From a virus: DNA of 54,779 bases. Location of the stretch: positions 1 to 54,779 of the IMG/VR virus record IMGVR_UViG_3300020084_000018; one strand, written 5' to 3'. Shown piece by piece: positions 1 through 54,779 of this stretch. The notes beneath the pieces were generated by a model. It saw nothing but the letters and a program-made list of their open reading frames with translations. It was not told where the DNA came from and did no database searches. Position numbers and translations under genes: made by a program. The stretch's first letter is position 1. Each line of letters begins with the position of its first letter.

Positions 1-120
1 CAGAAGATGCTAGACGAAGGTAAACCAGATGTAGTTATTGCGTTTCCCGGAGGAACGGGAACAGCAGATATGGTTGAAAGAGCCAGGAAAGCTAAGGTAA
101 AAGTAATTAAGGTAATGTAA
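1..120 (+). CDS. C-terminal end of SLOG/DUF2493-like protein (partial)
   Basis: The window opens inside this gene. The 39 codons and stop are identical to the end of the complete gene at 53660-54010. The piece keeps the glycine-rich [10 protein letters not shown] segment typical of SLOG (Rossmann-like, nucleotide-binding) proteins. It is truncated by the window edge and is not a broken gene. Its stop codon shares one base with the next ATG. Confidence 0.85.
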
Positions 121-458
121 TGCCAATCAAAACATCATCGGCCAAAGCAAAAGGGAGGCTATTGCAGAAACTGTTAGCATCACGACTACTAGCAAGATTT
201 ACTCAACTAGAACCGGACGATATTACTTCTAGGTCGATGGGGGCTAATGGGGAGGACGTATTGCTTTCCCCTGCCGCCCGTAGGTTAATCCCATACTCAT
301 TTGAGTGCAAGAACCTTGCAGCTTTCGCTGGCTATAGATATATCGAACAGGCAGCTACAAATTGTCCTAAGAACGCAATGCCTGTAGCTGTAGTAAAAGC
401 CAACCGAAAAGAGCCTATCGTAATTCTATATTTGAAAGATTGGATTGAGAAACTATGA
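120..458 (+). CDS. PD-(D/E)XK-like phage nuclease, putative
   Basis: A 112-residue protein that starts on the last base of the upstream stop codon. A basic N-terminus (KAKGRLLQK) is followed by GED at 44-46 and, after a predicted strand, E62-C-K64. That spacing of Asp and Glu-x-Lys fits a minimal PD-(D/E)XK nuclease or Holliday-junction-resolvase-like fold. Nuclease activity is inferred from this pattern only. A diverged second copy lies at 54010-54348 and keeps the same acidic and lysine residues, which supports their importance. Confidence 0.5.
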   Translation: MPIKTSSAKAKGRLLQKLLASRLLARFTQLEPDDITSRSMGANGEDVLLSPAARRLIPYSFECKNLAAFAGYRYIEQAATNCPKNAMPVAVVKANRKEPIVILYLKDWIEKL

Positions 459-721
459 CAGTAAACCGACAACAAAGACGCAGGGCAACTCGAAAGCCTT
501 CCTCAGAACAAACCCTACCAGCAGAAGCTATCACAGTAAAGAGTATCATTGTAGATTTTGTAGGTGGCTACACCAACGAGTTTCAGAATGTTGTAGGTCT
601 TGACACAGACACTAGTTTAGGCTTTCCACGTCTATGTATTATGACAGATGATGGAGTGGTTACTAACCTGAACCTATCTCACGTTCAATCTTATCAAGTC
701 ACACGGGGAGAGACTGCATGA
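455..721 (+). CDS. Hypothetical protein, 88 aa
   Basis: Not recognised. The N-terminus is short and very basic (NRQQRRRA), then there is a variable linker, then a conserved compact domain containing FVGGYTNEF and LDTDTSLGFPRL. It overlaps the stop of the nuclease-like gene by 4 nt (ATGA), so translation is probably coupled. In the second copy at 54345-54617 the linker has changed freely while the C-terminal domain is nearly identical, so the domain is under selection and the linker is not. Confidence 0.75.
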   Translation: MTVNRQQRRRATRKPSSEQTLPAEAITVKSIIVDFVGGYTNEFQNVVGLDTDTSLGFPRLCIMTDDGVVTNLNLSHVQSYQVTRGETA

Positions 722-906
722 AATGCCAAACCCTAATTATTACCCTAACATCTGGTGATAAAGAAATTATCAGTGGTGTTCAGAAACTAAACCGTGGCGA
801 AGAAGGCATCAGCGTTATCACAGATACAGATTTTTTCTGGTATGACAATCAAGTTGTTGCACACTACAAGGCACTAGGTTACGAAGTTGAAAGCCGCATT
901 CAATGA
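718..906 (+). CDS. Hypothetical protein, 62 aa, absent from the second copy
   Basis: Not recognised. A small acidic protein, probably of beta-strand type at its start, fitted between its neighbours by ATGA overlaps at both ends (718-721 and 903-906). The other copy of this region (54345-54779) lacks the gene: there the 90-aa gene joins the phosphoesterase directly. It is therefore a dispensable cassette gained or lost between two variants. Confidence 0.65.
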   Translation: MKCQTLIITLTSGDKEIISGVQKLNRGEEGISVITDTDFFWYDNQVVAHYKALGYEVESRIQ

Positions 907-1673
907 CAACAGCAGTAGTATTTACTTGTGCTCACACTAACCCAAAGGTAGACAATAAACGATTTGAGTTGCTTGGAAATTTTATCTTCGATCTTCGGCC
1001 TGATTATGTATTCGACCTTGGCGACTTCGCTGATATGTCTAGTCTTAATTCTTATGATACACGATACCCTAAAGCGATTGTGTCCCAAAACTACGGAGAA
1101 GACATTGAGGTTACTATCGACGCTCAAGAGAAACTGCGTGATAAGTTTATCCGGCGCAAGGTTCGTAAACCCATCTGGATTGGCTTTGAAGGCAACCACG
1201 AAAACCGGATCAAGAAAGCACTACAACACGATCCACGACTAGAAGGAACTAAGTATGGCATCAGCTTCGATCATTTACAAACAAAGCGTTTCTACGATGA
1301 ATACCATCACTACAAAAATGGCGCTCCTGCTATCGCATCCTATGATGGAGTCCACTATGCACATTTCATTGCAAGCGGGAATTACGGCACTGCCCTAAGC
1401 GGTCTACATCATGGCTATGCCCTAACTACTAAAATGGCAGCAAGCTGCACTGTAGGACACTCTCACAAGTTCTCTTACTACATTAAGCAGGAAGCCCGTC
1501 CTAATCCTATTCATGGTCTAGTGACTGGTTGCTTTAAGGGTAAGGATGAAACTTGGGCAGGGCAGGCGAATCAGGAGTGGGCTAAGGGTGTCACCGTGAA
1601 AAGAAACATTAAAAACGGCCACTATGACATTCAATGGATCAGCATGGAAGCACTTGAAAAAGACTATGGTTGA
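903..1673 (+). CDS. Calcineurin-like metallophosphoesterase
   Basis: A 256-residue protein with the ordered motifs of the metallophosphoesterase superfamily: CAHTN near residue 11 (in place of the usual DxH), GDFAD at 40-44, GNHE at 97-100, H151/H154, and GHSH at 185-188. These would hold two metal ions to hydrolyse a phosphomono- or diester. The replacement of the first aspartate by C-A-H is unusual and may change metal binding. The substrate is unknown; phage relatives are often placed near DNA repair genes. A diverged partial second copy begins at 54617. Confidence 0.85.
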   Translation: MTTAVVFTCAHTNPKVDNKRFELLGNFIFDLRPDYVFDLGDFADMSSLNSYDTRYPKAIVSQNYGEDIEVTIDAQEKLRDKFIRRKVRKPIWIGFEGNHENRIKKALQHDPRLEGTKYGISFDHLQTKRFYDEYHHYKNGAPAIASYDGVHYAHFIASGNYGTALSGLHHGYALTTKMAASCTVGHSHKFSYYIKQEARPNPIHGLVTGCFKGKDETWAGQANQEWAKGVTVKRNIKNGHYDIQWISMEALEKDYG

Positions 1674-2085
1674 AGGTAGAGAGTGCACTAAATGTAATGA
1701 ATTCAAATCTTGGGATCAGTTTCCTCGGAACAGTAAAGGTAAGAACGGCAGAAAAAGTGTGTGTTCAGTGTGCACTAATTCCGCTCAAAGAGCCTATTGT
1801 AAACGAATGAGTGAAACTGACCCTGAGCAATGGTCTAAGTGGAGACGAGAGAAGCATTTAAAAAGTGCTTACGATTTAACCCCTGAACAATATGAAAAAC
1901 TGATTATAGACCAAGGCAATAAGTGTGCTATCTGTAAAGAACCTCCTATAAAATTTTATGTAGATCATTGTCATACAAATGGTCATGTGAGAGGTCTTTT
2001 ATGCCGGCACTGTAACAGCCTTTTAGGTATGGCAAAGGATAATATTATGACGTTACAAAATGCTATTGGATACTTAAATGGGTAA
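1666..2085 (+). CDS. Endonuclease VII-like HNH nuclease
   Basis: A 139-residue protein if translation starts at the ATG overlapping the phosphoesterase stop. It has N-terminal cysteine pairs (CTKC at 7-10, C33/C36), then CAIC at 87-90, DHCH at 100-103 and CRHC at 113-116. That is the zinc-bound His-Me-finger (recombination endonuclease VII, PF02945-type) fold. Such freestanding genes in phages are usually homing endonucleases. It is wedged between two other genes by an 8-nt overlap on each side, which suggests insertion. A relative lies at 48481-48915. Confidence 0.85.
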   Translation: MVEGRECTKCNEFKSWDQFPRNSKGKNGRKSVCSVCTNSAQRAYCKRMSETDPEQWSKWRREKHLKSAYDLTPEQYEKLIIDQGNKCAICKEPPIKFYVDHCHTNGHVRGLLCRHCNSLLGMAKDNIMTLQNAIGYLNG

Positions 2086-2605
2086 ACGACAACAGAACTT
2101 TGAGAAGCTACCCCGTGACTTTTATCCAACTATTGATCCAGATGCGGTAAAGCCGCTTATCCCTTTCATCAAAGGTAAACGAGTAGCAGAACCATGTGCG
2201 GGTAATGGTGATTTAGCAATGCTTCTAGAACCTGATTGTAAGGTTGTGTTTGAGGGGGATATTGAACCTCAGAATAAGTATATCTACCAAACCAATGCTC
2301 TTGATCTTACTGTAGAAGCCATTTGGGATGCTGACTTTATTGTAACTAACCCTCCCTTCACATGGAACCTGCTGCAACCGCTACTAGACCACCTACCTAA
2401 ACTTAAACCTACTTGGCTACTGCTTCCAGCAGATGTAGCACATAACAAACGTATGTCTAACTACATTGCTTGTTGTAGCGATATTGTCAGTGTAGGTCGT
2501 CTATACTGGATGGATAATAAAGTAAAAGGAGTTGACAACTTTGCTTGGTTTTGTTTCCACAATGATGTTCAGCCCATGACTATCTTTCACGGAAGAACAC
2601 TATAA
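2078..2605 (+). CDS. Class I SAM-dependent DNA methyltransferase, adenine type
   Basis: A 175-residue protein. AEPCAGNG at 37-44 is the SAM-binding motif I, and NPPF at 91-94 is the catalytic motif IV of amino-methyltransferases, following a predicted strand ending FIVT. It lacks an obvious target-recognition domain, so it is either small or relies on a partner. It probably methylates adenine in phage DNA, for protection from host restriction. No cognate restriction enzyme is visible next to it. Confidence 0.8.
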   Translation: MGKRQQNFEKLPRDFYPTIDPDAVKPLIPFIKGKRVAEPCAGNGDLAMLLEPDCKVVFEGDIEPQNKYIYQTNALDLTVEAIWDADFIVTNPPFTWNLLQPLLDHLPKLKPTWLLLPADVAHNKRMSNYIACCSDIVSVGRLYWMDNKVKGVDNFAWFCFHNDVQPMTIFHGRTL

Positions 2606-2652
2606 ATGCGATTTAATAAAATTAAATTTACGGCTAAGATCGGAGACTTAGC

Positions 2653-2811
2653 GTGTTAGTAACAGTTGAATACATTGTAAGAAGGATGATGAGGCTATAT
2701 GGTTTCAGTCAAATCCTAGCTGACCACGGGCTAACTAAAGAAGAAGTAATCCAGGTTCTACACGACCACGGCTATATTAATCTAGAAAGGTATGAGAGCG
2801 ATGAAGACTGA
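2653..2811 (+). CDS. Small hypothetical protein, 52 aa, GTG start
   Basis: Not recognised. The frame opens at GTG 2653, with GGAG eight bases upstream, and runs to TGA at 2811, overlapping the next gene. The product is helical, with paired repeats ADHGLTKEEV and HDHGYINLER. A possible 17-residue frame at 2606-2659 just before it may only be a leader. Confidence 0.5.
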   Translation: MLVTVEYIVRRMMRLYGFSQILADHGLTKEEVIQVLHDHGYINLERYESDED

Positions 2812-3247
2812 TAAAGTATGGGCAGATCAAAAAGAGTATGCTACATGGCACCGCGCCCGCTGCATGACAAATAGTCAACTGCTAGAGGAATTTCATACCG
2901 CCTTTGGCGCTAAACGTGATACCACCTTTGGTGAGGATATGGAACTAGAGGAACTAGCCTCGAAGCTAATCATGGAAGAATTTCAAGAGTTCATGACGGA
3001 GAACGAGAGCAAAGCAAACCTACTTAAAGAACTAGCCGATCTAGTTTATGTAGCTTATGGTTATGCAGATCGTTTTGGCTGGAACCTTGATGAAGCTGTT
3101 CGCCGTGTCCATATTTCTAACATGAGTAAACTAGACCCTGATACTGGTAAGCCCCTTCTGCGTGAAGACGGTAAAATTCTCAAGGGACCAAACTACAAAC
3201 AAGCTGATCTAGAGGACTTAGTAAGTGACACCAAAGAAAGCCTTTGA
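2801..3247 (+). CDS. MazG-like nucleoside triphosphate pyrophosphohydrolase
   Basis: All-alpha NTP pyrophosphatase of the MazG/phosphoribosyl-ATP pyrophosphohydrolase superfamily. The two helices with metal ligands are visible as KLIMEEFQEF (E-E-x-x-E) and, about 25 residues later, KELADLVYVAYGYA (E-x-x-D). The second ATG (2801) is preferred because AAAGG lies ten bases upstream; for the ATG at 2792 the spacing would be one base. Role inferred: hydrolysis of unwanted or signalling nucleotides during phage DNA synthesis. Confidence 0.8.
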   Translation: MKTDKVWADQKEYATWHRARCMTNSQLLEEFHTAFGAKRDTTFGEDMELEELASKLIMEEFQEFMTENESKANLLKELADLVYVAYGYADRFGWNLDEAVRRVHISNMSKLDPDTGKPLLREDGKILKGPNYKQADLEDLVSDTKESL

Positions 3248-3617
3248 CGACCATTTAAGACATTCCTTAGCAAGAGGAATTACTTTTGATTTCTCCTACG
3301 AGGACTGGCTAGAAATGTGGTTAATATCAGGTAAGTGGTCAGAACGAGGAAAGAAATCTGGCCAATATGTTATGTGCAGGTTTGGTGACATTGGACCTTA
3401 TAATAAACGTAACTGTTATATTGGAACAGTTGAACAGAACGGCAGAGATAGGTGGCAAGACGTTGAAAAAGTAGACGACACTAAAGCTGCCCAGATTTAT
3501 GAAATGTATATTAATACTGATGCGACACAAAAAGAAATAGGTGACTTATTCGGAGTTGACCAATCTTATGTGTCAAAAATTGTGAACAATAAAAGGAAGA
3601 AGAATGTTCGATCATAA
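3225..3617 (+). CDS. HTH DNA-binding protein, probable mobile-element accessory
   Basis: A 130-residue protein starting at GTG with AGAGGA upstream. The first 75 residues contain CRFGDIGPYNKRNCYIG, a segment I associate with proteins carried by phage homing genes. The last 40 residues form a helix-turn-helix (QKEIGDLFGVDQSYVSKIV) like the C-terminus of the HNH protein at 6218-6709. No HNH residues are present. It overlaps the MazG-like gene by 23 nt and nrdJ by 14 nt, so it looks inserted between them. Function unproven. Confidence 0.6.
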   Translation: MTPKKAFDDHLRHSLARGITFDFSYEDWLEMWLISGKWSERGKKSGQYVMCRFGDIGPYNKRNCYIGTVEQNGRDRWQDVEKVDDTKAAQIYEMYINTDATQKEIGDLFGVDQSYVSKIVNNKRKKNVRS

Positions 3618-4617
3618 CTACCTACCAACAGACTATCAGCGGTTTATCCACACATCTAGATATGCCCGTTGGCTAAATGCAGAAGGTCGTAGGGAAAATT
3701 GGGAAGAAACTGTAGACCGTTTTATTCGAGAAGTGGTGCTAAGTAAGACCGACGACACTAAGACAGTGGCTGAAATTCGAGAAGCGATTCTTGGTCTTGA
3801 GGTTACACCTTCTATGCGGGCGCTAATGACTGCCGGTCCTGCTCTACATCGAGATAATACTTGTGCCTATAACTGTTCCTACCTAGCAGTAGATAATGTT
3901 AAGTCCTTTGACGAAGCTATGTTTATTCTGCTGTGTGGCACTGGTGTAGGTTTCTCGGTAGAGCGTCAGTTTATTAGTAAACTACCAGATATTCCTGATA
4001 ACCTATTTAAGTCCGAGACTACCATTGTAGTTCACGATAGCAAAGAGGGTTGGGCCAAGTCTCTGCGTCAGCTTATTGCGCTTCTCTACTCTGGTGAAAT
4101 TCCTAAGTGGGACGTATCTAAAGTTCGTGCGGCAGGAGAGCGTCTAAAGACTTTCGGTGGTCGTGCTTCTGGTCCTGCACCGCTAATTGATCTGTTCCAG
4201 TTCGTTATTAACAAGTTTAAGGATGCTAAAGGTCGTAAGCTAAACTCACTAGAGTGCCATGACATTATGTGTAAGATTGGCGAAGTTGTAGTTGTAGGCG
4301 GTGTTCGTCGTTCTGCTATGATTTCTCTCTCTAACCTATCAGATGATCGTATGCGTTATGCTAAGTCTGGTCAATGGTGGGATGGTAATACTCAACGGGC
4401 TCTAGCTAACAATAGTGTAAGCTATACAGAGAAACCAGATAGTGAAACCTTCCTGCGGGAATGGCTAGCACTGATTGAGAGTAAGTCAGGTGAGCGTGGT
4501 ATCTTTAACCGTCAAGCCGCAGAGAAACAAGTTCTAAAAAATGGACGTAGAGAAGGTGGTTATGCTTGGGGGACCAACCCCTGTTCCGAAATTGTACTTA
4601 GACCGAATCAATTCTGT
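3604..4617 (+). CDS. nrdJ: Class II ribonucleotide reductase, exon 1
   Basis: Codons 1-338 of an adenosylcobalamin-dependent ribonucleotide reductase, which makes deoxyribonucleotides from ribonucleotides. Seen here: the redox cysteine in YNCSYL (C91), GTGVGFSVER, and the active-site loop NPCSEI (N325, C327, E329) holding the thiyl-radical cysteine. The exon ends exactly on the codon for C338 of RPNQFC, the partner of C91 in the reducible pair. The unspliced frame stops three bases later (TAA 4618-4620), so the protein needs intron removal. RBS AAAGGAAG precedes ATG 3604. A B12-dependent enzyme needs no separate radical-generating subunit, and none is seen. Confidence 0.92.
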
Positions 4618-5325
4618 TAATAGATAGCAGAAGTAAAACAGGGTGAATTGTCTGGGAAACCTAAGTCGGAAGATAAGGTAATCAGCAGCCAAGCTTGAGC
4701 CGGGAGGCTCTTGAAGGTTCAACGACTAGGACATACATACTAGATCAGTATATGAAGTCCGTACACTCAAGCGAGTGGAAGTGCCCTGCCCCTATTAGTT
4801 TAGGGTGATGATATAGTCTGATCTATGGGGAAACTCATAGGAGAAAGAGGAAAAATGAAAAACAGAGAAGGTTACATTGTAACAACTGAAACCAGGGAAT
4901 GTACCAAATGCAGAAGTATGTTTCTAAACAAAAGTAAAACAGTTACTCTGTGCCCTACCTGTAACTCCTCGCGTGTTAAAGGTGAAAGTCAAGAAGTTAG
5001 GATGTACAGAAGAGCTAAAGCCCGTGCCAGAACAAGTGGCGTGGAATTTAGTATTGAGAAATCAGACGTAGTAATACCTAAGATTTGTCCTGTACTTGGT
5101 ATTAATCTAAAGCATAAGATTGGTTCCTCTGGCGGAAGTGACAATAGCCCTGCCCTAGATAGGATTGACAATAGCAAAGGTTACGTTAAAGGAAACGTAC
5201 AAGTTATTAGTCACCTAGCAAATATGATGAAAAGTTCTGCTAATGTGGAACAACTACAAAAATTTGCAGCTTGGGTAAATAACACATTTCCGGTATCAAC
5301 TAGCGATTGATATTGAACATAAATG
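4618..5325 (+). ncRNA. Group I self-splicing intron in nrdJ
   Basis: The two nrdJ exons join in frame across 4618-5325 (NQFC | NLTEV). The intron has the conserved core: a P/Q-like segment AATCAGCAGCC near 4679, an R-like segment GGTTCAACGACTAGG near 4717 and an S-like segment GATATAGTC near 4809, whose TAGTC can pair with GACTA to form P7. The 5' exon CAATTC pairs with GAATTG (4645-4650) as a P1/guide, with CTGTT/AACAG extending it. The 5' exon ends in T and the intron ends in G, as group I chemistry requires. It encodes an HNH endonuclease in a peripheral loop. Confidence 0.93.
4855..5310 (+). CDS. Intron-encoded HNH homing endonuclease
   Basis: A 151-residue protein inside the nrdJ intron. 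ATG 4855 has AGAGGAAAA immediately upstream and is preferred over ATG 4825, which lies in structured intron RNA. It has an N-terminal zinc ribbon (CTKC and CPTC), then an HNH-like nuclease core with CPVLGINL and SPALDRIDNSKGYVKGN, where a His is replaced by Asp-Arg as in many phage members. It probably cuts intronless nrdJ alleles so that the intron is copied in. Transfer by homing is inference. Confidence 0.88.
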   Translation: MKNREGYIVTTETRECTKCRSMFLNKSKTVTLCPTCNSSRVKGESQEVRMYRRAKARARTSGVEFSIEKSDVVIPKICPVLGINLKHKIGSSGGSDNSPALDRIDNSKGYVKGNVQVISHLANMMKSSANVEQLQKFAAWVNNTFPVSTSD

Positions 5326-6234
5326 AATCTAACAGAAGTTGTTGTCCGAGAGTCAGACGATGTTGAAGCACTCAAGAGGAAAGTCCGCATTGCAACAATT
5401 CTTGGAACTATCCAATCTACATACACAAACTTCCCGTATCTCCGCAAAATCTGGAAAGACAACACAGAAGCAGAACGACTACTAGGTGTTTCGCTTACTG
5501 GTATCATGGACAATGAAATCCTGAATGGAAGGTCTACCCGCTATGGCAAAAACATTAAAGTCATTCTGGAAGAACTACGGCAAGTCGCAGTGGACACTAA
5601 CTCAGAGTGGGCTGGTATTCTTGGGATTCCTGTATCTGCTGCTATTACCTGTGTCAAGCCCAGCGGCACAGTTAGTCAACTTGTTGATTCTGCTTCTGGT
5701 ATTCATCCTCGGCACAGTGAGTATTACATCAGAACCGTGCGGGGAGACAACAAAGACCCGCTAACACAGTTTATGAAAGCACAAGGTATTCCTTCGGAGC
5801 CAGATGTTATGAAGCCAGACAACACAACAGTCTTTAGCTTCCCGCAGAAAGCACCTACAGGAGCAGTAACGAGAGAACAGCTATCAGCTATTGAACAGCT
5901 AGAACTGTGGCTTATGTATCAACGTCACTGGTGCGAACATAAACCTTCTATCACTGTTAATGTGCGAGACAACGAATGGATTGATGTAGGAGCATGGGTA
6001 TACAAACACTTTGATGAAATTTCTGGTGTAAGTTTCCTTCCTCACTCAGACCATACATATGCTCAAGCACCTTATCAGGATTGCACTAAGCATGACTACG
6101 AAGAACTAAAGAGCGTTATGCCAGACAAGATTGATTGGAGTAAGCTAAGTGAGTTTGAGAAAGAAGACACTACTAAGGGAACTTCTACCTTTGCGTGTTC
6201 CGGTGAAGTGTGCGAACTTGTCGACATTAGTTAA
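5326..6234 (+). CDS. nrdJ: Class II ribonucleotide reductase, exon 2
   Basis: The remaining 302 residues of NrdJ, giving about 640 in total, normal for a monomeric phage class II enzyme. Features: TGIMDNEILN, the phosphate-binding loop KPSGTVSQLVDSASGIHPRHS, HWCEHKPSITV, and the mobile C-terminal tail ACSGEVCELV with two cysteines that pass reducing equivalents to the active site. The ATG at 5323 is created by the intron end and is not a real start. The last 17 bases overlap the HNH gene that follows. Confidence 0.92.
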   Translation, partial: NLTEVVVRESDDVEALKRKVRIATILGTIQSTYTNFPYLRKIWKDNTEAERLLGVSLTGIMDNEILNGRSTRYGKNIKVILEELRQVAVDTNSEWAGILGIPVSAAITCVKPSGTVSQLVDSASGIHPRHSEYYIRTVRGDNKDPLTQFMKAQGIPSEPDVMKPDNTTVFSFPQKAPTGAVTREQLSAIEQLELWLMYQRHWCEHKPSITVNVRDNEWIDVGAWVYKHFDEISGVSFLPHSDHTYAQAPYQDCTKHDYEELKSVMPDKIDWSKLSEFEKEDTTKGTSTFACSGEVCELVDIS

Positions 6235-6709
6235 CATCAGAGGCTTTAGTCAGTATGCTGTAGATGAAAATGGAGTAGTCTACAGCTACTTTTCAGATAA
6301 GTATCTTGTGGGCAGAGTTGACGCAAAAGGGTATCTATCTGTCACTATTAAAAGTGATAAAGGTAAACTTGTCACTAAACGTATCCACAGACTAATAGCA
6401 GAAACATTAATTCCTAACCCACATAACTTACCTTGCGTAAGACATAAAGATGGTGTTCCTCATAACAACAAAAAGTCTAACTTGTGTTGGGGAACCTATA
6501 AAGACAACGAACTAGATAAAATTGAACACGGCACATACGATCTTAGACGTAGTGGTAAACTATCAGAAAATGATAGAGTAAAAGCATTGAAACTGTTTGA
6601 GGATGGGATGGAACAAAAAGATATTGCAAAGCTGTTTGGAGTAACACGACCTACGATCAACCGACTAATCAACGGAAGAACTTGGAGCGGCTTTAAGTGC
6701 GCTGCTTGA
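6218..6709 (+). CDS. HNH homing endonuclease with C-terminal HTH
   Basis: Immediately downstream of nrdJ and overlapping its stop. The best start is TTG 6218 with GGTGAAG upstream; the upstream ATG would put most of its extra codons inside nrdJ. Order of parts: a NUMOD4-like segment (GFSQYAVDENG), an HNH_3 core with R-H-K-D-G (CVRHKDGVPHNNKKSNL), and a C-terminal helix-turn-helix (QKDIAKLFGVTRPTINRLI). This is a typical freestanding phage homing endonuclease. Its HTH resembles that of the 3225-3617 protein. Confidence 0.82.
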   Translation: MSTLVNIRGFSQYAVDENGVVYSYFSDKYLVGRVDAKGYLSVTIKSDKGKLVTKRIHRLIAETLIPNPHNLPCVRHKDGVPHNNKKSNLCWGTYKDNELDKIEHGTYDLRRSGKLSENDRVKALKLFEDGMEQKDIAKLFGVTRPTINRLINGRTWSGFKCAA

Positions 6710-7644
6710 TAGGATGCGAATACTCTGGTGTAGTTCGTAGAGCATTTCAAAATATGGGCCATGAAGTTTATTCTTGTGACCTTCTTCCGGCTGATGATGG
6801 AGAGACTAAATATCATTATCAAGGGGATATTAGAGATATACTTTACGATGGTTGGGATTTTGCTTGCTTCCATCCGCCTTGCACACACTTAGCAGTATCA
6901 GGAGCAAGATGGTTTAAGGACAAGCTTGTAGAGCAGCAGGAAGCACTTGACTTTGTTCAGATGCTAATGGATGCACCTATTGATAAGATTGCGATTGAAA
7001 ACCCTATCAGCATTATCTCTAGTAAGATCAGAAAACCTGACCAGATTATTCAACCTTGGTGGTTTGGTGATATGGCACAGAAGGCAACTTGCCTATGGCT
7101 AAAGAACCTACCGCCCCTACAAAAGACTAATGACGTATACGATGAAATGATGAAACTTCCTCGTAAAGAGAGGGAAAAGATTTGGTATTGTCCACCCGGA
7201 CCTGACCGTTGGAAGATCAGAAGTCAGACATTCCCCGGCTTTGCAGAAAGCTATGGCAGAACAATGGAGTTAACAATGTCTATCACACCACCACTTTATC
7301 CACCAGCACCAACAATTCCAGACCACCTACTTAAACACCTTAAGCTGAATAAGCCTGATGGTGGTCCTTCTGCCTATTACGACTTTCCTTTCCATGAGTG
7401 GACTACCGTCAATGATATGGTAGAATACCTGAGTGATAAGCAATGGGGAAGGCATTCTTGGATTTTCAAGGATATTGTCAAAGCAGCAACTCGTTGGGGA
7501 TCGAAGGACGGGACAACCTTTGCATATGACGCCAAAAAGATTATCTACTACGGTTGCCGACTACTAATGTCTGTAACAAATAAAACTGTAGTTCGTGAAT
7601 ACCTACAACAACTACTGGATGATAAACAGTTTCAGGAGAGATAA
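6697..7644 (+). CDS. Cytosine-C5 DNA methyltransferase-like protein with C-terminal extra domain
   Basis: A 315-residue protein from GTG 6697 with GGAG upstream. Residues 1-200: CEYSGVVRRAF near the start in place of the usual FxGxG, HPPC at 59-62 with the catalytic cysteine C62, and ENP at 101-103, as in the Dcm-like family. Residues about 215-305 form a separate helical domain (HEWTTVNDMVEYL through WGSKDGTTFAYDAKKIIYYG) not part of usual methyltransferases, so it may be a fusion. It may protect or modify phage DNA. Confidence 0.75.
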   Translation: MRCLIGCEYSGVVRRAFQNMGHEVYSCDLLPADDGETKYHYQGDIRDILYDGWDFACFHPPCTHLAVSGARWFKDKLVEQQEALDFVQMLMDAPIDKIAIENPISIISSKIRKPDQIIQPWWFGDMAQKATCLWLKNLPPLQKTNDVYDEMMKLPRKEREKIWYCPPGPDRWKIRSQTFPGFAESYGRTMELTMSITPPLYPPAPTIPDHLLKHLKLNKPDGGPSAYYDFPFHEWTTVNDMVEYLSDKQWGRHSWIFKDIVKAATRWGSKDGTTFAYDAKKIIYYGCRLLMSVTNKTVVREYLQQLLDDKQFQER

Positions 7645-7809
7645 ATGAACAAGGCAGTTCTAAAAGCTATTGCAGAGCAAGCAGAAACTAATTACCCCTT
7701 GATTGAAGAAAAACTTCGAGGACAGCCAGAAAAAGAAATCTTCATGGAAGGTATCTATGCAGCACTGATTATTGTGCATGGGCTAAATCTTTTTAATGAG
7801 GCTGAATGA
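7645..7809 (+). CDS. Small hypothetical protein, 54 aa
   Basis: Not recognised. It starts directly after the methyltransferase stop, with CAGGAGAG seven bases upstream, and is mainly helical and acidic in the middle. It ends in ATGA overlap with the next gene. Confidence 0.6.
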   Translation: MNKAVLKAIAEQAETNYPLIEEKLRGQPEKEIFMEGIYAALIIVHGLNLFNEAE

Positions 7810-7997
7810 TGGTCACCGGCCTAATTCTTATTTGCAGTCTAATCACTCCAACCTGCACAGTTCAAACACAAACATTTGAGACAGTCAGGCAATGTGAACA
7901 AACTAACACAGACTTCATGCTGAATCAAAACAGTAAACCTAACCTACCTGCTTATGTAGTATCGAGCAGATGTGTCAATTGGGGAGAGCCCGCATAA
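7806..7997 (+). CDS. Small exported or membrane-anchored protein, 63 aa
   Basis: The N-terminus is hydrophobic (VTGLILICSLITPTC) and looks like a signal peptide or anchor. Three cysteines follow (residues 17, 29 and 56), which could form disulphides outside the cytoplasm. It is the last gene of the rightward block; a terminator follows. Function unknown. Confidence 0.55.
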   Translation: MMVTGLILICSLITPTCTVQTQTFETVRQCEQTNTDFMLNQNSKPNLPAYVVSSRCVNWGEPA

Positions 7998-8005
7998 CAA
8001 CAGAA

Positions 8006-8048
8006 AAGGCCGCGACGGGAAATCAATCCTATCGCGGCCTTCTTTATT
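8006..8048 (+). terminator. Rho-independent terminator, possibly bidirectional
   Basis: A perfect 10-bp stem AAGGCCGCGA / TCGCGGCCTT (8006-8015 with 8032-8041), followed rightward by TCTTTATTT and leftward by TTTTCTG. It sits between the end of the rightward nucleotide-metabolism block and the end of the leftward late operon, so it can stop both. Confidence 0.88.
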
Positions 8049-8101
8049 TAAAATAGCACAACAGCTACTATGGCGATGAGTATAAATATACCAGCTTCCA
8101 T
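8048..8101 (-). CDS. Possible 17-aa membrane micropeptide
   Basis: The frame MEAGIFILIAIVAVVLF is almost entirely hydrophobic. It lies 13 nt after the stop of the upstream 69-aa gene, with AAGGATAAACTACAT giving a good ribosome site. It overlaps the terminator. It could be a lysis modulator, but the evidence is only hydrophobicity and the ribosome site. Confidence 0.35.
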   Translation of the reverse strand: MEAGIFILIAIVAVVLF

Positions 8102-8114
8102 ATGTAGTTTATCC

Positions 8115-8324
8115 TTATTTGTCTGTTTCCATTCCTCGTCTATACTGAGGGGGAGTGAACTTGTTAAATGTGTCCATACCAAAAGAGGCGGTAACAAAGA
8201 ACATGAAAGGCCAGACGAGGACTTCTAGAGGGCCAACAGCCCCAACTGCTCCAAGATACATTAGATACATCACGATACCGATGGAAAGTTCTTCCTTCCA
8301 CGTCTTGTTCCTAAATATGTTCAT
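8115..8324 (-). CDS. Small membrane protein, holin candidate
   Basis: 69 residues with two hydrophobic segments (about 14-31 and 33-50) and charged ends, at the end of the late operon two genes after the endolysin. Size, topology and position fit a class II holin. The stop of the gene before it shares one base with this start. There is no diagnostic motif. Confidence 0.5.
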   Translation of the reverse strand: MNIFRNKTWKEELSIGIVMYLMYLGAVGAVGPLEVLVWPFMFFVTASFGMDTFNKFTPPQYRRGMETDK

Positions 8325-8905
8325 TACTTTGCCCTTAGTAGATTGTAGGTTAGTGTGGTTGTTCTGTCAAACACTTGCTTACCGTCACACTCATACTCCA
8401 AGGCTAGATAAACTTCTACACGTCCAGGTTCCAATTCAGGTGGTGGAGTATGTATAAGTTTCAAAACAGCAGGTTCAGTAGTCAAAACATTTTCTAGGTT
8501 CTGCTTTGCTATCCCCGGAGTAAGAGCGTTAGTTCTATCTTTAAATAGTGGAACAGACCTCAATAGAATACAATCTTTGCCGAACTCAGTTCGTTGTGCT
8601 ACAAGATTGATCGTAATATCTTCGCCTTGTGTTACTGGTTCTTCTACATAGCTTTGTCCTTCTTTTTGACGGATAACACGGTTGTCACCTGAAAGCACCC
8701 TAACATTCTCATTGATGTTTCTAAGGGTAATTTCGATAGCATCCAACCTTTGTGGGGTATCCCAAATACTCGCTATGTGTTCACCATAGGGCGACCAGAT
8801 TGCAACTAGTGCAGTGGCCATACCTACAAAGATACTACGAGTAGCCCACTTCTTCAATTCGTCCATAAAGAAGCTTAGTGGACTTCCTTCTTTTTCGTCT
8901 GCCAT
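8324..8905 (-). CDS. Membrane-anchored protein of lysis region, 193 aa
   Basis: One membrane segment near residues 24-38 (SIFVGMATALVAIWS), then a short coiled-coil-like stretch (RLDAIEITLRNINENVRVL) and a soluble beta-rich domain ending LEYECDGKQVFDRTTTL. A protein tethered by its N-terminus between endolysin and holin candidate could act as a spanin-like or holin-associated factor. I do not recognise the family. Confidence 0.55.
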   Translation of the reverse strand: MADEKEGSPLSFFMDELKKWATRSIFVGMATALVAIWSPYGEHIASIWDTPQRLDAIEITLRNINENVRVLSGDNRVIRQKEGQSYVEEPVTQGEDITINLVAQRTEFGKDCILLRSVPLFKDRTNALTPGIAKQNLENVLTTEPAVLKLIHTPPPELEPGRVEVYLALEYECDGKQVFDRTTTLTYNLLRAK

Positions 8906-8915
8906 TTCTTCTATC

Positions 8916-9329
8916 TTACTTTCCTAGTTCAAAGTGAGGTTTATCAACTAGAGTTTTCCAGTCACCGCCCCATACAATATTAATCCCAAGTTCACAAGCT
9001 GCTAGTTTCATTGCATTAGCAATGTTGTCAAACTTGATAGAACTGTTCCAATCAACAGGGAAGGGAACAATATCTACAGCATGACCTTTACCATCAGCTT
9101 TAGGTTGGTGATTAGATTTGCGTTTAACACCGTCAACATTAGTCACGATCTTACCGGGAGCAGTCCGACCTTGAGCATATAGTTCCTGTTGACGTTTGAC
9201 AGTGCGAACACCTTCGATCACAGTAAAGTCTTGTGTGGTTAGTTCGATAGCACGTTCTACAACTTTAACCAGATCGGGATGAACACCCTTTAGATTATCT
9301 TTACTACGAGTTCCAAGCTTAAAAGCCAT
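8916..9329 (-). CDS. Endolysin, peptidase M15 (L-Ala-D-Glu / D-Ala-D-Ala type)
   Basis: A 137-residue single-domain zinc peptidase. VRTVKRQQELYAQGRT at 41-56 precedes the motif S72-x-H74 through H83-A-V-D86, and H132 lies in KPHFEL. H74, D86 and H132 are the expected zinc ligands of the M15 (VanY-like) fold. It would cut peptide cross-bridges of peptidoglycan at the end of infection. There is no signal peptide, so a holin is needed for release. Confidence 0.9.
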   Translation of the reverse strand: MAFKLGTRSKDNLKGVHPDLVKVVERAIELTTQDFTVIEGVRTVKRQQELYAQGRTAPGKIVTNVDGVKRKSNHQPKADGKGHAVDIVPFPVDWNSSIKFDNIANAMKLAACELGINIVWGGDWKTLVDKPHFELGK

Positions 9330-9362
9330 ATCATCATCCTTTTATGTTGTAGGTAGGAGGGA

Positions 9363-12300
9363 CTACAGTAGCCCCATCCTAACCCTTAATACGTTACTCG
9401 CATCATATACATCAATACGAGTGTTTGTAATAACTAGACGCTCACCTGTTGTGCCGCTTCTAATTGTAGCTGCTCCACTTGGATCAACAATAAAGTTATT
9501 ATTAATGTTAATACTACCAGCGGTAATAGTTCCAAGGTTAGCACTAATTGCAGACAGACTGTTTACACTGATTTTATCCGCAGTTACTGCACCAGTTGCA
9601 ATAGCAGCAGCTTGGATAGCACCAGCTTGAATTAGTCCAGCAGTAATTGCGTTAGCCGCAATCTTATCTGTAGTGATAGCACCAGCAGAAACTTTAGTTG
9701 CGGTAATAGCACCATCTACAATGAGTTCACCACCAGCAGCTTTTCTAACAGTTAAAGCCCCTAGAGCAAGATAGTTAGCAGCTACTGCGTTAAAGCTGTA
9801 GAAAACAATACGACCTTGGCTGGCTCCGGGTGGAGTTCTTACGATATCACCCCACTTTGTATTAACATTAAAAACTCCACCGCCGTTAATAACGTCCTGA
9901 TAACCTAAGCTAGCACCGTTTTGCGTAAAGAACTGAAAGCGAATGATTGCGGCAGCAGCAGCATCACTTTCAAGGACAAAATCAACCCTATAATCTGTTG
10001 AAGGACTTATTGGTATAACAGGGCTATAGGCACCAGTATAACCACCAGAAGATTTATCAGGAGTGATAGCTAAAGCGTAAGGACCACTCCAAATAGGAAA
10101 TGCACTTACATCAGCTACACTTAAGGAACCAGTTCCTTCCCCAATATACCACGTAGGTTGACCCATTGCGTATTCTCTAAACTGAGCATCTGTTAACAGG
10201 TTATCTCTAGCAGAAACTACAATTTTAGAAGATACGATTGCATTAGCAGCAATTTGATCTGCTCCTACAGCACCAGCAGCAATCTTAGCAGCAGTGATTG
10301 AGTTTGCAGCAAGCTTGTCTGTAGTAACAGCACCAGCTAGAATTTTAGCTGCGGTTACGGCATTAGTAGCAAGCTTAGGGGTAGTAATGGCGTCAGGAGC
10401 AATCTTTGTATCTGTGATTGATTCATCCGCTACAGCAAAAGAAGGTGTTTCATACTTTTGGGTAGTGGTGTTCCAAGTGTATAAAGAACCTTGCCACGTA
10501 ATAGTATTGGTAGTTTTAGTTGTAGGCAAATCTGGGGTAGTGATGATACCTACAGGTTCGATACCCTGAGCAAATTTAGCCGCAGTCAAAGAGCCGTCTG
10601 CTATAGTAGCATTTACAGACTTTTCATAAACAGTCCCGTTCCAAGAATACAACTGATTATCTGTAGTCAAGAAAACAGTTCGACCTACGTAGTTACCAAT
10701 AGTGGGTAGAGTAGTTAAAACTTCTACAGGTGAAAGATTTGCGTCTTTCATTAGTTGAGGAACGTCTAGGTTAACGTCACTATTAGCGATGAACAATGCT
10801 GTAGCGTTACGACTTACAGAAAAAGCGGAGAAGTTACCGGAGTTGTCCACAGCCCTGAGCCAATACCACCTTTGTTGTCCACCTTCTAGGTTATGGATAA
10901 AATTGGTTCCATTTACCTTTCCGAGCAAAGTTCTGGTAGTAGTATCGTTTGAAGTGTTAACCCAAACTTCTACATGGTTCAAATCTCGATCAACAGGGTT
11001 AGTCCATTTAATCTCGATAGCTTTAGCAATACCAGTAGCACTGATACTTGTAGGAACACCGGGAGGGGCATTCTTACCGCTTAAAGTAGCACCAATTTGT
11101 TCCCAAGGACCAAGAAACCCGCCGACAGAAACAGCACGAACTCTGAACTGATAAGGAACACCAGCAATAACATTAGCAAGAACAATCTCTGTTTGAGACG
11201 TAGTTGTGGCAGACCAAGCAACGTCACTAGTTCTCTTATACTCAACATCATACTTATCAATGAAAGCACTGGTTGCAGCTTGCCAAGCTAGGAGAACTTC
11301 ACCAACTACAGAACCATCTTGTTGAACAGTTTGACGGTTTGCAACGCTTAGACCACTGATTGTTAGGCCAGAGTTAGCTACAGGAAGTCTTGTGTTATTC
11401 TTTAGGATAGCACTTTCTTCCGCAGTCCAACTATAGGCATCAGCAGAAGTTTCTTTGAGGACCAGGTTTACTTTAACTTCACCGTCACCACTTGGAACAA
11501 GTTTCCAGGAAATAACTTCAAAGAGTTTGTTGTCAAAACCATACCGATCAAAGGTAAAACTAACTACATCACCCACATTGAAAGGAACTGCTTTAAGACT
11601 AAAGTCCGCAGAGATTACGATTTCTTCACGACTACGGAACAGCGCCATTTTAGCTAGACGTTGAGCAGCAGCAGCAGAAGTGGTATAAGGTAGAGCCATA
11701 TCCAAGACGTTCTCTTGGTTGTTATCCCTTTGTAGGAATACAGAGGATTTAAACCGAGGATAATCTGTGCTGATCCAGTCTTGTTCAGCATCTACAAAAA
11801 CACCAGCAACAGCGTTGAAGTTCTCTTTACGAGAGTTCTTTGTTACTAGACTGATACCACTACGTAGATCACCAGCAGTGAGGTTGACATAAGGACCAGA
11901 AGGAAGATAACCAGCTTTGAATTGCCATTTACCTTGAGCCCAATATAGCGAACCCCCACAAGAAGTAAGCATATCAGATAGGTTGTTACGAGGGGAGTTT
12001 GCAGTTGATACAACACCATTTAGAGTGTATCGTTTCTCACTTCCGCCATCAGCTTTAGCAACTATACTATCACAAACGTTAGCAGCTACAATCCAGCTAT
12101 TGCTAGTTAGTGTAGCAGGAGATTGTGCAGAGTTAAGACCATAGTGAGAAGCTAGGTAGTCTCTGATACATAGAGCAGCGTTATCAGAATAAGCTGTAGT
12201 GCTAGTCCGAGGATCGAATACCTTTTTACCACGAACAATAGCTGTGACAGTAGGAATACCGTCAGCAAACACTTCTTGATCGTATTCTAGACGAACATAG

Positions 12301-12911
12301 AGATAAGCAATGCCTCTACCACGGAAGTTAGAGTCAATACTTGTTGTAGTGTTATTCAAAGAAGCATAAGACTGAGCAGCAGATAGAAGGTCTGGATCAA
12401 CAGTTTGGGTTGTGGTGCCTCTGTATTTCTTGATCCTGATTTTGCTTTTCCATTGGTTGCCAGTTACGAAACCATTGCTATCTAGAGAAACAGTATCTTC
12501 ATTAATATAAATATCATCAATAGCCTCAACTTCGTGACCAGCTAGAACAAGGATATAGTGCATAAATTTGTTGTCACGACCGTTAGTTTCCATAAAGGTG
12601 ATTGTTCCACCTTTACGAACTCTACCATAGACAATATCAAAAGCACCTACAGGTTCCCTACGGTTAGATAGAATACCCTGTTGACCTTCTGGTGGTTTGG
12701 GCATAAGTGCGGATAGAGCCCAAGAAGTAATAGCAGTAGTGATTAGGAAACCACCAATAGTTGCAAGACTGACACCTGCGACAGTAATTGTAGCTAGTGC
12801 AGTTCCGCCGAACAGGAAACCACCTACAGCAACAGCAAGAGGACCACGAGGAACCCTAGACCATTGGTTATATTTGTAGGGATGAATGTAGAGTGGGTTA
12901 AATTCTTGCAT
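9363..12911 (-). CDS. Tail tip / host-specificity protein (J-like)
   Basis: 1182 residues. The N-terminal 60 residues hold a long hydrophobic stretch (about 25-70) as in lambda gpJ-type proteins, followed by a tail-hub domain (NREPVGAFDIVYGRVRKGG). Two fibronectin type III-like domains lie at roughly 540-740 (GVPYQFRVRAVSVGGF; QRWYWLRAVDNSGNF). Two blocks of short A-A-K-I-x-A-G-A-V-type repeats suggest trimeric fibre segments. It would form the central tail tip that contacts the host. It is the last tail gene before lysis. Confidence 0.88.
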   Translation of the reverse strand: MQEFNPLYIHPYKYNQWSRVPRGPLAVAVGGFLFGGTALATITVAGVSLATIGGFLITTAITSWALSALMPKPPEGQQGILSNRREPVGAFDIVYGRVRKGGTITFMETNGRDNKFMHYILVLAGHEVEAIDDIYINEDTVSLDSNGFVTGNQWKSKIRIKKYRGTTTQTVDPDLLSAAQSYASLNNTTTSIDSNFRGRGIAYLYVRLEYDQEVFADGIPTVTAIVRGKKVFDPRTSTTAYSDNAALCIRDYLASHYGLNSAQSPATLTSNSWIVAANVCDSIVAKADGGSEKRYTLNGVVSTANSPRNNLSDMLTSCGGSLYWAQGKWQFKAGYLPSGPYVNLTAGDLRSGISLVTKNSRKENFNAVAGVFVDAEQDWISTDYPRFKSSVFLQRDNNQENVLDMALPYTTSAAAAQRLAKMALFRSREEIVISADFSLKAVPFNVGDVVSFTFDRYGFDNKLFEVISWKLVPSGDGEVKVNLVLKETSADAYSWTAEESAILKNNTRLPVANSGLTISGLSVANRQTVQQDGSVVGEVLLAWQAATSAFIDKYDVEYKRTSDVAWSATTTSQTEIVLANVIAGVPYQFRVRAVSVGGFLGPWEQIGATLSGKNAPPGVPTSISATGIAKAIEIKWTNPVDRDLNHVEVWVNTSNDTTTRTLLGKVNGTNFIHNLEGGQQRWYWLRAVDNSGNFSAFSVSRNATALFIANSDVNLDVPQLMKDANLSPVEVLTTLPTIGNYVGRTVFLTTDNQLYSWNGTVYEKSVNATIADGSLTAAKFAQGIEPVGIITTPDLPTTKTTNTITWQGSLYTWNTTTQKYETPSFAVADESITDTKIAPDAITTPKLATNAVTAAKILAGAVTTDKLAANSITAAKIAAGAVGADQIAANAIVSSKIVVSARDNLLTDAQFREYAMGQPTWYIGEGTGSLSVADVSAFPIWSGPYALAITPDKSSGGYTGAYSPVIPISPSTDYRVDFVLESDAAAAAIIRFQFFTQNGASLGYQDVINGGGVFNVNTKWGDIVRTPPGASQGRIVFYSFNAVAANYLALGALTVRKAAGGELIVDGAITATKVSAGAITTDKIAANAITAGLIQAGAIQAAAIATGAVTADKISVNSLSAISANLGTITAGSININNNFIVDPSGAATIRSGTTGERLVITNTRIDVYDASNVLRVRMGLL

Positions 12912-13284
12912 CTTTATTCTTCCATGAGTAATCTACCAACTTGGTAGGAATGTAGCGCACACCACGCTTGTTGAGGAACACGCTTAAATCACCAACACAG
13001 AAGCCTATAACTATTCCCTCTAGGGCAGTATCCCCCGGAACCTTAACGGCTACTAGGTGGCCTTCCTGTGGCTTCTCTGAGCGTTCTAAAACAGCATCGA
13101 AAGCATCTAGTGCGTTACTGAACTTCGAGTCCCTTAAGGTGACCATTTGGTTATACTCTGGACAGTATTCAAAGCCGTGATACAGTTCCCAAAGATGATT
13201 AGTAAACTGAACGCAGTGGTTAGTCTTTTCGTGAAACTCTTGCTTTGCCTTGCTTTGTAGATAAGTAATCATTTCGGGTTTCAT
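12898..13284 (-). CDS. Tail assembly NlpC/P60- or DUF6950-like protein
   Basis: 128 residues. HCVQF (C24) near the N-terminus is followed by EGHLVAVKV and GIVIGFCVGDLSVFLN, matching the layout of the small cysteine-peptidase-like tail proteins encoded next to J. A partner histidine is not obvious, so it may be structural and not catalytic. It overlaps the tail-tip gene by 14 nt. Confidence 0.6.
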   Translation of the reverse strand: MKPEMITYLQSKAKQEFHEKTNHCVQFTNHLWELYHGFEYCPEYNQMVTLRDSKFSNALDAFDAVLERSEKPQEGHLVAVKVPGDTALEGIVIGFCVGDLSVFLNKRGVRYIPTKLVDYSWKNKDARI

Positions 13285-13289
13285 GTTTA

Positions 13290-13886
13290 TTACCTTCCAC
13301 GGTTAGCAGCTAGGTTAACTACACTAGATAGCCAACCACCAAGACCGCCAGTGCTTCTGCCCCAAGAAACTTGTTTATCCGCTAGATCAGAAACAAAGCT
13401 AAAGAAGGTATCGCCGGGATAAAGGTTCTGCATAGTCTCATGAGTATACCTCAAAGGAACTATACGATCTAACATGATAAGACGACTTTCACACTGGATA
13501 TTAACAGTGCAAGTTGTGCCAGAGTCATCAATGGTCATTACGTCCATGAAGCCTGAGAACACTTCTACAAAATCGCTCCCACTACCGAAATGAATACGGC
13601 ATTCTCTGTTTTGGTAGGGTTCAGACAGAGCAGTAACAACAATAGCAGAGTCAATACCTGTTAGGGTAATGCTGGCACCGGGAGCAGACATATCATCCGC
13701 TTCTTCCATACCTGTGATAGAAAGTAGGGAACCCGTGCCAGTATATACGTTACCATTAAGTGTCTTGTTACCTACGCCAGTCCAAAGTCGCATAGTGCCT
13801 TGGTCAAAGAATAGTTCAACAGCAAAGAATAGTTCTACAGAGGGAGAATTAAGAGCAGCCTCAAGGGTCGAGTTTAGGGTTTTCAT
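13290..13886 (-). CDS. Minor tail protein, DUF2163-like
   Basis: 198 residues, beginning with LNSTLEAALNSPSVELFFAVEL and continuing as a beta-rich domain (RLWTGVGNKTLNGNVYTGTG, RIHFGSGSDFVEVFSGFMD). It resembles baseplate/tail-tip ring proteins of gene-transfer-agent and siphophage type. Position between tape measure and J supports a hub role. The C-terminus is glycine- and serine-rich. Confidence 0.65.
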   Translation of the reverse strand: MKTLNSTLEAALNSPSVELFFAVELFFDQGTMRLWTGVGNKTLNGNVYTGTGSLLSITGMEEADDMSAPGASITLTGIDSAIVVTALSEPYQNRECRIHFGSGSDFVEVFSGFMDVMTIDDSGTTCTVNIQCESRLIMLDRIVPLRYTHETMQNLYPGDTFFSFVSDLADKQVSWGRSTGGLGGWLSSVVNLAANRGR

Positions 13887-14515
13887 TAAATTACTTCCTC
13901 ACAATCAAAAGAGATATTGTATCTACAGTTATTAGTTTCTGTGTAGTTAAAGGTTCCACTTGATCTGCGGAACAATCCTTTAGGTGAATAGATAGTTACA
14001 ATATCGCCAATTCCGGGAACAATTCTGAACTTAGGCCAAATGTTAATTGTTCCACTAACTCCACTAGAGTTAAGGTTTACGTTATTACAAACTTTATACA
14101 GTCTTGAGTCTAGAGCAGTTCCTAGCTGTATCCAATCTCCACGCTTAAGCCAGTTAGTTACCGCACCAGACCCACTAACAGAAACAGTAAGAGAGTCTAG
14201 GTTAGTTGTGGCGCGAGTTTGAACGAGAGGAACTCCACCACCACCAACACCCATAGGAGCAACTGCCATAGGATCACCGAAAAGGAAGGTTCCTAGAGTC
14301 CCATGTAGAGAGTCTAAGAAACCAACCCAATCTTCTGCCTGCTCCCGGTTTAGATCATTTACACTAATAGAAGCATATCTGATTGCACCGGGGTAGGCTT
14401 GTGCTTGACCTTGGAAGGTAAAAGGAGAGCGAGAGATAAGACTAGCGGTAGCGTTAGTCCAAGTTAGATTAGTGATACCGCTAGTTGGAACTGTCGCGGG
14501 ATATGAGACAGTCAT
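13886..14515 (-). CDS. Distal tail / minor tail protein
   Basis: 209 residues, next after the tape measure gene, sharing one base with both neighbours. It has a beta-rich sequence with LNREQAEDWVGFLDSLHGTLGTFLFGD in the middle, as seen in phage distal-tail-like proteins that cap the tube. Assignment rests on order and general resemblance. Confidence 0.6.
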   Translation of the reverse strand: MTVSYPATVPTSGITNLTWTNATASLISRSPFTFQGQAQAYPGAIRYASISVNDLNREQAEDWVGFLDSLHGTLGTFLFGDPMAVAPMGVGGGGVPLVQTRATTNLDSLTVSVSGSGAVTNWLKRGDWIQLGTALDSRLYKVCNNVNLNSSGVSGTINIWPKFRIVPGIGDIVTIYSPKGLFRRSSGTFNYTETNNCRYNISFDCEEVI

Positions 14516-17505
14516 TATTTAAAGCCTCCTTGTTTTCTTCGTTGAGCATCAACTACAGCAGCTTTAGCTACGTTAGTGATAGCAGGTAGTTGCTCTTGGA
14601 TTACCTTACGGATTGTATCATCACCGTTAGCAGCAATATGCCAATGGTTATTGATATTAACATCGCCAGAACCACCACCTTGCATTTCTACACCAAGCTT
14701 ACCTTGAGCATTACGCTTTAGTGGTAGGATAGCTTCTGGTCCAGCTTCACCCATCATTCCAGTTCCACCACTATAATTGAATAGTGTAGGACTATCTACA
14801 ACACCACCTTTGGCAAACATCTTGACACCACCGGCACCAAATGAGTTCCCTTTAGCAGACATTAGACCGATCACTGTTTGAGCAACTGTATCAGCAGCAC
14901 CTTTAGCAACATAGGTCTGGTAGATTTCTTTAATGATAGATGCAAGCATAGATTTGAAAGCATCCTCGATACTAGCGGTTCCAGTAACAACGTCCATAAG
15001 GAAAGACTCAAAGCTAGATGAAGCCATGTTGAAAAGGTCTTGCTCTCGTTTTAGTCTACGCTCTAGGGCAAGTTCTTCCCTAGCCATAGCTTCAATTTGA
15101 GCATCTGAGACAAGGTGCCTAGCTTCGCCAAGACGGTTTTCTACCTCAATAATCTTTTCAAGTTCTTCCTTCTGTTCTCCATAAACACCGATCAGCCTTT
15201 GTTGCTGTTCCATGTTCTTTTCAAACTGGTCGTAGAACTCGTTAAGTTTCTTAGCAGCCTTCTCAGCAGCTTTTTCCTCGTCAGACTTCTTCTCTTTACC
15301 GCCTTTCTTACCACCCTTTTTAGGATTGTTTGCTTCGTTCCAAGCTTTAGTTCCAGCAGCGAATTGTTCTTCATATTCTAGATTTTGTAGGGCATTTGCC
15401 TCATAGGCTTTTTTCATAGCCCCGCCTACAATACGACCAAACAAGTTATCTGGTAGGTCTAGGCTTTGACCATAGCGGACAACATCGCCAGCAACTCTAG
15501 CCTGACCGGGAGTTTTACCTTCCTGTAAAGCTTGGTTCTGAGCCTGTAGAACAGCCGCTTCTTGCCCTAGTCTACCTAGTTGGGCCATACCCCTACCAAC
15601 AGCATTAACAACGCCTAGAAGGCGATTAGCTGCGGCCTCAGCCCTAGTAAACACACCTGAAATATCAATGCCAGAAATGTTCTCTAGAGTGCGTAGGATA
15701 GTCTGTAGCGCAATCTCGTAACGGTCTGCGGCTTGCTCAATAGCAATCTGTTCTGTCTTCTGAGCAATAAGGTTGTCTAGTAGAGTCCCCTTAATACCAG
15801 CCCGCCTCATTTCAGTCTCAAAGATGCTTAGTTGTTGGTCACGTTCAGCATTGAGATACTGGATAGAGTTTTCACCATATTGGAGTTTAACCCTAGCGAG
15901 AGCGTTAGACCTACGAAGTTCTTCATTCTGTTCTTTGTAGGTTTGGAAGGCTTTAGATGCAGCCTCGTTAGTGGCAGTCCAATTACCGTTAATATTTTCA
16001 ACAGCTTTAGCGTTAAGTCCGCTTTCTTCACCAATCTTAATGAAGTGACTTAAAATGTCTTGAGAAATACCGGGAATTGCTTCGATAGTCTCATAGAACT
16101 CTTGCCAACGGTTTACTAGCTCTGCTTGACTATTAATGCTACCATTAAATAGTTGATCGTGAGCAGCTTGGACTTGAGCTAGAACATCGTTATATTCTCT
16201 TGCAGCCCTAGCGGCTTCCATTGTAGCTTCTAGGCTAGTGTTAGGAGTTTGGAATGTTCTACCCCAAAAACCAGCATTAGCACTAGGATCATTAACTGTA
16301 GCTTGACGTTGGAGTAGACTTGTGGAGTTACCCTTGATCTGATCTAGTGTCCCTTGAATTTTTGACCTAGCAATATCAGCGATAAAGGCACCATATTCTT
16401 GACGAACACGAGAGATACTTTGAGTTAGGTTCTGATCTACACTAAGTCCAAGGTTCTTGAATGTCCGGTCTAGATCATCAAAATCACTAATACTAGCGTA
16501 GGTTTCCTCAGCTTCCTTCTTACCTCTAGTGAAGGACTGGATAACTAGACCTAGACCAATAGCAGCAAAGGTAGTAAGCGCACCAGCTAGACCGGGAATT
16601 AGACCAGCCAACTGAGCAGCCTGTTGAGAGAAAGCTACACCTGCGTTAGTTCCTGATTGTAGCTGAACTGCAAAGTCACCAATCTGATAACCTGCTTGTT
16701 GGGCATACATACCAAACCTAGAGGCAGCTTTACCAGAAATACCTGCCATTTCACCAAACTGGTTGAAACGAGAACCTGCAAGATAAACACCACTACTTAG
16801 TGCCTTATACTCTGTATCAAGTTGATTTAGAGCAGCAGCCATTTGTTTAGCATCAATGACGCCTAGTTGATGAGCGCGATTAATGTCTCCTTGTAGTTTG
16901 CGGTATTGCCCTTCGGCAGCTAGTAAGGGATTGTATTTTGCAGTAAGAGCAGCAATCTCACGCTCTTTACTTTGGGCGGCTGCGGTAGTCTCTTTCATAG
17001 CATCTGCTAATGCTCTTTCTCTTTCTACAAGGGCAGAACTAGCAGCAGAGTTAGGCGCACCAGATTCACCGGCACTTGGACCTTTCATGAAGTCCTGTTG
17101 AAAGAACTGTTTCCAGCTTTGTTCACGAAGTTTGAGAATACGCTGTTCTTCGGCAGCTTGTGTTTCTAGTTGTTTAAGTAGGACAGAGTTAGAAGCGTTG
17201 ATACCTGTAGTGCCACCTTTAAGGTAGTCTTGCTGGAAGAACTGTTTCCAATTCTGTTCCCGACGCTTAAGTGTCTGAGCTTCATCCTTTGCAGCTTGCT
17301 CTAGCTTCTGGTTATTGATAACGCTTTGAGCGCGATCTAGAGCCTGCTCTACTTGTGATGCAGTTGCTTTAGATGCTCTGGCAAGTCTGTTACCTTCGGT
17401 TTGGACCCTATTAACCATTTGGGTAAATGACATACCATATTCGTTAAGAAGGTCGATTGCAGCTTTTAGATCGCCACTATCTACAACAATATCTACATCA
17501 GCCAC
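14515..17505 (-). CDS. Tape measure protein
   Basis: 996 residues. Long helical stretches with repeated heptad patterns, the duplicated segment EQNWKQFFQQDYLKGG / EQSWKQFFQQDFMKGP in the first 150 residues, a hydrophobic patch near 300-320, and a Lys/Glu-rich coiled coil near 720-740. The C-terminus carries SFGAGGVKMFAKGGVVDSPT and GEAGPEAILPL, which are hallmark sequences of siphophage tape measures. Its length sets tail length; 996 residues would predict roughly 150 nm at 1.5 angstrom per residue. Confidence 0.93.
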   Translation of the reverse strand: MADVDIVVDSGDLKAAIDLLNEYGMSFTQMVNRVQTEGNRLARASKATASQVEQALDRAQSVINNQKLEQAAKDEAQTLKRREQNWKQFFQQDYLKGGTTGINASNSVLLKQLETQAAEEQRILKLREQSWKQFFQQDFMKGPSAGESGAPNSAASSALVERERALADAMKETTAAAQSKEREIAALTAKYNPLLAAEGQYRKLQGDINRAHQLGVIDAKQMAAALNQLDTEYKALSSGVYLAGSRFNQFGEMAGISGKAASRFGMYAQQAGYQIGDFAVQLQSGTNAGVAFSQQAAQLAGLIPGLAGALTTFAAIGLGLVIQSFTRGKKEAEETYASISDFDDLDRTFKNLGLSVDQNLTQSISRVRQEYGAFIADIARSKIQGTLDQIKGNSTSLLQRQATVNDPSANAGFWGRTFQTPNTSLEATMEAARAAREYNDVLAQVQAAHDQLFNGSINSQAELVNRWQEFYETIEAIPGISQDILSHFIKIGEESGLNAKAVENINGNWTATNEAASKAFQTYKEQNEELRRSNALARVKLQYGENSIQYLNAERDQQLSIFETEMRRAGIKGTLLDNLIAQKTEQIAIEQAADRYEIALQTILRTLENISGIDISGVFTRAEAAANRLLGVVNAVGRGMAQLGRLGQEAAVLQAQNQALQEGKTPGQARVAGDVVRYGQSLDLPDNLFGRIVGGAMKKAYEANALQNLEYEEQFAAGTKAWNEANNPKKGGKKGGKEKKSDEEKAAEKAAKKLNEFYDQFEKNMEQQQRLIGVYGEQKEELEKIIEVENRLGEARHLVSDAQIEAMAREELALERRLKREQDLFNMASSSFESFLMDVVTGTASIEDAFKSMLASIIKEIYQTYVAKGAADTVAQTVIGLMSAKGNSFGAGGVKMFAKGGVVDSPTLFNYSGGTGMMGEAGPEAILPLKRNAQGKLGVEMQGGGSGDVNINNHWHIAANGDDTIRKVIQEQLPAITNVAKAAVVDAQRRKQGGFK

Positions 17506-17827
17506 TATTCATAATCCCTAAATATTCTCGGTCTAATTTTTGAATGATCTGCACTTCTAGCGGACCAATGAGTTTGCCCATAATCGAGTTGTAGGCTTGC
17601 ATTTGCTCAAATGAGATTGGAGCAGGACCACTGAAACCCTGATTACGACTGTTGCTTAGTTCAATAAAAATGCGCCAGACAGGAGACAGCAGATCAGGAA
17701 ACTGTGGTAAGTTTAGTTCCTCTGGTCTAATCCCTGTTTGGCGCTCTACTGCTTCTAAGTGTGACTTTAGCGAAACTCCTTTATCATCAGTCCTGGCTAA
17801 CTCAAAGGTATGTTTCGCATAGGTCAC
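17498..17827 (-). CDS. Tail assembly chaperone-like protein, downstream member
   Basis: 109 residues between the tube-related gene and the tape measure. Contains a helical core (GIRPEELNLPQFPDLLSPVWRIFIELSNSRNQG) typical of small pre-tape-measure proteins. In lambda this pair is G/GT, linked by a frameshift; here the two frames are separated by an 11-nt gap, and no slippery site was evident. Confidence 0.55.
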   Translation of the reverse strand: MTYAKHTFELARTDDKGVSLKSHLEAVERQTGIRPEELNLPQFPDLLSPVWRIFIELSNSRNQGFSGPAPISFEQMQAYNSIMGKLIGPLEVQIIQKLDREYLGIMNSG

Positions 17828-17838
17828 TAAGTCGTCTA

Positions 17839-18228
17839 TCAGGGAATGGTAAAATCCACGAGTTTAGCAGTAGCCTCGTTAACTAGAATTTTAATCCAGA
17901 ACGCACTGTCATAAATCTCACGGGCAAGTTTCTTATTGAACTTTGGCTTCTTGCCTTCCCAAGTGATGTTCCAATCTACGGTTGTCTCAACCATAACATT
18001 AAGAGCAAATTCCTCGAAATCCTGGAACTTAGTTTCATCACTAGCTTCCTTTAGATTCTTCATTCGTTCGTTGCTAAGTTTGTGAACTACCTCTTTATAC
18101 TCTTTGGAGTAGGGAGACATAACCGTAATGGTCATGTTGGTTCCATCAGCGTTCTTTAGGTTCTTATCTTTAATCTTTAGTTCAACTTCTACGTTATCGT
18201 TAGAAGGCACAAAATTCTTAAGGTCCAT
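17839..18228 (-). CDS. Tail assembly chaperone-like protein, upstream member
   Basis: 129 residues from ATG 18228 (AGGAAT upstream). A longer frame starting at 18291 runs through the upstream hairpin and is unlikely to be translated. N-terminal beta strands (NVEVELKIKDKNLKNADGT) and a helical C-terminal half. It sits after the tail tube gene and its partial terminator, in the usual place for the chaperone that binds the tape measure. Confidence 0.6.
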   Translation of the reverse strand: MDLKNFVPSNDNVEVELKIKDKNLKNADGTNMTITVMSPYSKEYKEVVHKLSNERMKNLKEASDETKFQDFEEFALNVMVETTVDWNITWEGKKPKFNKKLAREIYDSAFWIKILVNEATAKLVDFTIP

Positions 18229-18256
18229 CGGGTTATTCCTTTTCTGTTTTCGGGTT

Positions 18257-18303
18257 GATAAAATATAGTGGGCCGCAATAGAACCCGACAACTATTGCGG
18301 CCC
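18257..18303 (-). terminator. Intra-operon hairpin terminator / attenuator
   Basis: A perfect 12-bp stem GGGCCGCAATAG / CTATTGCGGCCC (18270-18281 with 18292-18303) just after the tail tube gene. Reading leftward it is followed by ACTATATTTTATC, a weak T-tract, so it is probably partial. That would give more capsid and tube RNA than tail-tip RNA. Confidence 0.75.
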
Positions 18304-18317
18304 TTCCCCGTAGGGAA

Positions 18318-19247
18318 TTAGGCAACTACTGTGCGGGTAACTTGTAGCACAGTGTTTGTAGCTGAATCATAGATACCGCTAAAGCCAATGCTCATAACAC
18401 GAGACTTAGGACCAGATACAGGAAGATCACCGCTGTTGAATTTAGCGCGGGGAATTAGGAAGGTGTAGGGACGGTTAGCAGCAGCGTTGTTTAGAGTAAA
18501 CTCAATTGCTGTTTCTGTCTCGTTTACAAAGCGGTTATAAACAGTTGGATCACTGATATAAGCTGAGATAGTTCCGCTAACTGTAGCCATACCAAATTCT
18601 AGGTCTGCGGTAGAGCATGAACCTACAACAAAAGCTGGTGAAATATCGTTGTTAAGGCTTAGTTCAATACCAGTAACAACACCAACAGTTGAGAGAGTTC
18701 CACCTGTGTTACCCATACGGAGAGCGCCTGAGCAACTATCAAATGGTGCATGTGAGGCAGGAGCAGTCTTTGTAGGTTTGCTTGATGTTGCGGTAATAAC
18801 TGCATCACGACCAACTAGACCGAAAGTAGCCTGAGCCATTTGGTTAGGAGCAACTGAAAGACCCAGAGAACCTACGGCAACACCGTTAAACATACGAAAT
18901 ACGTTAACGTCTTGCATAGCATCTTCAAATGAGAAGGTCGAAAGAGTTGTGCCAACTTTAAGGACGTTGGTTGCCCAAGTTGACATAAACGCACCTTCTA
19001 GAAGTGGATCAAAGTCAACCGGTCCTAGTTCTACAGTAATTTCACCGCCTACCTGACGGTTGCCATGACGATCATTTCGGATCATACGGTCTGGCATTAG
19101 TGCAGCAGAAGTAATCTGTTCTTTGTTTAGGTTAAGTGAACTACCAGTGTAGGGAATTGAGAGCATGTTCCCGGTAGCAGGTGTAGTTCCGAATACTGTT
19201 TCTTTAATATATGAGAGGCCGCTACGCGCACCTTGAGCAAATGGCAT
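18318..19247 (-). CDS. Major tail tube protein
   Basis: 309 residues, beginning ARSGLSYIKETVFGTTPATG, the typical opening of siphophage tail tube proteins (Phage_tube_2-like). The middle contains GGEITVELGPVDFDPLLEGAF and the end FLIPRAKFNSGDLPVSG. It should form hexameric rings around the tape measure. The hairpin downstream and a good Shine-Dalgarno (AAAGGAAATACAA) suit high expression. Confidence 0.85.
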   Translation of the reverse strand: MPFAQGARSGLSYIKETVFGTTPATGNMLSIPYTGSSLNLNKEQITSAALMPDRMIRNDRHGNRQVGGEITVELGPVDFDPLLEGAFMSTWATNVLKVGTTLSTFSFEDAMQDVNVFRMFNGVAVGSLGLSVAPNQMAQATFGLVGRDAVITATSSKPTKTAPASHAPFDSCSGALRMGNTGGTLSTVGVVTGIELSLNNDISPAFVVGSCSTADLEFGMATVSGTISAYISDPTVYNRFVNETETAIEFTLNNAAANRPYTFLIPRAKFNSGDLPVSGPKSRVMSIGFSGIYDSATNTVLQVTRTVVA

Positions 19248-19261
19248 TTGTATTTCCTTTG

Positions 19262-19681
19262 TTAGTTAGTAAAGCAAGTCCAGTGGATATTGACCGGAGT
19301 TTTGAACCAAGGGCTTTCTGGAAATCCCCTCATACGTTCTGTTCTGTTAATTGTGATTGCTATGTCTTGAAACTGAATATCTGTTGTAGCTTCAAACCTG
19401 TCACAGATAAGGTTAGCCATAGTGTTTGTCGGCTTTTGTCCTTGTCCCTCTGGATAGTTTAGAACTACTTGGAATAGACCTACATAGCGTTGCATGAAAG
19501 GTTTGCCATTTGGCATCTGTCCATAGAAAGGAGTTCTACGATCAATAGGAACAAATCTAGTTCGTAGGAATGGAGTGCCAACTGTAGGACTGTAGTTGAC
19601 ATTCTCATAGGCGATAGCGGGAACACCTTCAATGGAAGCTAGACGACTTTCGAGAGCAGCTAGAATTTTATCATAGTTCAT
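19262..19681 (-). CDS. Tail terminator protein (DUF4128-like)
   Basis: 139 residues with LESRLASIEGVPAIAYENVNY at the start and FLRTRFVPIDRRTPFYG in the middle, the pattern of the phage tail-terminator family (lambda gpU-like). It sits between the neck protein and the tube. It would cap the tail tube and join it to the head. Overlaps its neighbour by 4 nt. Confidence 0.75.
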   Translation of the reverse strand: MNYDKILAALESRLASIEGVPAIAYENVNYSPTVGTPFLRTRFVPIDRRTPFYGQMPNGKPFMQRYVGLFQVVLNYPEGQGQKPTNTMANLICDRFEATTDIQFQDIAITINRTERMRGFPESPWFKTPVNIHWTCFTN

Positions 19682-20094
19682 AGCCCAACTTTCCTTCTAG
19701 CTTCTAGTAGGTTCTTCTCTGCACTTGCCTTGGCGATTGTATAAGGCATATGTTCTAGTTCAACCTTCTCTGCATATACAGCACTGTTGCTGATAAAGTA
19801 TCTTGTTGTGTCATTAGGTAGGTTGTCAATCTGGTAGAACATACGTTCAATAGCGTTATCCGCGAATGGTTGCCAATCTTGTCCTTTAGGCTTACCATGA
19901 GAGTTGACAGGAACACCAACTTCACCAATGTTATGATGATCCATGTAAGTCCCGGTATCTACTGGCGAGTGCAATACAACCTCTGTGGCCAGTTCTTTCA
20001 TGTAGGCTTTAGGTAGCTGTTCCAGCTTTTCCTCTAGTTCCTTGATCTTCTGGAATACCTTAAACCTGTTGTCCAAGATTTTCATTTTAATCAT
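19678..20094 (-). CDS. HK97 gp10-like neck / tail completion protein
   Basis: 138 residues. It contains VVLHSPVDTGTYMDHHNIG, the VDTG-type motif common in the HK97 gp10 family, and a C-terminal helix with AEKVELEHMPYTIAKASAEKN. It works in head-tail joining. Coupled by 4-nt overlaps with genes on both sides. Confidence 0.7.
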   Translation of the reverse strand: MIKMKILDNRFKVFQKIKELEEKLEQLPKAYMKELATEVVLHSPVDTGTYMDHHNIGEVGVPVNSHGKPKGQDWQPFADNAIERMFYQIDNLPNDTTRYFISNSAVYAEKVELEHMPYTIAKASAEKNLLEARRKVGL

Positions 20095-20456
20095 CTAGAC
20101 ACCCTACAAATATAAAAGAGCATCTTCTGACCGGATACAACTTCCTGGACTTCGTAGATTGATACAGGCTTATCTTGTCCTGCAATATGGTCTGAGATTG
20201 TAGGCTTCTGGTAAGGACGACCTAGAGTATCTGTAGGAGCTAGGATTAGGTGCCTGTTGCCTTCCTCGACTAGAGTTTGTTCAGCCAGACCTTTCTTGCT
20301 ATTGTAGAAATAACCTCTAACTGTAGCTGTTGCAGCAGGAGGACCATCTACAATACCAGTAAGAGGGTTATAGACACCTGAACCATTGTAGGTGATAGTA
20401 AGGTTCCTACCGTGGCGTTGAAGTAACTGTAATATACCCTTCGTTTGCATAGGCAT
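20091..20456 (-). CDS. Head-tail joining protein (stopper-like)
   Basis: 121 residues, beta-rich, with LLQRHGRNLTITYNGSGVYNP and YEVQEVVSGQKMLFYICRV. Layout and position match head closure proteins that follow the adaptor. It overlaps the upstream adaptor gene by 50 nt in another frame, an unusually long overlap, and an internal start could shorten it. Confidence 0.6.
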   Translation of the reverse strand: MPMQTKGILQLLQRHGRNLTITYNGSGVYNPLTGIVDGPPAATATVRGYFYNSKKGLAEQTLVEEGNRHLILAPTDTLGRPYQKPTISDHIAGQDKPVSIYEVQEVVSGQKMLFYICRVSR

Positions 20457-20877
20457 TATCTGACCAATCCTCTTGACTAATTCCCGGCTTTATTCTGTTC
20501 GGATCAGATCGGGCAGCTTCAAAGTCTAGCTGTGTCATTCCTGTAGCAAAGAAGCGAATACCACCAGTGCCAAACTTAGCTTTTCGTGCAAGCTCGTTTC
20601 TAATCTCATTATAGTTTTTGATTAGGTCCGAGTAATCTTCTCGGATAGCTTCGTCTAGTTCGACATTGACAAGACGTGAATACTTGCTCAGGATAGCGTT
20701 GACAGCAAAGACACCCGCAGCGTAAACATGATCTTTATTTGAACTTAGAGCAAAGATAATTTCTTCGTCTTGCAGTTGCTGATCTGTAGTATCGGTATCA
20801 CCAATAAGAAGCCTGACAATGTTCTTACGGCCTTCTTCGGTATTCTTGTTTAGGTCACTTGCGTCATACGTCCACAT
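20407..20877 (-). CDS. Head-tail connector (adaptor) protein
   Basis: 156 residues, mostly helical. NIVRLLIGDTDTTDQQLQDEEI in the first third is a typical start of the gp6/gp15-like adaptor proteins, followed by helices with LSKYSRLVNVELDEAIREDY. It should dock under the portal ring. Confidence 0.7.
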   Translation of the reverse strand: MWTYDASDLNKNTEEGRKNIVRLLIGDTDTTDQQLQDEEIIFALSSNKDHVYAAGVFAVNAILSKYSRLVNVELDEAIREDYSDLIKNYNEIRNELARKAKFGTGGIRFFATGMTQLDFEAARSDPNRIKPGISQEDWSDNAYANEGYITVTSTPR

Positions 20878-20889
20878 ATATTATCCCGT

Positions 20890-21288
20890 CTATTTGTTGG
20901 CTTCTGCTTTCTCTAGCCAATCTAGGTTGTTCCTGCGCCACGAACGGATAAGACCGCGCTGTTTAGTTGCAATCTTTGATGTAGGGCATTTACGACGAAT
21001 GAAAGCAGTATCGTTAGGGACAACAGCCTTAATGCGTTTGTTATAGTCGTCTACAATCTGGTGTAGTCCTTCTACGTCGATAGCCTCTAGACCATCGCCA
21101 ACCTGCATTAGTGTTTCGCTTTCTTCATCGTGAATAAGGAAACCCTGATTGAATAGGATTTGAATTGTATCTTGTGGCATATTCATTTCACGCCAAGGTA
21201 GGTGTTGACCGACAGCCCAAGTCTTGTTCCTAGCCTCGAAAGGAATACGGACAAAGATGGGACGATCTAGTTGTAGTTGAGTTCTCAT
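20890..21288 (-). CDS. Head-associated protein of unknown role, 132 aa
   Basis: Located between capsid and adaptor genes. It starts RTQLQLDRPIFVRIPFEARN and ends in a basic helix (RRKCPTSKIATKQRGLIRSWRRNN). I do not recognise the family; position suggests a capsid or neck accessory. The basic end could contact DNA. Confidence 0.6.
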   Translation of the reverse strand: MRTQLQLDRPIFVRIPFEARNKTWAVGQHLPWREMNMPQDTIQILFNQGFLIHDEESETLMQVGDGLEAIDVEGLHQIVDDYNKRIKAVVPNDTAFIRRKCPTSKIATKQRGLIRSWRRNNLDWLEKAEANK

Positions 21289-21346
21289 TTTACTTCCTAT
21301 CGGGTTGTAGAATGGGGATACCCGTTAGGATACCCCCGATAGTAAA

Positions 21347-22357
21347 TTAGGCACCAATAACTTGATCGAATACAACGGCCATATCGGGCGATACGACTTT
21401 CATATCCCAAGAGTTGATAACTTCTAGTTTCTCAACAATGTGCTTGATGCGTAGGTGTTCACCAGTGAAGCTGTTAACAGTAATACCAAAACCAGCGTTA
21501 GCACCAGCCGACCAAGTAAAGTTGTAGCCAGCAGCAGGAGTCATGATACCGGGAGCCTTTGGACGCGAGAATAGACCAAAGCGGTTCTTAACTAGGAAGT
21601 CATGAGCATCTGGTAGACCTTCTTTACCAGTGTTACCAATGGCACGAGGAATTAGAATTTCATCAACTTCTAGTGCTGCGGCAAGACCTTGGCGAGTTAC
21701 GCGGGCAGGATTTGCAACAGTAGCGCCACCATTGATACGGCTTAGAATATCAGGATGGTTAACTAGAACGTCATAAACGTCCTGTGTCATAACAGCTACA
21801 ATATCCGAATAAGCAGCAGTGCCGCCAGAAGCTAGGAATAGTGCAGTCTTAGCACGAGTAACGTCACGGATAGGAGTTGCACTTACATAATCGCTCCAAC
21901 GAACGAATTGTGTAGCAGTTGGGGCAGAAGCAACACCAGTGTAGTTGGTGGTCCAAACACCGGGAGCAAAGTAGTTGGAAATCCAGTCTACTTCACGCTT
22001 AAGGCGCATTTGGTTAGCTAGGGCAGTTGCACCAGCAAGGCGAACGTTAAGTTGTGTATCAACGTTAGCTAGTTCCTGCTCGTTGAAATACATACCAAGA
22101 GCGTATACTTCTGCGAAGTAGTTGTCTTGGCTAACTTGTAGCGAGATTACTTCGCTTTCAACGCCGGGGGCTAGTTTCTTGACTTCCCCTAGACGGTTGA
22201 ACTGACCACGGGGCCAGACGTAGTATTTGCCCGACTGTTTATCAACAGGAACATTAGGGAAAATCTTGTCAGCAATGAAGTTTTCATCACTTTGTAGTTG
22301 GGCAACAACTAGGTTGGTAAGAACTGGATCAGTGTAGGTTTGGGTTGGATTTAGCAT
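21347..22357 (-). CDS. Major capsid protein (HK97 fold)
   Basis: 336 residues, opening LNPTQTYTDPVLTNLVVAQLQ and containing NFIADKIFPNVPVDKQSGKY, AGATALANQMRLKREVDWI and VMTQDVYDVLVNHPDI, features of the siphophage major capsid family without a delta domain. Scaffold function is likely provided by the C-terminal part of the protease gene upstream. It is preceded by a cement protein gene, as usual. Confidence 0.88.
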   Translation of the reverse strand: MLNPTQTYTDPVLTNLVVAQLQSDENFIADKIFPNVPVDKQSGKYYVWPRGQFNRLGEVKKLAPGVESEVISLQVSQDNYFAEVYALGMYFNEQELANVDTQLNVRLAGATALANQMRLKREVDWISNYFAPGVWTTNYTGVASAPTATQFVRWSDYVSATPIRDVTRAKTALFLASGGTAAYSDIVAVMTQDVYDVLVNHPDILSRINGGATVANPARVTRQGLAAALEVDEILIPRAIGNTGKEGLPDAHDFLVKNRFGLFSRPKAPGIMTPAAGYNFTWSAGANAGFGITVNSFTGEHLRIKHIVEKLEVINSWDMKVVSPDMAVVFDQVIGA

Positions 22358-22376
22358 AATTGTTTTTCCTTAGTTA

Positions 22377-22754
22377 TTAAGCAGCGTTACCGCCAGGGTA
22401 GAAATCAATAGAAATGATTTGTCCGGTAACAGCAGCTTCTAGTGCCTTACCTACTCGAATGTTTGTGCCGGTTGCAGTAACAACACGACCTTGTGCATCT
22501 GTTTGCACTTCTGCACCAGCAGCAATTGTTCCGCCAGCGCGGACTTTAGTGCGCCCAAAAACTACGCCAGTTGCAGCAGTGTTAGCGCGTAGAACTTGGT
22601 TGATAACTACTGCATCAACTTTAGCACCAGCGGCGGGAAGAACTACACGACGATTACCGTCAGCAGTTGCACCGTTGCAAACAACGAAAGTGTATTGAGG
22701 GAGAATAGCATCAGCTACAAAAGTCTGACGAATTTGATTACCTTGGGTTGCCAT
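22377..22754 (-). CDS. Capsid decoration / cement protein (DUF2190-like)
   Basis: 125 residues with short beta strands and many small residues: NGATADGNRRVVLPAAGAKVD and TKVRAGGTIAAGAEVQTDAQG. This is the DUF2190-like head stabilisation pattern. It lies directly upstream of the capsid gene, with which it should be made in similar amount. Confidence 0.75.
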   Translation of the reverse strand: MATQGNQIRQTFVADAILPQYTFVVCNGATADGNRRVVLPAAGAKVDAVVINQVLRANTAATGVVFGRTKVRAGGTIAAGAEVQTDAQGRVVTATGTNIRVGKALEAAVTGQIISIDFYPGGNAA

Positions 22755-22759
22755 TAGAA

Positions 22760-23332
22760 TTATTCCTTTTCTTCATAAATAGCTTTGATTAGCTTCTTGC
22801 CCTCGTCTGTCGCGGCAACTTTAGCATAAGCTGTAACATAGTTGGTGCCAGTAGCTTCCATTTCAGCTTTAACGGCAGAGTCATATTTTTCCTGTGCTGA
22901 CATAGTTTCAACGGCAGGATCGGTATTCCCGGTTTCCTCTAGGAAAGTGCCCATCTTGGTATTAAAGGCTGAGATAGCAGCTTCCATTTCTGCATCACCA
23001 TCAAAAGCTACAAAGAGTTTCTTGGCGACTTCTGCACGGAGATTAGGATAAGCGGCAGTTGCTTTAGCGGTCAGATCAGCGTCGGCCTTCTCTTTAAGTG
23101 CCTTGACAACTGATTCAGGTAGACCAGCAAGTTCTACGACTTCACCATCAATTTCCATTGTCTCTTTAGCTTCGGGCTTTACTAGACCCTCGGCGGTAAT
23201 TTTGAAACCTGCATCCAGAATTTGTTTACGGAGGGCTTCGTTATCAGCTTGTAGTTTAGTTACGTTAGCTTGCACAGCGGCAAGTTCAGCAACGTCAACT
23301 TTACCATCTTCGATTAGAGTTTCATCAGACAT
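22760..23332 (-). CDS. Nested scaffold protein, internal in-frame start
   Basis: An ATG at 23332 (residue M284 of the protease) is preceded by CAGGAATTAAA, a fitting ribosome site, and would produce a separate 190-aa scaffold, as lambda Nu3 is produced within gene C. The product is acidic with a coiled coil near residues 20-40. Confidence 0.6.
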   Translation of the reverse strand: MSDETLIEDGKVDVAELAAVQANVTKLQADNEALRKQILDAGFKITAEGLVKPEAKETMEIDGEVVELAGLPESVVKALKEKADADLTAKATAAYPNLRAEVAKKLFVAFDGDAEMEAAISAFNTKMGTFLEETGNTDPAVETMSAQEKYDSAVKAEMEATGTNYVTAYAKVAATDEGKKLIKAIYEEKE

Positions 23333-24181
23333 TTTAATTCCTGTTTTGGTTGTAAAATTAGGGGCAGACATTTCCTTCAATACACTTTCGTAGGTTCGGA
23401 TACCGTCAGCCAAACCAATTTCAACAGCTTTTTTACCCCCGTAAACTCGTGCCTCAGTTGCACGAATAGCTTTCTTGTCCATACCTCTAGCTTCTGCTAC
23501 AGCGTCAATGAACATTTCGTAGGATTGATTAACACTTTCTTGTAGGTATTCAAGATGCTCACCCTCTAGTTTCTCATAAGGGTTGCCAGCAGTCTTGTAT
23601 TTACCAGCTTGGATAAATGTAGGCTTGATACCGTCTTTCTTAACTTTCTCAGAGGCATCTGTGTGCATTGCTACAACACCGATAGAACCTACACGACCAG
23701 TTTGAGTAGTATAAAGCTTATCAGCAGTAGAGCCGATCAGATAAGCTGCACTACACATATTGTCACGCGCTAGAGCGTAAACAGGCTTTCGACCTTTGTT
23801 GTCCATAAGGTAATCACGGAAATCGAAAGCACCAGCAACAGAACCACCGGGACTATCAATATCCATAAGGATACTGGCAACATTAGGATCATTAAATGCT
23901 TCCTCGAATTGCTTTTGTAGGGAAGCATAAGAAGTCATTCCCGACATTGCTTCAATGCCTGTGGCCCTATGTGACATAGAACCGATAATAGGAATAACCT
24001 TAATTCCACCTCGGACAGTTGTAGAGGGTCGCTGATCTTTAGCGTCAGATTTAATCTGTAGTCCCTCTACATCAAGCCCTAGTCGGTCTGAAAGGACCAC
24101 CGCAACAGTTTCTGCATAATCTTGAGTAATAAGTAGCGGTTGATTAAACACTAGCGAAGCTAGATGCGAAAACTTACTCAT
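22760..24181 (-). CDS. Prohead protease S49 (SppA/ClpP-like) fused to scaffold
   Basis: 473 residues. Residues 60-280 form the S49 serine peptidase: DIDSPGGSV at 108-115, the catalytic serine in CSAAYLIGS (S144), and the general base lysine in AGKYKTAGN (K196). Residues 284-473 are charged and helical (an LQADNEALRKQ coiled coil) and act as a scaffold domain. The protease should remove the scaffold and itself during head maturation. It overlaps the portal gene by 8 nt. Confidence 0.88.
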   Translation of the reverse strand: MSKFSHLASLVFNQPLLITQDYAETVAVVLSDRLGLDVEGLQIKSDAKDQRPSTTVRGGIKVIPIIGSMSHRATGIEAMSGMTSYASLQKQFEEAFNDPNVASILMDIDSPGGSVAGAFDFRDYLMDNKGRKPVYALARDNMCSAAYLIGSTADKLYTTQTGRVGSIGVVAMHTDASEKVKKDGIKPTFIQAGKYKTAGNPYEKLEGEHLEYLQESVNQSYEMFIDAVAEARGMDKKAIRATEARVYGGKKAVEIGLADGIRTYESVLKEMSAPNFTTKTGIKMSDETLIEDGKVDVAELAAVQANVTKLQADNEALRKQILDAGFKITAEGLVKPEAKETMEIDGEVVELAGLPESVVKALKEKADADLTAKATAAYPNLRAEVAKKLFVAFDGDAEMEAAISAFNTKMGTFLEETGNTDPAVETMSAQEKYDSAVKAEMEATGTNYVTAYAKVAATDEGKKLIKAIYEEKE

Positions 24182-25565
24182 TCTTTTGTGGCCTTTCTTG
24201 CATTTGTTTTAGTTTAGCCTGTTCTTCTTGCCTCTTTTCCTGTAGTCCTTGCTCGTAAAGGTTACGATCTAGTTTAGGAAGTTCAGCGTTTGCTAGTAGT
24301 GCATCAATAATATCAACCTGATTGGTTAGGTTAATGTCAGCACCATTAAGGTTACGTAGATAGGAACCTAGTGCATCTAGATCGTGTGGCGCAACATCAC
24401 CAGCAACGAGAGTAGGCATTAGTTCAATATCAAAACCATTCATTTCCCATAGTGGTCTAACGACCTGCTCATTAAGAATGTCGTAGATTGTGTTGATGTA
24501 GCTTTCTACGGAGCGTAGGAAAATGTCAGTCTTAGTCTTACTTAGAGCATAGGAACCAGTAGTGCTAGAACCCAACATAAGGAACTCAGCCATTACCGAT
24601 CTAGCAATGTCATGTTGATACCTACGAATGATAGGATCAATCTGAATGTTCCTTGTTCCCTTGGAAGCAATTAGTTCTACGTCTACAAGTCTATGAGCAG
24701 TTGGCTTGTCCTCTACAACCCATACATCAGAAGGAAGAACAATAGAACCTTGCTCATTAAACTTTAGGTCGCGTCCAATCCGTTCAGCCATTTGACGAAT
24801 AGAAACCTGTTCATCAGTGGCGTCCTCCGCGAGATAATCAGAAGGAATACGGATAATTGGAATACCGTTCAGTTCTCGTTCTACTGCGATACCTTCTGTA
24901 GTCTGCATTGTGTTAAGGAACACATAAGACTTGTAAGCATTGCGTAGGATAGAACGACCGGAAGGATCATTGTTTACTGTTGTAGTCCGATAGTGAACCA
25001 GCTTCTCTTTAGGAATAAAGTTAGTTCCGTTAACAGCTTGTTCCTGGAATACGCCTAGAATGTCTCCTGTCTTTTGGTCGATCTTGAACTGGTCTATAGT
25101 CCATTGAGCGCGGGAAGCGAGTTTACGGATACCGTAGTAACCATCAGTGAATTTACTTTTACGCTTTGGGTCAACGAACTTTGGACCACCTCGGATTTTA
25201 TATACGGGCTCAAATACTGCGAAACCATATGTAAGCGAGGACAGGGCTTCTGAAATATGATCGTCAAGCGTATGCTCCATATCATCAAAGACTGTTTCTA
25301 GCCATTCTGCGGCTTCAACTGCCTTAGCATTTTCCTTGTCAGCAGGCTCAACAATATGAGGAACATCACGAAGGATTTGTTCAGTGGCATACATAACAGC
25401 ACCGATAGTGGCATCGTTATCACGCATTTCTCTGTATTTCTTGATACCCCTTTTACCTTTTAGGTCATTGATAAGTTCATCAGCGCGGATTTGTCCAAAT
25501 CGAGTGTTTGAACCTGAATAACCAATATGGGTTTTAGCTTTAGTCTTGCTTGGGGTATCCATCAT
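24174..25565 (-). CDS. Portal protein (DUF935-like)
   Basis: 463 residues. It has KKYREMRDNDATIGAVMYATEQILRD near the start, LSSLTYGFAVFEPVYKI in the wing region and ILRNAYKSYVFLNTMQ in the middle, consistent with DUF935-type portal proteins. It would form the 12-subunit ring through which DNA is packaged. It sits between terminase and protease, as expected. Confidence 0.85.
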   Translation of the reverse strand: MMDTPSKTKAKTHIGYSGSNTRFGQIRADELINDLKGKRGIKKYREMRDNDATIGAVMYATEQILRDVPHIVEPADKENAKAVEAAEWLETVFDDMEHTLDDHISEALSSLTYGFAVFEPVYKIRGGPKFVDPKRKSKFTDGYYGIRKLASRAQWTIDQFKIDQKTGDILGVFQEQAVNGTNFIPKEKLVHYRTTTVNNDPSGRSILRNAYKSYVFLNTMQTTEGIAVERELNGIPIIRIPSDYLAEDATDEQVSIRQMAERIGRDLKFNEQGSIVLPSDVWVVEDKPTAHRLVDVELIASKGTRNIQIDPIIRRYQHDIARSVMAEFLMLGSSTTGSYALSKTKTDIFLRSVESYINTIYDILNEQVVRPLWEMNGFDIELMPTLVAGDVAPHDLDALGSYLRNLNGADINLTNQVDIIDALLANAELPKLDRNLYEQGLQEKRQEEQAKLKQMQERPQKNE

Positions 25566-25574
25566 TATTCCTTA

Positions 25575-26984
25575 TTAAAAATTGATAGTTTTGTAGGATA
25601 GCTTGACAGGAGCCTGAGCATAGCCTTTTAGCAGTAGGTTCGTAACAGCCCATACCATCGCATCTAGTCTATCAGGAGAGCCGATAGAGCCTAATGGCTC
25701 CCAAGTTACCATCTGTTCCTCAAGGGCCTCTAGATACTTAAGATGTTTGACCTTACCACGTTCGTATAGGGACGATACAGGTTCAGCCCTAGCAAACTTA
25801 CCGCGAGAGGCATGAACTAATTTAATGGGAACACTATCATCTACAGTGCGTAGAGTAGAGCGAACCATTTCACCACCTTGGTTTCTTTCAGCTACAATCA
25901 TATCTGCTTCATACTCGTTGTAGAGATTGATAGCACGTCTAGCCCATTGCTCAGGCATATAACGATCAGTAGCATCCTCAAGAATATAACCAGTGCCGTT
26001 TACGTCAATGCCAGCTACAATGATACCAGTCAAGTCAGATTCTTCGTTAGCAGTAACCGCAGGGTCAACTGAAACTACAACTTTGACTAGGTTCTTAGCG
26101 AACTGTTTACGAGAAGCATCAAAGTCAACAGATACTCCATCCTCGCTTAAGACAATGCAATCCTCTGGTAGATTGAACTGAGCCTCGTCAATCATCTTAC
26201 GGTTCCATAGAGCGCCAGCAGCTTCATCTAGGATTTCTGCATAAAGTTCTTGACGACCTAGCCTAGTTCCTTCATACTGTGATAGAGCCTCTAGATCAAT
26301 GTTATCTGCATTCTCATAGGAAGAACCAGAAGTCTTGTATACTCGACCAGAAGCAATATTCTCTGGCTTTAGGATTTCTCGTAGTAGCTTAACTGGCTTG
26401 GGTGTAGTGGTAACAAGAATACGAGGGTTTTTACCTAGTCGCAGAGTAAACTGCAACATATCCCAAGTTTCTTGCATCCTAGTCCAAGCACAAATCTCGT
26501 CACACCAAGAACTGTGAAACTGTGGTCCACGAAGTCGTTCAGGGTCCTCCGCACTAAAGAACTCTGCTCTAGCACCATTTTCCCATGTGATTGTGTTATT
26601 GGTTGGCGACCATACAGGGAAACCCATATTTCTACCAGAATAAGTCTTGTCACCCTTCCAGCAGATATTTAGGAGCCCTGATTCACCCTCTACCATAACT
26701 CGTCTAACGTCACCTTTAGTTGGGGCAACGCAAGCAATACGACCATCACCAGACTTAATTCTATGTCTAACCCATTCAGCACCGCAACGAGTTTTACCCC
26801 AACCACGACCAGCTAGAGGAAGCCAAATCTTCCAATCGCCTTTAGGTTCGTGTTGTTCGGGACGACCCCAAAAGCGCCAGTCATATCGAAGTTCTTCCAA
26901 TTGAGTTGGAGTAAGTTCTGATAATACTTTTCTGACAACCTTTGGGTCTAGTTTGCGTAAGTCCTGAATGGTAAAGTTAGCCAT
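25575..26984 (-). CDS. terL: Terminase large subunit
   Basis: 469 residues. The ATPase domain has Walker A AGRGWGKT at 58-65, Walker B around SWCDEICAW and the coupling motif LVTTTPKP. The nuclease domain begins VVVSVDPAVTANEESDLTG, with the first metal-binding Asp, and continues VAERNQGG. It pumps DNA into the prohead and cuts it. Whether packaging is headful or cohesive-end was not determined from the sequence; the end-overlap of the window fits permuted headful packaging. Confidence 0.93.
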   Translation of the reverse strand: MANFTIQDLRKLDPKVVRKVLSELTPTQLEELRYDWRFWGRPEQHEPKGDWKIWLPLAGRGWGKTRCGAEWVRHRIKSGDGRIACVAPTKGDVRRVMVEGESGLLNICWKGDKTYSGRNMGFPVWSPTNNTITWENGARAEFFSAEDPERLRGPQFHSSWCDEICAWTRMQETWDMLQFTLRLGKNPRILVTTTPKPVKLLREILKPENIASGRVYKTSGSSYENADNIDLEALSQYEGTRLGRQELYAEILDEAAGALWNRKMIDEAQFNLPEDCIVLSEDGVSVDFDASRKQFAKNLVKVVVSVDPAVTANEESDLTGIIVAGIDVNGTGYILEDATDRYMPEQWARRAINLYNEYEADMIVAERNQGGEMVRSTLRTVDDSVPIKLVHASRGKFARAEPVSSLYERGKVKHLKYLEALEEQMVTWEPLGSIGSPDRLDAMVWAVTNLLLKGYAQAPVKLSYKTINF

Positions 26985-26985
26985 A

Positions 26986-27372
26986 TTATTCTTCTTCTTT
27001 GTTGATCCCTAGTTTACTTAGTAGGGTTTCAAGAGCGCCAGATTGTTCTTCCTCACCGGCAGGAACCTCAACATTAGTGTTGGTGTTCTGTTTGCTCCAA
27101 CCACCTTTAGTGGTAAGCCAGAGTTCTTGTGATTTATAATCGCCTTGTCTGGCCTGTTGAATAATCTTAGACCCTAGTTCCTCTGTCACTTCACCCCGAG
27201 CAGCTTCAATGTCTGTGCGGTAATATTTATAGAAAGTGGTGAGTGAACCAGGAGCCTTTTGATGATTTTGGATAGATGCAAAGATTTCCGAGACAGGAAC
27301 ACCAGCAGCCGCCTTCTTACGAACTACAGCAGCGATCTTACCGCATCGTGATTTAGGTTGGTTACTTGGCAT
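26986..27372 (-). CDS. terS: Terminase small subunit-like protein
   Basis: 128 residues directly before terL. The first 60 residues are helical and basic, with a helix-turn-helix-like segment (VRKKAAAGVPVSEIFASIQNHQ), followed by an oligomerisation helix (GSKIIQQARQGDYKSQELWL) and an acidic tail that could bind the large subunit. It would recognise the packaging site. Confidence 0.75.
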   Translation of the reverse strand: MPSNQPKSRCGKIAAVVRKKAAAGVPVSEIFASIQNHQKAPGSLTTFYKYYRTDIEAARGEVTEELGSKIIQQARQGDYKSQELWLTTKGGWSKQNTNTNVEVPAGEEEQSGALETLLSKLGINKEEE

Positions 27373-27387
27373 TATAGTCCTTTCTTA

Positions 27388-29460
27388 TTACGGAATAGTA
27401 ATTCCTTTAGCAGTAGCGATAGCACGTAGTTCAGCTTCAAACGCTTCAATACCAGCATTTCTGGCACCAGTGTAAAGAATGCTAGCAGCAGCAATATCCC
27501 CTGCAAAAGCATCACCACCACCAAAACGAGTTCCAAAGTGTAGAGGAGCCGCAAAGGTTGGGATTTTCTGGTTTGGTACTGTGCCAGAGATAATTTGAGA
27601 ACCGTTCTTACGAGCAATAGCTTGAGTGTTAGTTGCTCCACGATTAAATAGAGCAGTATACATAGCCCATTCGTTAGTAAGTGCGATACCAGCAGCAGAA
27701 GTAAGAATAGTTGCTTCTGTGTTAGGTGAAGCACTAAACGAGATCAGTTCGATAATTCCAGCATTAATTCTATACTGGAAATAGCGATCATCGGTTGTAG
27801 CACCAGTCCTGGATACTAGTTGTCTTAGACCGCTAGTAGAACTCATCCTACAAATAACACCCATCATATAGAAGTCAGATTCCTCAGTAGAGGGAATTTG
27901 AAGTTCAATGCGGTTGTTCATTGCTCCGGTAAATGTTAGTCGTCTTGGTGTGTTGTTCCAAGTCCCACCACCTACGGTAGCACTACGAAGATCGTTAGAC
28001 TGAACTGTTGTGCCTGTTCCCTCTTGTAGAGCAAATGCTACGTTAGTTGGAGTAGGACCCTCGACAGGAGCAGTTACAGTAAACTCGACAGGGTTAGATT
28101 GTGGTCCTGCACCCCTCTTGTTAACTGCCTGAACAGTTACTGACTTAGTTCCTTCACTTAGATCAGCTTGAGTATAAGAAAACTGATTTCCTGGGACAGT
28201 AGCAATTACCTGACCATCCATCCTAACTACATACTGTGTAATAGGGGAACCACCAGAAGCAGGGCGAACCCAACTGACAAGTCTGCTAGTTCCTACACCA
28301 GAAACAGTTACGGTAGTAACTTGAGCAGGAGCAACAGCGTCATTGTTTTCCATTACTATAGTATTATCAATACGAGCTTGAACCGCAGCAGCAACGTTAG
28401 CATTAGTTGTGGCTTTACCTACATATGATCTATTTCCTGCTGGTGTGGCTGACCAAGTAGTAACGCCAAGGTTATCTACTGTGATTGTTCCATTAGCACC
28501 AGCTAGGTTATAAATCCCTCTGTCGCCATAAATCGCATGATCTACACAACATGGGTCCCAAGAATGCCTTCCCATACGACCGAGATAACTTGTAAGTCCT
28601 CCGGGAGTAGCAGCAAGAAATTCGTCAAAGGCAACTTTAACTGGATCAATTACAGGATCGGCATTTAGCATAGGAGCAGTAAAGACGTTAGCCCCAACTT
28701 CTGCCCCATGAGCGTAAATTGGTGTAGGCCAAGTCTCGTAAACGTTTTTAGTAGATGCGGGGTGACGATCTGCGTTATACTCATTACGAGTAGAAGTAAA
28801 TTCACCTGCCATCATCCATAGACCAATTACCTTGGCAGCTATTAGTTCTCTACCAGTCATAGGAGAAATAGCATCAGCAGGACTATCTAGAAGTCTAGAA
28901 GTAGAAACAGGAGCGCCTACATCAATCATCTTTACAGAGGCGTCAGGAGCCGCTGCAAGCATTGTGCGTAGTCCAACTACATCATCCTGATAAGCAGTTC
29001 TGGTTTGGCTAGGAATACCAAATAGATTTCTTAGTGGCGCACTAATGCGGTTGTTGTATGTTCCAATAGAACCTTGATAGGCGTAAATTGGAATATATGT
29101 CATGTTGTAAGCAGCTAGTTGACCATAAACTCCGGGTGCAGAAGTCGCAATACTCGAAGATACTACAATTCCAAGTAGGTTAGCATCACCTCTTGCATGA
29201 GCATCACATGCAATAAGAACCGCAGGAGTATCATCACAGTCACCAGCAAAATCTGTCACCAGAATAATTCTTTGCGGGCCAGAAGGTTGAGAAGGATCAG
29301 CAACAGCGCCAAACTTTGCGACATACTGCTGACGCCAATTAGCTTTCTTGAACGATGGGAATTTCCTACCGTTGATGATAAAGAAACCGTTAGAAGCTGT
29401 AATTCCCGCAGGAAGGTTTGCTAGAATAGTGTCCTTATACAAGCGAGAAAAGTTAGTCAT
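27388..29460 (-). CDS. Tail fibre-like protein with nucleoside-hydrolase-like, FN3 and lectin-like domains
   Basis: 690 residues. Residues about 62-330 resemble inosine-uridine nucleoside hydrolase: ILVTDFAGDCDDTPAV at 66-81 with D70, D74, D76, D77 in the place of the calcium-binding DxDxxxDD, plus HSWDPCCVDHAIYGD near 300. Residues about 365-455 are an FN3-like domain (APAQVTTVTVSGVG). Residues 460-690 form a concanavalin/LamG-like fold (NRIELQIP, PLHFGTRFGGGDAF). It precedes the terminase genes in the late operon. It is probably a virion fibre that binds or trims a surface molecule; catalysis is unproven. Confidence 0.7.
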   Translation of the reverse strand: MTNFSRLYKDTILANLPAGITASNGFFIINGRKFPSFKKANWRQQYVAKFGAVADPSQPSGPQRIILVTDFAGDCDDTPAVLIACDAHARGDANLLGIVVSSSIATSAPGVYGQLAAYNMTYIPIYAYQGSIGTYNNRISAPLRNLFGIPSQTRTAYQDDVVGLRTMLAAAPDASVKMIDVGAPVSTSRLLDSPADAISPMTGRELIAAKVIGLWMMAGEFTSTRNEYNADRHPASTKNVYETWPTPIYAHGAEVGANVFTAPMLNADPVIDPVKVAFDEFLAATPGGLTSYLGRMGRHSWDPCCVDHAIYGDRGIYNLAGANGTITVDNLGVTTWSATPAGNRSYVGKATTNANVAAAVQARIDNTIVMENNDAVAPAQVTTVTVSGVGTSRLVSWVRPASGGSPITQYVVRMDGQVIATVPGNQFSYTQADLSEGTKSVTVQAVNKRGAGPQSNPVEFTVTAPVEGPTPTNVAFALQEGTGTTVQSNDLRSATVGGGTWNNTPRRLTFTGAMNNRIELQIPSTEESDFYMMGVICRMSSTSGLRQLVSRTGATTDDRYFQYRINAGIIELISFSASPNTEATILTSAAGIALTNEWAMYTALFNRGATNTQAIARKNGSQIISGTVPNQKIPTFAAPLHFGTRFGGGDAFAGDIAAASILYTGARNAGIEAFEAELRAIATAKGITIP

Positions 29461-29470
29461 TATTTATCCT

Positions 29471-30259
29471 TTAATGATCGTCTAGCCACAATTTAAGTAG
29501 AACAGGGTCCAGAGCAGTAACAGCGATATTTGGCTTAAAAGCAAATCTGTAAAGACGGAATGTGGCACAGTTACGAATACCTTGACCGAGATCGAAGTTA
29601 AAGGTTCCAACGTTACCACCTCGGTTAACCTGAAAATCAAATCTTGTTCCGTCTACTTCACTGAAAGCGTCAACGGTAGAGTCAGTGCTACCTGCTGGAA
29701 CGTTAACAACAAGAGATTTAACTGAACCATCTACAATTGGGCCTGATGCAGTTCGCTCTTGTCCGGTAGCTTGTTGTGTTTCCCAACTTAAGAGTGTTCC
29801 ACCAGTAAATAGACCAAATCGACGGTTGTTACTAGGAGAGTTGTTCCTACCCCATATCTGACCGGCAGCCCCTTGCTCAAGGTAAATTCTCATAGCTTTG
29901 GTTGTATGCTGCAAAGCAGAGAAGTTGTTGGTGCATCTTAGATTATGTTGGTTCTGACTAAAATGAACATAGGCTTTACCTTGTTCGTCCACTTTTAGTG
30001 TTGGCGCTCTTGTTACGTCAGTTTGGACATAATCCCAACCAGCAATACCTTGGCTATTCCAGCGCATAACCGGACCATCAATTACAGCAGGAATTGTTCC
30101 TTCTGCGTTTGCAAATACCCCAATGTTGGCGGAGTAGAAAATATAATCGGCAGGAGGCTGAACAGCAGGTTTCCAAGACCAACCAACACCTTTAGCTTGG
30201 AGCCATGTTCCGTGGGAGGACTTAACTCCTTTACTATGTCGAAGGTCTAATTTTGGCAT
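29471..30259 (-). CDS. Putative virion fibre / LamG-like protein
   Basis: 262 residues. It starts PKLDLRHSKGVKSSHGTW, then has a beta-rich lectin-like body (GPVMRWNSQGIAGWDYVQTD; RIYLEQGAAGQIWGRNN; FRLYRFAFKPN). No enzymatic motif. Lies in a run of five similar-sized unknown genes upstream of the terminase, likely receptor-binding or decoration proteins. Confidence 0.55.
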   Translation of the reverse strand: MPKLDLRHSKGVKSSHGTWLQAKGVGWSWKPAVQPPADYIFYSANIGVFANAEGTIPAVIDGPVMRWNSQGIAGWDYVQTDVTRAPTLKVDEQGKAYVHFSQNQHNLRCTNNFSALQHTTKAMRIYLEQGAAGQIWGRNNSPSNNRRFGLFTGGTLLSWETQQATGQERTASGPIVDGSVKSLVVNVPAGSTDSTVDAFSEVDGTRFDFQVNRGGNVGTFNFDLGQGIRNCATFRLYRFAFKPNIAVTALDPVLLKLWLDDH

Positions 30260-30262
30260 TGT

Positions 30263-30439
30263 CTATACTCTTACAGCAATCTCTACGGGGTTCATAACTA
30301 CATAAGCATCAAAAGCGGCTTGCGATGTAAATGGGGTGATAACTGCGGAGTTTCCTGGAGGGCCGGGTTCACCGCGAACAACAGGTGGAGAAACAAAAGG
30401 AGTGGTATTACTACCAGCACCGATAAAGATAATGTTCAT
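30263..30439 (-). CDS. Small protein with collagen-like GEPGPPG segment, 58 aa
   Basis: Frame from ATG 30439 to TAG 30263, overlapping the upstream gene by 4 nt. Contains RGEPGPPGNSA followed by TPFTSQAAFDAYV. A single collagen-like hinge of this type is common in phage fibre tips and attachment loops. Too short to classify further. Confidence 0.5.
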   Translation of the reverse strand: MNIIFIGAGSNTTPFVSPPVVRGEPGPPGNSAVITPFTSQAAFDAYVVMNPVEIAVRV

Positions 30440-30759
30440 GTGTTAACCTCATTAGCTGTTTCTGTGACAGGCGGAACGAGATTGAATGTGATGTAGCTAT
30501 CAGCGGGAATGAAAAGCGTCATTCCATTTTTTACGATGCGAATATCACACTTATACTGACCTTTCTGCCAACCAGTAGTATTAGCTGTTAGCAAAATACT
30601 GCGGTTAAGCACGTCAATTGTAGGAGTTAGTTGATATTCTTGACCACCAGTAATTTCTGCTTCTGCCATAAAGCTAGTATGTGGATAAATAGCATCAAAT
30701 TCTTCCTGATCCATTTGTAGCAGGATTTGAACTGTTGCTCCAATTTTGTAGGTGGCCAT
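30436..30759 (-). CDS. Hypothetical beta-sandwich-like protein, 107 aa
   Basis: Not recognised. The sequence alternates strands (ILLQMDQEEFDAIYP, RSILLTANTTGWQKGQYKCDIRI, YITFNLVPP), similar to small baseplate or fibre-associated Ig-like proteins. Coupled to its downstream neighbour by ATGA overlap. Confidence 0.55.
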   Translation of the reverse strand: MATYKIGATVQILLQMDQEEFDAIYPHTSFMAEAEITGGQEYQLTPTIDVLNRSILLTANTTGWQKGQYKCDIRIVKNGMTLFIPADSYITFNLVPPVTETANEVNT

Positions 30760-30771
30760 TTAACTTCCTCT

Positions 30772-30954
30772 TTATTCAGTCTCTGCTTGATCTAATGCAG
30801 CCTCTGGGAATACTCTTACTGCTTCACCGCAATAAAAGGAAGCTACGATACCTCCATCCTCTTTATATAGAACAGTTCCAGAACCATTAGTGGTAAAGTA
30901 ATCAGCTTCAAGAGTTAGGCGTTCACCGTTATTCGTATATACTTTATAGATCAT
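30772..30954 (-). CDS. Small hypothetical protein, 60 aa
   Basis: Not recognised. An acidic protein with beta strands YKVYTNNGERLTLEAD and GTVLYKEDGGIVASFY; in the fibre block of the late operon with a Shine-Dalgarno AAGGAATTAAG. Confidence 0.5.
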   Translation of the reverse strand: MIYKVYTNNGERLTLEADYFTTNGSGTVLYKEDGGIVASFYCGEAVRVFPEAALDQAETE

Positions 30955-30963
30955 CTTAATTCC

Positions 30964-31569
30964 TTAGAATGTGAACAGTGAACAACAAAAACCTGTTTCA
31001 CTTGCGTTCCGACTTGCTCGAAAAACATTATTAGCTTCTCTTATCAGTTGACCGTATACAGCAGGTCCGTTGAAAGGTTGTGAATAGAACCAAATTAGGG
31101 GAACAACTCTTGCTCCTACAGGGATAGTAATAGTATCTCCGCTCATCATCCTACGAACATTTGTAGCCGCTACAAGCAAGCCATTACTGTTGAAAGTAAC
31201 CTGTCCAAGAGAGTTACGAATTTCTAACCCGTATCCACCGCTAGGATATGGTATGTCATTCCCTAGGGCAATGTATCCAAAAGGAACAGTTCCTACGTTA
31301 CTGTTGTAGTTAAACCTAAATCGTTCTGGCGCTGTAGTTGAAAAGGCATCGTAGTTGTCTGTTCTACCTTCTGCGATAAACTGGTTAACTGAACCTGTCA
31401 TAGTGAAGAAAGGCAACTTATAACCAACTATAGGAGGTTCATAGTAAATAACACTATTGTGCGAGGATGAGTTAACATTACTAACCGTACTATCTAGTAG
31501 GAAAGGAACTACATTCTGACCGAGGATAGTTGTTCCCCTGCCATTTGCGATAGATACTCCGTAAGCCAC
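30964..31569 (-). CDS. Hypothetical virion protein, 201 aa
   Basis: Not recognised. It starts with GVSIANGRGTTILGQNVVPF and is beta-rich throughout, with RFNYNSNVGTVPFGYIALG and a C-terminal FCCSLF. Related in opening and style to the 129-aa protein encoded next (31582-31971); both look like small surface or fibre-end proteins. Confidence 0.5.
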   Translation of the reverse strand: MAYGVSIANGRGTTILGQNVVPFLLDSTVSNVNSSSHNSVIYYEPPIVGYKLPFFTMTGSVNQFIAEGRTDNYDAFSTTAPERFRFNYNSNVGTVPFGYIALGNDIPYPSGGYGLEIRNSLGQVTFNSNGLLVAATNVRRMMSGDTITIPVGARVVPLIWFYSQPFNGPAVYGQLIREANNVFRASRNASETGFCCSLFTF

Positions 31570-31581
31570 AATAAATCCCTG

Positions 31582-31971
31582 TTATAGTTGGATACCAAAT
31601 AGCATGATATTTGTATAAGAATTAACATCACTAGAAAGGCCACCATTAGTTCGAGCATTTATTTGTATTCTAATGCTTGCTGGAATACTACTTGCGTTTG
31701 CAAAATAATAGTGGTCGTCGCGGATACGAATACTAAGGTCATAAATCCTTCCCGGACTCTCTGGAACTCTAACTCCTCTTGCACAAAGTAGGATTGGTCC
31801 TGATCCTAAGTCAGATCGAAACTCAGCCGGTATATTAAAGTCTACTTCTCTTTGATATTGAGAACCTCTGGGCAGGTCGAAGGTTCCAGTTCCTAGTTGC
31901 CGGAGTGCTAATGTTTGGGTTAAATCGACTAGGCCATTAGTTGTTCTTACTTGAAAGCCATATGGCATCAT
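31582..31971 (-). CDS. Hypothetical virion protein, 129 aa, first gene of the late operon
   Basis: Not recognised. PYGFQVRTTNGLVDLTQT at the start recalls the neighbour's opening and phage tail-fibre accessory proteins. The start is ATG 31971 or 31968, preceded by GTGGAGTTAG. It is the first gene after the promoter at 32083-32111. Confidence 0.5.
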   Translation of the reverse strand: MMPYGFQVRTTNGLVDLTQTLALRQLGTGTFDLPRGSQYQREVDFNIPAEFRSDLGSGPILLCARGVRVPESPGRIYDLSIRIRDDHYYFANASSIPASIRIQINARTNGGLSSDVNSYTNIMLFGIQL

Positions 31972-32082
31972 CTAACTCCACTAGAAAATTTGTTTAATAG
32001 GTTGAGACAGAGTGAAGGCAAATAGACAACGTAAACATCTGAAAAGGGTGAGTGTTATTGCTCTTTTCCGTCTCTGTGTGTA

Positions 32083-32111
32083 TATTTAGTAGCACATTTA
32101 TGATTTGTCAA
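32083..32111 (-). promoter_or_regulatory. Leftward sigma-70-like promoter of the late operon
   Basis: TTGACA (32111-32106) and TAAATA (32088-32083) are separated by exactly 17 bp. The sequence CCCC precedes the -35 box and GTGCTAC precedes the -10, both shared with the promoter at 32547-32575. It would start RNA about 100 nt upstream of the first virion gene. Confidence 0.75.
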
Positions 32112-32207
32112 GGGGTATGAGTGAAAAAAGATGATATTTTTTATAAAATAGTGCCAGATTCAGCTAAAATCACACCATTTTTCTGCACCGCGTTCAGCCT
32201 GCGGCAT

Positions 32208-32357
32208 GAACTTACAGTTCTTACGAACAGCAGATTTAGCGTAGCTAAACTACAGTTCAGTTTCACTGAACATCTACAATAATTTAGTGTTCTACAAATA
32301 GAAGGATTGTTGAACATAACGATAGTCAGTTCCGCTCGAAGCCCGGAAGGGCGAGCG
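32208..32357. other. Cluster of short inverted repeats
   Basis: Successive perfect hairpins: GAAC/GTTC (32208-32220), TTTAGC gta GCTAAA (32235-32249), GTTCAGT ttc ACTGAAC (32255-32271), and CGCTC..GCCC ggaa GGGC GAGCG (32333-32357). They lie downstream of the leftward promoter at 32547-32575, so they would form a structured leader of the late RNA. A role in antitermination or packaging is speculation. Confidence 0.6.
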
Positions 32358-32454
32358 TATTACGCTATCGCTCTAACCTACAACAAGTCTATTATCATAT
32401 TTTTGTAGATCAATGAATGACTGTAGTCAGTCCCGCGAACCTGCGTTCTCCTAT

Positions 32455-32575
32455 AACTATAGTTCCAATACTATAGCGTAGAACTGATATATGATTATTA
32501 ATAACTATAATATGTAATAAATCATCTATAGTATCATTACTATAGTAATATAGTAGCACATGTATGGTTTGTCAA
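32455..32575 (-). promoter_or_regulatory. Leftward promoter with CTATAG operators
   Basis: TTGACA (32575-32570), 17 bp, TATATT (32552-32547): near-consensus. The perfect 14-bp palindrome ATTACTATAGTAAT (32536-32549) overlaps the -10 and start point. Further CTATAG sites are at 32525-32530 and 32471-32476, and AACTATAGTT is at 32455-32464. The 32482-32553 block is repeated at 41953-42027. This architecture suggests binding of a dimeric repressor or activator. Confidence 0.75.
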
Positions 32576-32641
32576 GGGGGTCGATGAAAATAAAGTTGAG
32601 TGTGTGTCTTCGGTGTGACGCTTTTGCACCAGTTCAGCCCC

Positions 32642-32680
32642 TTGAACATTCGCTGAGTAGCACATATATAGGTAGCTACC
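32642..32680 (+). promoter_or_regulatory. Rightward promoter before HNH gene
   Basis: TTGAAC (32642-32647), 17 bp, TATATA (32665-32670), followed at the start point by the palindrome GGTAGCTACC (32671-32680). It is 38 nt upstream of the ATG at 32708. Confidence 0.6.
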
Positions 32681-32707
32681 GCCTGACGGTATGACAAGGA
32701 GTGTTGC

Positions 32708-33193
32708 ATGGATATCACACAAGAGTTTCTACTAGAGCATTTTGACTATCGTAATGGAGAGTTTTACTGGAAGAAACCTTTATCTGCAAGAGTTAAGGTT
32801 GGTGACAGGGCCGGAACTAACGATAAATTTGGTTATAGACAGATTGGTATTAAAGGTAAGATTTATCGAGAACACAGGTTAGTCTGGTTATACCATTGTG
32901 GTAAATGGCCTGAAAAGTTTATAGATCATATAAATGGTATTAAGTGGGACAATAGAATTGAGAACCTTAGAGAAGCTGGTTATCACGAAAACAACAGAAA
33001 TAGACCAGCGCAAAAAGATCAAAGATTTAAGGGAGTCATTAAAACTCCGACAGGTAAGTATGCTGTTAGTATTCGTGTTGAGGGTAAACAAAAGTATATC
33101 GGAGCCTTCCTAGACGAGATTACTGCCGCAGAGGCTTACGATAAAGCTGCTAGAGAATATTTTGGCGAGTTTGCTTATACCAACTTCGTGTAA
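32708..33193 (+). CDS. HNH-AP2 homing endonuclease, paralogue 1
   Basis: 161 residues. The N-terminal third has FDYRNGEFYWKKP and a YREHRLVWLYHCGKWP strand-helix. The HNH_3 core is DHINGIKWDNRIENLR. An AP2-type DNA-binding domain follows (FKGVIKTPTGKYAVSIRV through AYDKAAREYFGEFA). Own promoter upstream and terminator downstream, so it is an independent unit. Four relatives exist in this window. Confidence 0.9.
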   Translation: MDITQEFLLEHFDYRNGEFYWKKPLSARVKVGDRAGTNDKFGYRQIGIKGKIYREHRLVWLYHCGKWPEKFIDHINGIKWDNRIENLREAGYHENNRNRPAQKDQRFKGVIKTPTGKYAVSIRVEGKQKYIGAFLDEITAAEAYDKAAREYFGEFAYTNFV

Positions 33194-33199
33194 TACTAG

Positions 33200-33240
33200 T
33201 CCCCTTGGTCATAGCGGCCTTGGGGATTTTTTATTTTTCT
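33200..33240 (+). terminator. Rho-independent terminator
   Basis: CCCC..GG / CC..GGGG stem with two T-T mismatches (33201-33208 with 33218-33225) and an 8-9 nt loop, followed by ATTTTTTATTTTTC. It ends the transcript of the HNH gene at 32708. Confidence 0.75.
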
Positions 33241-33722
33241 ATTTTTCAGGTGATGGAACTCTTGAATTGCCACAGGAGGGGTGCTTTCTTTTATTTTTTA
33301 TTTTGTAGATCGGTAGGTTTACCCAACCCCCCGGCAAACGAATCAGAATATCTAGGGGGGACCCTAACAATTTCCTAGTTGTCAAGTGATTCTTCCTGGA
33401 CTAACGAAGAAAAACTGTTGTCAAGGGGATGAGAATAACTGTTGCATAAATAACACATGAGATAGGGGAAATGACAGTGGGAAAGAAATAACTTGCGTTC
33501 TGATAGCGAGGGGATAGCACTTTTGCCGAATCACTCACGGAATTAAACATGCGTTCATTTAATCAACTATGTGCACAAATACACAACTAACGCATTAGAA
33601 CTGTTGATAAACGCACATAGCTCTAGGAACGCGTAAGAGCCTGCTACAGCGCATGTAAGACAATGGGCAATCCCACCACCTACAACGACCTAACAGGCTC
33701 TTAAACGGGCTTTCACAGGCTC
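33241..33722. other. Intergenic region without supported genes
   Basis: 482 bases with no credible frame. Two TTGACA-like boxes on the leftward strand (plus-strand TGTCAA near 33379 and 33414) lack a -10 at the right distance. It holds an 8-base C run at about 33327 and G/C tracts, but no clear hairpin terminator. The region lies just past the end of the leftward small-gene cluster. Confidence 0.5.
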
Positions 33723-33929
33723 TTAACGATACGCTACATGCGATGTATCAATCCACGGAACGACTGCCTCTTTCCATTTGGGGTGATACAGGGAGAAAAT
33801 AAAACAATCCGTCTTATAATCATACTCAACCCAATAATAGGTTAGGCCAGCCCGCTTTACTGACTCAACTGCCTCTAGAAAACTATCTAGCCTGACAGCA
33901 GATAGGCTAATACGTTGTATGGTTCCCAT
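33723..33929 (-). CDS. Hypothetical small protein, 68 aa
   Basis: Not recognised. Starts after AGGAG at good spacing; helical first half (LSAVRLDSFLEAVESVKRAG), then an aromatic beta-rich half with YYWVEYDYKTDCFIFSLYHP. Last gene of the leftward cluster of small genes. Confidence 0.6.
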   Translation of the reverse strand: MGTIQRISLSAVRLDSFLEAVESVKRAGLTYYWVEYDYKTDCFIFSLYHPKWKEAVVPWIDTSHVAYR

Positions 33930-33943
33930 ATCAAGACTCCTCT

Positions 33944-34060
33944 TTATTGATGGGAAAGAGAATTGAGGGAAATAGATTCACCTATTAATAGGTAAACCCA
34001 CACAATAACACCTAACAGGGCAGCAAAGGCTAAGCACTCGATTAATTCTCGATTGTCCAT
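33944..34060 (-). CDS. Small single-pass membrane protein, 38 aa
   Basis: ATG 34060 with AGAGGTGTCTATA upstream. The upstream gene's stop overlaps as TAATG. Acidic N-terminus (DNRELIE) then one membrane span (CLAFAALLGVIVWVYLLIG). Function unknown. Confidence 0.5.
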   Translation of the reverse strand: MDNRELIECLAFAALLGVIVWVYLLIGESISLNSLSHQ

Positions 34061-34263
34061 TATAGACACCTCTTTTTTAGAGAATGGGAAACGATTCCTT
34101 GTGTTTCATATCCCATCCCACGAATTAAAACAATTGCTTCTGCCATTAAATCCCAATGGCTACCAGTCACAGACACAGATAGGCAGAAATCCTTTCTATA
34201 AAACCTGCCTATTGCGCCACATTCCCTAACGCTGACTCTGAACCAACGTTGTTCCTTGTCCAC
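34060..34263 (-). CDS. Hypothetical small protein, 67 aa, GTG start
   Basis: Not recognised. GTG 34263 is chosen because GAAAGGAAAGACTA precedes it; the longer frame to 34338 would cover the membrane microORF upstream. Contains WFRVSVRECGAIGRFYRKDF and AEAIVLIRGMGYE. Confidence 0.5.
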   Translation of the reverse strand: MDKEQRWFRVSVRECGAIGRFYRKDFCLSVSVTGSHWDLMAEAIVLIRGMGYETQGIVSHSLKKRCL

Positions 34264-34276
34264 TAGTCTTTCCTTT

Positions 34277-34348
34277 CTATAGAAAGATAAACAGGATAAT
34301 AAGCGCCCATACCGGCACGGAAAGAACAACCATTGCAACGACTCCCAT
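34277..34348 (-). CDS. Possible 23-aa membrane micropeptide
   Basis: The frame MGVVAMVVLSVPVWALIILF (20 of 23 residues shown) is a single hydrophobic helix. AAAGG lies nine bases upstream of the ATG. It sits in step with neighbouring small genes. Expression unproven. Confidence 0.4.
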   Translation of the reverse strand: MGVVAMVVLSVPVWALIILFIFL

Positions 34349-34360
34349 TACCGAACCTTT

Positions 34361-34486
34361 CTAGTTGTGGGTTACATCAGCAGGAATGAATGTCACGACT
34401 GGAACCAAGTTCAATCTGGTTTCCTCATGACTCCCGCCCTGACAAGCCGACAAAAGAATTGCGGCAATCAACAGAAAATATCGCAT
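34361..34486 (-). CDS. Small lipoprotein, 41 aa
   Basis: A short signal peptide RYFLLIAAILLSAC ends in lipobox L-S-A-C with the lipidated C15, then QGGSHEETRLNLVPVVTF. The ATG overlaps the stop of the upstream gene as TAATG. It could be an o-spanin-like or superinfection-exclusion lipoprotein, but it is far from the lysis genes and in an early-type cluster, so exclusion or envelope modification is more likely. Confidence 0.55.
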   Translation of the reverse strand: MRYFLLIAAILLSACQGGSHEETRLNLVPVVTFIPADVTHN

Positions 34487-34713
34487 TATTCCACCTCCCG
34501 AATTTCAATGACTCGTTCCACAGAAAACCTTTTCCAGCCTTCCGCAGTATAGATTGCAACTGACGTTGCACGATTAGCGCCAACGTCTAGCGTTCCCTCA
34601 TATTGGGCAATATCGCCATTCTGTTTAAAGAAGCGAACAACGATAGCCTGCCCTTCTTTAACAGAGTCCAAAAACTCTTGAACATCAAAACCAGACATTT
34701 GCAGATGAGTCAC
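34486..34713 (-). CDS. Hypothetical small protein, about 75 aa
   Basis: Not recognised. The start is uncertain: GTG 34713 follows AAGGGATAAGG and begins 4 nt past the upstream stop; ATG 34731 has no ribosome site. The body is a small beta-barrel-like domain (AIVVRFFKQNGDIAQYEGTL, FSVERVIEIREVE). Confidence 0.5.
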   Translation of the reverse strand: MTHLQMSGFDVQEFLDSVKEGQAIVVRFFKQNGDIAQYEGTLDVGANRATSVAIYTAEGWKRFSVERVIEIREVE

Positions 34714-34717
34714 AACC

Positions 34718-34876
34718 TTATCCCTTTTCATATTTGAAAGTTTGACGGATGATTCCGCCGCACTCACGTTGAACCTTTTCTGCCATTGCGAGAGTCGCAA
34801 AGGTTAGTTTTTCGTTGTAGGGGTCTGGTTTGTCCATTGCAGACAATTCAAACGCGGGAACGGTTTTGAGAAACAT
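34718..34876 (-). CDS. Hypothetical small protein, 52 aa
   Basis: Frame from ATG 34876, which overlaps the upstream TAA. AAAGG lies 10 nt upstream. It contains KPDPYNEKLTFATLAMAEKV and ends FKYEKG. Not recognised. Confidence 0.45.
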   Translation of the reverse strand: MFLKTVPAFELSAMDKPDPYNEKLTFATLAMAEKVQRECGGIIRQTFKYEKG

Positions 34877-34998
34877 TATAGCCATATCCTTTCATTATCT
34901 TGAGTCTTGAGCTTATCCTTCACAGACTCGGTTTGATGGGGAGTTACCATATAACCGAAATATATAGTAACGGTTGCAGCTATTATATCCGCCAGCAT
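34876..34998 (-). CDS. Small membrane protein, 40 aa
   Basis: ATG 34998 preceded by AGAGAGGAA. One short membrane span (LADIIAATVTIYFGYMV) followed by a charged cytoplasmic tail (ESVKDKLKTQDNER). Overlaps the next gene as TAATG. Function unknown. Confidence 0.5.
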   Translation of the reverse strand: MLADIIAATVTIYFGYMVTPHQTESVKDKLKTQDNERIWL

Positions 34999-35071
34999 TT
35001 CCTCTCTCTTATTGAAGGTTTTACTAGGGCAAAACATTATCTGCCCTAGTTACTGTTGCATCAGTTGACTC

Positions 35072-35488
35072 TTACGAGTCGTCTTGTTCATCCGAAGTAT
35101 CAGAAAAGGTGGGTTCCGCGTCAGGGCCGTTCAACATCTGGAAAATTTGTTTCCAAACCATTTGCGAACCTTCTTTGTCCATTTTCTTGACTTTCCGCGA
35201 CGGGAAGAAGTCAGGCTGGATCAGGTTGTAATTCACGCGAATGGCGCGGGCAGCTTCATCATCGTTAACATCCCAATTCGCGCCCTTAGCCTCAACGGGC
35301 TTGCCATACATCTCGGCAACGGTCGTAAGGCAGGCTTGCCACGCGGCTTGGCGAACACTTTCATTCACTTGTGCGATAATGTCTCGCACGGGCCGTGCAA
35401 CGGCGTCAGACGTGATAGAACGCTTGTCAGCGTCGGCAGTTTTCAGTTGGAGGGCGGAAAAGTCAATTTTGACAGCGGCTTTAGCCAT
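35072..35488 (-). CDS. Hypothetical protein, 138 aa
   Basis: Not recognised. Basic N-terminus, helical middle (VRDIIAQVNESVRQAAWQAC), then KVKKMDKEGSQMVWKQIFQM and an acidic tail. It is richer in G+C than its neighbours. AAGGAACTAAATC gives a clear ribosome site. The largest protein of the leftward small-gene cluster; possibly a host-takeover protein. Confidence 0.6.
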   Translation of the reverse strand: MAKAAVKIDFSALQLKTADADKRSITSDAVARPVRDIIAQVNESVRQAAWQACLTTVAEMYGKPVEAKGANWDVNDDEAARAIRVNYNLIQPDFFPSRKVKKMDKEGSQMVWKQIFQMLNGPDAEPTFSDTSDEQDDS

Positions 35489-35533
35489 GATTTAGTTCCT
35501 TCTAGGATTGCCCATGTTGGGCGGGTTATGTGC

Positions 35534-35574
35534 GGATTGCACAACGCTAGGCAATAGAGATATTGCCTAGAATA
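35534..35574 (-). repeat. Repeated intergenic hairpin, copy 1
   Basis: GGATTGCACAACG then a perfect 9-bp stem CTAGGCAAT / ATTGCCTAG (35547-35555 with 35562-35570) and AATA. Copy 2 at 35773-35813 has the identical 18-base flank but different stem bases that still pair, which points to a conserved structure. Each lies in front of a small leftward gene. Confidence 0.7.
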
Positions 35575-35582
35575 ACGCAATC

Positions 35583-35738
35583 TTATTTATGATTTTGATT
35601 TGGAGTTTCTTCTATGGTTAGGTTCCACCAGCGGCCGCCGTCGCGCTTGTGCTGTTCTATGAATATTTCACATTCAGCAAAGGTTCCTTTGAAAAGACGG
35701 TAACGGGGATAAACGGTTGTCATAACATCGTAAGTCAT
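35583..35738 (-). CDS. Small hypothetical protein, 51 aa
   Basis: Frame from ATG 35738 (AGAGGAACTAAAG upstream) to TAA 35583. Contains VYPRYRLFKGTFAECEIFIE and RDGGRWWNLTIEE, a compact beta-rich protein. It is bracketed by the two copies of the repeated hairpin. Not recognised. Confidence 0.5.
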   Translation of the reverse strand: MTYDVMTTVYPRYRLFKGTFAECEIFIEQHKRDGGRWWNLTIEETPNQNHK

Positions 35739-35772
35739 ACCGCTTTAGTTCCTCTTATAGCTTTCTAGTACA

Positions 35773-35813
35773 GGATTGCACAACGCTAGGGACTATTTCT
35801 AATCCCTAGAATA
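35773..35813 (-). repeat. Repeated intergenic hairpin, copy 2
   Basis: The same flank GGATTGCACAACGCTAGG as copy 1. Stem CTAGGGA / TCCCTAG (35786-35792 with 35803-35809), then AATAGT. A weaker third relative at 36021-36047 has stem CCGG/CCGG with AACGT before and AATAGT after. Confidence 0.7.
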
Positions 35814-35819
35814 GTTCAA

Positions 35820-35969
35820 TCATTCCAAGATTTGAAACTGCCGAATAAAACGCAATGTTTTGCGTCCTATGTAGGGCAATCTCAACAGTTCCGAGTCTGT
35901 CATGTAAACGGCTTTTAATATTGTTAAGCCGCTTGCATGTATTCTTTTTATCGCAGAGTCTTTTGACAT
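35820..35969 (-). CDS. Mini protein resembling RNA polymerase alpha C-terminal domain, 49 aa
   Basis: ATG 35969 is preferred (AAAGG eight bases upstream). The chain AIKRIHASGLTILKAV followed by TDSELLRLPYIGRKTLRFI matches the alpha-CTD pattern, in which a helix with SExELLxxxxxGRKSLxEI carries the DNA- and activator-binding face. A free alpha-CTD-like protein could interfere with or redirect host RNA polymerase. Helix-hairpin-helix DNA-binding proteins are the alternative. Confidence 0.5.
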   Translation of the reverse strand: MSKDSAIKRIHASGLTILKAVYMTDSELLRLPYIGRKTLRFIRQFQILE

Positions 35970-36014
35970 TTTATGAGCCTTTGTTTGTAAGTTACTAGCG
36001 TTAGCCTTAGTCAA

Positions 36015-37152
36015 AAGGAAACGTTACCGGACACAATGCCGGAATAGTCTAACGCTAGTAACAACTCACGTTCTCTAGCTTCTATCCTTTGCCTTTGTGC
36101 GATCATCGGGCGGACCCTACGCGATGCCACTAGGGCACAAGGCGGACTATTCACAATGTCAAAAAGCAAGAGGCGGGAGCCTCGTTCAGCGCGGGGGCAG
36201 GCCGTTGGGCCGTTCCTTCTTTCCGCTTCCGATGACTAAGTAATGCCTGAAAGCGAAAAAGGTTGCAACAGCTAATTTCAAAAAATAAAAGCAAGAAAAA
36301 ACAGGAACTTAGCGGCCGGTTGCACGTTGACAGGCTCGAATCGCCTAGCGTATGGCTACAGCTACAGGGCCGATTCCATGCGATTCTGGCGGCTTTGTGA
36401 CGCTGGTAGGTAGTCCATCCCGCCCGTAGCTAGGGCCGTTGTAGGGTTCACCTAGGGCGCTCGTAGGTGGCAAGAGAGAGGTAGAGAGGCCAGCAAGCCG
36501 CGCAAGCTCGAACTAGGGAGTCGTCCCTGTGAAGCTCGAACTAGCCTCCGTAAGCCGGAAGGAACGAAAACCAGGAAACTACACAAGAAGAGTCGTGATT
36601 TAGATTCGCCAATGTGAAAAGGAATCGGGGGCGCGCGTGAGATAAACAAAAGAAGAAGTCAAGACCAAATAAGACGTGTTAAACAAAGTTTAACTACAGT
36701 TAAGCAAGCTTAACGCGAATCAGCTACTTTGTTAGCTTCACAGTTCCAGACGAGAGTCTAGGGGCTTTTTTGCTTTCGTAACAATAAGTGAGCGAATCAG
36801 AGTCATAATTCCTGGCCTAAGTAAATAGGGAAAATATGGGAATAATCGAATCGTTGCAAATATGTCTCACTCATAAATCCAGGCAGGAGTCAAGAAAAAT
36901 AAATCACGATAAAGTCAGTCGATTTACTATTGATAAGAAAATAATCACGACTTCATCAGTAGATATTTCGCTGATTAAAAATTAATCACGACTTCCCCGG
37001 TCGTTATTTCGGTCATTTATTTACCCAAAAATCATGATATACAAAAACACTACAAGAAAAGCAACAATAGGTGCTGGCATTTGTTTAACCCCCCTCGGCG
37101 GAAATTAAGGTTACGGTCCTCTGTGGGAATTAGGTAAGCCCCCACGAGGGAA
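36015..37152. other. 1.1-kb noncoding region with repeats and unusual composition
   Basis: No gene is supported. 36100-36660 is clearly richer in G+C than the rest and holds the direct repeat AAGCTCGAACTAG (36504-36516, 36532-36544) around a GGGA/TCCC hairpin. 36660-37050 is A+T-rich and holds 41-bp tandem repeats. This is the longest gene-free part and the best candidate for a replication origin or an early control region. A 65-codon leftward frame at 36452-36649 has no ribosome site. Confidence 0.6.
36902..37037. repeat. Tandem 41-bp repeats with AATCACGA core
   Basis: AATCACGA starts at 36902, 36943 and 36984, exactly 41 bp apart, and a variant AATCATGA starts at 37030. Each unit has a short imperfect dyad after the core (ATCAG/CTGAT in the second, CCG/CGG in the third). 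The inverted core TCGTGATT is also at 36594-36601. The spacing is close to four helical turns, as for iterons or operators read from one DNA face. Confidence 0.75.
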
Positions 37153-37644
37153 TTAGAGACGATCAGAATTATATTTTTCATAGGCAATTTTGGCTTCATT
37201 TTCAGTATTAAAACGACCAATCTCAATTCTTTTGCCTTGAACTCTAGTTCTTGCTCTCCATTTACCAGAAGATTTGTGAAAACCAACTCCCGGATAAATA
37301 CTACTAAAGTTATTTCTATTAACATTAATAGAGTTTTTAAAGCTATTGCTTTCTTGTAAATTATCTAGCTTATCTTCTCCTTTAATTCTGTTTTTATGGT
37401 CTACTTGATTTGGCCAATAACCATGCTCGTAAAACCAAATAAACCTGTGCCTATAGGTTCTTACGCCCAAAATTTGACAAATTACATACCCTCTATCACC
37501 ATCTAATGAACCAACCTCGTCACCAACTTTTATACAACTTGAGGTTGGTTTAATCCAATGTAATTTACCTGTCAGTTTATCATAACTAACGTGTTCTTTT
37601 AGCTTTTCTTGAGTTAGTTCTTTAAGTTTCAATTTAACCCCCAA
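37153..37644 (-). CDS. HNH-AP2 homing endonuclease, paralogue 2
   Basis: About 163 residues. Same order as the other paralogues: YDKLTGKLHWIKP, YRHRFIWFYEHGYWP, HNH-like VDHKNRIKGEDKLDNLQ, then an AP2-like domain (YPGVGFHKSSGKWRARTRV through NEAKIAYEKYN). The start is TTG 37644 or TTG 37632, the latter with GGGGGTTAAA close by. It lies alone between a terminator and the repeat region. Confidence 0.85.
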   Translation of the reverse strand: MGVKLKLKELTQEKLKEHVSYDKLTGKLHWIKPTSSCIKVGDEVGSLDGDRGYVICQILGVRTYRHRFIWFYEHGYWPNQVDHKNRIKGEDKLDNLQESNSFKNSINVNRNNFSSIYPGVGFHKSSGKWRARTRVQGKRIEIGRFNTENEAKIAYEKYNSDRL

Positions 37645-37671
37645 ATTATCTACCCGTAACCTAAACCAGGT

Positions 37672-37705
37672 AAAGGCCGAGGGCGTAAAAACCTTCGGCC
37701 TTTTT
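37672..37705 (-). terminator. Rho-independent terminator after the peptidase gene
   Basis: Stem AAAGGCCGA / TCGGCCTTT around an 11-16 nt loop, with CTTTTTC on one side and CTTTACC on the other. It separates the peptidase gene from the HNH gene, both leftward. Confidence 0.75.
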
Positions 37706-37710
37706 CTATT

Positions 37711-38769
37711 TCAGAGTAGTTTGTTGTGAAAGTTCAGGATATCTCGGATCAGTCCATCTTTGTTGTAGCCATACTCAGACAGGATTTCGGCTATCTCATA
37801 AGGAAATTCCTCAATAACCTTTTCCATAGTCGTCAGCCTAGCACTAAGACGATCAAAGTTATCATCATCTGTTGCAGTATAGTCATACTCCTCATCAAAC
37901 CGAGAAACATAGGTAGAGCTATACGGTTGGTTAGACCAAACTCCACCTTTGTAGGATTTACCACGAACATTATAGTAGTCCTCAAACTCAATAACAGTTG
38001 GGTCACGATAAGGACGAATTTTAGTCCAGTCAGCTTTGACTAGTGCAAGACGAAGTTTCTCTGCGAACTCCATATCCTGATACTCTGTCTTAGTATGTTG
38101 GTTGTAGTATCCAACACTAATGTTAGTGCATTCAGAGATAATGTCACAGTATTCGTATGAGTCAGTATAGACACCACCTGAATCCGGTTCTAGTCCCAGA
38201 TTAAGAATAGATTCAAGATCGGCTGCAAAACTGTCAGAACAAGTCCTTTGGCCCATCTGGTGAGTGATAATACTATTCTTCCCATACCTATCAAAGCTGA
38301 TGGCTACATCTACACCAAAAATCCAGTCAGGGCGACTCTTGACAATCGCGGAAGAACCAATACCGCCAACTTCCTCACCAGTATGCACAACATAAATTCC
38401 AGGAACTTTGGCTCTAATCATTTCAAGAATAAGCCAAACACCAGTTGTGCAGTCTGCACCGAGACATTCGTTGTGATCTACAAAAGCAGACTTTGTGTGT
38501 GGGTCAAAGAATACTTTCTGCCTTCCGTCAGACCTGTGAACAGTATCATGATGAGCCATAAAAGAAATCATGCCTTTAGGGGCTTTAGTTCCTTTAGAGA
38601 CTTCCTGACGGGAACCATCTTCTGCAATCATGCAGATAAAGTTTCCGAACTCGTCAGGTTTACCCATCATAGGTTGAACAAAACGCTCGTTAAAGAGCTT
38701 TTGCCCAACAGAACCTTCCCTACGTTTGTAGGTCAACATATCGAGAAGTTTCTTTTGAGCTTTGTTCAT
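37711..38769 (-). CDS. M20/M28/M42-type zinc metallopeptidase
   Basis: 352 residues from ATG 38769 (AAGGAACTAAACC upstream; the longer frame overlaps a separate small gene). The metal ligands of co-catalytic zinc peptidases appear in order: HHDT at 73-76, GADCTTG around D106, HTGEEVG with E132/E133, SFD with D160, and NQHTKTEY with H225. It should act as an aminopeptidase or amidohydrolase in the cytoplasm. Such enzymes are rare in phages. The C-terminal 110 residues are acidic and unique. Confidence 0.82.
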   Translation of the reverse strand: MNKAQKKLLDMLTYKRREGSVGQKLFNERFVQPMMGKPDEFGNFICMIAEDGSRQEVSKGTKAPKGMISFMAHHDTVHRSDGRQKVFFDPHTKSAFVDHNECLGADCTTGVWLILEMIRAKVPGIYVVHTGEEVGGIGSSAIVKSRPDWIFGVDVAISFDRYGKNSIITHQMGQRTCSDSFAADLESILNLGLEPDSGGVYTDSYEYCDIISECTNISVGYYNQHTKTEYQDMEFAEKLRLALVKADWTKIRPYRDPTVIEFEDYYNVRGKSYKGGVWSNQPYSSTYVSRFDEEYDYTATDDDNFDRLSARLTTMEKVIEEFPYEIAEILSEYGYNKDGLIRDILNFHNKLL

Positions 38770-38897
38770 TGGTTTAGTTCCTTCATATGCGTATGACATT
38801 TAGCCAGACTCCCGCTTACAATTACCTCACTACCTTTAAGAACCATGAACTCGCCGGTCCTTAAACAGTAGTCTATTCTGTATTGCGGTTTTGTCAT
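38766..38897 (-). CDS. Small hypothetical protein, 43 aa
   Basis: ATG 38897 overlaps the stop of the preceding large gene (ATGA), and its TGA overlaps the peptidase ATG, so all three are coupled. Contains CLRTGEFMVLKGSEVIV, beta-rich. Not recognised. Confidence 0.5.
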   Translation of the reverse strand: MTKPQYRIDYCLRTGEFMVLKGSEVIVSGSLAKCHTHMKELNQ

Positions 38898-40138
38898 GCC
38901 GCTTCTTCCGTATCGTCTTCTTCCTCAGCTTCCTCTTGCCTTTTTGCTAGTAGTTCCTCGTAGGTATCTTTAGTGAAGTAGTTTCCTTCTTCCTCATCAT
39001 AGCAGGCATAACTTTCAGCAGCATCCTCAGACCATTGTTGAGTGTCAATGTAGCCATACCATGTTTTGTCAAGACTAATGATAACAGTTTCAGTAGGACC
39101 AGAAGTCCAATCTTCATGGTATTCACAGTAATTGGCACAGCAGTTTTCACCAACAGTTTCTCCTTCTACAGTAGTAACAGCAGGACCATAAATTGTATCG
39201 CCGCAGCACTCACATTTTATTCTAGCTCTTATCCAACCTTCCGTATTGCAGAAACTATAAGTGCTACCACCGAGAACAAAATAATCTCCATCATCATCCG
39301 CCTCACAGTTATTATCCATATAGGGAGCAAGAAAGACTCCCGGTTCAGTTTCAATTTTCAGGAGTTTAGCACCGTCCCAAGAATCGCTAACTTCATCAGT
39401 TTTACGAATGTCAGGATAAGTTTCCCGAATTTTTGCTTCCAGTTCGATCCCTGCCATAGTGTTAGAGACATAAGGATAGCTGTAGGTCATATCATGGAGA
39501 CAGACAAGAGTCCTAGCAGCAATTTTTCCAAACTCATTCATAAGATAATGAAGTTCAAAATCTCCACTGGCGTAAACTTCTGTTGGGTGAAATTCTCCAA
39601 AACTGTGACGCATACAAGAAGCATTAAGGCAGGCATAATTTCCGATGTTACGACCGCTTTCAGCCTCAGTCATATAAATCTCAGCAAAGTCTTTACGAGT
39701 CTTGCCAATCTTGTGTGTGTAGGTATGTTCAGCAAATTCCTCCAAGATGATGTTAGTAAGAATTTCAACTTGAAGATCATTAAAGTAAGGAGCAACCTTA
39801 CGAATGAACTTGCCGATCTTAGAGGAAGTCCGAATACCTTTCTCTTTCTTAACTTGGTTCTCGAAGTAGCTCACAGTCTTATCTTTAGCATTGAAGACAG
39901 GAGCGGTAAAAACAAGAACTGACCGAGAAATATACGCAGTCAGAAAAGCAACTTCTTGCGGGGGAGCCTTGTAGTAGGTATCAAAGTCCAAACCAGGAAA
40001 AAGTTTAATTACATTTTCCAAGTTAAAATCATCAGCGCGGAAAGGGCTGTGATGTTCATCTGCCTGCCACGGGTAAAAGCTACGCATGTTGTCAATGTGA
40101 AGCGCGCGGGTGGCGGGTGTATAGTAGTGCAGGGCCAT
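38894..40138 (-). CDS. Large unknown phage protein, paralogue A
   Basis: 414 residues, family not recognised. The core from about 110 to 300 contains KIGKFIRKVAPYFND, NASCMRHSFGEFHPTEVYASGDFEL and WDGAKLLKI, and is clearly homologous to the protein at 46541-47539. A cysteine-rich segment follows (IKCECCGD, GENCCANYCEYH), likely a zinc ribbon, and then an acidic tail. First gene of the leftward cluster, behind its own promoter with GGAGGCAACACA before the ATG. Confidence 0.75.
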   Translation of the reverse strand: MALHYYTPATRALHIDNMRSFYPWQADEHHSPFRADDFNLENVIKLFPGLDFDTYYKAPPQEVAFLTAYISRSVLVFTAPVFNAKDKTVSYFENQVKKEKGIRTSSKIGKFIRKVAPYFNDLQVEILTNIILEEFAEHTYTHKIGKTRKDFAEIYMTEAESGRNIGNYACLNASCMRHSFGEFHPTEVYASGDFELHYLMNEFGKIAARTLVCLHDMTYSYPYVSNTMAGIELEAKIRETYPDIRKTDEVSDSWDGAKLLKIETEPGVFLAPYMDNNCEADDDGDYFVLGGSTYSFCNTEGWIRARIKCECCGDTIYGPAVTTVEGETVGENCCANYCEYHEDWTSGPTETVIISLDKTWYGYIDTQQWSEDAAESYACYDEEEGNYFTKDTYEELLAKRQEEAEEEDDTEEAA

Positions 40139-40180
40139 TGTGTTGCCTCCGTGTTAAGCGATTCGCGTGGTTCTTCCCCC

Positions 40181-40209
40181 TATATAGCGAGTGCGTGAGG
40201 CTTCTACAA
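40181..40209 (-). promoter_or_regulatory. Leftward promoter of the early cluster
   Basis: TTGTAG (40209-40204), 17 bp, TATATA (40186-40181), about 40 nt before the ATG at 40138. It would drive the large unknown protein, the peptidase and possibly genes beyond. Confidence 0.6.
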
Positions 40210-40263
40210 CGGGTTGACAACGGCGGTTGTATGGAGTAGGTGATTCGTAAGCCGCAACGGCAA

Positions 40264-40340
40264 GCCCGCTTGGCGCAACAGGATAGCGCAAAAGACTTCT
40301 AATCTTTAGGTTACAGGTTCGAGTCCTGTAGCGGGCACCA
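40264..40340 (+). tRNA. tRNA-Arg (anticodon TCT)
   Basis: Cloverleaf read by eye: acceptor GCCCGCT with AGCGGGC (40264-40270 and 40330-40336), a D arm, anticodon stem AAAGA/TCTTT with loop CTTCTAA (anticodon TCT), a T arm CAGG/TTCGAGT/CCTG, discriminator A and encoded CCA (40338-40340). It reads AGA and AGG, which the phage uses often. It is the only tRNA I found. Confidence 0.95.
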
Positions 40341-40367
40341 TTTCCCTAACACTGGAAAGGAAACAAG

Positions 40368-40823
40368 ATGTATCAGACTTTTGAGGAGCTAGGTTTTAAG
40401 GTAGGAGACAAAGTTAAATGTCTTAAAGAGAAGTCTGCCGGAATTTACAAAGCAGGAAAAGTTTATGAGTTAGTCCAAGGAACTTATGAACTGGTGGAAA
40501 AAGATGGTTGTGCTAATGGTTATAGTGCAGATTGGGAAAAGGTGGAAGATATGTTTGAAGATCAGTGGCACTTGAATGACGGTAAAGTAGAAATTCCTGC
40601 TGATGCAGACAAACTTGAGAAAGATGGTTCTGTTGTAGCTTTCCGTAAGCGTAAAGAACAACCCCTCAAGTTTGGTGATGATCTCGTAAGTAAGATTAGT
40701 GGCAGTAAGTTCAAGTTTATTTCTTACAAGAATAATAATCCTGCTTCCAAACTTATTAGTGTCTTGCATGAAGATGGTCATATCTCTGGTGGTTGTAACC
40801 CGGATAACTTTCTTAAGGTCTAA
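40368..40823 (+). CDS. Hypothetical protein with SH3-like N-terminus, 151 aa
   Basis: Not recognised. The first 50 residues (GFKVGDKVKCLKEKSAGIYKAGKVYE) look like a small SH3/KOW-type barrel, and FGDDLVSKISGSKFKFISY suggests a second similar unit. The 74-aa protein at 53267-53491 starts with the same kind of domain. RBS GGAAAGGAAACAAG precedes the ATG. Confidence 0.6.
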   Translation: MYQTFEELGFKVGDKVKCLKEKSAGIYKAGKVYELVQGTYELVEKDGCANGYSADWEKVEDMFEDQWHLNDGKVEIPADADKLEKDGSVVAFRKRKEQPLKFGDDLVSKISGSKFKFISYKNNNPASKLISVLHEDGHISGGCNPDNFLKV

Positions 40824-41135
40824 GTGAGTAAGAAACGCTTTAGTATTAAAGCGACAGTTTACGACAAGAGAGGGCGCGTCTTAACAACAGGGTTTAACTC
40901 TTACGATAAGACGCACCCGCTTCAAGCTAAATACGCTATACAAGTTGGCCTAGAAAATAAGATATATCTACATGCAGAGTTAGCTGCATTAGCCAAACTT
41001 CGTAAGCATCATCGCCCCTATAAAATAGTGGTAGAAAGATATTTGGAAGATGGTTCTAAAGCCATTGCCAAGCCTTGTCCAATCTGTCAAACCGCAATCG
41101 AATCCTATGGGATTAAAAAGGTAGAACACACATGA
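40824..41135 (+). CDS. dCMP/cytidine deaminase-like zinc protein
   Basis: 103 residues from GTG 40824, directly after the upstream stop. The zinc motif is HAE at 50-52 and PCPIC at 84-88, the signature of the cytidine/deoxycytidylate deaminase superfamily, with E52 as the proton shuttle. It is short for dCMP deaminase, so the substrate (dCMP, a tRNA base or another pyrimidine) is open. With ThyX it could supply dUMP for dTMP synthesis. Confidence 0.75.
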   Translation: MSKKRFSIKATVYDKRGRVLTTGFNSYDKTHPLQAKYAIQVGLENKIYLHAELAALAKLRKHHRPYKIVVERYLEDGSKAIAKPCPICQTAIESYGIKKVEHT

Positions 41136-41470
41136 TTAATGCAGCAGACAAAGCCAAATGGCTAGAAGAACTTCGCTCTGGTAATCATCGTCAGGTTAAA
41201 GAGCGACTTAAAGGATACACAGACGATGGTGAAGTTGGTTTATGTTGTCTCGGTGTCCTAGAGGAAAAGGTCTTTGGTAACGAGCAGGAAATTTACCCTA
41301 TGTCTGACGATGAGTGTCATATTCCCGATGAACGTATGAGGACATATACAATACTCCGAGAAAAACTTGGTGAGGTAGAAGTTAGCCTAGTATCAAACTA
41401 TAATGATAGTGGTTGGACTTTTGCAGAGATCGCAGATTGGATTGAGGAAAACGTAGATGCAACAACGTGA
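41132..41470 (+). CDS. Hypothetical protein, 112 aa
   Basis: Not assigned a function. It has KAKWLEELRSGNHRQVKERL, a GLCCLGVL motif and a C-terminal NDSGWTFAEIADWIEENV helix, a pattern I have seen in many phage hypothetical proteins. Coupled by ATGA overlap to the deaminase-like gene. Confidence 0.65.
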   Translation: MINAADKAKWLEELRSGNHRQVKERLKGYTDDGEVGLCCLGVLEEKVFGNEQEIYPMSDDECHIPDERMRTYTILREKLGEVEVSLVSNYNDSGWTFAEIADWIEENVDATT

Positions 41471-41633
41471 ACCAGATGGTTATGGCGCTATAATTCTTTT
41501 CCTGGTTTGTTTTATACTTCTGATGCTCTTTCTAATGCTAAATACATCAGAACCTCGTCCGTATATGTGTGAACCTATTTCTGGCCATTGCCTACAGATG
41601 GTGCCTAAATGTATCTGCTTTTCGTTCTTGTAG
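41457..41633 (+). CDS. Small membrane protein, 58 aa
   Basis: Frame from ATG 41457 overlapping the previous gene by 14 nt. One strong membrane span (AIILFLVCFILLMLFLML) then a cysteine-containing tail with four cysteines. Function unknown. Confidence 0.45.
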   Translation: MQQREPDGYGAIILFLVCFILLMLFLMLNTSEPRPYMCEPISGHCLQMVPKCICFSFL

Positions 41634-41677
41634 TTTTTCTAATCTTCCTCAAGCTAGAAGGAAATGAGGGATGCTGA
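41609..41677 (+). CDS. Possible 22-aa membrane micropeptide
   Basis: Frame YLLFVLVVFLIFLKLEG overlapping the end of the previous small membrane gene. Hydrophobic helix with a charged end. No strong ribosome site, so weak evidence. Confidence 0.3.
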   Translation: MYLLFVLVVFLIFLKLEGNEGC

Positions 41678-41707
41678 TTGGTAGTAGGGCAATCGCCTAT
41701 TGGAAAA

Positions 41708-41938
41708 ATGACTAAATTCACTCCACCACCTGTAGTGGTTCCCCCTGCAACCTACAAACTAGAACTGTCAGAAGAAGAAATGGTAGTTCTGGCTTCCCTC
41801 GTAGGAAAAGTCTGTGGCGGCACTAAGTTCGGTAGCATTTGTTCCAAACTTTGGGATGCTGGTTTTGAGCAGTTCCATGAACACAAAGACTATGTGCATA
41901 GTTTCAAGGATGACACAGATGGACTAAAGGCACCCTAA
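41708..41938 (+). CDS. Hypothetical protein, paralogue of 50785-51042
   Basis: 76 residues from ATG 41708 (GGAAAA just before); an upstream TTG at 41678 is less likely. Contains PPATYKLELSEEEMVVLASLVG followed by a helix ending KLWDAGFEQF. The protein at 50785-51042 has the same arrangement (SPATYTLELSEKEMVVLTTYVG). Function unknown. Confidence 0.6.
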   Translation: MTKFTPPPVVVPPATYKLELSEEEMVVLASLVGKVCGGTKFGSICSKLWDAGFEQFHEHKDYVHSFKDDTDGLKAP

Positions 41939-42155
41939 TACTATAGTATTATTACTGATATGTATTATTAATAACTAATATAATATATATATATATCATC
42001 TATAGTATCATTACTATAGTAATGTAGGGACGACCTTGTAGCTTGTCAAGGGGTAGGTTCAAAATAAAGTTGTAGGCGTGACTCACGCGACACAAGAGTC
42101 ACTGTTGCGCCTATGACACACAACAAACAATCAACCTTGGAGGGGTTGTAGGTCC
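41937..42155. promoter_or_regulatory. Second CTATAG control region with a leftward promoter
   Basis: Palindrome AATACTATAGTATT (41937-41950), then a block (41953-42027) nearly identical to 32482-32553, including ATTACTATAGTAAT (42010-42023). This overlaps the -10 TACATT (42026-42021) of a leftward promoter whose -35 TTGACA is at 42049-42044, 17 bp away. The promoter points into the rightward genes, so it would make antisense RNA. A short hairpin (GTGACTC / GAGTCAC) lies at about 42077-42103. Confidence 0.7.
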
Positions 42156-42308
42156 ATGAACAAGACACTATATAACGCTAAGACTGGCTGGATTGTAGTC
42201 CATCTGTCCGCATACATTGCATGGCAGGGACACATCAGCGAGCTTCCCACCAAATATGAATCCTTGCTCTACAAAGGTCAAGAGCAACACTATTCACAAT
42301 CAGCTTAA
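42156..42308 (+). CDS. Small hypothetical protein, 50 aa
   Basis: Frame from ATG 42156 with TTGGAGGGGTTGTAGGTCC upstream. Contains KTGWIVVHLSAYIAWQGHI and a C-terminal helix. Not recognised. First gene after the regulatory region. Confidence 0.5.
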   Translation: MNKTLYNAKTGWIVVHLSAYIAWQGHISELPTKYESLLYKGQEQHYSQSA

Positions 42309-42317
42309 GGATAAAAA

Positions 42318-42686
42318 ATGAGTCTGTTTAAGATTAAAGATACCGAGAAATTCGGAACGGTTCTAGCTACTGACAGTAAAGGCATGAAAGTCTTTGAAGT
42401 CAAAGGTGGCGGTATTGAAGTTGTAAAAGCTGACCAGATCGAAGAAGTTCTTCCTTTCACTTTCAGTGTTAGCTTCGATCAATCCCAAAATGCCTCGGCT
42501 AAGGAATATCATTTCTTTGGTGAAGAAGGTCAGTTTAAGATTGGTGATCTACTGATCTATGATCAAGGTTTCCATCTTGGCTTCTGCCGTGTCACTGGCC
42601 TCGATACCAAAAACCGGAAAGCTACCAAACAATTCTCTGGTTACAAACTAGCTGCTACTCCTATTAACGCAACCGAGCAATTTTAA
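42318..42686 (+). CDS. Hypothetical protein, 122 aa
   Basis: Not recognised. Beta-rich, with short domain FGTVLATDSKGMKVFEVKGGG and a second FKIGDLLIYDQGFHLGFCRVTG, like paired small barrels. RBS AAGGATAAAAA upstream. Between the control region and the kinase. Confidence 0.6.
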   Translation: MSLFKIKDTEKFGTVLATDSKGMKVFEVKGGGIEVVKADQIEEVLPFTFSVSFDQSQNASAKEYHFFGEEGQFKIGDLLIYDQGFHLGFCRVTGLDTKNRKATKQFSGYKLAATPINATEQF

Positions 42687-42695
42687 GAGGGTCTA

Positions 42696-43085
42696 ATGAC
42701 CGACAACAAACTGTTTATTATTCGTGGACTTCCTGGTTCTGGTAAATCAACTTATGCCAAAGCACTTCTTGCAAATGGTATGGTTAGTCAACATCTGGAA
42801 GCAGATGAATTTATGACTGACGATCAGGGCAACTATAAGTTTGACCCTAGCATCCTACAGAAGTGTCACCAACAGTGCCAAATGTGGGTGAAATACTATC
42901 TAGATAAAGGTGAGAATGTTGCAGTTGCAAACACCTTTACTCGTAAATGGGAAATCGTGCCATACACTCGTATGGGTTATACCTTTGAAGTCATTACTAT
43001 GACCGGAGAATATAAGAACATTCACGGTGTTCCAGATCAAGTTATCAAACAAATGAAACATCGTTGGGAGAAGTGGCTTAACTAA
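42696..43085 (+). CDS. P-loop kinase (AAA_33 / polynucleotide-kinase-like)
   Basis: 129 residues with Walker A GLPGSGKST at 11-19, then HLEADEF and a WVKYYLDKGENVAVANTFTRKWE segment that matches small ATP-dependent kinases of the AAA_33 group, in which that region holds Walker B and the lid. Likely phosphorylates a nucleotide or nucleic-acid end. It shares one base with the HNH gene downstream. Confidence 0.75.
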   Translation: MTDNKLFIIRGLPGSGKSTYAKALLANGMVSQHLEADEFMTDDQGNYKFDPSILQKCHQQCQMWVKYYLDKGENVAVANTFTRKWEIVPYTRMGYTFEVITMTGEYKNIHGVPDQVIKQMKHRWEKWLN

Positions 43086-43564
43086 TGATAACACAATCTT
43101 TAATTAAAGAATACCTAACGTATCATGATGGCCACTTACATTGGATCAAAGATCGGCAGGGTTGTAAAGTCGGTGATTCATTTGGTGGACCCAATAATGG
43201 TTATATACGTGGTGGCTTCTTTGGTAAAAGATTTTATGAACATCGTCTTGTCTGGTTCTATCATCACGGAGAGTGGCCAATGTATTTAGATCATATCAAT
43301 GGTGATAGAACCGACAACAGAATTGAAAATCTAAGAGTGTGTACTCAACAGCAAAACACTTACAATACTCGATCAAGACCATTGTCAACATCTATCTATA
43401 AAGGTGTCCACTATAGGAAAGATACAGGAAAATGGGTTGCTCAATACACACACAATGGTAAAAACATTCATATTGGGTGTTTTAACGATGAAACAGATGC
43501 TTCAAATGCCTATAGGGCTGCTACAGAAGTATTACATAAGGATTTTGCCAATGAGCAAGTTTAA
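43085..43564 (+). CDS. HNH-AP2 homing endonuclease, paralogue 3
   Basis: 159 residues: YHDGHLHWIKDRQGCKVGD, YEHRLVWFYHHGEWP, core DHINGDRTDNRIENLR followed by Q-Q-N, then an AP2 domain (YKGVHYRKDTGKWVAQYTH). The most canonical HNH_3 core of the five. Starts on the last base of the kinase stop and overlaps the next gene by 14 nt, so it seems to have inserted between them without damage. Confidence 0.9.
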   Translation: MITQSLIKEYLTYHDGHLHWIKDRQGCKVGDSFGGPNNGYIRGGFFGKRFYEHRLVWFYHHGEWPMYLDHINGDRTDNRIENLRVCTQQQNTYNTRSRPLSTSIYKGVHYRKDTGKWVAQYTHNGKNIHIGCFNDETDASNAYRAATEVLHKDFANEQV

Positions 43565-43730
43565 TTTTAACCCTGATGCAACACAACGCGCACTAAAGTT
43601 TGTGCGTCAATTCCACCGCAATCGTATCCTACGGTTTCTTAAAGGTCGTCAGTTTAAGGACGTAGAAAATACTACGGACCTACAACGTAGCAAAGATATG
43701 ATGATTGCTCTTAACGAGGTAATCCAGTAA
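43551..43730 (+). CDS. Small basic hypothetical protein, 59 aa
   Basis: Start ATG 43551, since codons upstream lie inside the HNH gene. Basic helical protein, FNFNPDATQRALKFVRQFHR then RFLKGRQFKD. May bind nucleic acid. Not recognised. Confidence 0.55.
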   Translation: MSKFNFNPDATQRALKFVRQFHRNRILRFLKGRQFKDVENTTDLQRSKDMMIALNEVIQ

Positions 43731-43925
43731 ATGTATAGTAAGTTACTCGACTGGTGTATTAGCCAACCAAATTGGATTGGGTTTCCTATCTGGCTTGCTG
43801 CTAGTGTAGTTCTACCAACTATTCTGCTTTTGGCAATCCTGACTATTAGTCCTTGGATGCTACTAACGGTTCCTGTTATTTGGCTGATTGCTGTGGCTAT
43901 CCACTATAGTAAAAAAGGAAAGTAA
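43731..43925 (+). CDS. Small membrane protein, 64 aa, two spans
   Basis: Two hydrophobic segments (about 17-38 and 41-57) with a KKGK end. It sits just before the primase-helicase and shares one base with it. It may link replication to the membrane, or be an unrelated small early gene. Confidence 0.55.
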   Translation: MYSKLLDWCISQPNWIGFPIWLAASVVLPTILLLAILTISPWMLLTVPVIWLIAVAIHYSKKGK

Positions 43926-45550
43926 TGGAACTCAAACACAAACCGTGTCCTTTCTGTAGAAGCACAGACGCTTTTAGCTACTCTACAGAGAATGGTTTGT
44001 TCCGTTGTTTCTCGTGCGAGGCGACTCCATCTAAAAAAGGTGGACTCGTCTTCGACGGGAAAACACTGACAGCCTTTAAGGACAAGAAGCAAAAAGAGGA
44101 AAGTATTTACTTGGAACCATACGTCCGAAATTATCGGGGTATCAGTGAGAAGGTTATGAACCAAGTTGGCGCTTATTTCACTAAGACCGACGATGGAAAA
44201 GAAACCGTTCACTATGTTTATCCTAATGCGACTAAAAGTCGTCAGCTACCAAAGTATATTACCTGCCAAGGAACACTAGATGGTTTCTATGGTCAAGACG
44301 ATTACTCTGGTGGTAAAGTAATTACTATCACAGAAGGTGAGGAAGATCGGCTTTCGGTCATTCAGATTATGGGCGATTGGCCTGTTGTGTCTGTCCCTAA
44401 TGCTGCACCTTCTAAAGACTTCTGGAAGAACGCTAGGGAATACCTTGGCAACTTTGAGAAGATCGTTCTGTCCATTGATAACGATGAACCCGGTGATAAG
44501 CTAGTTGAGAAATTCTTCCGGCTATTTCCAGGAAAAGTATATCGTATCAATCATGGCTCCTACAAAGATGCTAACGAGTTTCTTCTAGCAGGGGCAGGAC
44601 AAGATTATAAGTCTGCATGGTGGAACGCTCAGAAGGTTAAGCCTGACGGAGTTAATACTACAGCAGAAGACTTCCTAAAGGTATATGACGAGACACCAAA
44701 CTATGAATACTTTAAGACAGGAATTGCTGGCCTTGATGAAAAGATGCTTGGCATTCATAAGGGCGCTTTTACGATGGTTCTTGCGCCTACTGGAATCGGG
44801 AAAACAGAGTTCTTTCGCTACCTAGAGCATCAATGCTACAAGAATAGTGAATACTCGTTTGCCTTCTGTCATGGCGAAGAAACAGAACTTCGTTCTCTAT
44901 TGGGTCTAGCATCGTATGAGCTACAAACTAGCGTCATTCGTAAAGACTTGATTGAGGAAAAGGGTCTGGACAAAGAAGTTCGGGAGACACTAAAGAAGTT
45001 TGGTGAGAGCGAAAGACTATATCAGTTCAAGATTGCCCTAGATGCTGACGTGGACGATATTGTAGAGGAAATCACTTTCTTGGCTACTGCTATGGGCGTA
45101 GATTTCTTCTTCATTGAGCCTATTCAGGACTTCATTAGCGGTGATACCTCCACTAAGGAAAACAAACTTACAGACTTGGCTAACAAGATGAAACGTATGT
45201 GTCCTGAGTTGAACATTGGTATCGTAGTAATTGCACACGCTAACGAAGATGGGGATGCGAAATACTGTAAGTCTCTTACCCAATCAGCAGCGTTTGAAAT
45301 TGTTCTTTCCCGTGATACGGAGTCAGATGATCCAGAAATTAAGAACACAACTCACGTTAACGTGGGCAGGAAGAACCGCACGGGCGGGGGCTCAGGGCCA
45401 GCGGGCAGCTTGACGTTCAACCTTGACTCGTATAGCTTGACTCCTGTTGACCGTGTGACCGAATCAGCCCCTAGCAAGGCTGGCAAGAAACAAAGTGTCA
45501 TAGTTCGGGGCAACAATCCCAAAGACATTGAAGATGAGATTCCATTTTAG
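43925..45550 (+). CDS. Primase-helicase (T7 gp4-like)
   Basis: 541 residues. Zinc finger CPFC at 8-11 with CFSC at 28-31; Toprim domain with E138 (ITEGEED) and DND at 185-187; RecA-like helicase with Walker A APTGIGKT at 287-294, FFFIEPIQDF as the Walker B region, and IVVIAHAN. The helicase threads one strand while the primase makes RNA starts for the phage polymerase. The C-terminus is acidic and ends in an aromatic residue, as gp4 does for polymerase contact. Confidence 0.93.
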   Translation: MELKHKPCPFCRSTDAFSYSTENGLFRCFSCEATPSKKGGLVFDGKTLTAFKDKKQKEESIYLEPYVRNYRGISEKVMNQVGAYFTKTDDGKETVHYVYPNATKSRQLPKYITCQGTLDGFYGQDDYSGGKVITITEGEEDRLSVIQIMGDWPVVSVPNAAPSKDFWKNAREYLGNFEKIVLSIDNDEPGDKLVEKFFRLFPGKVYRINHGSYKDANEFLLAGAGQDYKSAWWNAQKVKPDGVNTTAEDFLKVYDETPNYEYFKTGIAGLDEKMLGIHKGAFTMVLAPTGIGKTEFFRYLEHQCYKNSEYSFAFCHGEETELRSLLGLASYELQTSVIRKDLIEEKGLDKEVRETLKKFGESERLYQFKIALDADVDDIVEEITFLATAMGVDFFFIEPIQDFISGDTSTKENKLTDLANKMKRMCPELNIGIVVIAHANEDGDAKYCKSLTQSAAFEIVLSRDTESDDPEIKNTTHVNVGRKNRTGGGSGPAGSLTFNLDSYSLTPVDRVTESAPSKAGKKQSVIVRGNNPKDIEDEIPF

Positions 45551-45579
45551 GAATTTCTGTGGTAACGAAAGGATAAAGT

Positions 45580-45921
45580 ATGCGGCAACCACTATACAAG
45601 TTCGGTGATCGTTTCTGCAAAGAAGTTACAGCGGAAGTCATGGGAAGCAAGATCAGCGGAACTGCCTACGTTTTTGTAACCGGAATTAGTTTGCACTCTA
45701 CAATGCAGGGAAACGAGTTTAGGTATAAGCTTTCCAACAATATGCCTCAAGCTTACTCTGAGCCTCAAACAGTAGAACATTCTATCTCAGAACAACAACT
45801 AACGAGAATGTGGCAACTAGCTAACCCTGTTGCAGATGCACCTATTTATATTCCACCAGTAACGGAGCCTGATAATGACAATGCAGACGGAATTTCAGAA
45901 GTGGTATCTGAGGAACCTTGA
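45580..45921 (+). CDS. Hypothetical protein, 113 aa
   Basis: Not recognised. Beta-rich front (YKFGDRFCKEVTAEVMGSKI, YVFVTGISLH) and an acidic, proline-rich tail. Lies in the replication operon between helicase and polymerase. Confidence 0.6.
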   Translation: MRQPLYKFGDRFCKEVTAEVMGSKISGTAYVFVTGISLHSTMQGNEFRYKLSNNMPQAYSEPQTVEHSISEQQLTRMWQLANPVADAPIYIPPVTEPDNDNADGISEVVSEEP

Positions 45922-46075
45922 GCGTGAACTAGTTGACAAGTTCTACGAAGAAAGGTTTGACCTTACTTATGTAGAGACTATCCTGGAAATGGCTTTTGAT
46001 GCTGGAAGGGATTTTGGATATACAGAAGGTTATGCTGATGGTAGTTCAGATGGTTATGTTAGTAGGTCCAGTTAA
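45875..46075 (+). CDS. Hypothetical small protein, 66 aa
   Basis: Not recognised. Starts at ATG 45875 or 45881, overlapping the previous gene. Helical (EFQKWYLRNLERELVDKFYE), then a glycine-tyrosine run YTEGYADGSSDGYV. Shares one base with the polymerase exonuclease gene. Confidence 0.5.
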   Translation: MTMQTEFQKWYLRNLERELVDKFYEERFDLTYVETILEMAFDAGRDFGYTEGYADGSSDGYVSRSS

Positions 46076-46536
46076 TGTTTGAATATGTCTTCGACCTAGA
46101 GGCTGATGGACTTCTGGACACTATCACTAAAATCCATTGTCTGTCCTACAAGAGAGTAGATGGGGATAAGGCGTATACGATATATGACCCTGATGAAATG
46201 GTAAGATTTTTTAATCCGCCAGATTGTTCCACAAACATTTACATCGGACACCATATCATAGGGTATGACTTCAAAGCCCTAAAGAAAATCTACGGTATCG
46301 AGCGGCCTAAATATCTGGTCGATACATTGGGACTATCGTGGTATCTTCATCCTGACAGGGCAGAACACGGCCTAGAAAGTTATGGTGAGGACTATGGAGT
46401 TCCTAAACCAAAGATCAACGATTGGCACAACCTTACCATTGAGGAATATACCAATCGTTGTGAGACTGATGTAGAAATCAACCGCAGACTGTGGCTTGAC
46501 CTAAAACGTAAATTGCAAAAAATCTATTCGGAGTGA
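46075..46536 (+). CDS. DNA polymerase I-family, piece 1: 3'-5' exonuclease domain
   Basis: 153 residues. FDLEADGL (D7, E9) is Exo I, GHHIIGYDFKALK is the Exo II region (D near 69), and EYTNRCETDVEIN is Exo III (Y...D). This is the DnaQ-like proofreading domain of T7-type family A polymerases, ending at RKLQKIYSE where a whole enzyme would continue into the thumb. The rest of the polymerase restarts at 47529. RBS not obvious; coupled by TAATG to the gene before. Confidence 0.88.
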   Translation: MFEYVFDLEADGLLDTITKIHCLSYKRVDGDKAYTIYDPDEMVRFFNPPDCSTNIYIGHHIIGYDFKALKKIYGIERPKYLVDTLGLSWYLHPDRAEHGLESYGEDYGVPKPKINDWHNLTIEEYTNRCETDVEINRRLWLDLKRKLQKIYSE

Positions 46537-46540
46537 GTTA

Positions 46541-47539
46541 ATGCAGTTCGACAAATACAAAGAGTTTTACAACGCAATTGTGCCACCACTAGCTGCGTCT
46601 GATGTTAGAACTGACGATGATCTTTACAATAAGATTGCTAACTGTGCTTGCATTTATGACTTTTGGTGTGAAGGTTTTCGTCAAGGGATATTCGATAGTG
46701 AACTTGACCACTACTACCAAGTAGATGCAGAGTTCTATCGTAAAATCCGAACTTTCTACAAACTATACTCCCCCGTAATTAAGCCCGAACTAGCTACTGT
46801 TGGTGAGATTGAGATTAACGTTATCAATAAACGACTAGAGCGCACGGGTAAAAAGACTAACGTCAAGATCGGTCGTGCTTTGGGTCTAATCGCACCTTTC
46901 CTTACTGACAGGAATAAAGAGTCTATTGCCACTTGGGTTAAGGATACCTACTCACCGCTAGACCTGAACTTCAATATGGTTGAAACAGGTTTTGAAGATA
47001 TTGTGACCATGAGGCAACGTCGAGCCACGCATTTTAATACTACCAAGTATTTCAAGCAGATCGACAACTCCTGTATGCGACATGCCAAACACTATTTTGG
47101 TTTAGAGAAATATCATCCCTATACTGCTTACGAGAGTGGTGACTTCCTTCTAGCTTATGCGACGGATGAGGAAAACAAACTTGCAGGTAGGGCTCTAGTT
47201 CACAAAGACAGTAAGACATTCTCTGCTATCTACGGAGTATCTAAACCTGCTGTTGATTTCATCCACGAGAAGCTAAAGACAGAAGGTTATCGCTTTGTAG
47301 ATGAGGAAGGTATGGCTTGGGAGGGTGCTAAACTTCTTCACTTAATTGATGATTGGGAAAACCCTGATGATCCAGATGAACATGGAGAAGTGGTTATTGC
47401 TCCTTATGTAGATTTCTGGGACAGTGAGGAAGCCTACACAGATGGGGAATATATTCATCTAGTTAACGAACGCCCCGACGATGGAAAGAAATACAAGAGA
47501 TTGGATATGTGCTTTGCGGAAGGATTTAATGAACTCTAA
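46541..47539 (+). CDS. Large unknown phage protein, paralogue B, inserted within the polymerase locus
   Basis: 332 residues, family not recognised, homologous to 38894-40138: KTNVKIGRALGLIAPFLTD, DNSCMRHAKHYFGLEKYHP, YTAYESGDFLLAY and GMAWEGAKLLHLIDD all have counterparts there. It lacks the cysteine-rich tail of paralogue A. It lies between pieces 1 and 2 of the polymerase and overlaps piece 2 by 11 nt. Confidence 0.75.
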   Translation: MQFDKYKEFYNAIVPPLAASDVRTDDDLYNKIANCACIYDFWCEGFRQGIFDSELDHYYQVDAEFYRKIRTFYKLYSPVIKPELATVGEIEINVINKRLERTGKKTNVKIGRALGLIAPFLTDRNKESIATWVKDTYSPLDLNFNMVETGFEDIVTMRQRRATHFNTTKYFKQIDNSCMRHAKHYFGLEKYHPYTAYESGDFLLAYATDEENKLAGRALVHKDSKTFSAIYGVSKPAVDFIHEKLKTEGYRFVDEEGMAWEGAKLLHLIDDWENPDDPDEHGEVVIAPYVDFWDSEEAYTDGEYIHLVNERPDDGKKYKRLDMCFAEGFNEL

Positions 47540-48491
47540 TTTAACAGACGACCAATGGCGTATTATCCGATACCTTAATTTCAAACTAGATTGTCTTGCA
47601 GACCAAGAGGAATACGGACTAGCTATTGATGAAGAAGGTATCCGGCGTCATATTCAGACACTGGAAAGCCAGAAAGACCCTATCATTGCATCGCTTAAAG
47701 AAGCAATGCCAAAGGTTCCTCAATACCGTATCAAGAGCAAGCCTAAAGCGACACACAAGAAGGATGGTTCTCTTTCCAAACTAGGAGAGGAATGGTATAG
47801 GCTCCTTCGCGTAAATAAGCTACCAATTAACTATGACGGTGATCTACAAATCCTAGTGGGGGAACTTGAACCAAATCCAGGTTCCTCTACACAAGTTAAA
47901 GATTGGTTGTTTAGTATGGGTTGGGAGCCCTGCACCTTTAAGTATGTCAGGAACAAAGAGACAGGAGAGGAAAAGCAAGTTGAGCAAGTCAGATACTCAA
48001 GCCCAAGCAGCCCAAGGAAAGGGGAACTTACCGAGTCCGTTCTACGCCTTAAAGCAACAAATCCAGCAATCGAATACCTTGAGAAGATCACTGTTATCAA
48101 CCATCGCATATCAGTATTCGAGGGGTTCCTTAACGCGAAAAGAGAAGGACGAGCTTACCCTTATGTTGTGGCGGGGGCAGGGGGCTTTACAAACACGCTA
48201 AGGTTTAAGCACCGCGTTCCAGTTGTTAACCTTCCAAAAGTTGGCAAAGCATGGGGCGAGGAAATCAGGGGGTCGATTGTAGCTAAACCCAATAAAGTAT
48301 TTTTGGGAAGTGATATGGTATCCCTTGAAAGCACAACCAAGCGTCACTATATGTTTCCGTATGACCCTGACTATGTAGCGGAAATGAGTCAAGAGGGTTT
48401 TGACGAGCATCTCGACCTTTCTGCGTTTGCTGGTTCAATTACAAGAGATGAACTAGAATTCTATAAGTGGTATTCTAAGAATGGGGACTAA
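47529..48491 (+). CDS. DNA polymerase I-family, piece 2: thumb and palm with motif A
   Basis: 320 residues from ATG 47529 (AAGGA upstream). Starts with the thumb (IIRYLNFKLDCLADQEEYGLAID) and reaches the palm: NTLRFKHRVPVVNLPK, then motif A FLGSDMVSLEST with the metal-binding D262 and E267. It ends EFYKWYSKNGD, just where an intact enzyme leads into the fingers. The stop overlaps the start of an endonuclease VII-like gene by 11 nt. Confidence 0.9.
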   Translation: MNSNLTDDQWRIIRYLNFKLDCLADQEEYGLAIDEEGIRRHIQTLESQKDPIIASLKEAMPKVPQYRIKSKPKATHKKDGSLSKLGEEWYRLLRVNKLPINYDGDLQILVGELEPNPGSSTQVKDWLFSMGWEPCTFKYVRNKETGEEKQVEQVRYSSPSSPRKGELTESVLRLKATNPAIEYLEKITVINHRISVFEGFLNAKREGRAYPYVVAGAGGFTNTLRFKHRVPVVNLPKVGKAWGEEIRGSIVAKPNKVFLGSDMVSLESTTKRHYMFPYDPDYVAEMSQEGFDEHLDLSAFAGSITRDELEFYKWYSKNGD

Positions 48492-48915
48492 ACGTAGACT
48501 ACAGCAAAGAGATATGACGGCAAGGCCAAGCAGGTATCCGCAGGGTAACTTTAATTCTAAGAGTTGCAAATGGTGTTTTGCAGGTTTTGAACCTCAAGCC
48601 CCAAGTCATTTATACTGTTCTCAAGTATGCGCTGACGATGCTTACACAAACAGATACTATAAAAGAAAGTATAATATCGGTCTTAAAGAAGTTAGAGCAA
48701 TGTATGATGAACAAAATGGTACGTGTGCTATCTGTAAAACTGTTGGATTTAAGATGCTAGATAGTCATATGTCAGGAATGAACCTCGATCATTGCCATGA
48801 TACAGGTAAGGTCAGGGGGCTTCTCTGTCATAATTGTAATAGAGGTCTAGGACTATTTCAGGACGATCCCACATTACTAGATAGTGCTGCTGTTTATATA
48901 AGGTCACATAAATGA
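48481..48915 (+). CDS. Endonuclease VII-like HNH nuclease splitting the polymerase
   Basis: 144 residues. Two N-terminal zinc-type cysteine pairs (CKWC and CSQVC), then CAIC at 82-85, DHCH at 103-106 and CHNC at 116-119. Related to the 1666-2085 gene. It overlaps piece 2 of the polymerase at its start and piece 3 at its end (ATGA), with no intron-like RNA around it, so this is a freestanding insertion and not a spliced element. Confidence 0.88.
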   Translation: MGTKRRLQQRDMTARPSRYPQGNFNSKSCKWCFAGFEPQAPSHLYCSQVCADDAYTNRYYKRKYNIGLKEVRAMYDEQNGTCAICKTVGFKMLDSHMSGMNLDHCHDTGKVRGLLCHNCNRGLGLFQDDPTLLDSAAVYIRSHK

Positions 48916-49475
48916 CAGTTGAGGAAATGAAACGGCTTCCAAAAGAAGAACAATACTCCATATTTAAGAGGCTTAAAGAGCAACGAAGTAACTATAAAGT
49001 TGTAAACTATAGCGCAGTATATGGAGTTGGTGCAGCTAAATTAGCTAGAGAAAGTGGGCTATCAACATCTTCTGCTAAAGCACTTCTTGTTGCCTACTGG
49101 GAACGAAACTGGTCAGTTAAAGAAATTGCAAAAGATCAAGTGGTAAAAACCCTCAAAGATGGTTCCATGTGGCTACAAAATCCAGTTAGCGGCCTCTGGC
49201 ACTCTTTGCGATACGAGAAAGATATTTTCAGCACTCTCAACCAATCAACAGGCGTGTATTGCTTTGACTCGTTTGTGGCGTATGCTAAATCTTTAGGTGT
49301 TATCATTCCAATGCAATACCATGATGAAGTCCTAGTTGAGTGTGATGAAGATAAGGTTGAAGAGACTAAAGAAAAGTTGAAAGAAGCTATTAGAAAAACT
49401 AATGAAAAAGTTAGGTTAAATGTCCAACTGGCTATTGACTATAACGTGGGTGTTAACTACGCAGAGGTTCATTAA
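48912..49475 (+). CDS. DNA polymerase I-family, piece 3: fingers and palm with motifs B and C
   Basis: 187 residues. R25, K29 and YG at 37-38 in RSNYKVVNYSAVYG are motif B (the O helix that binds dNTP), and HDE at 137-139 in MQYHDEVLVE is motif C with the second catalytic Asp. It ends NYAEVH, a natural family A terminus. With pieces 1 and 2 it would rebuild a T7-like polymerase of about 660 residues by non-covalent assembly. Confidence 0.9.
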   Translation: MTVEEMKRLPKEEQYSIFKRLKEQRSNYKVVNYSAVYGVGAAKLARESGLSTSSAKALLVAYWERNWSVKEIAKDQVVKTLKDGSMWLQNPVSGLWHSLRYEKDIFSTLNQSTGVYCFDSFVAYAKSLGVIIPMQYHDEVLVECDEDKVEETKEKLKEAIRKTNEKVRLNVQLAIDYNVGVNYAEVH

Positions 49476-49969
49476 TGCTAACTCAAGAAGAAGTCAGAAA
49501 ACTATTTAGTTATAGCGACGGCCAACTGTTCTGGGTTAACCCCACAAGTCGTAAATTGAAGCCAGGCCAACTAGCAGGCTCTAAGTCTACAAGATACTGG
49601 ATGATTAAGTATAAGGGTAAGTCTTACAAAAGAAGTAGGCTTGTTTGGCTCTACCACTACAATACACTTCCTACTGTAGTAGAGCATAAAGATAAAAATA
49701 GTTTTAACGACAACATTAATAATCTTAGGGCAGCTGACCAGCAGTTAAATATGTTTAATAGAGGTGCTTGCAAAGGTAGCAGTTCTAAATTTAAAGGTGT
49801 CTCTAGGAACAATGGTAGGGGTAAAAATTGGAAAGCCGAGTGCCGCGTAGGCGGAAACCATTTTTACTTGGGTTTATTTGAAACAGAACAGGAGGCTGCA
49901 AAGGCTTACGATGATTTTACAAACAGCATACACAAAGATTTTCAATTCCCCAATTCAGCGGTCCACTGA
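49475..49969 (+). CDS. HNH-AP2 homing endonuclease, paralogue 4
   Basis: 164 residues: FSYSDGQLFWVNPTSRKLK, YKRSRLVWLYHYNTLP, core EHKDKNSFNDNINNLR (Glu replaces the usual first Asp), Q-Q-L-N, then AP2 (FKGVSRNNGRGKNWKAECRV). Starts on the last base of the polymerase stop. It seems to have inserted right after piece 3 and next to a displaced small gene. Confidence 0.88.
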   Translation: MLTQEEVRKLFSYSDGQLFWVNPTSRKLKPGQLAGSKSTRYWMIKYKGKSYKRSRLVWLYHYNTLPTVVEHKDKNSFNDNINNLRAADQQLNMFNRGACKGSSSKFKGVSRNNGRGKNWKAECRVGGNHFYLGLFETEQEAAKAYDDFTNSIHKDFQFPNSAVH

Positions 49970-50003
49970 TAAAGATGATTTTGACATTCCTCTAGAGTTT
50001 CGT

Positions 50004-50132
50004 ATGACCCGCGAGGAAATGGAAGATGATCTAATGTCAGAATACTCCATGACAGATATGACTTGGGATGAACTACTAGAGCAAATGGATATGATTGAGG
50101 CTATGTTCGATGGAAAAGAAGAAGCCAATTAA
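50004..50132 (+). CDS. Small acidic hypothetical protein, about 42 aa
   Basis: ATG 50004 is the first credible start after the HNH gene; open codons further upstream (DKDDFDIPLEF) keep the same acidic style, so the original start may have been displaced by the HNH insertion. Helical and strongly acidic (REEMEDDLMSEYSMTDMTWD). Not recognised. Confidence 0.5.
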   Translation: MTREEMEDDLMSEYSMTDMTWDELLEQMDMIEAMFDGKEEAN

Positions 50133-50229
50133 AAGAATGAGTGCCGATGAGGCAATGAAGTATACACTAGAAAAACATAAAGAACTTCTAAAATATTTAA
50201 GCAAAAGGAAAATACATGAGCACTACTAA
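50110..50229 (+). CDS. Small basic hypothetical protein, 39 aa
   Basis: Frame overlapping both neighbours. Basic and helical (EKKKPIKRMSADEAMKYTLE). Ribosome site weak. Could be an expressed micropeptide or an accidental frame. Confidence 0.4.
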   Translation: MEKKKPIKRMSADEAMKYTLEKHKELLKYLSKRKIHEHY

Positions 50230-50785
50230 ATACGTTCAGATCGACGCGTTCCTTATGTGGGCCAAAGTATTCGAGGAAAACCGGGATACTGCTGCCAAAG
50301 CAAAAGCTAATGGCGTTACCCACAAAGGCGTTCTGAAATTCCTAGAGAAGTTTGATGGTCAATACCTTGTTGACGTCATTCCTGCTACCGAGGATGATCT
50401 AAAGAAAGTCCAAGAAGCTCTTACTGATACTCTCTATGGTGGTAATCCTCGTTTCAAAGATAGCGACCTTGGTGCAGGTAAATCCTTCCAGCTATCGCGT
50501 AAGCATGATGATAAACACGTCTTCAAAGATCGTGACACTGGTGAAGATAAGCCAGTAGATTTTGGCGGTGAGCCTGATGTAGTATGGTGGAACGATGAAA
50601 AAGGTAAAGGCACTAAGTGGGATAAACACACAGATGGTTTCATTGGTAACGGCACTCTGGCGAAGGTTAAGTTTTCTGTATACATGAGCGAAAGCCAGCC
50701 TACTGTTTCGGATACCATTCGCCTAGAGAAACTAGGTATTGTAGACCATGTAGCTTTTGAAAGCGAAGGTGGAGAGCGTTTCTAA
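50216..50785 (+). CDS. Single-stranded DNA-binding-like protein (DUF2815-like)
   Basis: 189 residues. VQIDAFLMWAKVFEENRD at the start and VVWWNDEKGKGTKWDKHTDGF in the body, with GNGTLAKVKFSVYM near the end, resemble phage ssDNA-binding proteins placed with polymerase and primase-helicase. It is rich in Lys and Asp with exposed aromatics. AAAAGGAAAATAC gives a good start. It would coat the lagging strand. Confidence 0.65.
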   Translation: MSTTKYVQIDAFLMWAKVFEENRDTAAKAKANGVTHKGVLKFLEKFDGQYLVDVIPATEDDLKKVQEALTDTLYGGNPRFKDSDLGAGKSFQLSRKHDDKHVFKDRDTGEDKPVDFGGEPDVVWWNDEKGKGTKWDKHTDGFIGNGTLAKVKFSVYMSESQPTVSDTIRLEKLGIVDHVAFESEGGERF

Positions 50786-51042
50786 TGGCAAAACTTACCG
50801 TTAATCCGGCTAAGACAGAAGTTAAGGTAGTGGAGGTTTCCCCCGCTACCTACACTCTAGAACTTAGTGAGAAAGAAATGGTTGTTCTTACAACCTATGT
50901 TGGCAATACTTGCGGCAATCCATCAAATTCAGAATTTCGACGTATCGTAGACAAACTTTGGGAAGATGTGTTTCATTCTTTTTTAAAAAAGACTTCGTCT
51001 ATTCCAACTATAACTGCACCTAAAGGCGACCTTAAAGTATGA
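50785..51042 (+). CDS. Hypothetical protein, paralogue of 41708-41938
   Basis: 85 residues sharing SPATYTLELSEKEMVVLTTYVG and a KLWEDVFHSF helix with the protein at 41708-41938. Two copies 9 kb apart in one phage. Overlaps ThyX by 4 nt. Function unknown. Confidence 0.6.
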   Translation: MAKLTVNPAKTEVKVVEVSPATYTLELSEKEMVVLTTYVGNTCGNPSNSEFRRIVDKLWEDVFHSFLKKTSSIPTITAPKGDLKV

Positions 51043-51683
51043 TTGAAACCAAACTGATTTCATATACACAACCTGTTATTGGTGTTCCAGCAGCCTCAGC
51101 GGAAGAACTGGTAATGTATTGTGCCAAAGTATCCAATCCTACAAAGCAAGACGACTACACCAGAGACTTGATTGGTTATTGTATTCGTAATCAACACTGG
51201 TCAATCTTTGAAATGGTCGATGCTACTGTAGAGATTAAAGCACCACGGGACATTACCCGCCAGATTATCCGGCACCGTAGTTTCTCTTTCCAAGAGTTTT
51301 CCCAACGCTATAGCGATGAGATTAGCTTCTGTGACCGAGAAGTTCGGATGCAGGATCATAAGAACCGTCAGAATAGTATTGAGACTGATGATCCAGCTAC
51401 TAAAGCTTCCTGGAAATGGGAAACTGATGTTATCAAGAGGATCATTAACGATGCTTACCGTAAAGCTATTGCTGATGGTGTAGCTAAAGAGGTTGCTAGG
51501 ACTATCCTACCAGAAGGTCTTACAATGTCTACTATCTACATGAAAGGTTCTCTACGGTCTTGGATGCACTATCTTGATGTTCGGGAGGGTAATGGGACAC
51601 AGAAAGAGCATATCATTGTAGCTAACAAGTGTCGGGAAGTCCTGACACCAGTGTTCCCACGAGTTCTAGGAGTTTCAGAGTAA
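51039..51683 (+). CDS. thyX: Flavin-dependent thymidylate synthase
   Basis: 214 residues with the ThyX signature RHRSFSFQEFSQRY at 78-91, where the arginines hold dUMP and FAD, and C-terminal LRSWMHYLDVREGNGTQKEH for tetramer and dUMP contacts. It makes dTMP from dUMP with methylene-tetrahydrofolate and FAD. It completes the pyrimidine part of dNTP supply along with the ribonucleotide reductase. Confidence 0.93.
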   Translation: MIETKLISYTQPVIGVPAASAEELVMYCAKVSNPTKQDDYTRDLIGYCIRNQHWSIFEMVDATVEIKAPRDITRQIIRHRSFSFQEFSQRYSDEISFCDREVRMQDHKNRQNSIETDDPATKASWKWETDVIKRIINDAYRKAIADGVAKEVARTILPEGLTMSTIYMKGSLRSWMHYLDVREGNGTQKEHIIVANKCREVLTPVFPRVLGVSE

Positions 51684-51684
51684 T

Positions 51685-52539
51685 TTGACAAAAACAATCT
51701 ATACCCTAAAAACAGACATTGAGAAAGTGCTATCAACCGGAGAAGGTTGGACTACAGATATTGCAGAATGGGTTGGCAAAGAGATTGCTAAATCTACAAC
51801 TAGACAACTCAAACCACGGGAAGCTAAGGCAGGCAATCTACGTATGTCTAACCTTGGCACTCCATGCGATAGAAAGTTATGGTATTCGCTACAAGAATGG
51901 GCGGTAGAGTATAAAGAGGTTCTACCACCTTACGTCCTGAACAAGTTTATCTTCGGTGATATTATCGAAGCTTGGACATTGGGACTAATTAAGGCTTCTG
52001 GTCATAGGCTAGAAGGTTTACAGACTTCAATGGAACTTGCCGGGATTAAAGGAAGTCGAGACTGTGTTATTGACGGAGTGACTGCTGATGTTAAGTCAGC
52101 TTCTACAATGGCAATGCAGAAGTTTCGAGACAACGGACTGCTAAAGGATGATCCCTTTGGTTATCTCAGTCAGCTTTCTTCTTATGTAGCTGCGGGGAAG
52201 GATGATCCCCTAGTAGTTGAAAAGACGCTAGGAGCCTTTGTTGCAGTAGATAAACAGTTTGGAGTAGTAGAGGTTGACATATATGACTTGACTACTTTAG
52301 TATCTAATAAAGATAAGGAGGTTGAAAGTAAAAAACAGCTAGCTGTTAGAGATACTCCACCAGATCGAACTTTTTCTGATGTTCCCGATGGTAAAAGTGG
52401 GAATCGAAAACTGGGAACATACTGCTCTTACTGCGAGTTTAAGAACGCTTGCTATCCTGATTTACAAAAGTATATATATAGTAACGGCCCAAGGTTCTTT
52501 ACGGTCGTAGAAAGAGAGCCTCGTGTGTTCAAAGAATGA
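51685..52539 (+). CDS. Cas4/RecB-like PD-(D/E)XK exonuclease with iron-sulphur cluster
   Basis: 284 residues from TTG 51685. The nuclease core shows GDIIEAW (D92, E95), CVIDG with D130, and ADVKSAS with D135-x-K137. Four cysteines fit a 4Fe-4S cluster: C61 near the N-terminus and three in YCSYCEFKNACYP near the C-terminus, the pattern of Cas4/AddB-type exonucleases. In phages it digests or recombines DNA ends. The final 17 nt overlap the HNH gene. Confidence 0.82.
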   Translation: MTKTIYTLKTDIEKVLSTGEGWTTDIAEWVGKEIAKSTTRQLKPREAKAGNLRMSNLGTPCDRKLWYSLQEWAVEYKEVLPPYVLNKFIFGDIIEAWTLGLIKASGHRLEGLQTSMELAGIKGSRDCVIDGVTADVKSASTMAMQKFRDNGLLKDDPFGYLSQLSSYVAAGKDDPLVVEKTLGAFVAVDKQFGVVEVDIYDLTTLVSNKDKEVESKKQLAVRDTPPDRTFSDVPDGKSGNRKLGTYCSYCEFKNACYPDLQKYIYSNGPRFFTVVEREPRVFKE

Positions 52540-53047
52540 CCTAATCACTCAAGAATTTCTAAGAGAACATCTTGAATACCGTGACGGGCATTTGTGGTGG
52601 ATTAAGCCTACTGCTAGGCGCGTCAAGACAGGTCAACAGTTCGGAACCAATCATAACAGAGGTTATAGACAGGGTAGGCTTAAAGGAAAACCATTCCTAG
52701 AGCATAGGCTCATTTGGTTCTATCACTACGGAGTTTGGCCGAACGAGTTGGATCATAAAGATACTAACAAAAAGAATAACGACATAGACAACCTCAGAGA
52801 GATTGAACATCAACAAAATATGTTAAACCAAGGCTCTCGTGGAGGAACGTCTAAACATAGAGGCATCTTCTGGTCTAAAGACCACAATAAATGGCGAGTT
52901 AAATTCTGTGTCAATGGTAAATACCATCACATAGGAATGTTTGAAAATGAGGAAGATGCACTTATCGCCAGCAATGACTTTATTAAAACTGTGGAGTTCA
53001 GTAAAACAAATGAAAGAATTTATCCTAAAATATTCAGACGAAGCTAA
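52523..53047 (+). CDS. HNH-AP2 homing endonuclease, paralogue 5
   Basis: About 174 residues from GTG 52523. LEYRDGHLWWIKPTARRVK, LEHRLIWFYHYGVWP, core LDHKDTNKKNNDIDNLR with Q-Q-N, then AP2 (HRGIFWSKDHNKWRVKFCV). It starts within the exonuclease end and runs 38 nt past the start of the following gene, fitting insertion between them. Confidence 0.88.
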   Translation: MCSKNDLITQEFLREHLEYRDGHLWWIKPTARRVKTGQQFGTNHNRGYRQGRLKGKPFLEHRLIWFYHYGVWPNELDHKDTNKKNNDIDNLREIEHQQNMLNQGSRGGTSKHRGIFWSKDHNKWRVKFCVNGKYHHIGMFENEEDALIASNDFIKTVEFSKTNERIYPKIFRRS

Positions 53048-53264
53048 GACTATCCTAACCGCAGTAGCTACTGTGCTAGTTTCTATGGGTGTTTATGACC
53101 CTCTATCGGCAGAACTAATTGTTGGTGGTATCATCGGTGCTGCAACTGCTATCTGGCAAGTATACGAGACTGTAACCAAACCAAAAGTTATCGTCAAGAA
53201 AGACGAGGTTATTGTTGAGGGTCTACCCGCAAACTACGTTTACCAAGGAAGTCAGGAAGTCTAA
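53010..53264 (+). CDS. Small membrane protein, holin-like, 84 aa
   Basis: ATG 53010 with GGAGTTCAGTAAAACAA upstream; earlier ATG codons are inside the HNH gene. Two hydrophobic stretches (about 14-25 and 35-46) then a charged soluble tail (KPKVIVKKDEVIVEG). The topology suits a holin, but it is not with the lysis genes. Confidence 0.55.
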   Translation: MKEFILKYSDEAKTILTAVATVLVSMGVYDPLSAELIVGGIIGAATAIWQVYETVTKPKVIVKKDEVIVEGLPANYVYQGSQEV

Positions 53265-53266
53265 GC

Positions 53267-53491
53267 ATGAATAACAACAACTACAAACTAGGCACAGTTC
53301 TTGAGTGCATCGTAAGTAAATCCCCCGGCTACAAGAAAGGCAAAACCTATGTAGTTGTTGATAAGAATGGCGTGAAGGGTCTGGAAGCGGACGATGGTTT
53401 CTTTGACCCTATCAGCCAGCTACTATCAGGGTTTAAAGTTGCAGATGCTACAACGTCAGCACTTAAACTCTTGACATTCCAAAAGGAGTAG
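53267..53491 (+). CDS. Hypothetical SH3-like small protein, 74 aa
   Basis: Not recognised. YKLGTVLECIVSKSPGYKKGKTY looks like a small SH3/KOW barrel, and the start resembles 40368-40823. AGTCTAAGC precedes ATG. Confidence 0.55.
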   Translation: MNNNNYKLGTVLECIVSKSPGYKKGKTYVVVDKNGVKGLEADDGFFDPISQLLSGFKVADATTSALKLLTFQKE

Positions 53492-53495
53492 CTAC

Positions 53496-53663
53496 ATGGA
53501 AGATAAGTGGAAGGTCAATAGACGATCTTGCAGCACTATCTACACCCACCCTGATATTATTTATCAAGTGATTGTTAGTAATTCAGGTAGGATCGAATGG
53601 AACGATATAGATTTTGTTTCCGTAGTGGATGCTAAACGATACGCAGAAAAGGTGTGTCTATGA
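53496..53663 (+). CDS. Small hypothetical protein, 55 aa
   Basis: ATG 53496 with AAAAGGAGTAGCTAC upstream. Beta-rich (TIYTHPDIIYQVIVSNSGRI) then a helix ending VVDAKRYAEKV, which overlaps the next start (ATGA). Not recognised. Confidence 0.55.
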   Translation: MEDKWKVNRRSCSTIYTHPDIIYQVIVSNSGRIEWNDIDFVSVVDAKRYAEKVCL

Positions 53664-54010
53664 GAATTTTAGTTTGCGGTGGTAGAGAGTATGATGATTG
53701 GTTTCAGTTCTGTGGCTGGATGGACGCAATAACCAAGAAGGCAGCACCTAAAGACATTACCATTATCCAAGGTGGTGCTAAAGGTGCAGACTTCCTAGCT
53801 AGAGTTTGGGCAAAGTATGTCAGGATCAACTCAGAAGAATATCCGGCCAACTGGAAGAAACATGGTAAAGGCGCTGGACCCATTCGTAATCAGAAGATGC
53901 TAGACGAAGGTAAACCAGATGTAGTTATTGCGTTTCCCGGAGGAACGGGAACAGCAGATATGGTTGAAAGAGCCAGGAAAGCTAAGGTAAAAGTAATTAA
54001 GGTAATGTAA
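53660..54010 (+). CDS. SLOG-domain (DUF2493-like) protein
   Basis: 116 residues from ATG 53660. RILVCGGREYDDW at the start and IIQGGAKGADFLARVWAK followed by [14 protein letters not shown] and [11 protein letters not shown]: the Rossmann-like SLOG fold of DprA/YspA relatives, which bind nucleotide derivatives. Small phage members of unknown substrate are common. Its final 120 bases are the sequence at the start of the window. Confidence 0.8.
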   Translation: MRILVCGGREYDDWFQFCGWMDAITKKAAPKDITIIQGGAKGADFLARVWAKYVRINSEEYPANWKKHGKGAGPIRNQKMLDEGKPDVVIAFPGGTGTADMVERARKAKVKVIKVM

Positions 54011-54348
54011 TGCCAATAAAAACATCATCGGCTAAAGCAAAAGGGAGGCTACTACAGAAACTTTTAGCATCTAAACTACTAGCTAGATTTACCCAACTAG
54101 AACCAGATGATATTACTTCCAGGTCTATGGGAGCAGGGGGTGAAGATGTTTTACTTTCCCCCGCAGCTAGACGACTAATTCCCTACTCATTTGAATGTAA
54201 GAACATAGCTGCATTTGCTGGCTATAGGTATCTTGAGCAGGCTGTTAGTAACTGCCCTAAGAACGCATTTCCTGTGGCAGTAGTAAAGGCTAACCGTAAA
54301 GAGCCTGTCGTTATTCTATACTTGAAAGATTGGATTGAGAAACTATGA
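54010..54348 (+). CDS. PD-(D/E)XK-like phage nuclease, second copy
   Basis: 112 residues, the variant of 120-458. GED at 44-46 and E62-x-K64 are kept. Substitutions are conservative (for example R22K, L66I, T79S) and most base changes are silent, a sign of purifying selection and so of function. Confidence 0.5.
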   Translation: MPIKTSSAKAKGRLLQKLLASKLLARFTQLEPDDITSRSMGAGGEDVLLSPAARRLIPYSFECKNIAAFAGYRYLEQAVSNCPKNAFPVAVVKANRKEPVVILYLKDWIEKL

Positions 54349-54617
54349 CTGTGAACAGACAACAGCGGCGTAGAGCAGCCTCAAAAGCTCCTAAAAATAA
54401 TCCTGTAACTGAGCAAGCACCTGCTACCGTTAAGCAGATCATTGTAGATTTTGTAGGTGGTTACACCAACGAGTTTAACAATGTTGTAGGTCTTGACACA
54501 GACACTAGTTTAGGCTTTCCACGTCTATGTATTATGACAGATGATGGAGTGGTTACTAACCTGAACCTAAGCCACGTTCAATCCTACCAAGTAACGAGAG
54601 GTGATTTAATTCAATAA
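54345..54617 (+). CDS. Hypothetical protein, 90 aa, second copy
   Basis: The variant of 455-721. The first 9 residues and the FVGGYTNEF domain match; the linker (SKAPKNNPVTEQAPA) is different in length and sequence, and the last residues differ because the next gene is the phosphoesterase and not the 62-aa gene. Confidence 0.75.
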   Translation: MTVNRQQRRRAASKAPKNNPVTEQAPATVKQIIVDFVGGYTNEFNNVVGLDTDTSLGFPRLCIMTDDGVVTNLNLSHVQSYQVTRGDLIQ

Positions 54618-54779
54618 TGACAACAGCAGTAGTATTCACATGCGCCCACACAAACCCAAAAGTAGACAATAAACGGTTTGAACTTCTTGGAAATCTTATC
54701 TTTGATCTTCGGCCTGATTACGTCTTCGACCTTGGCGACTTCGCTGATATGTCTAGTCTCAATTCTTATGATACACGAT
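54617..54779 (+). CDS. Metallophosphoesterase, second copy (partial)
   Basis: The first 54 codons of the variant of 903-1673, cut by the window end. FTCAHTNPKVDNKRFELLGN and LGDFADMSS are kept; the one amino-acid change seen is F28L. Its ATG shares one base with the previous stop. Confidence 0.85.
   Translation, partial: MTTAVVFTCAHTNPKVDNKRFELLGNLIFDLRPDYVFDLGDFADMSSLNSYDTR

Follow-up and report, generated by a model that had tools for sequence, protein, structure and literature searches.

A family A DNA polymerase encoded by three genes of a metagenomic virus, and a break in its active-site module that may travel with an endonuclease gene

The window analysed here is the entire 54,779-base virus record IMGVR_UViG_3300020084_000018 of IMG/VR, a metagenomic contig. 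An imperfect repeat of ~890 bases is located at both ends, so the genome is probably near complete. A DNA polymerase is encoded on its plus strand in three pieces with other genes between them. The 3'-5' exonuclease piece of 153 aa (46075..46536) matches positions 673-830 of the PHROG 17 DNA polymerase profile (E=2.8e-25) and can be aligned with the exonuclease at the N-terminus of intact polymerases. It is followed by ORF332 (46541..47539, plus strand), which has no match in Pfam, PHROG or PDB, and by the thumb and palm piece of 320 aa (47529..48491, plus strand), which carries motif A (SDMVSLE) and corresponds to profile positions 833-1027 (E=4.1e-30). This piece ends in a C-terminal tail (ITRDELEFYKWYSKNGD and a stop; 48438..48491, plus strand) which, according to the alignment of split with intact alleles, is common to split alleles. 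An endonuclease gene of the EndoVII-motif (DHHRN) type, 144 aa in length (48481..48915, plus strand; PF02945, E=5e-22), separates the thumb from the fingers and palm piece of 187 aa with motifs B and C (48912..49475, plus strand; PF00476, E=1.4e-18; PHROG 17 positions 1049-1232). The fingers piece starts with an N-terminal head (MTVEEMKRLPKEEQYSIFKRLK; 48912..48983, plus strand) that is present in split alleles only and is predicted to form a helix running into the O-helix. The boundaries of all five ORFs were as originally predicted. The joints, described at that time as 4-11 nt overlaps, are indeed overlapping in three cases (ORF332/thumb 11 nt, thumb/EndoVII 11 nt, EndoVII/fingers 4 nt), whereas the exonuclease piece and ORF332 lie 4 nt apart. 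Directly downstream of the fingers piece, a HNH_3/AP2 homing-type endonuclease gene was observed (49475..49969, plus strand; PHROG 99 HNH endonuclease, E=4e-52).

The observation that consecutive parts of one T7-like family A polymerase are distributed over three genes was confirmed. The three PHROG 17 stretches follow each other in order, and, joined end to end, the pieces (153+320+187 = 660 aa) can be aligned along their entire length with intact polymerases from Zobellviridae, those of phage KZY1 (620 aa), Salinivibrio phage CW02 (629 aa) and Erwinia phage Y2 (645 aa). A whole-length tblastn of the concatenated pieces gave 47.9% identity to KZY1. Alignment to these intact relatives revealed no missing residues across the three pieces; the window polymerase has ~5 extra residues at joint 1 and ~15-20 at joint 2. 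A second polymerase gene was looked for, and no other DNA_pol_A was found in the 54,779-base record. Both split sites recur in independent contigs, which argues against a chance event or a local assembly error. The three chains, separately translated, would assemble non-covalently into a T7-like enzyme.

Site 1 lies between the exonuclease domain and the thumb. At site 2 the chain is broken within the loop that leads from the motif A palm to the fingers O-helix. The active site is divided between two polypeptides, as the original prediction had it, with motif A on the thumb/palm chain and motifs B and C on the fingers/palm chain. The catalytic set of family A is present and maps to Klenow (motif A Asp/Glu, motif B Arg/Lys/Tyr, motif C His-Asp-Glu); 44-row alignments showed little or no variation at D262 and E267 of the thumb piece or at R25, K29, Y37 and HDE 137-139 of the fingers piece. 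In the alignment with Klenow, R25, K29, Y33 and Y37 fall on R754, K758, F762 and Y766, and HDE falls on 881-883. By Klenow numbering, site 2 is located between His734 and Arg754, in the loop before the O-helix. The predicted models of the thumb piece (pLDDT 82.5; tail helical, residues 306-318) and of the fingers piece (pLDDT 84.9; a long helix 11-36 running into the O-helix) both show a family A polymerase fold. In Foldseek searches the best matches of the thumb model were all T7 DNA polymerase (E to 3e-6), and the family A matches of the fingers model were Taq, T7 and Pol theta.

The breaks at two places are both real, but they differ in kind: only site 2 breaks the polymerase fold. Site 1 is a domain-boundary fission that is common, has a variable cargo and now serves as a gene-insertion point, here for ORF332. 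Among the loci drawn from IMG/VR, a dozen lineages encode exonuclease and thumb in two distinct genes. Their gap contains HNH genes in L115 and, weakly, in L014, a C5 methylase in L137, putative methyltransferase-like genes without Pfam match in L126 and L159, and small ORFs in further lineages; in L096, L135 and L204 the halves directly abut. The 332-aa gene in the window, originally listed as unknown, is still without an assigned function but does not stand alone: its sole clear relative is a paralogue in the window itself (38894-40138, minus strand; 28% identity, E=2e-18). No relatives were found in isolated phages, IMG/VR or PDB beyond a weak 27% match in L139, and searches of Pfam, PHROG and PDB lent no support to an endonuclease.

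The site-2 break was found in 9 of 90 polymerases dereplicated at 90% identity, and L214 represents a tenth lineage, so that at least ten share the junction; among the isolated-phage matches listed (60 or fewer of several hundred per search), none had a site-2 split. Six lineages carry an EndoVII gene in the gap (the window, L009, L055, L108, L139 and L214). L099 has a HNH_3 endonuclease in this position, and L037 a methylase-like gene with DPPY methylase-type motifs, as judged by inspection. The L061 group retains a spacer of 113-146 nt with a decayed endonuclease remnant; in one member it encodes 23 residues resembling the start of the L099 endonuclease, a short match with 12 identical residues. 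In L187 the gap is empty except for ~40 nt. Each of the eight lineages that were aligned retains the head motif T-x-x-x-M-K-x-L...Q. A pattern search for it found no intact alleles, and its confirmed matches were all split alleles.

The assignment of the gene in the second gap as endonuclease VII-like holds. The pattern CAIC...DHCH...KVRGLLCHNCN lies within the PF02945 match (residues 60-141 of 144) and conforms to the DHHRN pattern, which consists of CxxC, DHxH, R and CxxCN near the C-terminus (PMC6083498). EndoVII-motif homing endonucleases (DHHRN) include intron-encoded members in polymerase genes (PMC6083498). The window protein is 50-52% identical to the EndoVII genes inside the polymerase genes of LUZ24, Kpp-61 and JHP; those of LUZ24 and Kpp-61 are inserted into motif B and not into the loop that is broken at site 2 of the window. 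This putative homing endonuclease would cut alleles that lack its gene and be copied into them, in line with the mosaic pairs of split and intact alleles described below.

These nearest EndoVII relatives in isolated phages reside in polymerase group I introns (LUZ24, Kpp-61; PMC6083498), and the window has a real group I intron in its own RNR gene (81.5 bits in a default search). A self-splicing intron could thus carry the EndoVII gene, the mature mRNA encoding an uninterrupted polymerase. The Rfam gathering thresholds also miss LUZ24-type introns, and a permissive search was therefore run with the introns around EndoVII in LUZ24 (40.8 bits) and Kpp-61 (25.3 bits) as positive controls. Even with E values of up to 10 accepted, RF00028 had no match in 48100-49400. 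On the basis of this controlled search an intron at the site-2 joint was rejected. The EndoVII ORF overlaps both neighbouring pieces, which leaves no room for an intron core, no intron would fit into the gaps at the same site in L187 and in the L061 group, and the intron site of LUZ24 and Kpp-61 inside motif B is elsewhere than the site-2 loop. We therefore regard splicing as highly unlikely. The original statement that no intron core or intein is visible is borne out for inteins as well: on direct reading of the termini (tail ...EFYKWYSKNGD, head MTVEEMKRLPKEEQ...) intein blocks were absent, as were Cys/Ser and His-Asn at the junctions. The layout is that of a gene in pieces, with an endonuclease gene between two complete collinear halves and neither intron nor intein. 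The short overlaps of 11 and 4 nt in the window might suggest that the pieces are joined during or after translation, through a frameshift in the overlaps, ribosome bypass or a split intein. However, the new termini add ~25 or fewer residues and on inspection lack intein-like Cys or His-Asn, and the reading frames of L187 and the L061 group do not overlap, so that a single frameshift cannot join the pieces; such joining is scarcely credible. The metagenomic origin of the contig would also fit a decaying pseudogene or an assembly chimera in a phage replicated by the host polymerase. Against this stand the open frames with conserved catalytic residues, the same splits in independent contigs and strong purifying selection in relatives, and we give this explanation a very slight chance. 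The dN/dS values (Nei-Gojobori) of the thumb and fingers pieces ranged between 0.075 and 0.24 in five close pairs (L061/L180, L055/L201, L055/L205, L009/L084 and L037/L096), and in the L061 group, in which all members are split, dN was 0 at a dS of up to 0.05. Judged by these estimates, both sides of site 2 are under purifying selection in relatives, consistent with halves that would form an active enzyme.

Shared ancestry of the junction was assessed separately from that of the polymerase. In the polymerase tree without the joint, each split row sits among rows that are intact at site 2, and the 9 split rows need 9 changes, all forced by supported branches. For the joint segment, the tree was built from 79 columns, leaves many forks unresolved and has weak inner support; it needs 2 changes (shuffle mean 8.7; 0 of 500 as low) and places the split alleles nearly in one clade. 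Excess likeness among split alleles is confined to residues 451-500 around joint 2 when scored in 25-residue windows, with a clear effect at 451-475 (0 of 200 random draws) and a lesser one at 476-500 (0.07). Three pairs of a split and an intact allele are mostly 90-98% identical elsewhere and only ~50-67% at the joint (L055/L205, L061/L180 and L009/L084, the latter two at 50-67%). On the DNA level, split L055 and intact L205 share 88-100% identity up to and just past the joint region and 55-62% in ~180 nt at the joint. Further local drops at the exonuclease start of L009 and in the last bins of L055 versus L205 indicate that the joint is not the sole recombined stretch. The pair L037/L096 has no wide divergent tract at the joint. 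This mosaic signature is known from relatives and not from the window, the polymerase of which has no close intact relative. Repair of a cut allele on the template of a split donor, with flanks of limited length copied along, would be expected to leave local mosaicism of this type. The shared junction could also stem from fissions that arose independently several times and converged on similar termini, given that the loop varies in length in intact polymerases and would tolerate breaks, and that the tree of the joint is built on few columns with weak support for its inner branches. On the other hand, the head motif is found in all eight aligned lineages and was confirmed in split alleles only, and the sister pairs exhibit local replacement rather than simple insertion. 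Independent origins are therefore improbable, and the comparisons point to horizontal spread of the broken junction, with its matched new termini, by a free-standing homing endonuclease.

Such a spread could proceed as follows. Within the break, the EndoVII gene is accompanied on one side by a helical C-terminal tail with a new stop, and on the other by a new start with a helical N-terminal head. The endonuclease would cut the intact polymerase allele of a co-infecting phage, and repair would copy the endonuclease and the flanking new termini, converting the intact gene into two genes whose products still work together. In time the endonuclease may degenerate, give way to another gene or disappear, leaving the break in place; bringing along new protein ends would allow the break to outlast the decay of the endonuclease. 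As a whole, the account of a three-chain polymerase with a fission at site 1 and a break at site 2 carried by a free-standing EndoVII-type homing endonuclease gene appears quite likely to us from the sequence comparisons. There is about an even chance that the site-2 break is itself a mobile element, with a homing endonuclease by which related phages that have intact polymerases acquire two-chain enzymes, and with a split that is permanent once the endonuclease has decayed. Such an endonuclease would need no intron or intein because the protein ends that it brings along on either side would be shaped so as to keep the broken polymerase together.

The parallel drawn earlier with the split NrdA of Aeromonas phage Aeh1 is sound. 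There, the free-standing HNH homing endonuclease mobE likewise breaks a critical region of an essential gene, and the NrdA-a/NrdA-b pieces form an active enzyme (Friedrich et al. 2007, via PMC2988022); that case differs from the window in concerning a ribonucleotide reductase and one phage. A split replicative polymerase is not new as such: precedents are gene 43A/43B of the Aeromonas phages 25 and 44RR and the two-gene polymerase of MEP401. According to the same review (PMC2988022), gene 43 of both Aeromonas phages encodes a family B polymerase, and the halves from phage 25 co-purify and are active. As in the window, a replicative polymerase is encoded in separate genes; the two halves are parted by an endonuclease gene in one of the phages and by an untranslated spacer in the other. 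Unlike the window, these are T4-like phages with another polymerase fold and another break site, and the passage on them reports no junction common to many backgrounds such as that of site 2 (PMC2988022). The OM43 phages MEP401 and MEP402, which are related to Zobellviridae, possess a family A polymerase in two genes with a small ORF between them (PMC10580990). This ORF14 is unrelated to known genes, and an intron was left open by the authors (PMC10580990). The MEP401 break just upstream of motif A is a third site, unlike sites 1 and 2 of the window. The EndoVII genes of LUZ24-like phages and Kpp-61 belong to the same endonuclease family (F-CphI/DHHRN) and occupy the same host gene (PMC6083498), but they lie in introns within motif B codons, whereas the window has no intron and carries the ORF in the loop immediately preceding motif B. 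MW202615 (Podoviridae sp. ctwe8250), a distant relative in which the site-1 split alone was identified, resembles site 1 in having separate exonuclease and polymerase genes with a small ORF between them. What appears to be new here is the combination of a family A polymerase, a site-2 break through the active-site module and a junction apparently moving horizontally.

The usual view is that a homing endonuclease depends on an intron, an intein or an intergenic site so as not to destroy its host gene. In the present case, an essential enzyme is broken at one and the same place in many backgrounds with shared new termini, in occupied, decayed and empty versions, so that birth, spread and loss of a split gene are visible within one gene family. 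For experiments on assembly, the relatives also offer naturally occurring replicative polymerases of two and three chains, and nearly identical intact alleles can serve as controls.

Within 54 kb, the window holds about nine homing-type endonuclease-like genes, located at 1624, 4825, 6149, 32708, 37153 (minus strand), 43085, 48481, 49475 and 52523, and several of them are directly adjoined by genes of DNA metabolism. In the ribonucleotide reductase gene (3604-6234), a group I intron that matches RF00028 with 81.5 bits at 4608-4840 separates exon 1, which runs to about 4618, from exon 2, which starts at about 5326. An ORF at 4825-5310 lies within this intron. The gene at 6697-7644, which adjoins the reductase gene and lies away from polymerase site 1, the exonuclease/thumb break, resembles the site-1 cargo of the polymerase loci L126 and L159. 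ORF332, the site-1 cargo of the window itself, has a paralogue of 414 aa on the minus strand (38894-40138). Both share the motif SCMRH, and the family of the paralogue is not known to Pfam.

An imperfect repeat occupies the two ends of the window (1-890 and 53891-54779) and contains a 112-aa gene in two versions. Two variants may have been combined in the assembly of this record, which would then represent a closed genome.

The group I introns of LUZ24-type polymerase genes (L210, L211 and L212) score below the Rfam gathering score, and some phage introns are therefore missed by default Rfam scans.

The site-2-split locus L009 carries a second EndoVII-like gene immediately upstream of the polymerase (3982-4218), and its identity to the intact relative L084 dips locally at the exonuclease start (65, 44, 60%). 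At site 2, between the motif A palm and the fingers, the spacer left by the endonuclease remnant in loci L061 and L068 contains the sequence CAGGTTGGCTCAGAGCAACA as a direct repeat, about 20 nt long. The L096 polymerase is intact at site 2, and its joint sequence (1340-1500) clusters within the split alleles, beside L037. It is possibly a healed, re-fused gene.
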